The notes under the pieces are model-generated. The model was not told the origin of the DNA and searched no databases. It saw nothing but the letters and a program-made list of their open reading frames with translations. DNA of 35,772 nucleotides from a virus. Numbering within the stretch: the first letter of the stretch is position 1; the number at the start of each line of letters is the position of its first letter. The stretch covers positions 1 through 35,772 of the IMG/VR virus record IMGVR_UViG_3300045912_000934; one strand, given 5' to 3'. The position numbers and the translations under genes were made by a program. Shown one piece after another: positions 1 through 35,772 of this stretch.

Positions 1-222
1 CCGTGGCGGAAGGAGCCGAGCGAGGCGCAGCGAGAACAGGGGCGTCGCCTCGCCCGAAAGACGGCCGCTGCGGCTTCGGATGCCTTTTCTGAAAAGGACG
101 AAACCGCAACGCCGGCGGTGGCCGCCACCACCCTACCACCCGCCCAGTTATCCACAGGCGAAACCGTTGTCTCGCGCGATGTCAGCCGTCCGGCCGCCGC
201 AAACAAGGAGGCCGTCCGATGA
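1..222 (+). CDS. C-terminal end of an upstream phage gene (partial)
   Basis: Frame 1 is open from the window edge to a TGA at 220-222, giving 73 residues. The stop overlaps the next start in an ATGA arrangement, which supports translational coupling and therefore a real gene. The visible part is rich in Ala, Thr and charged residues with no recognisable fold, as expected of a disordered tail. It contains a perfect DnaA box within the codons. Upstream neighbours of DUF6378 genes in such prophages are often replication proteins, so that is a guess for its role. The start lies outside the window. Confidence 0.5.
   Translation, partial: PWRKEPSEAQREQGRRLARKTAAAASDAFSEKDETATPAVAATTLPPAQLSTGETVVSRDVSRPAAANKEAVR
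148..156 (+). promoter_or_regulatory. Single perfect DnaA box
   Basis: The nine bases TTATCCACA match the bacterial DnaA-box consensus exactly. The site lies inside the 3' end of the partial upstream gene. Phage origins can be embedded in replication genes, as in lambda O, but I see only one box and no AT-rich unwinding element nearby, so it may be chance. Confidence 0.3.
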
Positions 223-482
223 ACGGCGCCATGCTGCTGCAACACGCGGCCGGGGTGATCGAGCACCGCGAGCGGAGCTACGGGCCGCCGGCCGAAAGCT
301 TCGATGCCATCGCCGCACGCTGGTCGCTGGTGCTCGGCGTCCCCGTCACGCCGGCGCAAGTAGCGCTCTGCCTGATCGATCTCAAGCTGGCTCGGCTCAC
401 CCGTGATCCGTCGCACCTCGACTCGATCGTCGATGTCGCCGGCTATGCCGCATGCCTCCGGGAGGTGACGCGCGATGTCTGA
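219..482 (+). CDS. DUF6378 domain protein
   Basis: An 87-residue protein with the DUF6378 pattern: an ERSYGPPAESF segment near residue 20, then a WSLVLG segment, a central ALCLIDLKLARL helix and a C-terminal DSIVDVAGYAACL stretch. The family is common in phage early regions and its function is not established. A strong Shine-Dalgarno AAGGAGG sits at 205-211, seven bases before the ATG, and fixes the start. It overlaps the upstream stop by four bases and the next gene by eight, so it is part of a tight early operon. Confidence 0.8.
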   Translation: MNGAMLLQHAAGVIEHRERSYGPPAESFDAIAARWSLVLGVPVTPAQVALCLIDLKLARLTRDPSHLDSIVDVAGYAACLREVTRDV

Positions 483-675
483 GCCCAGGGGATCGCTGGA
501 GCGGCACCTGCCGCAGCCGGCGCCGACGGAGGAGGAGCTGTTCGCCATGCGCCGGGCGGCGTGGCGTCACCAGGGGATCGTGGTGATCCGGCTCGCCGAC
601 GTCCGCGACGATTGGACGCGGCAGGCGCTGATCAATGAGGCGACGCGGCTCTACGGAAAGCGGGAGGTTGCGTGA
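475..675 (+). CDS. Small hypothetical phage protein
   Basis: A 66-residue charged protein whose ATG overlaps the end of the DUF6378 gene by eight bases and whose TGA shares one base with the next ATG. I do not recognise a family. It is rich in Arg and Glu, has no membrane segment and reads as a small helical protein. The overlaps at both ends are the best evidence that it is translated. Confidence 0.6.
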   Translation: MSEPRGSLERHLPQPAPTEEELFAMRRAAWRHQGIVVIRLADVRDDWTRQALINEATRLYGKREVA

Positions 676-1235
676 TGGCGCGGCGCAAGCGAAAACAGAA
701 GATGGCGGCGCCGGCCGTCGTTCCCGGCCTGCCGGTAATCAAACGGCAGCACGACGTGCTCGAACCGGTGTACGAAGCCGATCCCGAGGGGCGGCCCGTC
801 GTCCACCACCGCACCGTCGACACGCTCGGAATCATGCTGCGCGCCGGCACCATCACCAAGGAGATGCACGACGCGGCGCGCGACTTCCAGGCGCAGTTCA
901 CCATCGCCTGCTACGACACGCTGGTCTGCATGCGCTTTCAGCGCGATCCCTCGCGGGGCAACCGCGCCGAGTTGACGGAAACGCAGATCGACGCGCGGCG
1001 CCGTGTAGGGGCAGCGATGGACGCGCTCGGCGGGCTCGGCAGCCCGGCCGGCGGCTGCGTCTGGCACGTCGTCGGGCTGCAGCATTCGATCCGCGAGTGG
1101 GCGATGCGCCGGGGTTGGGGCGGGCGGCCGATCGGCGAAAAGCCCGCACAAGGCGTTTTGATCGCGGCGTTGGGTGTTCTGGCGAACCACTACGGGTACG
1201 CGCGCAGCTCGGAGAACAACATTTTGCGTGCTTGA
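675..1235 (+). CDS. DUF6456-like protein
   Basis: A protein of 186 residues. The basic N-terminus (RRKRKQK) is followed by HRTVDTLGIMLRAGTITKEM and a C-terminal helical region ending in ALGVLANHYGYA. That pattern resembles the DUF6456 domain found in alphaproteobacterial and prophage proteins, including the ending where a large-helix segment leads to a HYG motif. The ATG at 675 shares one base with the preceding TGA; a GTG at 672 is an alternative start. The role is unknown; the basic N-terminus would fit nucleic-acid binding. It is the last gene of the early run before the gene-free interval. Confidence 0.6.
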   Translation: MARRKRKQKMAAPAVVPGLPVIKRQHDVLEPVYEADPEGRPVVHHRTVDTLGIMLRAGTITKEMHDAARDFQAQFTIACYDTLVCMRFQRDPSRGNRAELTETQIDARRRVGAAMDALGGLGSPAGGCVWHVVGLQHSIREWAMRRGWGGRPIGEKPAQGVLIAALGVLANHYGYARSSENNILRA

Positions 1236-1260
1236 CACGCGGCCTCGCAATATGTAGTGT
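1232..1260 (+). promoter_or_regulatory. Candidate sigma70-type promoter
   Basis: A perfect -35 hexamer TTGACA at 1232-1237 overlaps the stop codon of the preceding gene. With a 17-base spacer the -10 position holds TAGTGT (1255-1260), which keeps the conserved first, second and last bases. It is the only good promoter match I noted before the 1261-1691 interval. Confidence 0.45.
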
Positions 1261-1691
1261 TAGGCAATCGTTCGAATTGCGACTGAAGCACTTTCCACGG
1301 CGGCAGTCGCGTGTCACACAGGGCATGGCAGGGCTTGGTGAGGAGGCGGGCACACCGCGACAACGGCATCACCCGCCTCCTACATCCTAAGGTAGCAGAG
1401 AAAACAGGAGATAAGGCGTCAGATCAGTTTCGTGCCTCGCAACCCATTGATATATTTGGTTCCTTCCCGGCGTGCAACCTATGCTGGTGGCAGCAGCCCG
1501 GAAGATCGCCAGCGTGAACCGCAGAAACCGGGAAGCCACCCAAGTTTGAAGCCAAGTCCATCCCGCGTATTCGTTTCGTGATATCAGAGGCTTAGCATTG
1601 GATCCCGGCGGCTTCCGCCGGATCCGGTTCCGCCTCCCGAAGCGGCCTCCTCCTAGCCGCCGATCTCGCCGCTCCCCGCGGCGATTTTTTT
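1261..1691 (+). ncRNA. Gene-free structured interval, possible leader or small RNA
   Basis: About 430 bases without a convincing gene; the only rightward frame (1311-1517) has no recognisable protein and no ribosome site. The stretch contains several inverted repeats: GCGACTG at 1279-1285 with CAGTCGC at 1304-1310, AGGAGGCGGG at 1341-1350 with its exact complement at 1372-1381, a near-perfect GGATCC-flanked hairpin at 1600-1625, and the terminator hairpin at 1666-1691. It is bounded by a promoter candidate and that terminator, so a discrete structured transcript is plausible. No known RNA family was recognised. Confidence 0.4.
1666..1691 (+). terminator. Intrinsic terminator upstream of the methyltransferase
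   Basis: A perfect seven-pair stem TCGCCGC/GCGGCGA with a TCCCC loop is followed directly by seven T residues. It is a classic rho-independent terminator for rightward transcription and ends only 19 bases before the methyltransferase ATG, so it could act as an attenuator for that gene. Confidence 0.8.
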
Positions 1692-1710
1692 GGACCAAGC
1701 ACAATCCACC

Positions 1711-3018
1711 ATGACCTCGTTGCCTTTCCTGCCCGAGCAGATCGAGCAGTGGCCGATCGCGCGCCTGAAGCCGTACGCGAAGAACGCGCGCACCCATTCT
1801 GAGGATCAGATCGCCAAGATCGCCGCCTCGCTGGTGGAGTACGGCTGGACGGCGCCGGTGATGGTCGCCGACGACGGCGAGATCGTCGCCGGTCACGGCC
1901 GGCTGCTGGCGGCACAGCATCTGGGCCTGAACGAGGTGCCGATCATCCGGTTGTCGCACCTGACGCCGGAGCAGGTCCGCGCCTACCGGATCGCGGATAA
2001 TCGTTTGTCCGAGCTGTCAGGCTGGGATGACGAGCTGCTCGCGGCCGAACTGCACGCGCTCAATGCCGCCGGCTTCGACTTGGGCCTCACCGGCTTCGAG
2101 GGCGAGGACTTAGAGAGGCTGCTGGCGCCGCTTGACGAGGGCGACGGCCTTGCCGGTGAGGACGTCGTCCCCGAGCCGCCGGCCAATCCCGTGTCGCGGC
2201 TGGGCGATCTCTGGCTGTTGGGCGAGCATCGCTTGCTGTGCGGCGATAGCACCAAGGCGGACGACGTCATCCGCGTCATGCACAACCATAAAGCGATCTT
2301 ATTTGCAACCGATCCTCCCTATTTGGTTGATTACGACGGCACCAACCATCCGTCGAAGCAGGGTGCCCCCGACAAGAACAAAGACTGGGGCAACAGCTAC
2401 GGCATCACCTGGGACGACTCCAGCCAGGGCCCGGAGCTCTACGAAGGGTTCATCAAGGCTGCCATCGAGCACGCGATCCTGCCCAACGCCGCCTGGTACT
2501 GCTGGCACGCCAGCCGCCGCCAGGCGATGGTCGAGGGCGTGTGGGAGAAGTACGGCGCCTTCGTGCATCAGCAGATCGTCTGGGCGAAGGACCGCGGCAT
2601 CCTGACGCGCTCCTATTACCTCTGGCAGCACGAACCCTGTTTCTTCGGCTGGATCAAGGGCAACAAGCCGCCCAGGATCTCCGAAGACTATCCGGGCACG
2701 GTGTGGCAGCTGCCGACGGTGAAGGTGGGCGAGAAGACCGATCACCCGACGTCGAAGCCGGTGGAGGTGTTCGCCATCCCGATGCGTCAGCATGCGCGGC
2801 CGGGCGAGGTCTGTTACGAGCCGTTCGCCGGCTCGGGCTCGCAGATCATTGCCGGCGAGACGACGGGCCGGCGGGTGTTCGCGATTGAGATCTCGCCGCA
2901 GTACGTCGACGTGGCGGTCAGGCGCTGGCAGACGGCGAGCGGAAAGCAAGCGACGCTTGATGGCGATGGTCGGACGTTCGACGCGGTTGCCGGCGAGCGG
3001 TTGCCGAGAGCGGCCTGA
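1711..3018 (+). CDS. ParB-like domain / DNA methyltransferase fusion
   Basis: A 435-residue protein. Residues about 10-115 form a ParB/sulfiredoxin-like nuclease-fold domain, with EIVAGHGRLLAAQ around 57-69 and an RIADNRLSE segment after it. The rest is an amino-methyltransferase: the DPPY catalytic motif begins at D201 and the S-adenosylmethionine motif FAGSG at F372. This order (catalytic before cofactor motif) is the beta class. DPPY is typical of N6-adenine enzymes, though N4-cytosine is possible. The fusion is frequent in phages, where it may protect phage DNA from restriction. A TTG at 1690 could extend the frame by seven residues, but it lies in the terminator T-run, so the ATG at 1711 is preferred. 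The Shine-Dalgarno is weak. Confidence 0.9.
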   Translation: MTSLPFLPEQIEQWPIARLKPYAKNARTHSEDQIAKIAASLVEYGWTAPVMVADDGEIVAGHGRLLAAQHLGLNEVPIIRLSHLTPEQVRAYRIADNRLSELSGWDDELLAAELHALNAAGFDLGLTGFEGEDLERLLAPLDEGDGLAGEDVVPEPPANPVSRLGDLWLLGEHRLLCGDSTKADDVIRVMHNHKAILFATDPPYLVDYDGTNHPSKQGAPDKNKDWGNSYGITWDDSSQGPELYEGFIKAAIEHAILPNAAWYCWHASRRQAMVEGVWEKYGAFVHQQIVWAKDRGILTRSYYLWQHEPCFFGWIKGNKPPRISEDYPGTVWQLPTVKVGEKTDHPTSKPVEVFAIPMRQHARPGEVCYEPFAGSGSQIIAGETTGRRVFAIEISPQYVDVAVRRWQTASGKQATLDGDGRTFDAVAGERLPRAA

Positions 3019-3029
3019 TGGGCGATGAC

Positions 3030-3104
3030 CGCGGAGTGCAAGGAGCGGTTCCTGGCGGGGCCCATACCCCCGAGACGCGGGTTCAAATCCCGCCTCCGCA
3101 ACCA
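3030..3104 (+). tRNA. Initiator-like tRNA(CAU), divergent
   Basis: The sequence folds as a cloverleaf. The acceptor stem is 3030-3036 with 3094-3100. The anticodon stem is CGGGG/CCCCG around the loop CCCATAC, giving anticodon CAU. The T arm is GCGGG-TTCAAAT-CCCGC and a genomic CCA is at 3102-3104. Three initiator hallmarks are present: a C1-A72 mismatch, an A11-U24 pair, and three G-C pairs at the base of the anticodon stem. Deviations are C33 in place of U33, an A-C mismatch in the D stem, G at position 14 and U at 21, and a four-base variable loop. It begins 12 bases after the methyltransferase stop. It may be a working phage initiator tRNA, a tRNA mimic or a decaying copy. Confidence 0.65.
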
Positions 3105-3125
3105 TCGCCAAAGCAGTCGCGGGCA

Positions 3126-3362
3126 ATGTCGCTGATCGAAGCGATCACCAATGTCGCCGTCGGGTTCCTCGTGGCGCTGTTGACGCAAGTCATCGTCTTC
3201 CCGCTGTTCGAGCTCGAAGTGGGCCTCGGCGAACACCTCGCGATCAGCGGGCTATTCACGATCGCATCGATCGCCCGTTCTTATCTGCTTCGACGGCTCT
3301 TCGAGGCGATCCGCGTCGCGCGGGCTGAGCCTGCCAGACCGCGCCGGCGACGGGCGTTCTGA
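3126..3362 (+). CDS. DUF7220 family small membrane protein
   Basis: A 78-residue protein with two hydrophobic segments (about 8-27 and 36-53) followed by a basic SYLLRRLFEAIR stretch and an Arg-rich tail. This matches the small phage membrane family DUF7220, whose function is unknown. The frame stays open upstream through the tRNA, but those codons are an artefact; the ATG at 3126 begins the family-like sequence MSLIEAITN. It ends one base before the convergent leftward gene stop at 3364. Confidence 0.8.
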   Translation: MSLIEAITNVAVGFLVALLTQVIVFPLFELEVGLGEHLAISGLFTIASIARSYLLRRLFEAIRVARAEPARPRRRRAF

Positions 3363-3363
3363 T

Positions 3364-3606
3364 CTATGCGGGCTGAAAGAAGCCGGCCGCGATCAGATCC
3401 TCGATGAAGGCCTCGGCGCTGTCGGCGCGGACATCGCTGCCGTCCCAGGCCGCACAGTTGGCCGCCATCTGCGCCATGAAGTCGGCGGCGTCGCCGTGCT
3501 CGAGGAAACTCAAGGCGCGCAGGCGGTCGACCAACTCGGCCGCCGTCGTCGCCTCGTAGACGCGGCCGTCGTCCTGGGCGCGGTATCGCATAGCGGTCGT
3601 CCTCAT
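3364..3606 (-). CDS. Small hypothetical protein
   Basis: An 80-residue acidic protein, last gene of the leftward accessory operon. Its ATG overlaps the stop of the cyclotransferase gene as ATGA, so translation is probably coupled; an internal ATG at 3591 is a possible alternative. It contains RVYEATTAAELVDRLRALSF and a C-terminal SAEAFIEDLIAAGFF. I recognise no family. No signal peptide or membrane segment is evident. Confidence 0.6.
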   Translation of the reverse strand: MRTTAMRYRAQDDGRVYEATTAAELVDRLRALSFLEHGDAADFMAQMAANCAAWDGSDVRADSAEAFIEDLIAAGFFQPA

Positions 3607-4115
3607 TCGCACGCCTGAGCCACCCCTGCCGCCCACGGCGGCGAAACGGTGTCGCCGTCGAACCACGATGCCCGCTCGGCACGCTTGGCGAGGCTGATCG
3701 CGTCGGCCTGCGCCGCGCGCAGCGGCGAGAGATCATCGAAGCCGAAGTCGCGGTAGCCGTCGGCGATCGAAGCGAGATAGCCGTCGGACGCCGGGCCATA
3801 GTCGCGCTGGCGCGGGCCGTTCATCACGTAGGCCATCGGCTTCGCCCGCTTGCCGTTGGGGAGCGCTACCACAATGCGCTCCTTGACGTAGAGATGCGGG
3901 AAGCCCTCGTAGGCATCGAGTGCCCGCTCACAGGCCCGGGTGATCTCCCACAGCGCCGCCGGCGTCACGGCTTGCGCATCCGGCTCGATGTCGGCGACGC
4001 GCTTCATGACGAGGCGCCAGCCCTCAAGCCGGATGGCGGCGAGTGGCCGGGCCTTGGGACAGCGCCTGGCCATCAGACAGCGGTTCATGTTCGAGCCGTA
4101 GGCGACGTAGAGCAT
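3603..4115 (-). CDS. Gamma-glutamylcyclotransferase-like (AIG2/GGCT fold) protein
   Basis: A 170-residue protein with the GGCT signature YGSNM at residues 6-10 and the expected acidic residue in AYEGFP (E70), the position of the catalytic Glu in characterised cyclotransferases. The family releases 5-oxoproline from gamma-glutamyl amines or peptides. It lies 17 bases downstream of the amidoligase gene on the same strand. Amidoligases are known to be paired with GGCT-fold proteins in phage and bacterial gene neighbourhoods, where one makes and the other may break gamma-glutamyl or similar amide links. The actual substrate cannot be read from the sequence. Confidence 0.85.
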   Translation of the reverse strand: MLYVAYGSNMNRCLMARRCPKARPLAAIRLEGWRLVMKRVADIEPDAQAVTPAALWEITRACERALDAYEGFPHLYVKERIVVALPNGKRAKPMAYVMNGPRQRDYGPASDGYLASIADGYRDFGFDDLSPLRAAQADAISLAKRAERASWFDGDTVSPPWAAGVAQACE

Positions 4116-4132
4116 CGTTGGCTGGCCTCCTC

Positions 4133-5110
4133 TTAGGCGACGCGGCGCTCGCGGCGCGCGAAGTATTGGGCGCGGCGGCGCAGGTAGGCCGCGGTCTCGT
4201 CATCGATGCCGGCCATCACGTGGTCGGCGGCGTCGACCGCGCGGTTGATGATCGCATAAACCGTGGTGCCGTTCTCGCGGCGGCTGACCACCTCGAGGCC
4301 GCGCTTGCGCAGCTGGGTGGAGATCGCGGCCCGTAAGGTATGCCGCTGCCAGCCGGTCGCGGCGATCAGGTCGTCGATGCTGGCCCCACCCATCCGGCTC
4401 AGCATGGTGACCACGGTGCCGATTTTGCCGTCGGCGGGGATCAGCGCGGCGGTATTGGTGCCGGCGGCGACGCGGCGGCTCTCCTCGATGAAGCCGAGGC
4501 CGAAGCGGATCCAGGCCAGTGCTTTCTCGGCCTCGACCGTGCCGCCGTGCTGGCGGAACTCGATGGTGCGGTGGCGGCGCCACGCTTCCAGGTTGACCTT
4601 GGCGTAGCGGGTGCCGAAGGCATCGCAGGCTTCGGCGGTCGAGCGGCTGGCCAGCTTCTGCATCACGCTGGCGCTCTGCAGGAAGGTGCGAACGCTGCGG
4701 CAGAAGCGGTTGGCGTTGCCGCGGCGGCTTGGCGCCATCCAGGCGTCGATGTCGTCTTCGAACTTGGCGTAGCGGCGCACCACCGTGGCGATCTCGGCCG
4801 CCGAGAGGTCGGAAGCGCCAAAGTGCGCGTGCAAGCCTGTTCTCTTGTCGACTCTGGCCCCAGCGGCGTTCAGCGCGTCGAGGACTGCCTCCGCTGTGCT
4901 GAGGCCCTGTTCACCCTTGAGCACCGGGCTCACCACCTCGAAGCCATCGGGAACCGAGGCATCGCTCACGATCTTCCAGTGGCCGCGGGCCTCGTGGTTG
5001 TAGCCTTCGATGCGGGCGTCGATGCCGGCGTTCCTAAGCGCCATCTCTGCCGCCTGTTTGGTAATGCCGAAGGCCTCGATCTCGATTCCGAAAGTCCTGT
5101 TGCTCATCAT
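4133..5110 (-). CDS. Amidoligase-family enzyme fused to a DUF3489 DNA-binding-like domain
   Basis: A 325-residue protein. Residues 1-225 match the glutamine-synthetase-fold amidoligase family (Amidoligase_2): FGIEIEAFG at 7-15 supplies the first acidic metal/ATP ligands, TGLHAHFGA at 91-99 the conserved His pair, and TIEFRQHGGT at 182-191 the conserved EFR motif. Such enzymes are predicted to form amide bonds between carboxylates and amines using ATP. Residues about 230-290 form a DUF3489 winged-helix-like module (DLIAATGWQRHTLRAAIS), an unusual partner that suggests DNA association or autoregulation. A GGAG ribosome site lies eight bases before the ATG at 5110. A second ATG follows directly at 5107. 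Confidence 0.85.
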   Translation of the reverse strand: MMSNRTFGIEIEAFGITKQAAEMALRNAGIDARIEGYNHEARGHWKIVSDASVPDGFEVVSPVLKGEQGLSTAEAVLDALNAAGARVDKRTGLHAHFGASDLSAAEIATVVRRYAKFEDDIDAWMAPSRRGNANRFCRSVRTFLQSASVMQKLASRSTAEACDAFGTRYAKVNLEAWRRHRTIEFRQHGGTVEAEKALAWIRFGLGFIEESRRVAAGTNTAALIPADGKIGTVVTMLSRMGGASIDDLIAATGWQRHTLRAAISTQLRKRGLEVVSRRENGTTVYAIINRAVDAADHVMAGIDDETAAYLRRRAQYFARRERRVA

Positions 5111-5161
5111 CGTCGTCGCTCCAATCCAACGACGACAGTAACGCTCTAATGCGAAGTCTAA

Positions 5162-5227
5162 TCAAGGCAAATAGACGCGATAGACGAAGAAGAGCGCAAA
5201 GATAACCGCGCTCGTATTGCTCAGCAT
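5162..5227 (-). CDS. Possible 21-residue hydrophobic peptide
   Basis: In the 135-base gap between two leftward genes, an ATG at 5227 opens a short frame ending in TGA at 5162-5164. The peptide is largely hydrophobic (AVIFALFFVYRVYL), as expected of a single membrane helix. No clear ribosome site precedes it, and chance cannot be excluded. The remaining leader toward the amidoligase start contains two TCTAAT hexamers (5145-5150 and 5157-5162), twelve bases apart. Confidence 0.2.
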   Translation of the reverse strand: MLSNTSAVIFALFFVYRVYLP

Positions 5228-5245
5228 CGCCGCTTACTGGACTGG

Positions 5246-5494
5246 TTATTGCCTCCTTGATTGCGGTGCGTTTCTGGCCTCGTCCAGCAGCCGCTGTTTG
5301 AACTCGTCGGGCGCGGCCATGCTATCGGCGATCGTCTTGCCGAAACGCAGCGCTCCGGCCTTTCCGACATAGAAGAAGGTCCCGTCCGGCCGCTTCAGCG
5401 TGACGTACTTGCGGCTGCGGCTTGCGACCGGCGTGCCCCGGCCGGAGGCGATCAGCGCATCGACGAGGCGCTGCTGGAGCGTGGGTTTGGCCAT
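5246..5494 (-). CDS. Small hypothetical phage protein
   Basis: An 82-residue basic protein starting MAKPTLQQRLVDALIASG, with a central KYVTLKRPDGTFFYVGKAGALRFG that reads as a short beta-rich motif. The ATG at 5494 is chosen because GGAGG lies seven bases upstream of it; a GTG at 5509 overlapping the previous stop is the alternative. I do not know a function. The gene lies between a DUF3489 protein and the amidoligase fusion in one leftward operon. Confidence 0.65.
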   Translation of the reverse strand: MAKPTLQQRLVDALIASGRGTPVASRSRKYVTLKRPDGTFFYVGKAGALRFGKTIADSMAAPDEFKQRLLDEARNAPQSRRQ

Positions 5495-5505
5495 GGTTGC
5501 CTCCG

Positions 5506-6075
5506 TCACTCGGCGATGCGGTACGTGCGGCTGCCGCCATCACCCTTCTCCGAGGTGATGGTGAGCCCGAGCTTCTTCTTCAGCGCGCCGGCCATCGCCC
5601 CGCGGACGGTGTGGCGGGCCCAGTTCAGGGCCTCGGCGATCTGCTCGACGGTGGCGCCCTCCGGCCGCTTGAGCATCTCGATCATCCGCGCCTGTTTGCT
5701 GTCGGGGCGAGTTCCGGCGCGCGGCCGCGGCGTGACCGCGAGCGGCCCGGTCCCCGGGCTGTGACCCGGGGATCGCATGAGGTACGTTTCCGCCGGTCCG
5801 TCCGGGGCCGGTTCCGCCGGCGCCTCGGTGACAAAGCCGGCGGGCCCGCATTCCTCGTCGCGCAGCGCGGCGCGGAAGGCGGCGGCGCTCAGCTGGCCGC
5901 TCAACAGACCGTCGGCGGCATCGAAGACGTCGGCGGCGGCAAGCCCGATCTGGGCGGCGGCGCGTTCGATCGCCTTGATCGCGTTGCGCTTGGTGTTGGG
6001 GTTGCGGCGCTCGTTCTCCAGGGCGCTCAGGATCTGCGCCAGCTGGGCGAGGCTGTAGGTGGTCTCGGTGGTCAT
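5506..6075 (-). CDS. DUF3489 domain protein
   Basis: A 189-residue protein. The last 60 residues form a typical DUF3489 domain: SKQARMIEMLKRPEGATVEQ, then NWARHTVRGAM and a final SRTYRI. The fold is a helix-turn-helix-like module thought to bind DNA. The N-terminal half is helical, followed by a Pro/Gly-rich linker at about 85-125. It may regulate the leftward operon, given an inverted-repeat cluster just upstream of its start. A second DUF3489 copy is fused to the amidoligase two genes downstream. Confidence 0.85.
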   Translation of the reverse strand: MTTETTYSLAQLAQILSALENERRNPNTKRNAIKAIERAAAQIGLAAADVFDAADGLLSGQLSAAAFRAALRDEECGPAGFVTEAPAEPAPDGPAETYLMRSPGHSPGTGPLAVTPRPRAGTRPDSKQARMIEMLKRPEGATVEQIAEALNWARHTVRGAMAGALKKKLGLTITSEKGDGGSRTYRIAE

Positions 6076-6124
6076 CGGTGTCGTCCTCTCATCGGCGTCA
6101 CACGATGCGGCGCCTGCTACGCCC

Positions 6125-6167
6125 GTAAGCCCGGCTTACGCGGCCTTCGGCCACGGTCCGGGCTTAC
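6125..6167 (-). repeat. Inverted-repeat cluster upstream of the DUF3489 gene
   Basis: GTAAGCCCGG at 6125-6134 is exactly complementary to CCGGGCTTAC at 6158-6167. The first arm also forms a palindrome with GGCTTAC at 6133-6139, and a GGCC-TTC-GGCC hairpin sits between. The element therefore has three related half-sites and two mutually exclusive folds. It lies 50-90 bases before the DUF3489 start, in the gap after the upstream gene, and could be an operator or an RNA structure. Confidence 0.5.
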
Positions 6168-6214
6168 CCCCGACGCTTGGCAGCGGTCGGGGCCGGCACG
6201 ATCGGGCGTTCGCG

Positions 6215-6583
6215 TCAGTCGGTGGTGTCGGCGATGATCGCGCAGTGCGTCACCCAGCCGGTGAGGTATGGCAGATCGCGGGGGATGCCGTGCTCGCGTT
6301 CGGCGTGCTTGCCGATGCGCCAGCCCATCCACCGGGCGACCGCGGCGTCGATCGCGTCTGAGAGCTTCATGCCGGCGAAGAGTCCGTTGGCAACATCATC
6401 GGCGAAGTGGCGGCCGTGGCGGCTATCCAAGAAGTCCCGCACCGCTTCCGGCGTGCCGCCGGTCGCTTTGCCGATCACCGTCGTCGCCAGCGCCCACGCC
6501 TCGCTGCGATCGGCCGTTTCATGACCGATGGTGCCCCAGAAGCCCCACGTTTCATTGGTTGAGGGCAGGATCGTGGTGGTCAT
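6215..6583 (-). CDS. Conserved hypothetical accessory protein
   Basis: A 122-residue soluble protein. It begins with a Trp/Gly-rich TWGFWGTIGHE segment, has a central FLDSRHGRHFADDVANGL motif and ends IPRDLPYLTGWVTHC. Proteins with this pattern recur in proteobacterial mobile elements without an assigned role. It is the first gene of the leftward accessory operon and begins 142 bases from the divergent terminase small subunit gene. Confidence 0.75.
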   Translation of the reverse strand: MTTTILPSTNETWGFWGTIGHETADRSEAWALATTVIGKATGGTPEAVRDFLDSRHGRHFADDVANGLFAGMKLSDAIDAAVARWMGWRIGKHAEREHGIPRDLPYLTGWVTHCAIIADTTD

Positions 6584-6725
6584 CGTCTTCGCCTTCGTTC
6601 CTGGTTAATTCGCTCTTGATGGTCACATAAGGGCGTAAGCGCGCCCCGACATCCAGGGAAAAAGCGATCAACATCATGGCGTTATCGGGCGGTCGCGGAT
6701 CATCTTGTAATCCTCTTGAGGGGCG
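6584..6725. promoter_or_regulatory. Divergent intergenic region
   Basis: This gap separates the leftward accessory operon from the rightward head genes and must supply at least the leftward promoter. It is less GC-rich than its surroundings. I could not pick out a convincing -35/-10 pair on either strand. Confidence 0.35.
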
Positions 6726-7358
6726 ATGACCGATCACCGAAGAGCCGACTTCCGCGGCCGCGCCGGGATGAGCGAGCGCGAGTACGCGGCGCATGCCGGC
6801 GTCAGCCGGGGCGCGGTGCAGAAGGCTAGGCAATCAGGCCGGCTGGTGCTGCACGCCGACGGCTCGATCGATGCTGCCGCCTCGGACGCGCGCCGGGCGC
6901 AGGCGACCGATCCCGCGATGCAGCGCGGCCGGCATTCCCCGGGTCACCCCCCGGGACGAAGTGCCCGGGGGCCGGGGACCACGCTGCGCCCGGTTCCAGA
7001 AGCCGCCGTCGGCGCCGTCGCCGAGACGCTGCGCGAGCAGGGCCTGCCGGCGCCACAGGCGGCGGGCGGCATGACGTACCTGCAGGCGCGCACCGCCAAC
7101 GAGGTGCTGAAGGCGCAGGAACGCAAGATGCGCCTGCAGAAGCTGAAGGGCGAGCTGGTCGACCGGGCGCGCGCCACAGCACTGGTGTTTCGCCTGGCGC
7201 GTCAGGAGCGCGATGCGTGGGCCGGCTGGCCGGCGCGGGTCGCGGCGATGATGGCCGCCGATCTCGGCAGTGGTGCGCATGCCATGCAGACGGTTCTGGA
7301 GAGCCATGTCCGGCAGCACCTCGGCGAGCTCGCGGATCTGCGCACCGAGTTCCGGTGA
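6726..7358 (+). CDS. Terminase small subunit (Nu1-like)
   Basis: A 210-residue protein. Residues 15-50 (MSEREYAAHAGVSRGAVQKA, then GRLVL and DGSID) form the Nu1-type winged helix-turn-helix that recognises the packaging site. A Gly/Pro-rich linker follows, then a helical C-terminal half that would assemble with the large subunit. It sits immediately before terL, as in lambda. The ATG at 6726 has GAGGGG too close for ideal spacing, so M15 (6768) is a possible alternative start. Confidence 0.85.
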   Translation: MTDHRRADFRGRAGMSEREYAAHAGVSRGAVQKARQSGRLVLHADGSIDAAASDARRAQATDPAMQRGRHSPGHPPGRSARGPGTTLRPVPEAAVGAVAETLREQGLPAPQAAGGMTYLQARTANEVLKAQERKMRLQKLKGELVDRARATALVFRLARQERDAWAGWPARVAAMMAADLGSGAHAMQTVLESHVRQHLGELADLRTEFR

Positions 7359-7398
7359 CGGCGCGGATGAACTTGTGGCCCACGGTCCACAAGTTGCG

Positions 7399-9351
7399 AT
7401 GGCCTTCGACGGCGCCGAGGACCTGCTGCGGGCATGGGCCTCCGGCCTTACGCCCGATCCCGATCTCACCGTCTCGGCGTGGGCCGATCGCCATCGCATC
7501 CTAAGCCCGCGCGGCGCCAACGAAGCCGGGCCGTGGCGAACCAGCCGGACGCCGTATCTGCAGGAATTGATGGACGCGCTCAGCCCACGCCACCCGGCGC
7601 AGCGGGTGGTGTTCATGAAAGCCAGTCAACTCGGAGCTAGCGAGAGCGGCTGCAACTGGATCGGCTACGTCATCCACCACGCGCCGGGGCCGATGCTGGC
7701 GGTGCAGCCCTCGGTCGAGCTGGCCAAGCGCTTCTCGCAGCAGCGTATCGATCCGCTGATCGAGGAGAGCCCGAGCTTGCGCGAAAAGGTGGCGCCGGCG
7801 CGCTCACGGGATAGCGGCAACACCGTGCTGTCGAAGGAGTTCCCCGGCGGCATCCTGGTGCTGACGGGCGCCAACTCCGCCGTCGGCCTGCGCTCGATGC
7901 CGGTGCGCTACCTGTTCCTCGACGAGGTCGACGCCTATCCGCCGTCCGCCGACGACGAGGGCGATCCGGTGGCGCTCGCCGAAGCGCGGACGCGCACCTT
8001 TTCCTGGCGGCGCAAGGTGTTCCTCGCCTCGACGCCGACGATCAAGGGCCTGTCGCGCATCGAGCGGGAATACGAGGCCTCCGATCAGCGGCGGTTCTTC
8101 GTGCCCTGTCCGCACTGCCGGCACCCCCAACACCTGATCTTCGAACGGCTGCGCTGGGACAAGGGTGCGCCGGAAACGGCGGCCTACGTCTGCGAAGGCT
8201 GCGAGCAGCCGATCGCCGAGCACTATAAGACAAGGATGCTGGCCGAGGGCGAATGGCGGCCAACGGCGACACCGGTCGACCCTTTGAGCATCGGCTTCCA
8301 TCTATCAAGCCTCTATTCGCCGGTCGGCTGGCTGTCCTGGGAGCGGATCGCCCGGGAGTGGGAGGCGTGCCAGTCGTCGGATGAGGCGAAGCGGAGCTTC
8401 ATCAATACCGTGCTGGGCGAGACCTGGGCCGAGACCGGCGAGGCGCCCGACTGGCTGCGGCTTTATGAGCGGCGGGAGGATTGGCGCATCGGCACCGTGC
8501 CCATGGGCGGGCTCTTCCTCACCGCCGGCGCCGATGTGCAGAAGGACCGCATCGAGGTGTCGGTCTGGGCCTGGGGCCGCGGGCTGGAGAGCTGGCTGGT
8601 CGATCATGTCATCATCGAGGGCGGCCCCGGCGAGGCAGCGACCTGGGCCGAGTTGTCGGCGCTGCTCGGCAGGACCTGGCCGCACGCCGGCGGTGCCGAG
8701 ATCGGCCTGTCGCGTCTCGCCATCGACACCGGCTACGAGGCGCCGGCCGTCTATGCCTGGGCGCGGCGCGCCGGATCGGCGCAGGTGATCGCCATCAAGG
8801 GCGTCGACGGCTTCAACCGGGCGGCACCGGTCAGCGGCCCGAGTTACGTCGATGCCACCGAAGGTGGGCGGAAGATCCGCCGTGGTGCGAAGCTGTGGAC
8901 CATCGCCGTCGCCACCTTCAAGAGCGAGACCTACCGCTTCCTGCGATCGGCAGCGCCGACAGGCGAGGAACCAATCGATCGATATCCGGCCGGGTACATC
9001 CATCTTCCCCGGCAGGTCGATGCCGAGTGGGTCAAGCAGCTGGTCGCCGAGCAGCTGGTGACGGTGAAAACCAAACGCGGCTTCACCCGCCTCGAATGGC
9101 AGAAGCTGCGCGAACGCAACGAGGCGCTCGACTGCCGCGTCTATGCGCGGGCCGCCGCCTGGATCGCCGGCGCCGACCGCTGGCATGAGCGCAGGTGGCG
9201 CGAGCTGGAGGCGCAGGTAACGATCGAGGCCCGCGACGAAGAGACAGCCGCACCGGCGCCCGAGGCCGACGAGACGCCGCCGACGGCGGGACGGCTTCAG
9301 CCAGCGCCCCGCCGCGGCCGGCGCGTGTTCCGCTCCAGCTACATGAGCTGA
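7399..9351 (+). CDS. Terminase large subunit (lambda gpA family)
   Basis: A 650-residue packaging motor, close to lambda gpA in length. The ATPase part has a Walker A-like KASQLGASE at 74-82 and a Walker B LFLDEVDAY at 172-180. A zinc-finger pair CPHC and CEGC lies at about 236-266. The C-terminal nuclease domain begins near GADVQKDRIEVSVW, whose Asp is the expected metal ligand. It cuts concatemeric DNA and drives it into the prohead. The frame is open further upstream, overlapping terS; ATG 7399 is taken because family-like sequence starts there, but no strong ribosome site marks it. Confidence 0.95.
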   Translation: MAFDGAEDLLRAWASGLTPDPDLTVSAWADRHRILSPRGANEAGPWRTSRTPYLQELMDALSPRHPAQRVVFMKASQLGASESGCNWIGYVIHHAPGPMLAVQPSVELAKRFSQQRIDPLIEESPSLREKVAPARSRDSGNTVLSKEFPGGILVLTGANSAVGLRSMPVRYLFLDEVDAYPPSADDEGDPVALAEARTRTFSWRRKVFLASTPTIKGLSRIEREYEASDQRRFFVPCPHCRHPQHLIFERLRWDKGAPETAAYVCEGCEQPIAEHYKTRMLAEGEWRPTATPVDPLSIGFHLSSLYSPVGWLSWERIAREWEACQSSDEAKRSFINTVLGETWAETGEAPDWLRLYERREDWRIGTVPMGGLFLTAGADVQKDRIEVSVWAWGRGLESWLVDHVIIEGGPGEAATWAELSALLGRTWPHAGGAEIGLSRLAIDTGYEAPAVYAWARRAGSAQVIAIKGVDGFNRAAPVSGPSYVDATEGGRKIRRGAKLWTIAVATFKSETYRFLRSAAPTGEEPIDRYPAGYIHLPRQVDAEWVKQLVAEQLVTVKTKRGFTRLEWQKLRERNEALDCRVYARAAAWIAGADRWHERRWRELEAQVTIEARDEETAAPAPEADETPPTAGRLQPAPRRGRRVFRSSYMS

Positions 9352-9354
9352 TCG

Positions 9355-9567
9355 ATGACCCTCGAAGAGATGACCGCCCAGCGCGACGCGCTGCTCGCGG
9401 CCCGCTATCGCGGCGTGCGCACCGTCGAAGTCGAGGGCCGGCGCATCACCTACGCCACCGACGCCGAGATGGCGGCGGCGCTGGCCGATCTGGAAAAGCG
9501 CATCGCGCAGGCCGAGACCGGCACACCGCGGCGGCGGATCCTCACCTCGGCAACGAAGGGCCTCTAG
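9355..9567 (+). CDS. Head-tail joining protein, gpW-like
   Basis: A 70-residue protein with the gpW-type layout: an N-terminal helix (LEEMTAQRDALLAARY), a two-strand hairpin (RTVEVEGRRITYAT), and a second helix (DAEMAAALADLEKRIAQAE). gpW stabilises the DNA-filled head and forms the surface to which later joining proteins bind. It lies between terL and portal exactly as W does in lambda. Confidence 0.85.
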   Translation: MTLEEMTAQRDALLAARYRGVRTVEVEGRRITYATDAEMAAALADLEKRIAQAETGTPRRRILTSATKGL

Positions 9568-9568
9568 A

Positions 9569-11044
9569 ATGCCCGGGATGTTGACGCACTGGCGCCGCCG
9601 CGTCGGCGCCTTCATCGGCGGCTTCGAGGCCGGGCTCGCCAACCGCCGGCTGAAGGGCTTCCAGCCCAGCCGGGCGCACCTGAATACGCTGATCGCCGCG
9701 GCCGGCGCCGACATCACCGCGCGCGCCAGATACCTGATCCGCAACAACGGCTACGCGGCGAATGCCATCGAGAGCTGGGCCGGCAATGTCGTCGGTGCCG
9801 GCATCAAGCCGTCGTCGCTGATCAGTGATGCCCCGTTGAAGGCCTCGGTGCAGAAGCTGTGGCTCGAGTGGACCGACGACGCCGACGCCGACGGCTTCAC
9901 CGACTTCTACGGCCTGCAGCGGCGCGCCGCGCGCGAGGTGTTCATCGCCGGCGAGGTGTTCTTCCGCTTCCGGCCGCGCCGGCCCGAGGACGGACTCGCC
10001 GTGCCGCTGCAGCTGCAGATGCTGCCGTCGGAGATGCTACCGCTGACCCGCAACGAGATGCTGGCGGGCGGCACCGTCATCCGGCAGGGCATCGAGTTCG
10101 ATCGCATCGGCCGCCGGGTGGCCTATCACTTCCTCCGCCGCCATCCGGGCGATGTCACCGACCCAGGTGTGAGCGGCGAGACGGTGCGCGTTCCGGCGTC
10201 CGAGATCATCCACGTCATCGATCCGGTGGATGCTGGTCAGCTGCGCGGCGTCTCGAAGTTCGCGCCGGCGATCGTCAAGCTGTTCCTCTTGGACCAGTAC
10301 GACGACGCCGAGCTCGACCGGAAGAAGGTGGCGGCGATGCACGCGCTGTTCATCACCACCCCGGCGCCGGCCGAGCCGTTCGATCTCGCCGAGGGCACCG
10401 GCGAGGACGGCGAGCGGACGATGGATCTGCAACCGGGGCAGATCGTCATGCTGGAGCCGGGCGAGCAGGTGCAGACTTCCGATCCGGCGGACTCGGGCGC
10501 CACCTACGAGCCGTTCCAGTACCGAACGCTGCTGCAGGTCTCGGCCGCGCTCGGCATTCCGTACGCGTACCTCTCCAACGACATGATCAAGGCCAACTAC
10601 TCGAATGCGCGCCTGGCGCTGCTGGAGTTCCGCCGCCGGACCGAGGCCTATCAGCACGCGGTGATGGTCTGGCAGCTGTGCCGGCGGGTGTGGGCCAGGT
10701 GGCTGGATACGGCGGTGCTATCCGACGCGCTCGCCATCCCCGGCTACGAAGCGAACCGGCGGGCCTACCTCGGCTGTTCGTGGCTGCCACCGAAGTGGGA
10801 CTGGGTCGATCCGCTCAAGGATGCCAAGGCCGAGATTGAGCAGATCGCGGCGGGGCTGAAGAGCCGCACCCAGGCTTTGGCCGAGCGCGGTTATGACGCC
10901 GAACAGGTCGACGCCGAGATCGCCGCCGATCAGGCGCGCGAGCAGGCGCTGGGGCTGCGCTTCGGGGCGAAAGCATCGGCTCCGGTTATGCCCGACGCGA
11001 CTGAAGACGCCGCTCCAGAAAACCCCGAAGCCACAGCCAGCTGA
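9569..11044 (+). CDS. Portal protein, lambda family
   Basis: A 491-residue protein of the lambda gpB portal family. Recognisable elements are RARYLIRNNGYAANAIESWA near residue 50, the GEVFFRFRPR segment near 130 and SAALGIPYAYLSNDM with ANYSNARLALLEF near 325-350, the usual conserved core. Twelve copies form the DNA channel at one head vertex. It follows gpW with one spare base and precedes the S49 protease gene. An alternative start is M4 (9578). Confidence 0.95.
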   Translation: MPGMLTHWRRRVGAFIGGFEAGLANRRLKGFQPSRAHLNTLIAAAGADITARARYLIRNNGYAANAIESWAGNVVGAGIKPSSLISDAPLKASVQKLWLEWTDDADADGFTDFYGLQRRAAREVFIAGEVFFRFRPRRPEDGLAVPLQLQMLPSEMLPLTRNEMLAGGTVIRQGIEFDRIGRRVAYHFLRRHPGDVTDPGVSGETVRVPASEIIHVIDPVDAGQLRGVSKFAPAIVKLFLLDQYDDAELDRKKVAAMHALFITTPAPAEPFDLAEGTGEDGERTMDLQPGQIVMLEPGEQVQTSDPADSGATYEPFQYRTLLQVSAALGIPYAYLSNDMIKANYSNARLALLEFRRRTEAYQHAVMVWQLCRRVWARWLDTAVLSDALAIPGYEANRRAYLGCSWLPPKWDWVDPLKDAKAEIEQIAAGLKSRTQALAERGYDAEQVDAEIAADQAREQALGLRFGAKASAPVMPDATEDAAPENPEATAS

Positions 11045-11051
11045 CACGCCG

Positions 11052-12368
11052 ATGAATTTGAAGAAACTCGCTGCCAGCCGGCTTGCCGGCCGGCCATGGG
11101 CGATCGCGCCCGGGCGCCTGGACGCGTTGCTTGCCGGCGCCGCTGCGCTCACGGATGGCAGCGATCTACCGCCCTGGCTGCAGGAGATCGGGCGCCCGCA
11201 AGGCTACTCGGTCACGGAAAGCGGCATTGCCCTCGTTCCGGTGCTGGGGCCGCTCATCGCCCGCGGCGACTGGCTGACGGCGCTGCTCGGCGCCAGCGAA
11301 TACGGCGCCGTTGCCGATGCACTGACCGCCGCCGCCGACGATCCGGCGGTGCGCGGCATCGTCCTCGAGATCGACTCCCCCGGCGGCGAGGTCGGCGGCC
11401 TGTTCGATACGGTGGACGCCATCCGCGCCATCCGCCAGCGGTCGGCCAAGCCGCTGTGGGCGGTTGCCTCAGAGGCGGCGCTATCGGCGGCCTATGCCAT
11501 CGCGTCCGCTGCCGATCGGCTTTACGTCAGCCGCACCGGCGAGGTGGGTTCGGTCGGCGTCGTCGCCGTGCATCTCGACGAGAGCGGCGCCGATGCGATC
11601 GCCGGGCTGAAGTGGACGCTGATCCACGCCGGTGCGCGCAAGATCGACGGCAACCCGCACGAGCCGCTGTCGCCAAGGGCCACCGCCGACATCCAGGCCG
11701 ACGTCGATCACCTCTACGGCGAATTGGCCGCCCTCGTCGCCGCCAACCGCGGGCTCCGCATCGACGCGATCCGTGCGACGGAGGCCGCGATCTACCGCGG
11801 CGAGCCGGCGGTCGCGGCCGGCCTCGCCGACCGGATCGGCACCGTCGCCCTGGCCATCACCGATCTGGAGACGGCGCTCGAGGCGAAGCGCATCCGCGCC
11901 GGTCCGCCCGTGACCCGATCTGCCGCTCGCCCATCCCAAAGACAGCCAAGGACCACCGCCATGAACACGCCCGATCCCCTGATCGACGAAACCGGCATCG
12001 AACCGCCGGAGGACGCCGCCGGCAAAACCGAAGTTACTTCGGATTTGCTCGATGCGCCGACGGACACTGACGCGCCCGATCGGCCGGCGCCCGCCCCGGA
12101 TGCGCACGCCATCGCCGACAAACTCCGCGCCGAGTTCTCCGAGATCGCCGCCGTCGCCGCGCAGGCGGCGCGTCTCGGCATCGCCATCGATGCCGCCGAC
12201 GCCCTCCGCCGGGGGCTCAAGCCCGACGCGCTGCGCCAGACGATCCTGGAGACGCTCGCGGTGCGCTCGGAAGCGGCCGACGTCGTCGCCGTCAGCCCGC
12301 AACCCGCCGTCAGCGGCGACAGTCCCATCGTCCGGCGCGCCCGCGAGCGCGCCGCCGGCAATCGATAA
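11052..12368 (+). CDS. Prohead protease, S49 family (lambda gpC-like)
   Basis: A 438-residue protein. Residues about 55-290 are a ClpP-fold S49 peptidase: the GIVLEIDSPGGEVGG oxyanion loop at 102-116, the nucleophile Ser145 in ALSAAYAIASAAD, and the general base Lys197 in GARKIDGNPHEPLS. The C-terminal third (from about residue 304) is acidic and helical and is also encoded as a separate in-frame scaffold gene. The protease matures the portal and scaffold during prohead assembly. The ATG at 11052 begins family-like sequence. Confidence 0.92.
   Translation: MNLKKLAASRLAGRPWAIAPGRLDALLAGAAALTDGSDLPPWLQEIGRPQGYSVTESGIALVPVLGPLIARGDWLTALLGASEYGAVADALTAAADDPAVRGIVLEIDSPGGEVGGLFDTVDAIRAIRQRSAKPLWAVASEAALSAAYAIASAADRLYVSRTGEVGSVGVVAVHLDESGADAIAGLKWTLIHAGARKIDGNPHEPLSPRATADIQADVDHLYGELAALVAANRGLRIDAIRATEAAIYRGEPAVAAGLADRIGTVALAITDLETALEAKRIRAGPPVTRSAARPSQRQPRTTAMNTPDPLIDETGIEPPEDAAGKTEVTSDLLDAPTDTDAPDRPAPAPDAHAIADKLRAEFSEIAAVAAQAARLGIAIDAADALRRGLKPDALRQTILETLAVRSEAADVVAVSPQPAVSGDSPIVRRARERAAGNR
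11961..12368 (+). CDS. Nested scaffold protein (lambda Nu3-like), in frame within the protease gene
   Basis: An internal ATG at 11961 has an AAGGA ribosome site at 11948-11952, eight bases upstream. It would give a 135-residue product identical to the C-terminal part of the protease: a Pro/Asp-rich start, then a helical segment (IADKLRAEFSEIAAVAAQAA). Lambda expresses its scaffold Nu3 in just this way from inside gene C. Expression here is inferred from the ribosome site and the parallel. Confidence 0.65.
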   Translation: MNTPDPLIDETGIEPPEDAAGKTEVTSDLLDAPTDTDAPDRPAPAPDAHAIADKLRAEFSEIAAVAAQAARLGIAIDAADALRRGLKPDALRQTILETLAVRSEAADVVAVSPQPAVSGDSPIVRRARERAAGNR

Positions 12369-12382
12369 CGGAGGCCTGATCC

Positions 12383-12772
12383 ATGCCCGTTCTCACCATG
12401 AACCCGACGCTCGGCGATCTGCTGAAGTTCGAGCTGAATGGCAGCTACTGCCGCGAGACGGTAACGCTGAAAGCCGGCACCAGCTATCCGCTCGGCGCGG
12501 TGCTCGGCAGGATCACCGCGTCGGGCAAGTATCGCCTCTCGCCCGCGGCAGCAGTCACCGGCGATGAGGGCGCCGAGACCGCCATCGCCGTGCTGCTCGA
12601 GGCGGTGGATGCCACCGCAGCCGACAAGATCGGCCTGATCGCCGCCCGCGGTCCGGTAATCGTTTCGAAGGCGGCGCTCGGCTTCGATGCCAGCGTCAAC
12701 GATGCAGCGAAGAGGGCGGCCAAGCACGCTCAGCTCGCCGCCGTCGGCCTCGTCGCCCGCGAGACCGCCTGA
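12383..12772 (+). CDS. Head decoration protein (lambda gpD-like)
   Basis: A 129-residue protein with the gpD pattern: TLKAGTSYPLGAVLGRIT near residue 30, GAETAIAVLLEAVDATAAD in the middle, and a C-terminal helix (NDAAKRAAKHAQLAAVGLV). gpD trimers bind the expanded capsid lattice and stabilise it. GGAGG lies eight bases before the ATG. The gene sits between scaffold and major capsid, as in lambda. Confidence 0.9.
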   Translation: MPVLTMNPTLGDLLKFELNGSYCRETVTLKAGTSYPLGAVLGRITASGKYRLSPAAAVTGDEGAETAIAVLLEAVDATAADKIGLIAARGPVIVSKAALGFDASVNDAAKRAAKHAQLAAVGLVARETA

Positions 12773-12803
12773 GCACCCTCCCGATCGAAGGATAATCCGG
12801 ACC

Positions 12804-13826
12804 ATGGTTGCCATTCTCAACCCGTTCGACGCCGGCGGCTACTCGCTCGCCGAGATGACGGAAGCCCTCAACATCCTGCCCAACGTCTACACGCGCTTAG
12901 GGCAGATGGGACTGTTCCGCTTCGAGGGCGTCACCCAGCGCAGCGTCGTCATCGAGCAGGCGGAAGGCGTGCTCAACCTGCTGCCGTCGGTGCCGCTCGG
13001 CGGCCCCGCCACGGTTGCCAACCGCGACGTGCGGTCGATGCGCTCGTTCACCATCCCCTGGATCCCGCACGACGATGCGATCACCCCGCAGGACATCCAG
13101 GGGGTACGCGGCTTCGGCATGAGCGATGCCGCCGATCCGCTGGCCACGGTGATGGAACGGAAGCTCACCCGCATGCGCGTCAAGCACGCGCAGACCCGCG
13201 AATACATGGAGGTCAACGCGCTCAGGGGCATCGTCAAGGACGGCGCCGGCACCACGCTCTACAACTACTTCACCGAGTTCGGGCTTTCCCAGCAGTCGGT
13301 CGACTTCGTGCTTGGCACCGGCACTACCAATGTGCAGGCGAAGGTGCGCGAGGTGCTGCGCAAGATCGAGACCGAGCTCAAGGGCGAGACGATGACCGGC
13401 GTGCTGGCCCTCGTCAGCCCGGAGTTCTTCGACAAGCTGATCAGCCATGCCAAGGTGGAGGATGCGTACAAGTACTTCTCCTCGACCGGCGCCCAGCCGC
13501 TGCGCGAGGACACCCGCCGCCGCTTCCCCTTCGCCGGCATCGTCTTCGAGGAGTACAACGCCACGGTGACGCTCTCGACCGGCTCGACCGAGACGCTGGT
13601 GCCCGCCGGCGAAGGCATCGCCTTTCCGATGGGCACGCTCGATACCTTCGTCACCTACGGCGCTCCGGCCAACCTGATCGAGACGGTCAACACCATCGGC
13701 CTGCCGATGTACGCCCGTCAGCTGGCGCGCCCCGACGGCAGCGCCATCGAGGTCAAGACCGAGGCCTCGGTGCTGCCCATCAACAAGCGCCCGCGCCTGG
13801 CGGTCAAGATCACCTCCAGTAACTGA
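12804..13826 (+). CDS. Major capsid protein E
   Basis: A 340-residue protein, the same length class as lambda gpE (341). Typical family segments are NILPNVYTRLGQMGLF near the N-terminus, the central MRVKHAQTREYMEVNALRG helix and RFPFAGIVFEEYNATVTLS in the C-terminal half. It forms the icosahedral shell with the HK97 fold. The ATG at 12804 follows an AAGGA at a longish spacing; the frame is open upstream but overlaps gpD. Confidence 0.95.
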   Translation: MVAILNPFDAGGYSLAEMTEALNILPNVYTRLGQMGLFRFEGVTQRSVVIEQAEGVLNLLPSVPLGGPATVANRDVRSMRSFTIPWIPHDDAITPQDIQGVRGFGMSDAADPLATVMERKLTRMRVKHAQTREYMEVNALRGIVKDGAGTTLYNYFTEFGLSQQSVDFVLGTGTTNVQAKVREVLRKIETELKGETMTGVLALVSPEFFDKLISHAKVEDAYKYFSSTGAQPLREDTRRRFPFAGIVFEEYNATVTLSTGSTETLVPAGEGIAFPMGTLDTFVTYGAPANLIETVNTIGLPMYARQLARPDGSAIEVKTEASVLPINKRPRLAVKITSSN

Positions 13827-14140
13827 TGACCGCCTTCGCCGCCGCGATCGATGCGCTGTTCGCCGATCCGAACCTTGGCCTCGATGCCGTCTATCGCGTG
13901 GGCGGCGCCGATCCCGGTGTGCCGGTGCGCGTCATCGTCCGGCGGCCGGATCGCACAGCCGAGTTCGGCGAGACGCGCATCGTCGCCGAAACGCTGATCA
14001 TCGACGGTCGCGTCAGTGACATCGCCGCCCCGGCGGACGGTGACACGGTCGAGGTGGACGGCTCTGTCTACGTCCTCCAGGGCGAACCTATCCGCGACGC
14101 CGAGCGGCTCGTCTGGACTTGCGAGGCACGGCCCCAATGA
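13826..14140 (+). CDS. Head-tail joining protein (FII-like position)
   Basis: A 104-residue protein that begins on the last base of the capsid stop codon. It has an N-terminal helix (AAAIDALFADPNLGLDAVYR) and then a small beta-rich domain with GDTVEVDGSVYVLQGEPIRD. This looks like the small tail-attachment proteins in lambda FII position that connect the head neck to the tail. The family assignment rests on position and secondary-structure pattern. Confidence 0.75.
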   Translation: MTAFAAAIDALFADPNLGLDAVYRVGGADPGVPVRVIVRRPDRTAEFGETRIVAETLIIDGRVSDIAAPADGDTVEVDGSVYVLQGEPIRDAERLVWTCEARPQ

Positions 14141-14781
14141 GGCTGCGGGCGGCCATTCAGGGTGATCTGAATGCGCTGTTGGAGGCCGAACTCGGCGCTG
14201 CCGAGCGGGCGGTCACCGCCGGCATCCGCGAGGCGACCGACGGCCTGAAGGCGGAACTGCGCGGCCAGATCGCCGGCGCCGGCCTCGGCTCACGGCTGGC
14301 GAATACTTGGCGCGGCGAGGTGTATCCGAAGGGCCAGCCGAGCATCGGTGCCGCCGGCTACGTCTGGTCGAAGGCGCCGGGCATCGTCCGGCTCTATGCC
14401 GAAGGCGCGGTGATCCGCTCGAAACAGGGCCTGTTCCTCGCCATCCCGACAACGGCCGCCGGCCGGTATGGCGATGGCCGGCGAAAAATCACGCCGGGTG
14501 CCTGGGAGCGGATCCACGGGCTGCGGCTCAGGTTCGTTTATCGCAGGGGCGGGCCTTCTCTGCTGGTGGCCGATAATGTCCGGCTCACGAAACGCGGCCG
14601 CGCGGCGGCGAACATCGGCCGGCGTCAGGGTGCCCCGTTCACCCGGCTCGCGGGCCGCACCACCGTGCCGGTGTTCCTCCTCGTGCCGCAGGTGACGGTG
14701 CGAAAGCGCCTCGACGTCGACGGCGCGGCACACAAATGGATCCGCGCGCTGCCGCAGTTGGTGCTTCGCGCGTGGCCGTGA
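14137..14781 (+). CDS. DUF6441 family protein (neck or minor tail)
   Basis: A 214-residue protein whose ATG overlaps the preceding stop as ATGA. It matches DUF6441: LGAAERAVTAGIREATDGLK in the first helix, GLGSRLANTWRGEVYP, then AGYVWSKAPGIVRLYAEGAV and SKQGLFLAIPTTAAG. Its position corresponds to lambda Z, needed for tail connection, but DUF6441 itself is uncharacterised. The last head/neck gene before the first cargo insertion. Confidence 0.88.
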   Translation: MRLRAAIQGDLNALLEAELGAAERAVTAGIREATDGLKAELRGQIAGAGLGSRLANTWRGEVYPKGQPSIGAAGYVWSKAPGIVRLYAEGAVIRSKQGLFLAIPTTAAGRYGDGRRKITPGAWERIHGLRLRFVYRRGGPSLLVADNVRLTKRGRAAANIGRRQGAPFTRLAGRTTVPVFLLVPQVTVRKRLDVDGAAHKWIRALPQLVLRAWP

Positions 14782-14790
14782 ATATCCGTT

Positions 14791-14812
14791 CGCCAGCATG
14801 CCGTGCTTGGCG
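14791..14812. terminator. Hairpin between convergent genes
   Basis: CGCCAGCA and TGCTTGGCG pair with one bulged base around a five-base loop, in the 33-base gap between the DUF6441 stop and the stop of the opposing UDG-like gene. There is no T-run on either side, so it may be a weak or factor-dependent bidirectional terminator. Confidence 0.35.
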
Positions 14813-14814
14813 AG

Positions 14815-15624
14815 TTAATCGGCCATCACTCTCGCCGCGATCAACATTTTGAGCTCGGCCTCCGCACCCGTTGCGCCATCGAACCTTCGGTGGCGCACCG
14901 AAGCATGACGAAGGGACGGATGCGTTAGCGCCACAACCGTAGTTCGGAAGCCGGGCAAGCCAGCAAATGAGACCTTGCGCTGGACAGGGCCGGAGGCATC
15001 AAGATGCTTCAGGCCCTGCCGCATCTGCCAAGGCGCCAATTCCGGCGACATCGGGGCAACGAGGCAGGGCACACGGACGCCAAGCGTTAGCACCAAACGG
15101 GGGCGTTGAACCTCCAGCTGGCGCAGTAAGAAGCGGCGGCAATGTTCCAGATAGGGCTTGCTCTTCGATCCCGGAAAGACACCGGTTGTGATCGTACCTT
15201 GCCTCAGCCCCATGAAGAAGTTCGTGAAGAAGCAGTCGTCTATTCGGATCGCAGCTTGTTCAAGCAACTTCAGAATGTTGCGCCACGTGGGCTGAGCGTG
15301 GTTCTCACGGTTTCGCTTCAGTGATCGGCGGTACTCGATCTCCGAGTGGAAGTCATGGCCAAGAACCATCACGCCTCCGAACGGAAAACTCGGCAGCTCA
15401 CCTCCGTGTGCGGAAACAAACAGTCCGTATCCGCCAGGAAAGAAAGCAGTGCCTCGGATCGCCTCCGGCACGGGCAGTACACCAAGCGGTTGATCGCCTG
15501 GATAGGCATGCTCAGCCCACAGCTGTTGCGCTGGATGTTGAGCCGCCCCGATATTCGTCGCGAGGGCGCGGGCGGTTGAGACAAGCGGGCGACCAGCGCC
15601 CACGACCTGCCTGTCAGGGTTCAT
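14815..15624 (-). CDS. Uracil-DNA glycosylase superfamily protein
   Basis: A 269-residue protein taken from ATG 15624; the upstream frame reaches into the next tail gene and is not used. Superfamily motifs are a strand-loop GGVMVLGHDFHS at 83-94 in the position of motif 1, CFFTNFFMGLRQG at 131-143, RPRLVLTLGVRVP at 174-186, and LTHPSLRHA with H235, matching the HPS motif of the base-flipping site. The motif-1 residues differ from classical family 4 or 1 enzymes, so glycosylase activity is not assured. The gene faces against the surrounding late operon and its base composition looks less GC-rich than its neighbours. Repair, defence or anti-defence roles are all possible. Confidence 0.65.
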   Translation of the reverse strand: MNPDRQVVGAGRPLVSTARALATNIGAAQHPAQQLWAEHAYPGDQPLGVLPVPEAIRGTAFFPGGYGLFVSAHGGELPSFPFGGVMVLGHDFHSEIEYRRSLKRNRENHAQPTWRNILKLLEQAAIRIDDCFFTNFFMGLRQGTITTGVFPGSKSKPYLEHCRRFLLRQLEVQRPRLVLTLGVRVPCLVAPMSPELAPWQMRQGLKHLDASGPVQRKVSFAGLPGFRTTVVALTHPSLRHASVRHRRFDGATGAEAELKMLIAARVMAD

Positions 15625-15748
15625 GCTTCTCGTCGCCTTCTCGTTGTTGGCCGATCTTGCACGGATCGATTGACTTTCTCGGACTGGCTGCAGATGGCGA
15701 GCCGGCTGAGACCGCCACCATTGGGAGAGCAAGGATACGAGGTAAGAG

Positions 15749-16180
15749 ATGACGCTTCGTGAACGGGTTCTGGTGGCGCTCTTCACCCGGCTACAGACCA
15801 TCCCGCTGGCTGCTGTCCGCCGCAACGAGGCGTTGCCGCAGGCGGTGCCGGCCGGCGGGCTCGTTATCCTGCGCGACGGCGATGCGGGCGAGCCGGATGT
15901 GACGCTGAACCCGCGTGCCGAGTTCTACAGCCATCGTGCCGAGATCGAGGCGTTCGTGACGCAGCCGGCCGGCGGCGGGGGCGAGGCATTGCTCGACAGT
16001 TTGCTGACGGAGATCGGCACCGCGTTGGCCTTCGATCGCAGTCTCGGCGGTCTCGCCGAAAACCTCACCTGGAGCGCACCCGAGACGTCGGTTCTGGCGA
16101 TCGAGGGCGCCGCACCCATCCTCACCGCACGTATCACGGTCACCATCGAGTATCTGGTCAGCGATCCGCTGGCCGCCTGA
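15749..16180 (+). CDS. Tail terminator-like protein (lambda gpU position)
   Basis: A 143-residue protein starting TLRERVLVALFTRLQTIP, with a central hydrophobic strand (GGLVILRDGD), HRAEIEAFVTQPAGGGGEAL, and a C-terminal AAPILTARITVTIEYLVS. The layout fits the small alpha/beta tail-terminator proteins that cap the tail tube; related alphaproteobacterial proteins have been misnamed acyl-CoA transferase. It directly precedes the tube gene, as U precedes V in lambda. Confidence 0.75.
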   Translation: MTLRERVLVALFTRLQTIPLAAVRRNEALPQAVPAGGLVILRDGDAGEPDVTLNPRAEFYSHRAEIEAFVTQPAGGGGEALLDSLLTEIGTALAFDRSLGGLAENLTWSAPETSVLAIEGAAPILTARITVTIEYLVSDPLAA

Positions 16181-16204
16181 CGTTCCCACCACCGGAGAAC
16201 CACC

Positions 16205-17485
16205 ATGCCGAAAGTCCGCGCTTACGGCGCCGACGCGACGCTGAAGGCTTGCCGAGAGACGGCGTACGGCGTCGCGCCTACGAGCGGCTACCGCTCGCTC
16301 GACTTCAAGTCGACGGATTTGTCGTCGGAACAGCCGCTGGGCGACGATCCGCTGTTGGGGCGCGGCCGCAACGCCCAGGACCCCTATCGCGGGCTGATCA
16401 CCGACGAAGGCAAGATCGAGATCCCGCTGGATCTGCGCGGCTCGGGTTTCTGGCTGACGGGCCTGTTCGGCGATCCGGTGACGGTGCAGACGAAGGCCGA
16501 GAGGCACATCGCGTTCTCCGGTCAGCCGGCGGCGAACAGCACGATCACGCTGAACGGCGTCACCTGGACGTTCGTCAGCGGCACGCCCGCGGCCAACCAG
16601 ACCCAGATCGGCGCCAACGTCGATGCGACGCTGACGGCGCTCGCAAGCGATCTCAACGGCTCGGCTGATGCGCAGATCTCGAAGTGCACCTACACGGCGA
16701 ACACGGCGGACGATCGGCTGGAGATCGAGTTCGACACCGCCGGCACCACCGGCAACGCGTTCACCCTGGCCGCCTCGGCGAACTCGAATGGCATGGTATC
16801 GGCGGCGACGCTCACCGGCGGCGGCTATCGGCACGAGTGGCTGTCGGGCGGCGATGATATCCCAAGCTTCACCTTCGAGATCGGCCACCCGAAGCTGATC
16901 ACGCCGGTGTACTTCCGCCACCTTGGCACGGTGATGGAGAGCCTCGCCTTCGAGATGGGGCAGGAGGGACCGGCCAACGGCACCGTGCAGCTGGTCGCCC
17001 AGGGCGAGGAAAGGGCCGCTGCGACAATTGACGCAACGCCGGATGCGTTTGCGCTGAAGCGCTTCAGCCAGGGCCGCGGCTTCATCCAGCGCGGCGGGGT
17101 GCCGCTGGCCGGCGTCACCGGCGGCAACCTCAATTTCTCCAACAACCTGGAGCGGGTGCGGGTGATCCGGGATGACGGCAAGATCGAGGCGGCCGAGCCG
17201 ACGTTCGCCTCGTGCCAGGGCGCGATGACGGTCCGCTTCGACGGCGCCACGCTGGTTGCCGAGGCGGCGAACGGTGAGCCTGTCTCTCTTGAGTACGGCT
17301 TCTCCATGGCCGAGGGCTGGTCGCTCACCTTCGAGCTGTTCCGGGTATTCCTGCCGAAGCCGAAGTACGCCGTCTCCGGCCCCGGCGGCGTCGAGGCCAG
17401 CTTCGACTGGCGGGCGGCGTACGACGATGCCAACGCCACCATGCTGCGCGCGCGACTGCTCAACGACGTGGCGAGCTACGCTTGA
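16205..17485 (+). CDS. Tail tube protein with an inserted domain
   Basis: A 426-residue protein. The N-terminal part (to about residue 98) and the C-terminal part (from about 209) resemble phage tail tube subunits, with RGLITDEGKIEIPLDLRGS near 62-80 and FTFEIGHPKLITPVYFRHLG after the insert. Residues about 101-208 form an extra beta-rich domain, including STITLNGVTWTFVSGTP and a final TGNAFTLAASANSNG. Such a domain would decorate the outside of the tube. Hexamers of this protein stack to form the tail shaft. It is followed by the convergent cargo gene. Confidence 0.85.
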   Translation: MPKVRAYGADATLKACRETAYGVAPTSGYRSLDFKSTDLSSEQPLGDDPLLGRGRNAQDPYRGLITDEGKIEIPLDLRGSGFWLTGLFGDPVTVQTKAERHIAFSGQPAANSTITLNGVTWTFVSGTPAANQTQIGANVDATLTALASDLNGSADAQISKCTYTANTADDRLEIEFDTAGTTGNAFTLAASANSNGMVSAATLTGGGYRHEWLSGGDDIPSFTFEIGHPKLITPVYFRHLGTVMESLAFEMGQEGPANGTVQLVAQGEERAAATIDATPDAFALKRFSQGRGFIQRGGVPLAGVTGGNLNFSNNLERVRVIRDDGKIEAAEPTFASCQGAMTVRFDGATLVAEAANGEPVSLEYGFSMAEGWSLTFELFRVFLPKPKYAVSGPGGVEASFDWRAAYDDANATMLRARLLNDVASYA

Positions 17486-17504
17486 TCGAGTCGGCTTTCC
17501 AAGG

Positions 17505-18548
17505 TCACAGTTCGGGTTTCGGCGTGGTGACCGTGCTCGGCGGCAGAATCGGGTACGTGACCTTTGGTTGCTCGCCGGTCAGCGATTGTAGAAATGCCGT
17601 GATCTTGGCGATCTCATCGTCGGTCAAGTGTTCTCCCAGCTGACTCGTCGCCATCACCCCCACCGCCTGTTTGAGGTCCCATGATTGGCCACTATGGAAA
17701 TAGGGCGGCGTCAACTCGATGTTTCGCAACGTCGGAACCTTGAAAACGTATTCGTCGTCCGCCGTCTTGGTCACCTGGAAGCGGCCTTTGTCGGCGGGAG
17801 GCAACATGTCGGCGCCAGGCTTTTCAACCACGCCGAAGGGCGCGTACATCCCGCCGCCGACGTTGATGCCGTTGTGGCAACTGGCGCAGCCCTTTTCGAC
17901 AAACAGCTTCAGCCCATCTTTCTGCTCGGCGGTGAGCGCGTTCGCGTCACCCCGCAGGTACCTGTCAAAGGGTGCGTTGGGGGTGATGAGCGTCGCCTCG
18001 AATGCGGCGATCGCCTTTTCGACGTTCTGGATGCTGATCGGATCCTTTTCGCCCCGGAAGGCCGCATCGAACATCGGCTTGTAGCCGGGAATGCCCTTCA
18101 GCATCTCGATCGCGTGCTGGTGCGTGATCGCCATCTCGATCGGGTTCTGGATCGGGCCACCCGCCTGTTCCTTCAGATCGGCGGCGCGGCCGTCCCAGAA
18201 CTGCGCCGTGTTGAAGACGGAGTTCAGCACCGTTGGCGCGTTGCGATTGCCTTTCTGCGACCTGTGCCCGATCGAGACCGGCAGCATATCGACGCCGCCG
18301 AGGCCGATCTGATGGCAGGTATTGCAACTGATGTTGTGGCTCTCCGACAGCCGCGGATCAAAATAGAGCGCCTTGCCCAGTTCGACCATGGCAGGCGTCG
18401 CGAGGACATCCTTCACGGCCGGCGGCTTATCGGGGATCGGTTGGAAGAGCCCTTGCGCCTCTTTCATCATGGGATCTTCTGCGCCCCACGCTGCCGTCCA
18501 AGCGATTGTCGCCGACGCAAGGGCCAGTGCCGCTGCCAGTGTCCGCAT
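17505..18548 (-). CDS. Diheme cytochrome c peroxidase (CcpA/MauG family)
   Basis: A 347-residue periplasmic enzyme with an N-terminal signal peptide that probably ends near WGA at 21-23. There are two CxxCH haem sites: CNTCH at 75-79 and CASCH at 221-225. Other family markers are LGKALYFDPRLS at 58-69, the FWDGRAADLKEQAGGPI segment and TPPYFHSG at 280-287, with M299 a candidate axial ligand. It reduces hydrogen peroxide to water using electrons from small c-type donors. It follows the cytochrome b gene by 17 bases, so the two are one leftward operon. It lies inside a phage tail operon, which is unexpected. Confidence 0.93.
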   Translation of the reverse strand: MRTLAAALALASATIAWTAAWGAEDPMMKEAQGLFQPIPDKPPAVKDVLATPAMVELGKALYFDPRLSESHNISCNTCHQIGLGGVDMLPVSIGHRSQKGNRNAPTVLNSVFNTAQFWDGRAADLKEQAGGPIQNPIEMAITHQHAIEMLKGIPGYKPMFDAAFRGEKDPISIQNVEKAIAAFEATLITPNAPFDRYLRGDANALTAEQKDGLKLFVEKGCASCHNGINVGGGMYAPFGVVEKPGADMLPPADKGRFQVTKTADDEYVFKVPTLRNIELTPPYFHSGQSWDLKQAVGVMATSQLGEHLTDDEIAKITAFLQSLTGEQPKVTYPILPPSTVTTPKPEL

Positions 18549-18565
18549 AACGACCTCCTCTCTCG

Positions 18566-19333
18566 CTACTCGTCGTGTTCCTGGGTCTCTTCACGATGAT
18601 CCGCCTTCGCTGATGCCAAAGCGGCAAAATCGGTTTTCGCAAACAGAAACGCGCCAACCACAGCAACAAGGCCGGCCGCAACGAACATCCGCCACGATGG
18701 TGCGATCGGCTTCTCGGCTGACGCGCTGGTGGCGTCAAGCTGCTTTGCGCCAGAAATCATTGCTGAAACGAGGTTCTCGCCGGTGAGCCACCAATCCGCA
18801 AGAACGCCGCAGACATGAACGACAGCAAGAATCAGAATGAGGTTAGCGAAAACCTCATGCACTTCGCCGAGGCCCTTGCTGCCGGGCGCCCAGACCGTGG
18901 AAAAGAACAACCCCGCGGCGCCATCCTTCTCCCCAGAGAAGAGGCCGGTCAGCACTGTGAGCGAGAGGACGATGAGCATGAGGACCACCATCCACCCGCC
19001 CAGAGGATTGTGGCCGACGTATCGCGGCGGATCGAGGGCGAGCAATCGCCGGACATAGTCACCGACGACCTGCCGGCCATAGACGAAATCGCCGAAGCGG
19101 GAGCGCGGGCTGCCGATCACGCCCCAGATCAGGCGGAACAACAGCAACAGCGCAACCCCGTAGCCCGAGACGGTGTGGACGACGAACAGCCATCCGTCTT
19201 CGCCGCCGGTAACGTAGCTGACAGCCACGAACAGCACCAGTAGCCAGTGAAAGGCTCGCGTCGGGAAATCCCAAACTGGAACAGCGCGGTGACCTGTCAC
19301 CAGGACCTCTCCATCCGCCACGTGGCGGAGCAT
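18566..19333 (-). CDS. Cytochrome b561-type membrane protein
   Basis: A 255-residue protein with four membrane helices (about 27-42, 53-72, 114-132, 160-180) and a fifth hydrophobic segment at 215-232. VWDFPTRAFHW at 20-30 is the signature of the bacterial cytochrome b561 / Ni-Fe hydrogenase b-subunit family. H29, H53, H159 and H173 are likely axial ligands to two b haems. It probably moves electrons from quinol to the periplasm, and its partner is plausibly the peroxidase encoded next. The extended polar C-terminus is unusual. Confidence 0.85.
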   Translation of the reverse strand: MLRHVADGEVLVTGHRAVPVWDFPTRAFHWLLVLFVAVSYVTGGEDGWLFVVHTVSGYGVALLLLFRLIWGVIGSPRSRFGDFVYGRQVVGDYVRRLLALDPPRYVGHNPLGGWMVVLMLIVLSLTVLTGLFSGEKDGAAGLFFSTVWAPGSKGLGEVHEVFANLILILAVVHVCGVLADWWLTGENLVSAMISGAKQLDATSASAEKPIAPSWRMFVAAGLVAVVGAFLFAKTDFAALASAKADHREETQEHDE

Positions 19334-19715
19334 TGAGATTCATCGCTCTTTAGCCGCGACGCCGCCGAGGGACTGTACGACGTATTTGCAACAGTCTCCT
19401 AGGCGGTACGCTACTCGCGCAATGCGCGCCTGTCAAGGATGGCAGGCGACTTACGGAATGCAGTCCTCCGAAGAAACTAGCTTGTCGGAAGGAGCCGTCG
19501 CCTGAACAAAGCGACGTGAAATCTGGGGCCATGCGCCAGAAAGAAAGTCCTCCCACTTTGCTTCGTTTGATATGTGCCAAGTGTCGCGATGCGCATTGTA
19601 GCAGACGCAGCGCAGCCTGGCCTGCAAACGCCGCGAATCGGCAGTGACTATTGGCGCTCGGACTTCGCTAAGAATCCGAACCTAATAGTCTAACCGCGCT
19701 TATCGAGGACTATCC
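19334..19715. other. Gene-free interval between the cytochrome operon and the tail chaperone gene
   Basis: These 382 bases have no convincing gene; the leftward frame at 19350-19580 lacks recognisable sequence. The stretch is less GC-rich than the tail genes. It must hold the leftward cytochrome promoter and possibly a rightward one, but I found no clean -35/-10 pair. It is the largest non-coding gap in the late region. Confidence 0.5.
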
Positions 19716-20138
19716 ATGATCCGTCTTGATCTCAAGCGGGGGCCGCATTGGCTCGACCTTGGCCATGGCGTGCGCGTGCATGTCCGGCCGTGCACGACGG
19801 CGCTGATGATGGCAGCGCGCGCAGAGGTGCAGCGTTCGGCTGAGCCGTCTCTGAACGAAACGCAGGCGGCCGGCGAGCGGACGGCGGCGCTGGTGAAGGC
19901 GCTCGCGCGGCTCGGTATCCAGGATTGGCAAGGCGTCGGCGATGCCGACGGTGAGCCGGCGCCGCTGACGTCGTCGGGCGTCGACGCGCTCCTCGATCTT
20001 TGGCCGATGGCGGAAGCCTTCGAGCGGCTCTACCTCGGGCCGGCGCTGCTCCTGGACGACGAAAAAAACGCATTCGCGCCCGCGCCGAATGGCACTTCGG
20101 CGGCGGGCCCAGCTACTGCGGCACCTGCGCCACGCTGA
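19716..20138 (+). CDS. Tail assembly chaperone, upstream frame (lambda G-like)
   Basis: A 140-residue protein starting with a beta-rich segment (MIRLDLKRGPHWLDLGHGV, then RVHVRPCTTALMMAAR), followed by helices ending AEAFERLYLGPALLLDDE. The last 22 residues after the slippery site are low-complexity Ala/Pro. It lies immediately before the tape measure region, where siphoviruses encode the G and GT chaperones that coat the tape measure during tail assembly. Family recognition is by position, size and the frameshift. Confidence 0.8.
   Translation: MIRLDLKRGPHWLDLGHGVRVHVRPCTTALMMAARAEVQRSAEPSLNETQAAGERTAALVKALARLGIQDWQGVGDADGEPAPLTSSGVDALLDLWPMAEAFERLYLGPALLLDDEKNAFAPAPNGTSAAGPATAAPAPR
20063..20107 (+). 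promoter_or_regulatory. Programmed -1 ribosomal frameshift signal
   Basis: In the G frame, codons GAA AAA AAC at 20061-20069 create the canonical slippery heptamer A AAA AAC (20063-20069). Nine bases later a stem-loop begins: 20079-20089 pairs with 20096-20107, eleven pairs with one bulged G, around a six-base loop. A -1 shift enters the frame that stays open to 20428. Heptamer, spacing and stem all fit an efficient -1 site. Confidence 0.88.
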
Positions 20139-20428
20139 ACCGGCCGTGCGCCAATGGTGACGCTGGTATTGATGGCCAGCGCTGTCCATACGTCGAGTAC
20201 GAGCCGCTGACCGACGCCGGCTGGCAGGCCTGGGATATCATCACCCGCTGCTCGGGGCAGCTGCGGCTGGCGCCCAATGCCGCGATCGTCATCGGCCTCG
20301 ATCTCGCTGCCGCTCTCGCAATAGGCGCCGCCCTCGGCCATGACGTTCACACCCTCGCCGAGCTGTTGCCGTCGGCCGAGGCGGGCATGGTCGCTGCGTT
20401 CAATCGGCGACTGACCTCCGACACTTGA
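20069..20428 (+). CDS. Frameshift extension of the tail chaperone (T part of GT)
   Basis: Reading from 20069 in the -1 frame adds 119 residues to the first 118 of the G frame, for a fusion of about 237 residues. The extension carries a Cys-rich CGTC...C...C segment, then YVEYEPLTDAGWQAWDIITR, which resembles small phage proteins often annotated as a separate gene (DUF7697-like). There is no ribosome site for independent initiation near the only upstream ATG (20000), which lies well inside the G frame. In lambda the T domain recruits tube subunits to the tape measure complex. Confidence 0.78.
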   Translation, partial: RIRARAEWHFGGGPSYCGTCATLNRPCANGDAGIDGQRCPYVEYEPLTDAGWQAWDIITRCSGQLRLAPNAAIVIGLDLAAALAIGAALGHDVHTLAELLPSAEAGMVAAFNRRLTSDT

Positions 20429-20429
20429 G

Positions 20430-20453
20430 ACTTCCGCAAAATTTTGCGGAAGT
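20430..20453. repeat. Perfect 24-bp palindrome between convergent genes
   Basis: ACTTCCGCAAAA is followed immediately by its exact reverse complement, two bases after the GT stop and just before the stop of the opposing ynfA-like gene. As RNA it would form a CTTCCGC/GCGGAAG stem with AT-rich inner part. It lacks an outer T-run, so it may be an atypical bidirectional terminator or a protein-binding site. Confidence 0.7.
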
Positions 20454-20456
20454 GCC

Positions 20457-20786
20457 TCATGTCCCGGAGCGCGGCCCGAACAAGATGATCCCGGCGCCGA
20501 TCAGGGAGACCATAGCGCCGAGAGTATCCCAGCGATCCGGACGCAGGCCTTCGACCGCCCATAACCAGACAAGCGAAGCCACGATGTAGACGCCGCCGTA
20601 AGCGGCAAAGGCGCGACCGGCAGCTTCGACCTGAACCAGCGTCAGACAGTAGGCGAACAGGGCGAGCGAGAGCATGCCGGGGACGATCCACCACGCCGAT
20701 TTGTCCAAACGCAGCCATGCCCAGAAACTGAAGCAGCCGGCGATCTCGGCGATCGCTGCGATGACGTATGCCAGCAGTGACCTCAC
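20457..20786 (-). CDS. ynfA: YnfA family (UPF0060) membrane protein
   Basis: A 109-residue protein with four predicted membrane helices and the YnfA signatures [14 protein letters not shown] near residue 14, [20 protein letters not shown] at 57-76, and a C-terminal AGIILFGPR. YnfA relatives are small, SMR-like membrane proteins and some have been linked to drug efflux. The start is a GTG at 20786. It is transcribed against the late operon, between the chaperone and tape measure genes, and is 81 bases from the latter. It has no evident role in tail assembly. Confidence 0.9.
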
Positions 20787-20867
20787 CTTGCCGCTGTCCT
20801 TCCAGTCGTGGCGCGAGCCGATAGTTTACCAAGTGCGGCATCCGCGCCACCTTTGAGTGATTGATCC

Positions 20868-23717
20868 ATGGCTGACCGTTCCCTTGCCATTCGCCTTGCC
20901 GTCATCGACGGTGGCAAGGTGAAGGCCGAGTTGCGCGATGTCGGCGACACGGGAAGCCGCTCGCTGAAGCGGATCGAGGATGCGGCGCGGCCGGCGTCGC
21001 GCGCGCTGCAGGCGCTCGACGGCGTCGCGGGCGAGGTGCGCGGCGGGCTCGAAGCGATGAGCGGCCGGCTGGGTGCGGTGGGATCGGGGCTTGCCCGGCT
21101 GGGACCGATCGGGCTTGCCGCCGGTGCAGCGCTGGCCGGCATCGGCATCGCCGTGGGCAAGGGCATCGAGGAGGCGGCGAAGGCCGATCAATCCTACCGC
21201 CGGCTGGAGGCGGTGCTGAAGGCAACAGGTTTCGCCTCGGGCCTGACGGCGAAGGAAATCGCCCAGTTCGCCGATGGCATCGAAGCCTCGACGCTGGCCA
21301 CCGCCGAAGGCGTCGAAGATGCCGCCGCGATCCTCGCCACCTTCCGCTCGGTCTCGGGCGAGACGTTCACCCGGGCGCTGACGCTGGCGCAGGACATGGC
21401 GGCGGTGTTCGGTCAGGACCTGTCGTCGGCGGCAACCCAGCTGGGCAAGGCGCTGGAAGACCCGATCGACGGGCTCACCGCGCTGCGCCGGGTTGGCATC
21501 TCGTTCTCCGACAGCCAGAAGGAGCTTATCAAAACGCTGGTCGAGACCGGCCAGACGGCGGACGCGCAGCGGGTCATCCTCGATGCGCTGGAGGGGCAGG
21601 TGGGCGGCGCCGGGGCGGCGGAAGCGGGCGGCCTTACCGGTGCCACCAACCGGTTACAGGACGCCTGGGGCAATCTGCTGGAAGCGATCGGCCGCACGCC
21701 GGCCGTCACCGGCATCGCCCAGGGCGCGCTCAATCTGCTGTCCGGCGCCATCGAGAGGCTGACGAGGGCGTTCGAAGAGGACTCGATCTCCCAGCAGATA
21801 GAGGCGGCGAAAGCCCGGCTCACACAGGCCCGCGACGAGCTTTCGCGCCTGGAAACGGCCGGGCCGGGCACGCCGCTGCTCGGCCTGCGCTTCGATCTCG
21901 ACGCGCAGCGGAGCCGCGTCGCCGCGCTGGAAAAGGAGCTGGAGGCGCTCACCCGCATCGGCGAGGCGGAAGCGAAAGCTACGGAAGCCGAGAAAGCGCG
22001 CGCCGAAGCGGGCCGCCGGGCGGCGGAAGCGGAGCGGCGGACGGAGGCGCTCGCCAGCCAGAGCCGCGAGATCGACAAGGCGCTGGAGCGGCTGGCGACG
22101 CCGGCGGAGAAGATCGCGGCGGTCAACCGCGAGCTCGCCGAGATGAAGAAGCGGCTCGAAGCATTGCGCGCACCCGACAAGTCCAATGCCGGCGAGATCG
22201 ATAGTGCCCTTCGCAAAGCCGAGGAACTCGCCCGCCGGCAGATCGCCGCACTCAAGGGTGCCGGCGAAGGCAAAGGCGCGGACCTGGATACGGCCCGGGA
22301 GCGACTGCAGGACTATGCGAACAAGCTGGTCGAACGCGCCGCCGCCGAGGGCATCGATCTGAAGGTGACCTCGCTGGTCCGCTCGCGCGAGCAGCAGCAG
22401 CGGCTCTACGACGCCTGGCTCGCCCGCGCCAAGACGGGCCTGCCGGCGGCGCCGCCGGGGAATTCCAAGCACGAGCAGGGGCTCGCCTTCGATGTCGCAA
22501 TCCAGGGCGGCGGTTCACCGGAGCAGTGGCAGCGGCTGGGCCGGATCGGCAAGTCGATGGGCCTGCGCTGGGGCGGCGACTTCGCGCGCTCGGATCCGGT
22601 GCACTTCGAGATCCCCACCGAAGCAGCAGCCACCCGCGCCGCGGAGGCGGCCGAACGCGCCTACGAGGCGAACCGCGAGGTGATCGAACGGCTCGCCCGC
22701 GACCTTGCCACCTTCGGCGACGAGCGGCAGCGGTTCGTCGATCAGGCGCTCTCCAGGCTGTCGGAAGGCGCGACGGCCGAGCAGCGGGCGGAAGTGGAAC
22801 GGCTGGCGAACAGCCTCTACGACGAACGGGAAGCCCGCGAACGGCTGGCCGAAACGATGCGCCAGGAGGAGCAGCTGCGCGCCGAAGGCACGCGGCTGAT
22901 CGAGGCGACGCGCACCCCGGCGGAGCAGCTGGCCGACACCATCGCCCACCTCGACGAGCTGATGCGGGCCGGCGCCATCGACGCCGAAACGCACGGCCGT
23001 GCCCTGGCGGACGCGTACGGGCAGGCCGAGGATGCCGCCGATCGGGCGCTCCGCGCCAGCCGCGACTGGCAGGACGGTGTTGTCCGCGGCCTGCGCGACT
23101 ATGCCGCCGAGGCGACGGACGCCGCATCGCACGCCGAGCAGGTGATGGGCAACGCTTTTCAGGGGATGGAGGATGCGCTCGTCCAGTTCGTGCAGACCGG
23201 CAAGCTCGACTTCCGCTCGCTCGTCGACTCGATCATGGCCGACCTGATGCGGATGGCGATCCGCGAGAGCATCACCGGTCCGCTCGCCGGCTTGCTCAGC
23301 GGTGGCGGTGGGGCGGCAGCCGGAGCGGCGGGTGGGACTTCCGGCGGCGGGCTGTTCGGCGGTCTCGGAACCTTTCTCGCCGGGCTGTTTCACGAGGGCG
23401 GCATTGCGGGCGACACGGGCGTGCGCTCGCGCATGGTCGATCCGGCGATCTTTCTCGCCGCCCCCCGCTACCACACCGGCGGCATCGCCGGCCTGCAGCC
23501 GGACGAGATCCCGGCCATTCTCAAGCGCGGCGAGGCGGTGCTGACGGAAAAGCAGGTGGCGGCGATGGGCGAGCAAGGCAAAGTTGGCGACGGCGGCCGT
23601 CCGGTGACCGTCGTCATGAACATCACCACCCCCGATGCCGGCGGCTTCCGCCGGAGTCAGGGGCAGATCGCCGCCGAGGCGGCCCGCGCCATGGAGCGCG
23701 CGCGGCGGAACCTGTGA
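20868..23717 (+). CDS. Tail tape measure protein with M15 peptidase domain
   Basis: A 949-residue protein. Residues 1-290 resemble tape-measure N-terminal regions, including a hydrophobic stretch (GPIGLAAGAALAGIGIAVG). Coiled-coil segments span about 305-440 and 590-760. Residues about 475-583 form an M15/VanY-like peptidase: SKHEQGLAFDV (H535, D542) and DPVHFEI (H579) supply the zinc ligands in the standard spacing order. A Gly-rich hydrophobic segment lies near 805-845, before the usual C-terminal NITTPDAGGFRRSQGQIAAE. The protein sets tail length, and the peptidase would open the peptidoglycan during DNA entry. Confidence 0.92.
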   Translation: MADRSLAIRLAVIDGGKVKAELRDVGDTGSRSLKRIEDAARPASRALQALDGVAGEVRGGLEAMSGRLGAVGSGLARLGPIGLAAGAALAGIGIAVGKGIEEAAKADQSYRRLEAVLKATGFASGLTAKEIAQFADGIEASTLATAEGVEDAAAILATFRSVSGETFTRALTLAQDMAAVFGQDLSSAATQLGKALEDPIDGLTALRRVGISFSDSQKELIKTLVETGQTADAQRVILDALEGQVGGAGAAEAGGLTGATNRLQDAWGNLLEAIGRTPAVTGIAQGALNLLSGAIERLTRAFEEDSISQQIEAAKARLTQARDELSRLETAGPGTPLLGLRFDLDAQRSRVAALEKELEALTRIGEAEAKATEAEKARAEAGRRAAEAERRTEALASQSREIDKALERLATPAEKIAAVNRELAEMKKRLEALRAPDKSNAGEIDSALRKAEELARRQIAALKGAGEGKGADLDTARERLQDYANKLVERAAAEGIDLKVTSLVRSREQQQRLYDAWLARAKTGLPAAPPGNSKHEQGLAFDVAIQGGGSPEQWQRLGRIGKSMGLRWGGDFARSDPVHFEIPTEAAATRAAEAAERAYEANREVIERLARDLATFGDERQRFVDQALSRLSEGATAEQRAEVERLANSLYDEREARERLAETMRQEEQLRAEGTRLIEATRTPAEQLADTIAHLDELMRAGAIDAETHGRALADAYGQAEDAADRALRASRDWQDGVVRGLRDYAAEATDAASHAEQVMGNAFQGMEDALVQFVQTGKLDFRSLVDSIMADLMRMAIRESITGPLAGLLSGGGGAAAGAAGGTSGGGLFGGLGTFLAGLFHEGGIAGDTGVRSRMVDPAIFLAAPRYHTGGIAGLQPDEIPAILKRGEAVLTEKQVAAMGEQGKVGDGGRPVTVVMNITTPDAGGFRRSQGQIAAEAARAMERARRNL

Positions 23718-23723
23718 GCGGCG

Positions 23724-24326
23724 ATGGCATCGTTTCACGAAGTGCAGTTCCCGCCGGATATCGCCTATGGCGCGGCAGGTGGGCCCGGCTACTCGACGTC
23801 GGTGATCACCACCGTCGCCGGCTACGAGAAGCGCAATGCCAACTGGGCGGCGGCGCGGGGACGGTGGAACGTGGCGCAGGGGCTGAAGAACCGTGAGCAG
23901 GTGGCGAACCTCATCGCCTTCTTCCGTGCCCGCAAGGGCCGCGCCTACGGCTTCCGCTTCAAGGACTGGACCGATTTTGCGGCGCTGGCGCAGCCGATCG
24001 GTACCGGCGACGGGGCGACGAAGACCTTCCCCCTGGTCAAGCACTACGCCTCGGGCGGCATCACCGAGACCCGCACGATCACCAAGCCGGTGGCCGGCAC
24101 GGTGAAGATCTCCGTCAACGGCACGCCGCAGGCGTCGGGCTGGAGCGTTAACACGGCGACGGGGGTGGTGACGTTCACGTCCGCGCCGGCCAATGGTGCC
24201 GTCATCACCGCCGACTTCGAGTTCGACGTGCCCGCCCGGTTCGACACCGATCAGATGGATATTACCATCGAGACCTACGAGCTCGGCCGCTGGGGCCAGA
24301 TCCCAATCGTCGAGATCCGCGGCTAA
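23724..24326 (+). CDS. DUF2460 tail tip protein (distal tail, GTA-type)
   Basis: A 200-residue protein with the DUF2460 signature: FHEVQFPPDIAYGAAGGPGY at the N-terminus, REQVANLIAFFRARKGRAYG with FRFKDWTDF in the middle, and a C-terminal FDTDQMDITIETYELGRWG and IPIVEIRG. The family is the distal tail component of alphaproteobacterial gene transfer agents and related siphoviruses, joining tube to tip. Its TAA overlaps the TAG of the opposing ferredoxin gene by four bases. Confidence 0.92.
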   Translation: MASFHEVQFPPDIAYGAAGGPGYSTSVITTVAGYEKRNANWAAARGRWNVAQGLKNREQVANLIAFFRARKGRAYGFRFKDWTDFAALAQPIGTGDGATKTFPLVKHYASGGITETRTITKPVAGTVKISVNGTPQASGWSVNTATGVVTFTSAPANGAVITADFEFDVPARFDTDQMDITIETYELGRWGQIPIVEIRG

Positions 24327-24769
24327 CGGCTGCCGAGGTCGCTCTTGAAGTAGACGACGATCTCCTCGTCGCCGAGCTCGTACTGACACGCGAGCCGGAC
24401 GTCCGGCGGAACCCCGCGCCGCTCGGCCGCCTCGATGTCGTGCGCGGTGAGCATACGCATCGTCTGCAGCAGGAACTTCTCATTCTCGGTGAGTGGCGCA
24501 ACCGGCCGTTCGCCGACGGCAACGGTGTCGACGTGGACTAGGCAGGCACCGCAGTCGCCGGCCTCGCAATTGAACAGGATGGGAACGCCATAGTCCTTGG
24601 CGACCGAGAGCAGCGTCCGCCGCTCACCGGGTGCCACGTCGATGGTGACCGTCTTGTCCACGCCCGATGCGGCGAAGCGGATGATCGCCACGGCTTTTCT
24701 TTCCGCCCTTTCCTTGACGCGCGCCGCCACTCTCCCCGCCCCACGTTCATCGTTCAAGTCTAATGCCAT
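24323..24769 (-). CDS. [2Fe-2S] ferredoxin resembling Shethna protein II (FeSII)
   Basis: A 148-residue protein with a [2Fe-2S] motif C68-x4-C-x2-C76 in FNCEAGDCGACLVHV and the fourth ligand C128 in RLACQYEL. The order RTLLSVAKDYGVP, cluster loop, LTENEKFLL, VPPDVRLACQ and IVVYF follows the Azotobacter FeSII (Shethna II) layout, a protein that shields nitrogenase from oxygen by forming an inactive complex. That role is known for the family, not shown here. The first 26 residues have no match, so GTG 24691 is an alternative start. The gene is inserted flush and antisense between two tail genes, overlapping both: its stop overlaps the DUF2460 stop and its ATG overlaps the DUF2163 ATG within CCATGG. 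Confidence 0.85.
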   Translation of the reverse strand: MALDLNDERGAGRVAARVKERAERKAVAIIRFAASGVDKTVTIDVAPGERRTLLSVAKDYGVPILFNCEAGDCGACLVHVDTVAVGERPVAPLTENEKFLLQTMRMLTAHDIEAAERRGVPPDVRLACQYELGDEEIVVYFKSDLGSR

Positions 24770-26360
24770 GGCCAAGTCCATCTCTTCCGCCCTTGCCGCG
24801 CATCTCGCCGGTGAGGTGACGACGCTCGCCACCTGCTGGCGGGTGACGCGCAAGGACGGCCGGGAGTTCTTCTTCACCGATCATGACCGCGACCTGGCGT
24901 TCGATGGCAACCTCTACCTCGCCTCCTCCGGCTACTCGCGCTCGGCGATCGCGAATGACGCCGGCATGGCCGTCGACAACCTCGACGTCGAGGGCGTGCT
25001 CGATCACGAGCAGATCTCCGAACAGGACCTGCGGGCGGGGCTGTTCGATCACGCCGAGGTCCATGTCTTCCTCGTCAACTGGTCCGACCTCGCCCAAGGC
25101 AAGCTCAGGCTGCGCCGCGGCTGGTTCGGCGAGGTGCACCTCACCGATCAGGGCCTGTTCCGCACCGAACTGCGCGGGATGACCCAGGCGCTCTCCGTGC
25201 GCATCGGCGAGCTGTACAGCCCCGAGTGCCGCGCCGATCTCGGCGATCCCCGCTGCCGGGTGCCGATCGAGGCGCCGGTGGTCGCCCGCGGCACGTCGTA
25301 TGCTGCCAGCGATCGTGTGCGCGTGCCGACGGCGACCATGGGTGTAGCGACGGTCGCGGTGCCGTTCGTCAACGCCGGCTTCGATGCCGGCAGCTTAAGC
25401 GGTTGGACCGTCGTCTCCGGGTCGGCCTCGGCGAAGACGGCGAACTCGCCGCTCGTGCCGCATGCCGGCAGCCACTTCCTCGAGGGCAACAGCGTCGCTG
25501 CGTTCGAAGTGCTGCAGACCGTCGACATGACCGGCTTGATCGATGCGAACCAGGCCGATGCCGGCGCTTACCTCGTCTCCTTCGCCTGCCAGCGGGCGAA
25601 CGGCGCCACCGACACCGCAGACCAAGGCCGGGTGATCGTCGACCTGCTCGACGCCGCGGGCGCCGTCCTGGCAACCATTCTCGATACCGGCCCGGAAAGC
25701 TTCGACCCGGCCGGGCTTTGGCATCTGCGAGCCGTCGCCTCGGCCGCCGTGCCCGCCGGCACGCGCAAGATCCGAGTCCGCTTCCTCGGCCAGCGCGTCA
25801 ACGGCAGCGTCTGCAATGCCGCGCTCGACACGGTGTCGGCCAGCTTCACCAATCCCGCAGCACCGCTCAAGGGCTCCGCCGTCTACGAGAACCGCCTTTA
25901 CCGCTGCATCACCGCCGGCACCACCGCCGCCGAGCAGCCGGCGTATGACACGACGATCGGTGCCGAGACCACCGATGGCACGGCGGTGTTCGTCGCCGAG
26001 AACGCCTGGTCCCGCGCCGGCACCGTCACCGAAGTGCTCGACCGTGTCCAGTTCACCGCCGCGATCGACGAGCCGCGCGCTGCGGACGGCTGGTTCGACG
26101 GCGGCGTGCTGACGTGGGAAACGGGCGACAATGCCGGCCGGGCAATCGAGGTGAAGTCTTGGGCGCAGGCTTCGGGACAGATCACGCTGTTCCTGCCGCC
26201 GGGCTATCCGATCCGGCCCGGTGACGTCTTCCGTGTCCATCCCGGCTGCGACAAGCGCCTCGACACCTGCGTCACGCGTTTCGCCAACGTGCTGAACTTC
26301 CGCGGCGAGCCCTACGTGCCCGGCCAGGACGAGATGATGAAGTACCCAGATGCCAAGTAG
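24768..26360 (+). CDS. DUF2163 tail tip protein with an inserted carbohydrate-binding-like domain
   Basis: A 530-residue protein, much longer than the roughly 300-residue family. Residues 1-190 are DUF2163-like (LATCWRVTRKDGREFFFTDH, then SPECRADLGDPRC), and the C-terminal part resumes with ADGWFDGGVLTWETGDNAGR at 439-458 and HPGCDKRLDTCVTRFANV near the end. Between lies a beta-sandwich-like insert at about 200-362 (NAGFDAGSLSGWTVVSG at its start), followed by a small module at 373-413 (YENRLYRCITAGTTAAEQPA). The insert resembles the later tail gene at 32041. The ATG at 24768 is used because MAKSISSALAAHLAG is the family start; the frame is open upstream but overlaps the ferredoxin. Confidence 0.88.
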   Translation: MAKSISSALAAHLAGEVTTLATCWRVTRKDGREFFFTDHDRDLAFDGNLYLASSGYSRSAIANDAGMAVDNLDVEGVLDHEQISEQDLRAGLFDHAEVHVFLVNWSDLAQGKLRLRRGWFGEVHLTDQGLFRTELRGMTQALSVRIGELYSPECRADLGDPRCRVPIEAPVVARGTSYAASDRVRVPTATMGVATVAVPFVNAGFDAGSLSGWTVVSGSASAKTANSPLVPHAGSHFLEGNSVAAFEVLQTVDMTGLIDANQADAGAYLVSFACQRANGATDTADQGRVIVDLLDAAGAVLATILDTGPESFDPAGLWHLRAVASAAVPAGTRKIRVRFLGQRVNGSVCNAALDTVSASFTNPAAPLKGSAVYENRLYRCITAGTTAAEQPAYDTTIGAETTDGTAVFVAENAWSRAGTVTEVLDRVQFTAAIDEPRAADGWFDGGVLTWETGDNAGRAIEVKSWAQASGQITLFLPPGYPIRPGDVFRVHPGCDKRLDTCVTRFANVLNFRGEPYVPGQDEMMKYPDAK

Positions 26361-26772
26361 CGAACAGATCGTTGCGGCGGCGCGCGGCTATCTCGGCGTG
26401 CCGTGGCGGCACCAGGGGCGGACACGGGCCGGGCTCGACTGCGCCGGACTGATCGTGATGGTCGCCCGCGACCTCGGCCTGTCCGACTACGACTCCACCG
26501 CCTACGGCCGCCGCGCCCAGGGCCACGCTTTCATCGAGCCGTTTCGGCAGACGATGGACGCAGTGCCGGTGCCCGAGATGCGCCCGGGCGACGTGCTGCT
26601 CTTTGCCGATGCGGCCTATCCCTGCCACTGCGGCATCGTCAGCGACAAGCACGACGCTCCCCACCTGATCCACGCCTATGCGCTGCGTCGCCAGGTGGTC
26701 GAGGAACCCTATGCCGGCGAGTGGCCTCAGAAGGTCAAGTTCTGCTTTCGCTTCCGCGGCATTGAGGACTGA
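26350..26772 (+). CDS. NlpC/P60 family tail-tip peptidase
   Basis: A 140-residue cysteine peptidase of the type found in GTA and phage tail tips. The catalytic Cys31 is in AGLDCAGLI, His93 in CHCGIV, and a third polar residue is probably H108 in LIHAY. The enzyme cuts peptidoglycan peptides as the tail penetrates the cell wall. It overlaps the DUF2163 gene by 11 bases and precedes the hub gene, the order used by gene transfer agents. Confidence 0.93.
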   Translation: MPSSEQIVAAARGYLGVPWRHQGRTRAGLDCAGLIVMVARDLGLSDYDSTAYGRRAQGHAFIEPFRQTMDAVPVPEMRPGDVLLFADAAYPCHCGIVSDKHDAPHLIHAYALRRQVVEEPYAGEWPQKVKFCFRFRGIED

Positions 26773-26775
26773 AGC

Positions 26776-29700
26776 GTGGCCCAGCTCGCCTTTGCCGTCG
26801 CCGGCACCGCCATCGGCGCGATGTTCGGCGCGCCGCAGCTGGGCTTCCTCGCCGGATCGCTGGTCGGCACGCTCCTGTTCCCGCAGAAGGGGCCGGATGC
26901 CACCACCGAGGGCCCAAGGCTCGGCGATCTCTCGGTCTCCTCGTCGGCCTATGGTGCCCCGATCGCCATCGGCTACGGCACGCTCAGGATGGGCGGCAAC
27001 ATCATCTGGTCGTCGGGGATCCGCGAACAGAAGACCGTCAAGAAGGTCTCCGGCGGCAAGGGGATGGGCGGCGGCGGCAGCCAGAAGTCGGTGACCTATT
27101 CCTACTTCGCCTCGTTCGGCATTGCCTTCGGCGAGGGTCCGGCCGAGGACGTCTTGCGGATCTGGGCCGACGGCAAGCTGATCTATGACAAGACGGGATC
27201 CTCGCCGCAGACGGCGAAGAAGCAGCTGCGGTTCCGCCTGCACAAGGGTGACGAGAGCCAGCTCCCCGATCCGCTGATCGAGAGCAAGGTGGGGGCGGGA
27301 CGGGCGCCGGCGCACCGGGGCCTCTGCTATCTCGTCTTCGAGGATCTGGCGCTCGCCGACTTCGGCAACCGCATCCCCAACATCACCGCCGAGATCACGT
27401 ATAAGCGCACCGATCAGAAGCCCTACCAGGGCATCGATTTTCTCACCACCGGCGAAGGCGGCTATTTCTCCGGCTACCAGCGCACCGACCTCGCCGTCGA
27501 TTGGACGCGCGGCTACGGTTACTTCTTGACGAGTGACGTCAACCCCGATCAGGCCGGCATCCACCGCTTCAACCTCGCCACCATGCGCGAGGACCGGCAG
27601 GCGCGCATGCGCGACGTCTGCACCACGACGCCGGACTACTTCCCCGGCACGCTCTTGTGCGGCGAGGACGGCTACCTCTACCTCAACGTCGGCTCCGGCA
27701 ACTCGCAGCCGATCATCCGCGTCGATCCGAACGCGCTGAGGGAGGTGAGCCGCTTTGGCACCACCAGCAACGGGCTCTCCAACACGACGGCGCGCTTCGT
27801 CGCGCTTTATTTCATGGGCATGGTCTCGGCCTATGGCCTCTCCGGCCGGCGCGACTTCATCGTCACCGGCTCGGTGTTCGATGACATCGGTCTCCTGGAC
27901 GCTGAAGGCCTGGACTACGTCTGGGGTGCCGGGATCACCGTGGACGAGGCCCGCTGCCGCGGCTGCATCGGCGGCGCCGTCGGCGAAGGCTTCGGCGAGG
28001 GCTGGGTGCTCGGCAGTGGCACCGGCACCAGCCACACCCAGCTCGGCCTCTACCGCATCAAGGTGGCGGCGACGGCGTTCTACGATCCCTTGACCGGGCT
28101 CACCTTCGGCGTCGATTGGGACAAGGTGGCAACGTTTGCGCCTGCCGACATCGAGGCCGGTGCCACCGCGTTCTATGGCGAGGCCGGCGGGCTCACCTAC
28201 GATGCCACCGACAACGGCGTCATCTTCCAGGTGCAGATCGCGCCAGAGGGTGGCGCCATCTACACCATCAAGTGGCGCGACGGTGACGGCATCGTCTGGA
28301 AGACCGTCACGCCGAGCCAGATCAATTACGAGGGGCCCTTCTTCGGCCGTTCGCGGCTCACCCGCCAGCGCTGGGCGCTGATCCGAGGCGCCCGTGTCAT
28401 GCAGATCGACACCGCGACGGGCGCCCTCGTTACCAACGAGATCTGGCCCGAGGACGTCGATGAATGGGGTGCGCAGGTCTACGACGCCGAGACCGACACC
28501 ATCCTCGTTCAGGGCGACATCGGCTGGGTGAAGCTGTTCCTCGGCCGCGGCGGCGGCGAGGGCGACTGCCTCAGCGCCATCGTTGCCGATCTGTGCCAAC
28601 GGGCGGGCTTGGGCCTCGCCGACATCGAGGCGGCCGAGCTCACCGATACCGTGCCCGGCTACGTCATTGCCCGGCAAACGCCGATCCGCAGCGCCATCGA
28701 GCCGTTGGCGGCGGCCTACTTCTTCGACGGCGTCGAGAGCGACGATGTACTGCGGTTCCGCAAGCGGGGACGCGATCCCGTCGTCACCATCCCGCAATCG
28801 GACCTGGTGCCGCTCGAGGACGAGACCAAGGAGGCGTGGCGCGAGCGGCGCACCCAGGAAGTCGAGCTGCCGGAGCGGGTGTCGGTCCTCTACATGGACA
28901 GGACGACCGACTACACCCAGGGCACCCAGTTCGCCAAACGTGCGTCGTTGCCAGTGCCTACGATGCATGCCCGCTCGCAGACGAGCCTCGATCTGCCGAT
29001 CGCCCTCGATGCGACGACGGCCAAGCGCATCGCCGCGAAGACGCTCTATTCGGCCTGGGTCGAGCGGGCGGCGTACGAGGCCTCGCTCTCCTGGGAATAC
29101 CTCACCCTCGATCCCACCGACGTTGTCGACGTGGTGCTCGACGATGGCAGCGTTTTCCGCTCGCGGCTGACCCGCGTCGACGTCGGCGCGGATTTCGTCA
29201 TGGCGATCAAGGCCGTGTCGCAAGAGGCGGCGACCTATACGGCAACCAATGTCGCCGATGGCGGATCGGGCGTCGCGGCGCAGGTCATCCCCGGCGCCGC
29301 GGCAACAAAGCTGATCCTCGCCGATCTGCCGCTGCTGCGCGACGTCGACGATCTCGGCGGTTCGGGCTCGCGGCTCTATTATCTGATGGCCGGATACGGC
29401 CCCGCCGGCTGGCCGGGGGCCGCTCTCTACAAGAGCGCCGATGGCTCAAGCTGGAGCCAGGTTGGCGCGGCCTTGGGTGAGGCGGCGTGGGGCGCCGCCG
29501 TCAACGCGCTGGGGACACCACGCTCGCCGTTCGCCACCGACGAGGATAATGCGCTCACCGTCTTCATGACCACCGGGGCTGAGCAGCTGGAATCCGTCAC
29601 CCAGCTCGATCTCGTCAACGGCGCCAATCCGGCCCTCGTGCTGAAGGCGAACGGCGAGCCGGAGATCATCCAGTTCCGCGATGTCGTCACCAACCCGGAC

Positions 29701-30273
29701 GGCTCCTACACGCTGAAGGGCCTGCTGCGTGGCCGGCGCGGCACCGATGTGTTCGTCTCGGGCCACCAGCCGGGCGAGCTGTTCGTGCTCTCGGATCCCG
29801 ACGACATCGAAAGTTTGGCCGTCGCCTTGGGCGATTTGGGTCTCGCCCGCCACTGGCGCGCCGTCGGCTTCGGCACCCTGTTCGAGGATGCCGAGGTTGC
29901 CACCACCGTGCTCTCCGGCCGCGATCTCAAGCCTTATGCACCGTGGGGCGTGAAGGCGGTGAAGAGCGGCAGCCCCGCCAACATCACGCTCAGCTGGGTG
30001 CGCCGTACCCGCATCGGCGGCGAGTGGAAGGACGGCACCGGCGACGTGCCGCTCGGCGAGACGTCCGAAGCCTACGAGGTCGATATCCTCGCGTCGCCGG
30101 GAGGGGCGGTGAAACGAACGCTGTCGTCGACGGCGCCGTCCATCATCTACGACAAGACGGACATCGTCGCCGACTTCGGCGGTGTGCCGTCGAGCCTCGC
30201 CGTCGTCGTCTACCAGATCAGCGCGGTGATCGGCCGCGGCTTCGGCCGCGCCGTCACCCTGGAGGTTGCCTGA
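26776..30273 (+). CDS. Tail tip hub / host-specificity protein (gpJ and GTA gp15 type)
   Basis: A 1165-residue protein from a GTG at 26776, three bases after the peptidase gene. The N-terminus is a Gly/Ala-rich hydrophobic stretch (AFAVAGTAIGAMFGAPQLGF) that may enter the membrane. Hub sequence follows (AYGAPIAIGYGTLRMGGNII) to about residue 222. Residues about 225-590 look like an inserted beta-propeller (repeating aromatic-Gly strand patterns such as DGYLYLNVGSGN). The hub core resumes with GGGEGDCLSAIVADLCQRAG and continues to LLRGRRGTDVFVSGHQPGE. It forms the central spike of the tail tip and determines adsorption. Confidence 0.9.
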   Translation: MAQLAFAVAGTAIGAMFGAPQLGFLAGSLVGTLLFPQKGPDATTEGPRLGDLSVSSSAYGAPIAIGYGTLRMGGNIIWSSGIREQKTVKKVSGGKGMGGGGSQKSVTYSYFASFGIAFGEGPAEDVLRIWADGKLIYDKTGSSPQTAKKQLRFRLHKGDESQLPDPLIESKVGAGRAPAHRGLCYLVFEDLALADFGNRIPNITAEITYKRTDQKPYQGIDFLTTGEGGYFSGYQRTDLAVDWTRGYGYFLTSDVNPDQAGIHRFNLATMREDRQARMRDVCTTTPDYFPGTLLCGEDGYLYLNVGSGNSQPIIRVDPNALREVSRFGTTSNGLSNTTARFVALYFMGMVSAYGLSGRRDFIVTGSVFDDIGLLDAEGLDYVWGAGITVDEARCRGCIGGAVGEGFGEGWVLGSGTGTSHTQLGLYRIKVAATAFYDPLTGLTFGVDWDKVATFAPADIEAGATAFYGEAGGLTYDATDNGVIFQVQIAPEGGAIYTIKWRDGDGIVWKTVTPSQINYEGPFFGRSRLTRQRWALIRGARVMQIDTATGALVTNEIWPEDVDEWGAQVYDAETDTILVQGDIGWVKLFLGRGGGEGDCLSAIVADLCQRAGLGLADIEAAELTDTVPGYVIARQTPIRSAIEPLAAAYFFDGVESDDVLRFRKRGRDPVVTIPQSDLVPLEDETKEAWRERRTQEVELPERVSVLYMDRTTDYTQGTQFAKRASLPVPTMHARSQTSLDLPIALDATTAKRIAAKTLYSAWVERAAYEASLSWEYLTLDPTDVVDVVLDDGSVFRSRLTRVDVGADFVMAIKAVSQEAATYTATNVADGGSGVAAQVIPGAAATKLILADLPLLRDVDDLGGSGSRLYYLMAGYGPAGWPGAALYKSADGSSWSQVGAALGEAAWGAAVNALGTPRSPFATDEDNALTVFMTTGAEQLESVTQLDLVNGANPALVLKANGEPEIIQFRDVVTNPDGSYTLKGLLRGRRGTDVFVSGHQPGELFVLSDPDDIESLAVALGDLGLARHWRAVGFGTLFEDAEVATTVLSGRDLKPYAPWGVKAVKSGSPANITLSWVRRTRIGGEWKDGTGDVPLGETSEAYEVDILASPGGAVKRTLSSTAPSIIYDKTDIVADFGGVPSSLAVVVYQISAVIGRGFGRAVTLEVA

Positions 30274-30992
30274 TGCCCTCGCCCAACCTCGCCATCACCC
30301 ATGTCGCCGCCGCCCAGAACAAGAAGGAGGTGACGGTCAACGACGCCATCGACAAGCTCGATCTGGCATCGAACGACACCGTCGATATCGACTGCTCTGG
30401 CGGCAACACCGCCGTCTCCGCCTCCGATTACCGCGAGAACTTCCTCCTTCGCCTCACCGGCACGCCGGCCGCCGACTTCACCCTGACGCTGCCGGACGGC
30501 AAGCGCGTCGCTGCCATCCACAACACGACGGCGAAGGCGGTGACAGTGCGGACGACAACGCTCGGCGCGACGGTCAGTCTGCGCTCGGGCGAGCTTTCGA
30601 TCGTCGGCTCGCGAGGAACGAACCTTGTCGCGCTGGCGGCTTCCGCCGTCGGTGGCCTTTACGACATCGGCCTCTTTATCCCCGGCCAGCCGGCGGCCTC
30701 GGCGATGGTCTTCCAGTTCGCCGTGCCGCGGGCGATCAGCTTTCCGGTCAATCTCGTTGGCAGCCTGGCGAAGGCGGGCACCGCGGCGACGTCCGCCGCT
30801 TCGTTCACCCTGCGCAGGAACGGCTCGAACATCGGCTCTGTCGACTTCGCAGGTGGGGCTGCAGCCGGGACGTTCACTCTGGCGGGCGGTGCCGCGTTCG
30901 CCGTCGGCGATGTTCTGGAGGTCCTCGCACCCAGCCCGCAGGACGCCAACCTCGCCGATGTCTCCATCACCCTCATGGCTTCGAGGAGCTGA
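30273..30992 (+). CDS. Tail fibre-like protein (DUF2793-like N-terminus)
   Basis: A 239-residue protein whose ATG shares a base with the hub stop and is preceded by GGAGG at seven bases. The start PSPNLAITHVAAAQNKKEVT resembles the DUF2793 tip-attachment motif (hydrophobic stretch, AAAQ, K, VT). The rest is beta-rich with many Ala, Gly, Ser and Thr, consistent with a fibre or collar protein that builds on the hub. No receptor can be inferred. Confidence 0.7.
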   Translation: MPSPNLAITHVAAAQNKKEVTVNDAIDKLDLASNDTVDIDCSGGNTAVSASDYRENFLLRLTGTPAADFTLTLPDGKRVAAIHNTTAKAVTVRTTTLGATVSLRSGELSIVGSRGTNLVALAASAVGGLYDIGLFIPGQPAASAMVFQFAVPRAISFPVNLVGSLAKAGTAATSAASFTLRRNGSNIGSVDFAGGAAAGTFTLAGGAAFAVGDVLEVLAPSPQDANLADVSITLMASRS

Positions 30993-30995
30993 TTC

Positions 30996-32036
30996 ATGGC
31001 GCTGCAATTCTGCGACGGTTTCGACAGCTACGGCGCCGCCGGCGACCTGATGGGCAAGTGGTCGAGCTACGCCTACAACTCCGGGCCGTCGGATCTCGTC
31101 TATCTGCCGGCGGGCGGCCGTTTCGGCGGCGGCGCGCTGCGCATCGCCAACGCGTCGAGCTACATCCGCAAGAAGCTGGCGACTGCGATCGACGAGCTGT
31201 TCGTCAATGCCGCCGTGTTCCCACGGGCGTGGCCGACCTCGACCACGGGGTTCTTCTACTTCGAGGACTCCTCGGGCAACGGCGCCTCGCTGCGCATGAC
31301 CTCGGCGGGGACGATCCTCGGCACGCTGCTCGGCACCACCTCGGCGGCGACTTCGGTCAGCGTCCAGGCGATGGCGCTCGGCCAGTGGAACACGCTTGCC
31401 ATCCATTACAAGTGCGCCGATACCGGTGGCCGTTGGCGGGTGCTGCTGAACGGTGCCGAGCTGTTCAACTTCACCGGCGATACCCGCTCCTCCGGCGGGC
31501 CGCTGATCGATCGCATTGCCCTCGCCAATCCCCGCGGCGGTGCCGGCAACGAGTGGGACTGGGACGACATCGTCGTCTACGACACCACCGGCATGGATCT
31601 CAACGCGCTGATCACCCAGGACCTGAAAATCGAGACGCTGCGGCCCATCGCTGATGAGGGTGCGCAAGGCTGGAGCCCGAGCGCCGGAACAGAGCGCTAC
31701 GCCCTCGTCGACGAGGCGGCACCCGCCGACAGCAATTATCTCTCGGCAACCGTTGTCGGGACGCGCGATCTGTTCGTCCTCACCGATCCCGCCGCCGCAC
31801 CGCAGACGGCGTACGCGCTCGTCGTCAACGCCCGCGGCCGGCGCACCGACGTCGGCGCGAAGACCCTGAGGCCGCTGATCAAGGTGAACACCGCCGAGGA
31901 TCTCGCCGCCAATATGGCGCTGTCGAACCAGGTGACGACGCTGCAGCATCCCGTCTACCGCAACCCGGACGGCGCGGCGCCGTGGACGGGGGCCTCGCTC
32001 AACGCCGCGCTGATCGGCATTGAGGTCGGGACGTAA
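30996..32036 (+). CDS. Tail fibre protein with a concanavalin-like domain
   Basis: A 346-residue protein beginning ALQFCDGFDSYGAAGDL, a start seen in phage fibre proteins with a concanavalin/LamG-like sandwich; the sandwich likely spans residues 1-200, ending in NEWDWDDIVVYDTTG. Residues from about 205 (DLKIETLRPIADEG) form a second part rich in Ala, Thr and hydrophobic strands, probably for assembly. It lies four bases after the previous fibre gene and is likely to bind a cell-surface glycan. Confidence 0.65.
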   Translation: MALQFCDGFDSYGAAGDLMGKWSSYAYNSGPSDLVYLPAGGRFGGGALRIANASSYIRKKLATAIDELFVNAAVFPRAWPTSTTGFFYFEDSSGNGASLRMTSAGTILGTLLGTTSAATSVSVQAMALGQWNTLAIHYKCADTGGRWRVLLNGAELFNFTGDTRSSGGPLIDRIALANPRGGAGNEWDWDDIVVYDTTGMDLNALITQDLKIETLRPIADEGAQGWSPSAGTERYALVDEAAPADSNYLSATVVGTRDLFVLTDPAAAPQTAYALVVNARGRRTDVGAKTLRPLIKVNTAEDLAANMALSNQVTTLQHPVYRNPDGAAPWTGASLNAALIGIEVGT

Positions 32037-32040
32037 AGCG

Positions 32041-32778
32041 ATGCCGGTCTATCCTCGCCGCCTCGTTGTCGCCAATCCCGGCTTCGAGACCGGCTCAGCC
32101 CCCGGTGACGGCTGGACCACCGTCAACGGCACGCCCGTCTTCCGTACCGCCTCACCCGGGCCCGATCTCCGCGGTGGTGCGCGCTATCTTCACGTCAACA
32201 ATACCGGCGTCGCCGGCAGCTACCGCGTTCGTCAGGATGTGGCGATCCCGGCCGACTGCCATTCCGATGTCGATGCCGGCCTCGTGTCGGCCAGCCTGCG
32301 TTTTCTCTGGGCCAACTCCGCCGCCGGCAACGATATCGGCTTCGTCGAGCTGGCATTCCTCGACGGCGCCGATGCGGTGATATCAACGGCGGCCAGCGGC
32401 AGCCTCGGCGACAGCGCTCAAATTTGGTCGCAGAAGGCGTTGACCGCGGCGGTGCCGGTGAATTCGCGCAAGGTGCGGGTTATCCTCGGCGGCACCTGGG
32501 CCAGCGGCAGTTCCACCGACAGTTACTTCGATGCGATCGAGCTGGAGCTGATCGAGACAGCGTCTGCGGCAGCCGACGTCCACCAGCTCTATGCCGAACT
32601 GATCGTGACCACCGACACCAGCGCGGCGCAGGTGGTCCAGGTCTACAGCGAGCTGCTCGCAACGACAGACGAGAGCCTCGCCCAGGTCAGCCAGCTCTAT
32701 GCCGAACTGATCCGCACCACCGCCGACAAGCCCGCCACCGCCGCCGGCGGCACCATCGTCTGCATCATCGCCGGTTGA
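32041..32778 (+). CDS. Tail fibre protein with a carbohydrate-binding-like sandwich and helical repeats
   Basis: A 245-residue protein. Residues about 10-170 are a beta-sandwich beginning VVANPGFETG with GDGWTTVNG and ending YFDAIELEL, resembling carbohydrate-binding-like modules and the insert in the DUF2163 protein. Residues 177-230 are three 18-residue repeats (Q-x-Y-x-EL core). The C-terminal GGTIVCIIAG is hydrophobic. The start at 32041 is chosen over an upstream ATG at 32020 because it begins the family-like sequence with no overlap. Confidence 0.65.
   Translation: MPVYPRRLVVANPGFETGSAPGDGWTTVNGTPVFRTASPGPDLRGGARYLHVNNTGVAGSYRVRQDVAIPADCHSDVDAGLVSASLRFLWANSAAGNDIGFVELAFLDGADAVISTAASGSLGDSAQIWSQKALTAAVPVNSRKVRVILGGTWASGSSTDSYFDAIELELIETASAAADVHQLYAELIVTTDTSAAQVVQVYSELLATTDESLAQVSQLYAELIRTTADKPATAAGGTIVCIIAG
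32569..32730 (+). repeat. Three tandem 54-bp repeats encoding 18-residue units
   Basis: Units at 32569-32622, 32623-32676 and 32677-32730 encode 18 residues each with the shared pattern V-x-Q-L/V-Y-x-E-L-L/I-x-T-T. The units are in frame and diverged, so they are protein-level repeats rather than a recent expansion. Similar LYAEL repeats occur in phage fibre tails. Confidence 0.8.
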
Positions 32779-32847
32779 TCGCGGGCTGTCGCACCCGCCG
32801 CCGTTTGCTCATCCCATCAACGATCTTTCGAACAGGGAGGCATGGAC

Positions 32848-33150
32848 ATGACCCCTGAAGACCACACCGCCGCCATTCACGCGCTGCAGACCGACGTCTC
32901 CGAGATCAAGGCGATCCTCAACAACGGCATCCGCACGATGGTCAACGACCAGAAAAGCGAGCTCGCCACGGTCAAGGACGACATCCAGCTGATCCGCGAT
33001 GCGCTGACCAGCCACGTCGCCAAGGAAGACGTGGTTTATGAAATCTTCAAGCGGGTGATGAACACCGGCGTCACCATCACCGGCGCGCTGATCGCGCTCC
33101 TGCTCTCGATCATCGGCTACCTGCTGGTCAATCCGGTCGGCCTGCATTGA
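32848..33150 (+). CDS. Small coiled-coil membrane protein, XhlA/spanin-like position
   Basis: A 100-residue protein with a charged helical N-terminal part (EIKAILNNGIR to KEDVVYEIFKRV) and one membrane helix near residues 75-93 (ITGALIALLLSIIGYLLV). GGGAGG lies seven bases before the ATG at 32848, so that start is preferred over ATG 32842, only one base after it. The layout resembles hemolysin XhlA-like lysis proteins. It opens the lysis cassette. Confidence 0.7.
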   Translation: MTPEDHTAAIHALQTDVSEIKAILNNGIRTMVNDQKSELATVKDDIQLIRDALTSHVAKEDVVYEIFKRVMNTGVTITGALIALLLSIIGYLLVNPVGLH

Positions 33151-33216
33151 CCGCGCCGGCGCCGCTCACCGGCGCCCGTTCCTCACATCCAAGCACCTCA
33201 GACAAGGAGATCCGCG

Positions 33217-33678
33217 ATGCTGACTTTGCTCGGCTCGCTCTTGGGGTTCATTACGTCCGCCTTTCCCCAACTGCTCGGCCTGATCAGGGATTGGCAGGAC
33301 CGCAAGCACGAGCTCGCCATCCTCGACCGGCAGATGGAGATGCAACGCCAAGGGCACACCCAGCGCCTCGAGGAGATCGCGATCAGTGCCGACATCGCGG
33401 AAGCCCAAGCGCTCTACCGCCACGACGCCACGCCATCCGGGGTGAAGTGGGTCGATGGCTTGCGGTCCTCGGTGCGGCCGATGATCACCTACGCCTTCTT
33501 CCTCTTGTTCGCAGCCGTCAAGGGCTCAGGCCTGTACCTGCTCATCGCGGTCGAAGGCCTTGTCCTCGCCGAGGCGCTGCCGCAGGTGTGGGATGCCGAG
33601 ACCGCCGCGCTGTTCGCCGCCGTCGTCAGTTTCTGGTTCGGCGCCCGTTCGCTGGCCAAGGCCAGAGATGGACGCTGA
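33217..33678 (+). CDS. Holin of the three-helix gene-transfer-release type
   Basis: A 153-residue protein with an N-terminal hydrophobic helix (TLLGSLLGFITSAFPQLLGL), a charged coiled segment at 28-70, and two later membrane helices at about 89-116 and 128-143. This matches the GTA-type holin with three membrane segments. It would release the endolysin to the cell wall. AAGGAG lies at 33205-33210, seven bases before the ATG. Confidence 0.8.
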   Translation: MLTLLGSLLGFITSAFPQLLGLIRDWQDRKHELAILDRQMEMQRQGHTQRLEEIAISADIAEAQALYRHDATPSGVKWVDGLRSSVRPMITYAFFLLFAAVKGSGLYLLIAVEGLVLAEALPQVWDAETAALFAAVVSFWFGARSLAKARDGR

Positions 33679-34132
33679 TCCGATGCGTCACGTCACCGGC
33701 GAGGGCCTCGCGCTGATCAAGCGGTTCGAGAGCTTCAGCCCCACCGTCTACGTCTGCCCGGCGGGCTATGAAACCATCGGCTACGGCCACGTCGTCCTGG
33801 ACGGCGAACGCGAGAGGTTCGCGAACGGCATCAGCGAGCACGAAGCCGAGGACCTGCTTCGGCGCGATGCCGGCATCGCCGAACGCGCGGTGCTGCGGCT
33901 GATCGCCGTGCCGCTGACCGACGGCCAGTTCGATGCCTTGGCGTCGTTCGTGTTCAACGTCGGCGCGGGCGGCCTGCAGCGCTCGACGCTGCGCCGCAAG
34001 GTCAACCGCGAGGAACACGGCGAGGTGCCTGCCGAGTTCATGAAATGGATCTGGGCCGGCGGCCGCAAGCTGAAGGGGCTGGTGCGGCGACGGGAGGCGG
34101 AGGCGCGCGCGTACCTTGCTGGTACTCAGTAA
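33668..34132 (+). CDS. Endolysin, glycoside hydrolase family 24 (phage lysozyme)
   Basis: A 154-residue lysozyme. The catalytic Glu is E21 in IKRFESF, and Thr36 in TIGYGH belongs to the conserved active site; the Cys in the YVCPAG loop replaces the usual Asp, as in many T4-lysozyme relatives. The protein cuts peptidoglycan glycan chains. The start at 33668 overlaps the holin stop and has AAGG upstream; the ATG at 33683 is an alternative. No signal sequence is visible, so export probably depends on the holin. Confidence 0.9.
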   Translation: MDADPMRHVTGEGLALIKRFESFSPTVYVCPAGYETIGYGHVVLDGERERFANGISEHEAEDLLRRDAGIAERAVLRLIAVPLTDGQFDALASFVFNVGAGGLQRSTLRRKVNREEHGEVPAEFMKWIWAGGRKLKGLVRRREAEARAYLAGTQ

Positions 34133-34291
34133 ACGCCTCCTGACACTCGCGGCACGAGTTGCGCGCAGGCCGACGGCAATCGGTAGCCCATGCAGCTTAA
34201 CCTTCTTGACGGACGATACCACCAATGAGGGGGCTTCCTGGCCTCAGGAAAGTAGCTTGCTTTTAAGCGTGAGTATTACCTGGTCGAATGG

Positions 34292-35275
34292 TTATTCTGC
34301 TGCAATACATGAAACGGGTTCCCGGGTTACGCTCCGCACAATGGCTTCCATAACCGGCGGGCACACGCCGTTACCTATCAGCTTGATCCGATCACGCCGC
34401 GTTCCGAAAGGCAGGCATAAATGATCACCAAAACCCATGGCTCGCTTCAGCTCTGGAACCTGAAGCATTCGAAGCATCGGTGTTCGCCCCCTCCAAGTGA
34501 CGAGACCGAAACGATCGAGCGTTGTCAACGTTCGAAGGGGGCGGTCAAGAGGCTGCCAGCCACCGCTGCCGTCCGACCCGTAATAGACTATGAGAAAGGG
34601 CTTGCCCTTGCCAAGCTCTTCCATGGCGCGCTCTGCCCTGGCCAGAGTGTCCGATGCGCGGCGGGCGGAGTAAAGGGGACTGGATTGCCATGGGCCATCA
34701 AATTGAACCACGTCTGCTGCCGTTGGAACCCTGCGAAGCACTCTGGTAGGTTTCTCCACGTCAGCAGGCGTGACTTCGCGATCGCAGAGAACGAAGAGGC
34801 GTCGGCGCGTCTGTGGAACGCCGAAGTTGAAGGCATCAAGGATTTGAGGACGGACGTTGTATCCCAGGGCCTCAAGATCGCTGATCAGCGGACTGTATCC
34901 GTGCCAGCTGCGCATCTGCACGACATTCTCAAGGACAATCCAGCGCGGCTTCAATTGACGGGCAAAATTGATGACGTAGTTGGCCGTTCGTCTGCTGTCT
35001 TCGTCGCGCGGTCGGCTGCCCTTGGCGCAGGTGTGGTTCGTGCACTCGGGAGAGGCGAGGATCAAGTCGACGCTGCCGACATCACCGAGGAGGGACGGGC
35101 AAGAGCTCTCATCAAGGGTGGCGGTAATGACCTTGGCGCCGGGGAAATTATGCTTATAGGTCTCGACAGCAAGGCGCCATGCGTCGACGGCGCAGACAAT
35201 CTCGGCACCTGCGTTGCGTGCGCCCCAACTGCTTCCGCCAACGCCGCAGAAAAGATCCAACACCCTGATTTTCAT
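34292..35275 (-). CDS. DNA cytosine-C5 methyltransferase
   Basis: A 327-residue methyltransferase with motif I LDLFCGVGG at 6-14, motif IV LASPECTNHT with the catalytic Cys78 in PEC (PPC is more usual, but the PEC form is known in a phage subgroup), motif VI ENV at 116-118, motif VIII QTRRRLFVL near 155, and motif X IGNGVCPPV near the C-terminus. It modifies cytosine at carbon 5. Its ATG shares a base with the stop of the vsr gene, so the two are co-transcribed leftward. The target site cannot be read from the sequence. Confidence 0.93.
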   Translation of the reverse strand: MKIRVLDLFCGVGGSSWGARNAGAEIVCAVDAWRLAVETYKHNFPGAKVITATLDESSCPSLLGDVGSVDLILASPECTNHTCAKGSRPRDEDSRRTANYVINFARQLKPRWIVLENVVQMRSWHGYSPLISDLEALGYNVRPQILDAFNFGVPQTRRRLFVLCDREVTPADVEKPTRVLRRVPTAADVVQFDGPWQSSPLYSARRASDTLARAERAMEELGKGKPFLIVYYGSDGSGGWQPLDRPLRTLTTLDRFGLVTWRGRTPMLRMLQVPELKRAMGFGDHLCLPFGTRRDRIKLIGNGVCPPVMEAIVRSVTREPVSCIAAE

Positions 35276-35772
35276 TATTCTTGTTTACCAGGTTCCCCAA
35301 TCTCTGGCGAGGCAGGAATGGCGCACGCCTTGTCTTTTCCAAGCAGCCTGACGACCCTTGCAACGCAGACATCAATGTCTGCCGCCACTTTATGCTCCCA
35401 GAGACGAACGACCTTCCAACCCATTTGTCGCAAACGACGATGGTTTCGAGCATCCCGACGGCGGTTGCCATCGATCTTGGCCTCCCATTCTTCGGAAAGC
35501 TTGTCCCGCCATTCCGGGAAGCGCCAGCCGTGCCAGAAGTCACCGTCAACGAAAACCGCGACCTTCTCCTGTCGGAATACGAAATCAGGCCGTCCGGGCA
35601 GGTCGCCTGCGTGGCTCTCCCACTCCAGGCCCTGCGCTGCCAGCGCCGCCGCCATCGTCTGCTCGGGGCCGGTGTTCTTTCCCTTGATCCGAGCCATGAC
35701 CGCGCTGCGCATCTCGGGAGACATGAAGTCGCCCTTGTGCCGCCGCGGTTTGGATGAAGGGATGCCGACCAT
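35275..35772 (-). CDS. vsr: Very short patch repair endonuclease (Vsr)
   Basis: A 165-residue protein with the Vsr core: RSAVMARIKGKNTGPEQTM near the start, LPGRPDFVF at 59-66 with the catalytic Asp63, DGDFWHGW at 76-83, then the basic NRRRDARNHRRLRQMGWK and VVRLWEHKV. Vsr nicks T-G mismatches produced when 5-methylcytosine deaminates. The Cys/His zinc residues around the E. coli FWHHHHC segment are not conserved here. It ends on the start of the dcm-type gene. The first Met is at the window edge, so the gene may start upstream or at M17 (35724). Confidence 0.92.
   Translation of the reverse strand: MVGIPSSKPRRHKGDFMSPEMRSAVMARIKGKNTGPEQTMAAALAAQGLEWESHAGDLPGRPDFVFRQEKVAVFVDGDFWHGWRFPEWRDKLSEEWEAKIDGNRRRDARNHRRLRQMGWKVVRLWEHKVAADIDVCVARVVRLLGKDKACAIPASPEIGEPGKQE

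Follow-up and report, generated by a model that had tools for sequence, protein, structure and literature searches.

The window analyzed here, positions 1 to 35,772 of the viral record IMGVR_UViG_3300045912_000934, carries one tRNA gene that, judging from its sequence, is a genuine phage initiator-type tRNA with the anticodon CAU. This is probably a functional phage-encoded initiator tRNA that would supplement or replace the host initiator during infection. The kind is already known, in the sense that phage-encoded tRNAs, some of them annotated as tRNA-Met, show the same features; what is unusual here is C33 and the site at which the gene is located.

The gene was called by ARAGORN as tRNA-Met(CAU), the sole tRNA in the window, and matches the Rfam tRNA model RF00005 with 40.6 bits (cut-off 29; E-value of 2.2e-5 over the window). 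The E-values of the covariance search, together with the presence of a tRNA of the identical type in a related contig, L001, are better than chance. The acceptor arms are CGCGGAG/CTCCGCA, with an encoded ACCA tail; the D-arm region reads TGCAAGGAGCGGTTCCTGG; the anticodon stem is CGGGG/CCCCG with the loop CCCATAC; and the variable loop of 4 nt, AGAC, is followed by the T arm, GCGGG-TTCAAAT-CCCGC. The determinants of formylation and initiation are C1xA72 accompanied by G2-C71, C3-G70 and G4-C69, the A11-U24 pair, and GGG:CCC in the anticodon stem. The window tRNA possesses the complete set, which fits its use as an initiator: 1:72 is not a Watson-Crick pair, 11:24 is a purine-pyrimidine pair, and the anticodon stem consists of C27-G43 and four G-C pairs (28-31/39-42) that include GGG:CCC at 29-31/39-41. 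Thus, the signatures named in the original prediction, namely C1-A72, A11-U24, the G-C anticodon stem, CAU and the encoded CCA, are all in place, and C1xA72, A11-U24, the three G-C pairs, CAU and CCA are shared with bacterial tRNA-fMet. In bacterial initiators, the variable loop typically has 5 nt, position 21 is A and the anticodon loop reads CUCAUAA; the window tRNA departs from this by its bulged D stem, by C33, C38 and U21, and by a variable loop of 4 nt.

The original prediction further held that A14 and A21 are replaced and that the D stem contains a mismatch, and accordingly that core positions have changed. Most of this depends on the register of the D arm, which contains one extra base. 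In the Rfam alignment, a base is inserted 5′ of the D stem, A14 and G15 are kept, and 10:25 is mismatched; in the alignment to R1, a covariance model of related phage tRNAs described below, C10-G25 is paired, the next A is bulged, and A11-U24, G12-C23 and G13-C22 follow, the only unpaired position marked in the entire tRNA being 1:72. The two models disagree on the identity of the extra base (C in one, A in the other), and a MAFFT alignment of ten related tRNAs shows a single extra base common to the window and L001. A14 is intact in both the Rfam and the R1 alignments, so its supposed replacement resulted from a wrong register; with A14 and G15 kept once the extra base is placed, the alignment suggests that U8-A14 and G15-C48 can form. 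The D-stem mismatch appears in the Rfam alignment but not in the better model, R1.

The pyrimidine (U) at position 21 is real but common among phage initiator-like tRNAs. The relevant sample comprises 175 distinct, parsable sequences among 224 CAU tRNAs, from 1828 ARAGORN tRNAs in the collected loci; because these loci were drawn partly via 3′-end and anticodon-stem patterns, the sample is biased and its frequencies do not hold for phages in general, and its named records include a plasmid, L405. In this biased sample, 71 of the 175 tRNAs combine a 1:72 mismatch with R11:Y24, and 17 of these 71 have a pyrimidine at 21; C38 is found in 42 of the 175. The true departures of the window tRNA are C33, the pyrimidine at 21, C38 and the D-stem bulge, such that the claim of a changed core is largely a register artefact, with just C33 and the D-stem bulge being unusual. 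The features of the locus are collected in Table 1.

Table 1. Coordinates of the tRNA gene and of the elements around it in the window
Feature	Position	Strand	Evidence or remark
ParB-like domain and N6/N4 DNA methyltransferase, start codon uncertain	1690..3018	+	phrog_498, PF01555
Open frame with DUF7220 (PF23858), domain from about 3111	3018..3362	+	Alternative start ATG 3127
5′ leader arm GGCGATG of 7-bp inverted repeat	3021..3027	+	Pairs with 3103-3109
tRNA-CAU, initiator type	3030..3104	+	ARAGORN; Rfam, 40.6 bits; phage-lineage model R1, 83.6 bits
tRNA positions 8-26 including the D arm; A or C as the single extra, bulged base	3037..3055	+	Rfam, MAFFT and R1 alignments; A11-U24, G12-C23, G13-C22; A14, G15 intact; U at 21
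Anticodon loop CCCAUAC (C32 C33 C34 A35 U36 A37 C38)	3061..3067	+	L001 counterpart UUCAUGC
3′ arm CATCGCC of 7-bp inverted repeat, overlaps encoded CCA	3103..3109	+	Pairs with 3021-3027

The window tRNA fits a recurring phage CAU type with an AGGAG-N-GGU D arm and an AGAC variable loop. A pattern taken from its 3′ half (the 3′ side of the anticodon arm, the variable loop and the T arm) matched 14 contigs; one of these (L384) was not called as a tRNA by ARAGORN, and the rest yielded ten distinct tRNAs, that of L001 included. Their D arm, a part that the pattern does not cover, reads GAGGAG-N-GGU-(1-2 Y)-CCUU in most of them; similar tRNAs are found in about nine other phages and in Rhizobium phage RHph_I1_18. 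The model R1 was built from six other phage tRNAs (alignment A2), with the window and L001 left out; its members had been gathered via the 3′ half of the window tRNA, and the D arm and the acceptor are the independent part of the test. R1 assigns 85.9 bits to L001, 83.6 bits to the window and 82.4 bits to RHph_I1_18, compared with 57.3-76.7 bits for CAU tRNAs from the 13 remaining named records; the window tRNA thus scores above all 14 CAU tRNAs from named phages or the plasmid scored beside it (57.3-82.4 bits), and the remaining tRNA-like matches in this comparison reach 49.4 bits or less. Among 100 of the contigs collected by pattern search, the top score of R1 was 83.7 bits, for L312; the type thus grades into other initiator-like tRNAs of phages without a sharp limit. 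With the cloverleaf imposed on ten related sequences, those of the window and L001 among them, 94.3% of the cells are paired, and double-sided changes occur in 12 of the 21 pairs; none of 500 shuffles was as high, and no more than 3 such pairs remain when the structure is slid; the standard 1:72 pair is absent in nine of the ten.

The tRNA-Met(CAU) of RHph_I1_18 (MN988519), found by BLAST, resembles that of the window in the D-arm core AGGAGCGGUUCCU, AGAC, A72 and the encoded CCA, and differs from it in the loop CUCAUAA with U33, in U1-A72 and in the lack of an extra D-stem base; unlike the window tRNA, it is located in a tRNA cluster, and three further members of the type (L386, L390 and L391) also lie among other tRNAs. 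Searches with a D-arm 16-mer in viral contigs (18 stretches) and with a 21-mer in genome contigs (one stretch) retrieved no tRNA other than that of L001 (identical to L130). Among the papers listed by literature searches on phage initiator tRNAs, VapC and initiator tRNA, C33 and tRNAs within reading frames, no title or abstract opening describes the type. Initiator-like CAU tRNAs were also seen on actinobacterial plasmids (matches H141-H170), of which L405 was read.

A search with the methyltransferase gave 43 loci, among which only L001, 86% identical to the window at the DNA level over 3.1 kb, carries a tRNA, at the identical junction (5347-5421). The two tRNAs differ in 4 of 75 bases, at sequence positions 32, 33, 37 and 56 (standard 57), all of them in loops and three in the anticodon loop; none of the 42 stem bases has changed (P about 0.034). 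In the overlapping reading frame, the changed codons are nonsynonymous in three of three cases inside the tRNA and in seven of seven over positions 3018-3127, and the DUF7220 stretch that follows the tRNA differs by 29%. Given a frame that shows no peptide constraint and this divergent neighborhood, the stems appear to be conserved for the RNA rather than for the peptide. The identity of the stems and the confinement of all four differences to loops do not favor the recent decay envisaged as one explanation in the original prediction. The low raw divergence of the tRNA was rejected as a proof of selection because 18% of the other 75-nt windows differ by 4 bases or fewer. A prediction that leaves modifications and tertiary contacts out of account gives the L001 tRNA a misfolded structure at -36.4 kcal/mol, compared with -28.7 kcal/mol for its cloverleaf: GGUUC precedes the anticodon and recurs in the T arm, so that the anticodon arm and the T arm are predicted to pair. 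In the window tRNA, which has C32 C33, the T stem is retained in the predicted ensemble; a second, weaker thought is that these two bases may spare it the misfold.

As originally described, the gene lies between two phage genes, with the ParB-methyltransferase upstream and the DUF7220 gene downstream. The methyltransferase stop overlaps ATG 3018 as TGATG, and from this ATG the DUF7220 frame is open in phase across the entire tRNA (25 codons). In most relatives, the two genes overlap directly: an ATG or GTG stands immediately before a KQSR-like segment in 77 of 80 DUF7220 loci, a TGA overlaps the DUF7220 start in 77 of 80, and 46 of 80 have a methyltransferase homologue that ends upstream within 600 nt. 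Between the two genes, the window and L001 have the tRNA with short flanks; the usual start is lost (CCA, TCG), and the KQSR codons remain. Two (L099 and L123) of the three other DUF7220 loci that lack the usual start have in-frame upstream ATGs, which implies that longer DUF7220 N-termini occur. No promoter-like or terminator-like sites were found around the tRNA and, among the 120 places listed in which a tRNA precedes a DUF7220-like start, none passed the DUF7220 filter. In the precursor, the perfect 7-bp inverted repeat would prolong the acceptor stem so that it takes in the CCA end (z of -2.64 with the repeat); as the repeat is absent in L001, this helix was rejected as a conserved element. 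Elsewhere in the window, genes for an amidoligase and a gamma-glutamyl-cyclotransferase-like protein adjoin each other (4133-5110 and 3603-4115, respectively) on the minus strand, opposite to the structural genes, and the tape-measure protein (20868-23717) contains an inserted VanY/M15 peptidase domain.

Only two phages, those represented by the window and L001, carry a tRNA at this junction. None was detected in 26 terminase relatives (many loci incomplete, 11 with a methyltransferase homologue), from which it follows that the acquisition of the tRNA is, as far as sequence comparison goes, sporadic; the methyltransferase and DUF7220 loci of relatives, L001 excepted, likewise have no tRNA. No tyrosine or serine recombinase domains (PF00589, PF00239) were identified in the record, which may be a fragment, and neither ARAGORN nor Rfam detected a second tRNA piece in the window. 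In agreement with the earlier statement that the gene does not mark an attachment site, that reading was rejected, there being no integrase or resolvase in this possibly fragmentary record and no repeated tRNA end. The nearest named terminases are those of Rhodobacter capsulatus phages (63.7%), and accordingly the host is probably an alphaproteobacterium.

U33 is a feature of tRNAs in general rather than of initiators, and its loss can impair decoding; C33 is expected to harm a tRNA that enters the A site more than one that acts in the P site. The replacement of U33 was correctly noted in the original prediction, and it is private to the window, given that U33 is found in L001 and in each of nine further distinct members of the type; C33 therefore most likely arose on the window's lineage. 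It is rare, being found in 5 of the 175 distinct CAU tRNAs, with U33 in the other 170, and four of the five C33 tRNAs have a GGG:CCC stem versus 9 of the 170 others (Fisher P of 9e-5, in a post hoc comparison that includes the window). The other phage CAU tRNAs with C33 are those of L399 (576-651), L353 (801-875), L233 (5404) and L335 (9550), three of which have GGG:CCC stems. Like the window, the tRNA-Met of Pseudomonas phage PfAn1 (PV364321) combines the loop CCCAUAC, with C33, and a GGG:CCC stem, and the tRNA of L353 does so with the loop CCCAUAA; however, both have C11-G24 in the D arm, as in elongators, and PfAn1 has U1-A72. Metazoan initiators naturally carry C33, according to PMC9023262.

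We infer that the window tRNA would share a transcript with the methyltransferase gene and the DUF7220 gene, be excised from it by host tRNA-processing enzymes, be charged with methionine and then formylated, and be used to deliver fMet to the ribosomal P site; C33 would be tolerated because initiators enter the P site directly. The initiator part of the earlier interpretation is supported, and a special role for this tRNA is possible. Counting against a functional tRNA are its overall divergence, which is not exceptional, the sharing of the junction by only two phages, the predicted misfold of L001 and the loss in the window of a nearly invariant U33. The last two observations, together with the loss of A21 and A38, the differences between the loops of the two copies and the sporadic occurrence (none in the 26 terminase relatives, nor at the methyltransferase and DUF7220 loci of relatives except L001), would also be compatible with a decaying passenger, that is, an unused tRNA acquired by recombination that slowly loses conserved bases such as those replaced by C33 and in the bulged D stem. 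We regard this as unlikely, because in R1 the stem pairs of both copies are intact save for the functional 1:72 mismatch, no stem substitution has accumulated next to a DUF7220 region that differs by 29%, and other strong-stemmed phage tRNAs also have C33.

The tRNA sits precisely where, in most relatives, two genes overlap; no promoter or terminator of its own was found, and in the window's precursor an extra 7-bp helix surrounds it. These features could point to a role outside translation, either as a mimic that titrates an enzyme or a nuclease, or through its excision, which would cut the transcript of the methyltransferase and DUF7220 genes and thereby control DUF7220. Such a role seems quite improbable in view of the full initiator features and the encoded CCA and of the absence of the helix in L001; moreover, for the L386, L390, L391 and RHph_I1_18 members that sit among tRNAs, translation is the simpler reading. 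It is scarcely credible that the gene is an elongator or a mis-called CAU tRNA that is merely initiator-like, such as an Ile-CAU tRNA carrying lysidine: of the 51 elongator-like phage CAU tRNAs, in which 1:72 is paired and 11:24 is Y-R, 17 do have C38 and the loop UUCAUAC, but the 1:72 mismatch, A11-U24 and GGG:CCC are jointly present in only 8 of the 175 CAU tRNAs, the window and L001 among them, and C33 should be more harmful in the A site.

For the functional initiator, the selective reason that we favor, as the least certain part of the proposal, is insurance against the loss of the host initiator tRNA, including evasion of nucleases that act on the anticodon loop. Codon supply, which accounts for many phage tRNAs, gives no reason for an initiator, because all genes need the same start tRNA. 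VapC toxins, one of them from an alphaproteobacterium, are described in PMC8522696 as targeting initiator tRNA, which VapC cuts in the anticodon stem-loop (PMC8522696, PMC7180214), and van den Berg et al. (2023; PMC10264068) propose that phage tRNAs evade anticodon nucleases via loop changes. The window tRNA likewise has a loop unlike the usual initiator loop, and it may plausibly evade VapC or similar anticodon nucleases. PMC10264068 also reports, however, that phages usually avoid carrying tRNA-fMet where VapC-LT2 acts, an observation at odds with a general rule of evasion. A more far-reaching and rather doubtful extension is that phages maintain an initiator lineage of their own whose loops drift away from that of the host, up to C33 in GC-rich stems, so that phage translation would continue once initiator-specific anticodon nucleases have destroyed the host tRNA, and that in the window and L001 the same 75 bases also encode an N-terminal extension of DUF7220. 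With an initiator type that recurs in phages and has altered loops, the idea of nuclease evasion becomes testable on a single molecule, and the occurrence of C33 in several phage tRNAs raises the question of how far a bacterial P-site tRNA can dispense with U33.

Follow-up and report, generated by a model that had tools for sequence, protein, structure and literature searches.

A strongly diverged FeSII-family ferredoxin gene carried as antisense cargo in the tail operon of a tailed phage

Phage cargo genes are known for photosynthesis, sulphur and carbon metabolism, and the locus described here raises the question of whether such cargo may also reach nitrogen fixation. Between two tail genes of a tailed phage, on the opposite strand, lies an open reading frame (ORF) resembling Shethna protein II (FeSII), the ferredoxin that protects nitrogenase from oxygen in Azotobacter. 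The initial annotation of this DNA had described it as slotted flush into the tail operon with overlaps on both sides. We asked whether the gene is what it seems, how it sits among its neighbours, what its family does in bacteria and what it might do for a phage.

The ferredoxin ORF and its family

The window (the whole 35,772-nt stretch that was analysed) is a 35.8-kb linear virus record of a tailed, lambda/GTA-like phage. Its head part comprises small and large terminase, lambda-type portal, S49 protease, D-type decoration protein and E-type capsid, followed by head-tail attachment, tail tube and tape-measure genes, a GTA-like tail-tip set (Rcc01695/TIGR02217, TIGR02218 hub, NlpC/P60, Rcc01698-like), and then holin and lysozyme; no nif genes were found in the window. 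The ferredoxin gene is convergent with that for the DUF2460/TIGR02217 distal tail protein of the Rcc01695 family (23724..24326, plus strand) and divergent from that for the DUF2163/TIGR02218 baseplate hub protein (24768..26360, plus strand). Elsewhere in the window, the tape-measure protein (20868-23717, plus strand) has a VanY/M15 D,D-carboxypeptidase-like domain embedded at residues about 477-582, and the right end of the record (34292-35772, minus strand) encodes a C5 cytosine methyltransferase whose gene overlaps that of a Vsr-type endonuclease. Upstream of the terminase, an Amidoligase-2 with a C-terminal DUF3489 (3603-5110, minus strand) adjoins an AIG2-like gamma-glutamyl cyclotransferase, and another DUF3489 protein is encoded at 5506-6075; the group possibly forms a peptide-conjugate system.

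The intact minus-strand Fer2 ORF (Pfam Fer2, E 5.5e-9) ends at 24323 between the two tail genes, as initially described, and its stop codon (TAG, 24325-24323) shares two bases with that of DUF2460 (TAA, 24324-24326). The proposed flush fit thus holds at this end, by a stop-stop overlap of 2 bp, and fails at the other, where an ATG shared with DUF2163 had been assumed. The downstream start that the initial annotation had named as weighing against its own overlap was found: an in-frame GTG at 24691, preceded by GCGGAAAGAAAAGCC with an SD-like GGAAAG 7 nt upstream, is the probable start of a 122-aa product (24323..24691, minus strand) that has the exact length of Azotobacter FeSII and whose N-terminus (MAIIRF...) aligns from residue 1 with the MANVTF and MATIYF starts of relatives. 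The 26 codons above this GTG, which extend the ORF to the ATG at 24769, had no match to anything. One relative of the phage (L179) likewise has an uninterrupted antisense frame across the 5' part of DUF2163, though a different gene occupies the junction, and the extension to 24769 therefore belongs to the tail gene; the long ORF is probably a by-product of this GC-rich gene, its 26 upstream codons untranslated. Given the better GTG start, the N-terminal alignment and the L179 frame, we rejected the overlap of the two ATG codons as a real coupling. A start shared with DUF2163 is very probably spurious, and the start at 24691 leaves a 76-nt leader (24692..24767, minus strand) between FeSII and DUF2163.

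To place the protein, we compared it by phmmer with all PDB chains, revealing Azotobacter FeSII as its only significant matches (2.6e-18, 3.3e-17 and 1.7e-15, against 1.1e-3 for the next-best ferredoxin). A loop of unusual length between the third and fourth cysteine is a feature of the FeSII type. In the alignment the phage cysteines fall at 42, 47, 50 and 102, giving the spacing C-x4-C-x2-C-x51-C that 74 of 81 relatives share, and the cysteines of A. vinelandii FeSII are given at 42, 47, 50 and 102 (PMC3045800). An AlphaFold2 model (pLDDT 76.6) has as its best PDB fold match FeSII in the MoFeP:FeP:FeSII filament (9cu1_N, TM 0.83, rmsd 1.8), and the 14 best of 601 fold matches are all FeSII chains; because the alignment given to the model was made of FeSII relatives and leans toward FeSII, this match is consistent rather than independent evidence. 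Judged from its sequence, the ORF is a real, strongly diverged member of the FeSII/FdxD family, so that the FeSII layout first proposed is borne out by match strength, cysteine geometry and length.

Cyanophages offer a precedent for a phage-encoded [2Fe-2S] ferredoxin (P-SSM2, 6vjv), a protein that we take to be plant-type and to serve photosynthetic electron transfer, and that differs in fold (TM only 0.50 to the phage FeSII model). The phage protein agrees with FeSII of A. vinelandii and A. beijerinckii in its 122 aa, cysteine spacing, N-loop, lid helix and best PDB match, and differs in its 34% identity, in the non-conservation of K14/K15 and H55, and in lying within a tail operon with a protective function that is putative. 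It likewise resembles alphaproteobacterial Shethna-type ferredoxins of the FdxD kind in its N-terminus, in its 34-43% identity (to the alphaproteobacterial relatives aligned, a set without the Rhodobacter capsulatus FdxD sequence) and in having V/T at K14/K15 as most of them do; unlike it, their genes are chromosomal, sometimes adjoin nif and often have a sigma-54/NifA-type promoter.

A removable gene at a recurrent cargo site

The fit between the tail genes had been judged hard to produce by random insertion, and relatives of the phage, which are prophages of Alphaproteobacteria in both NifD-positive and NifD-negative genomes, speak against this. The four closest prophages (genome G146 holds two of them, G135 and G091 one each) share the gene order of the window phage and have a DUF2460 that is 76-77% identical, and in them the two tail genes run into each other in an ATGA overlap, without FeSII and without room for a gene; the empty junction in relatives takes the form of an ATGA/GTGA overlap. 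We compared 85 related phage loci that encode both tail proteins: the gap is 20 bp or less in 77 and holds an insert in 8, and FeSII or the other cargo proteins of the window were found at none of the 85, where contigs around DUF2163 span about 4 kb. Unrelated cargo occupies the same place in two relatives, namely a sense thermonuclease of staphylococcal-nuclease type (L001:5895-6428, plus strand) and an antisense ORF of 357 aa that has a hydrophobic stretch, belongs to no known Pfam family and ends near the DUF2460 stop (L179:2938-4011, minus strand). The DUF2460/DUF2163 junction is a recurrent cargo site, and FeSII is a moron, removable cargo lying antisense within the tail operon, an extra gene amid structural genes that is missing from otherwise syntenic relatives. 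With the ATG overlap very probably unreal and the gene removable, the suggestion that overlaps on both sides couple the evolution of the three genes loses its support. As with phage morons and lysogenic conversion genes, a single antisense cargo gene stands amid morphogenesis genes and is absent in relatives; unlike them, no sigma-70 promoter or terminator was recognised around FeSII. One of the closest prophages resides in a genome (G091, of the order of Zavarzinia sp. STE_95) with NifD and its own FeSII; the genomes holding the other three have neither NifD nor FeSII.

Further antisense cargo accompanies FeSII. A di-haem cytochrome c peroxidase (CCP_MauG; 17505..18548, minus strand), absent from related prophages and with both CxxCH haem motifs intact, has a cytochrome b561 gene (18566..19333, minus strand) 17 bp upstream; the two probably form one operon, and together they would constitute a peroxidase fed by quinol. 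The searches found no relatives of the pair in viruses, and the peroxidase is at most 66% identical to alphaproteobacterial proteins, next to which b561 is not encoded. A YnfA/UPF0060 small membrane protein (20457..20786, minus strand) lies just before the tape-measure gene, and a UDG-superfamily-like protein (14815..15825, minus strand; a weak match below the Pfam cut-off), whose GC3 of 0.65 is the lowest among the genes measured, lies between head-tail genes. The UDG-like, b561-peroxidase and YnfA inserts are all missing in the four closest prophages. We considered whether FeSII had been captured from a single nif locus jointly with b561 and the peroxidase, and rejected this, with b561, peroxidase or YnfA in 0 of 80 chromosomal FeSII neighbourhoods. 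A search for FNR/FixK boxes near the cargo genes gave nothing convincing.

Beyond these relatives, we found no FeSII in IMG/VR (2.9 million contigs in pattern-based scans), none in INPHARED (50,697 records) and no FeSII-like fold in BFVD, three collections that, as searched here, possibly omit the window's own genome and near copies; a literature search found phage FeSII unreported, in keeping with the initial view of a phage-borne FeSII as new. In IMG/VR the protein as query gave no match, and the sole match with the alignment (L127) was discarded as a 25-residue chance match in no ferredoxin-like ORF. Phage FeSII is thus known from one sequence, with no further phage copy from which selection at the junction could be read, and its single occurrence and absence from all 85 comparable relatives are what one would expect of a captured host gene that brings no benefit and is heading for loss. 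Such a neutral passenger is nonetheless highly improbable: the frame and all cluster ligands are intact despite extreme divergence, and the GC3 of 0.86 is that of the phage backbone (0.85-0.92; other cargo 0.65-0.79), which marks the gene as compositionally settled and, with the intact frame and ligands, argues for long residence under selection.

Ties to nitrogenase and divergence of the phage member

Whether a nitrogenase-related role may be considered at all depends on the family. Several of 80 genomic FeSII loci lie inside nif clusters, and the only FeSII relative in 72,556 plasmids belongs to Methylococcus sp. EFPC2, where nifK and nifE flank it. NifD scored above its curated cut-off in 40 of the 49 carrier genomes searched and occurred in 7 of 8 further strong-match genomes of a phylum-wide sample; an even sample of 385 Alphaproteobacteria had FeSII in 7 and NifD in 13, with all 7 carriers NifD-positive (P = 7.3e-12). 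A sigma-54 site (at least 9/11, within 300 nt upstream) precedes 46 of 81 FeSII genes versus 21 of 405 control stretches. The family follows nitrogen fixation and is restricted to diazotrophs. FdxD of Rhodobacter capsulatus, called Shethna ferredoxin, is NifA-dependent and has been assigned to O2 protection of Mo-nitrogenase (PMC6925177), and cryo-EM has revealed nitrogenase proteins held by FeSII in inactive yet O2-protected states (PMC12585515). A second FeSII copy in one genome (G396, locus L123) was considered as a prophage gene and dismissed, its surroundings being ordinary chromosomal ORFs with no gene of the window phage and no nif nearby. Alphaproteobacterial FeSII proteins of about 300 aa (L016-L066, e.g., L032:8001-8882) are fused to a C-terminal rubrerythrin-like domain and group together on one side of a branch with good support (96/92); they would be nitrogenase shields with a peroxide/O2 domain of their own.

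Upstream of the phage gene, we looked for the -24/-12 consensus TGGCAC-N5-TTGC and for the NifA upstream activator sequence (UAS) TGT-N10-ACA. The leader begins with a degenerate sigma-54-like element, TGGCATTAGACTTGAA, at 24768-24753 on the minus strand, 77 nt from the GTG, a distance that fits that of the sites in relatives (median 87 nt, range 46-178). The element matches 9/11 of the consensus, and no other exact TGGCAY-N5-TTG occurs in the window. Its -12 GC is missing, its score on a PWM built from the relatives' own sites is 6.2 (member median 17.7), its rank is only 31st of 71,514, and no NifA UAS was found near it. For want of the -12 GC and on this rank, we rejected it as a sigma-54 promoter for phage FeSII; it is possibly a relic.

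The phage protein is also set apart by its divergence. In the tree it falls outside all cellular FeSII clades on a branch of 3.4 changes per site (median 0.06), which may reflect either a true sister position or a long-branch effect; a place in the tree does not define function, and homology at the family level stands, though we assign the protein to no known subclade. It has the family residue at 28 of the 45 positions where conservation reaches 90% or more, compared with 39 in the lowest other member, and the 17 lost are scattered over all regions of the protein. It keeps 19 of 22 invariant positions, including all cluster ligands, the lid-helix residues T68, E71 and L75, and the PP..RLACQ motif, and it retains the FeSII-specific long N-loop. 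K14 and K15, the nitrogenase-binding lysines of A. vinelandii (Lou 1999, as cited in PMC3045800), are V and T in the phage protein; these are also the commonest states among the relatives examined (V in 18/37, T in 26/37), so that the loss is non-discriminating and the lysines are not definitive of the wider family.

Such divergence bears on a second possibility, that the protein derives from FeSII and has been repurposed as a general low-potential [2Fe-2S] electron carrier that no longer binds nitrogenase and instead serves, for example, a different redox enzyme, whether from the host or among the cargo. The lone long branch, the retention of only 28 of 45 residues and the degenerate sigma-54-like site, with no convincing nif-type promoter found, keep such repurposing in play, as does the b561-peroxidase redox cargo in the same phage. 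We nevertheless consider it somewhat unlikely, since the long N-loop, T68/E71/L75 and PP..RLACQ, needless for a simple carrier, are kept together with most invariant positions, and since the family occurs only in diazotrophs.

A putative action on nitrogenase

We favour, at a probability of about 0.6, the reading that the phage protein acts as FeSII does on the nitrogenase of a diazotrophic host, shielding and thereby silencing the enzyme under O2 or redox stress. The initial suggestion of nitrogenase protection stands as a family-level link through sequence, cysteine geometry, fold and NifD co-occurrence; for the divergent phage protein itself we infer cluster binding, dimerisation, redox-switched nitrogenase binding, a diazotrophic host and expression in the lysogen. 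The phage protein would be a [2Fe-2S] homodimer whose cluster is oxidised under O2 stress, upon which it would lock the host's MoFe and Fe proteins in a complex that is inactive and resists O2, and would let them go after the stress. The phage could benefit through lysogenic conversion, a diazotrophic host gaining O2 tolerance, or through nitrogenase being turned off.

This last benefit would suffice by itself if the protein served at infection or induction to park nitrogenase in an inactive state, saving ATP and reductant rather than protecting the enzyme. The complex with FeSII has no catalytic activity (PMC11301756, PMC12585515), which makes every FeSII also an inhibitor, and the gene sits within the late tail region. 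Being antisense to the late operon, however, it would not be co-transcribed with the late genes, and its divergence gives no hint of a constitutively active, redox-independent form, leaving a pure off switch improbable. Since nitrogenase in the complex is protected and inactive at once, a shield and an off switch would amount to one binding act that only timing separates.

A literature search found no phage cargo gene acting on nitrogenase itself. Taken more broadly, and only as a tentative possibility, a temperate phage may here manipulate nitrogenase directly, its FeSII binding the enzyme and parking it shielded and inactive upon O2 stress or induction as part of a redox cargo set with b561 and peroxidase, and so adapting diazotrophic lysogens to air or freeing ATP and reductant. 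A phage FeSII of this kind would tie virus infection to the timing and place of nitrogen fixation in air-exposed habitats. As a diverged natural shield protein, it would also help in learning which residues are required for conformational protection, a question of present use in nitrogenase engineering.
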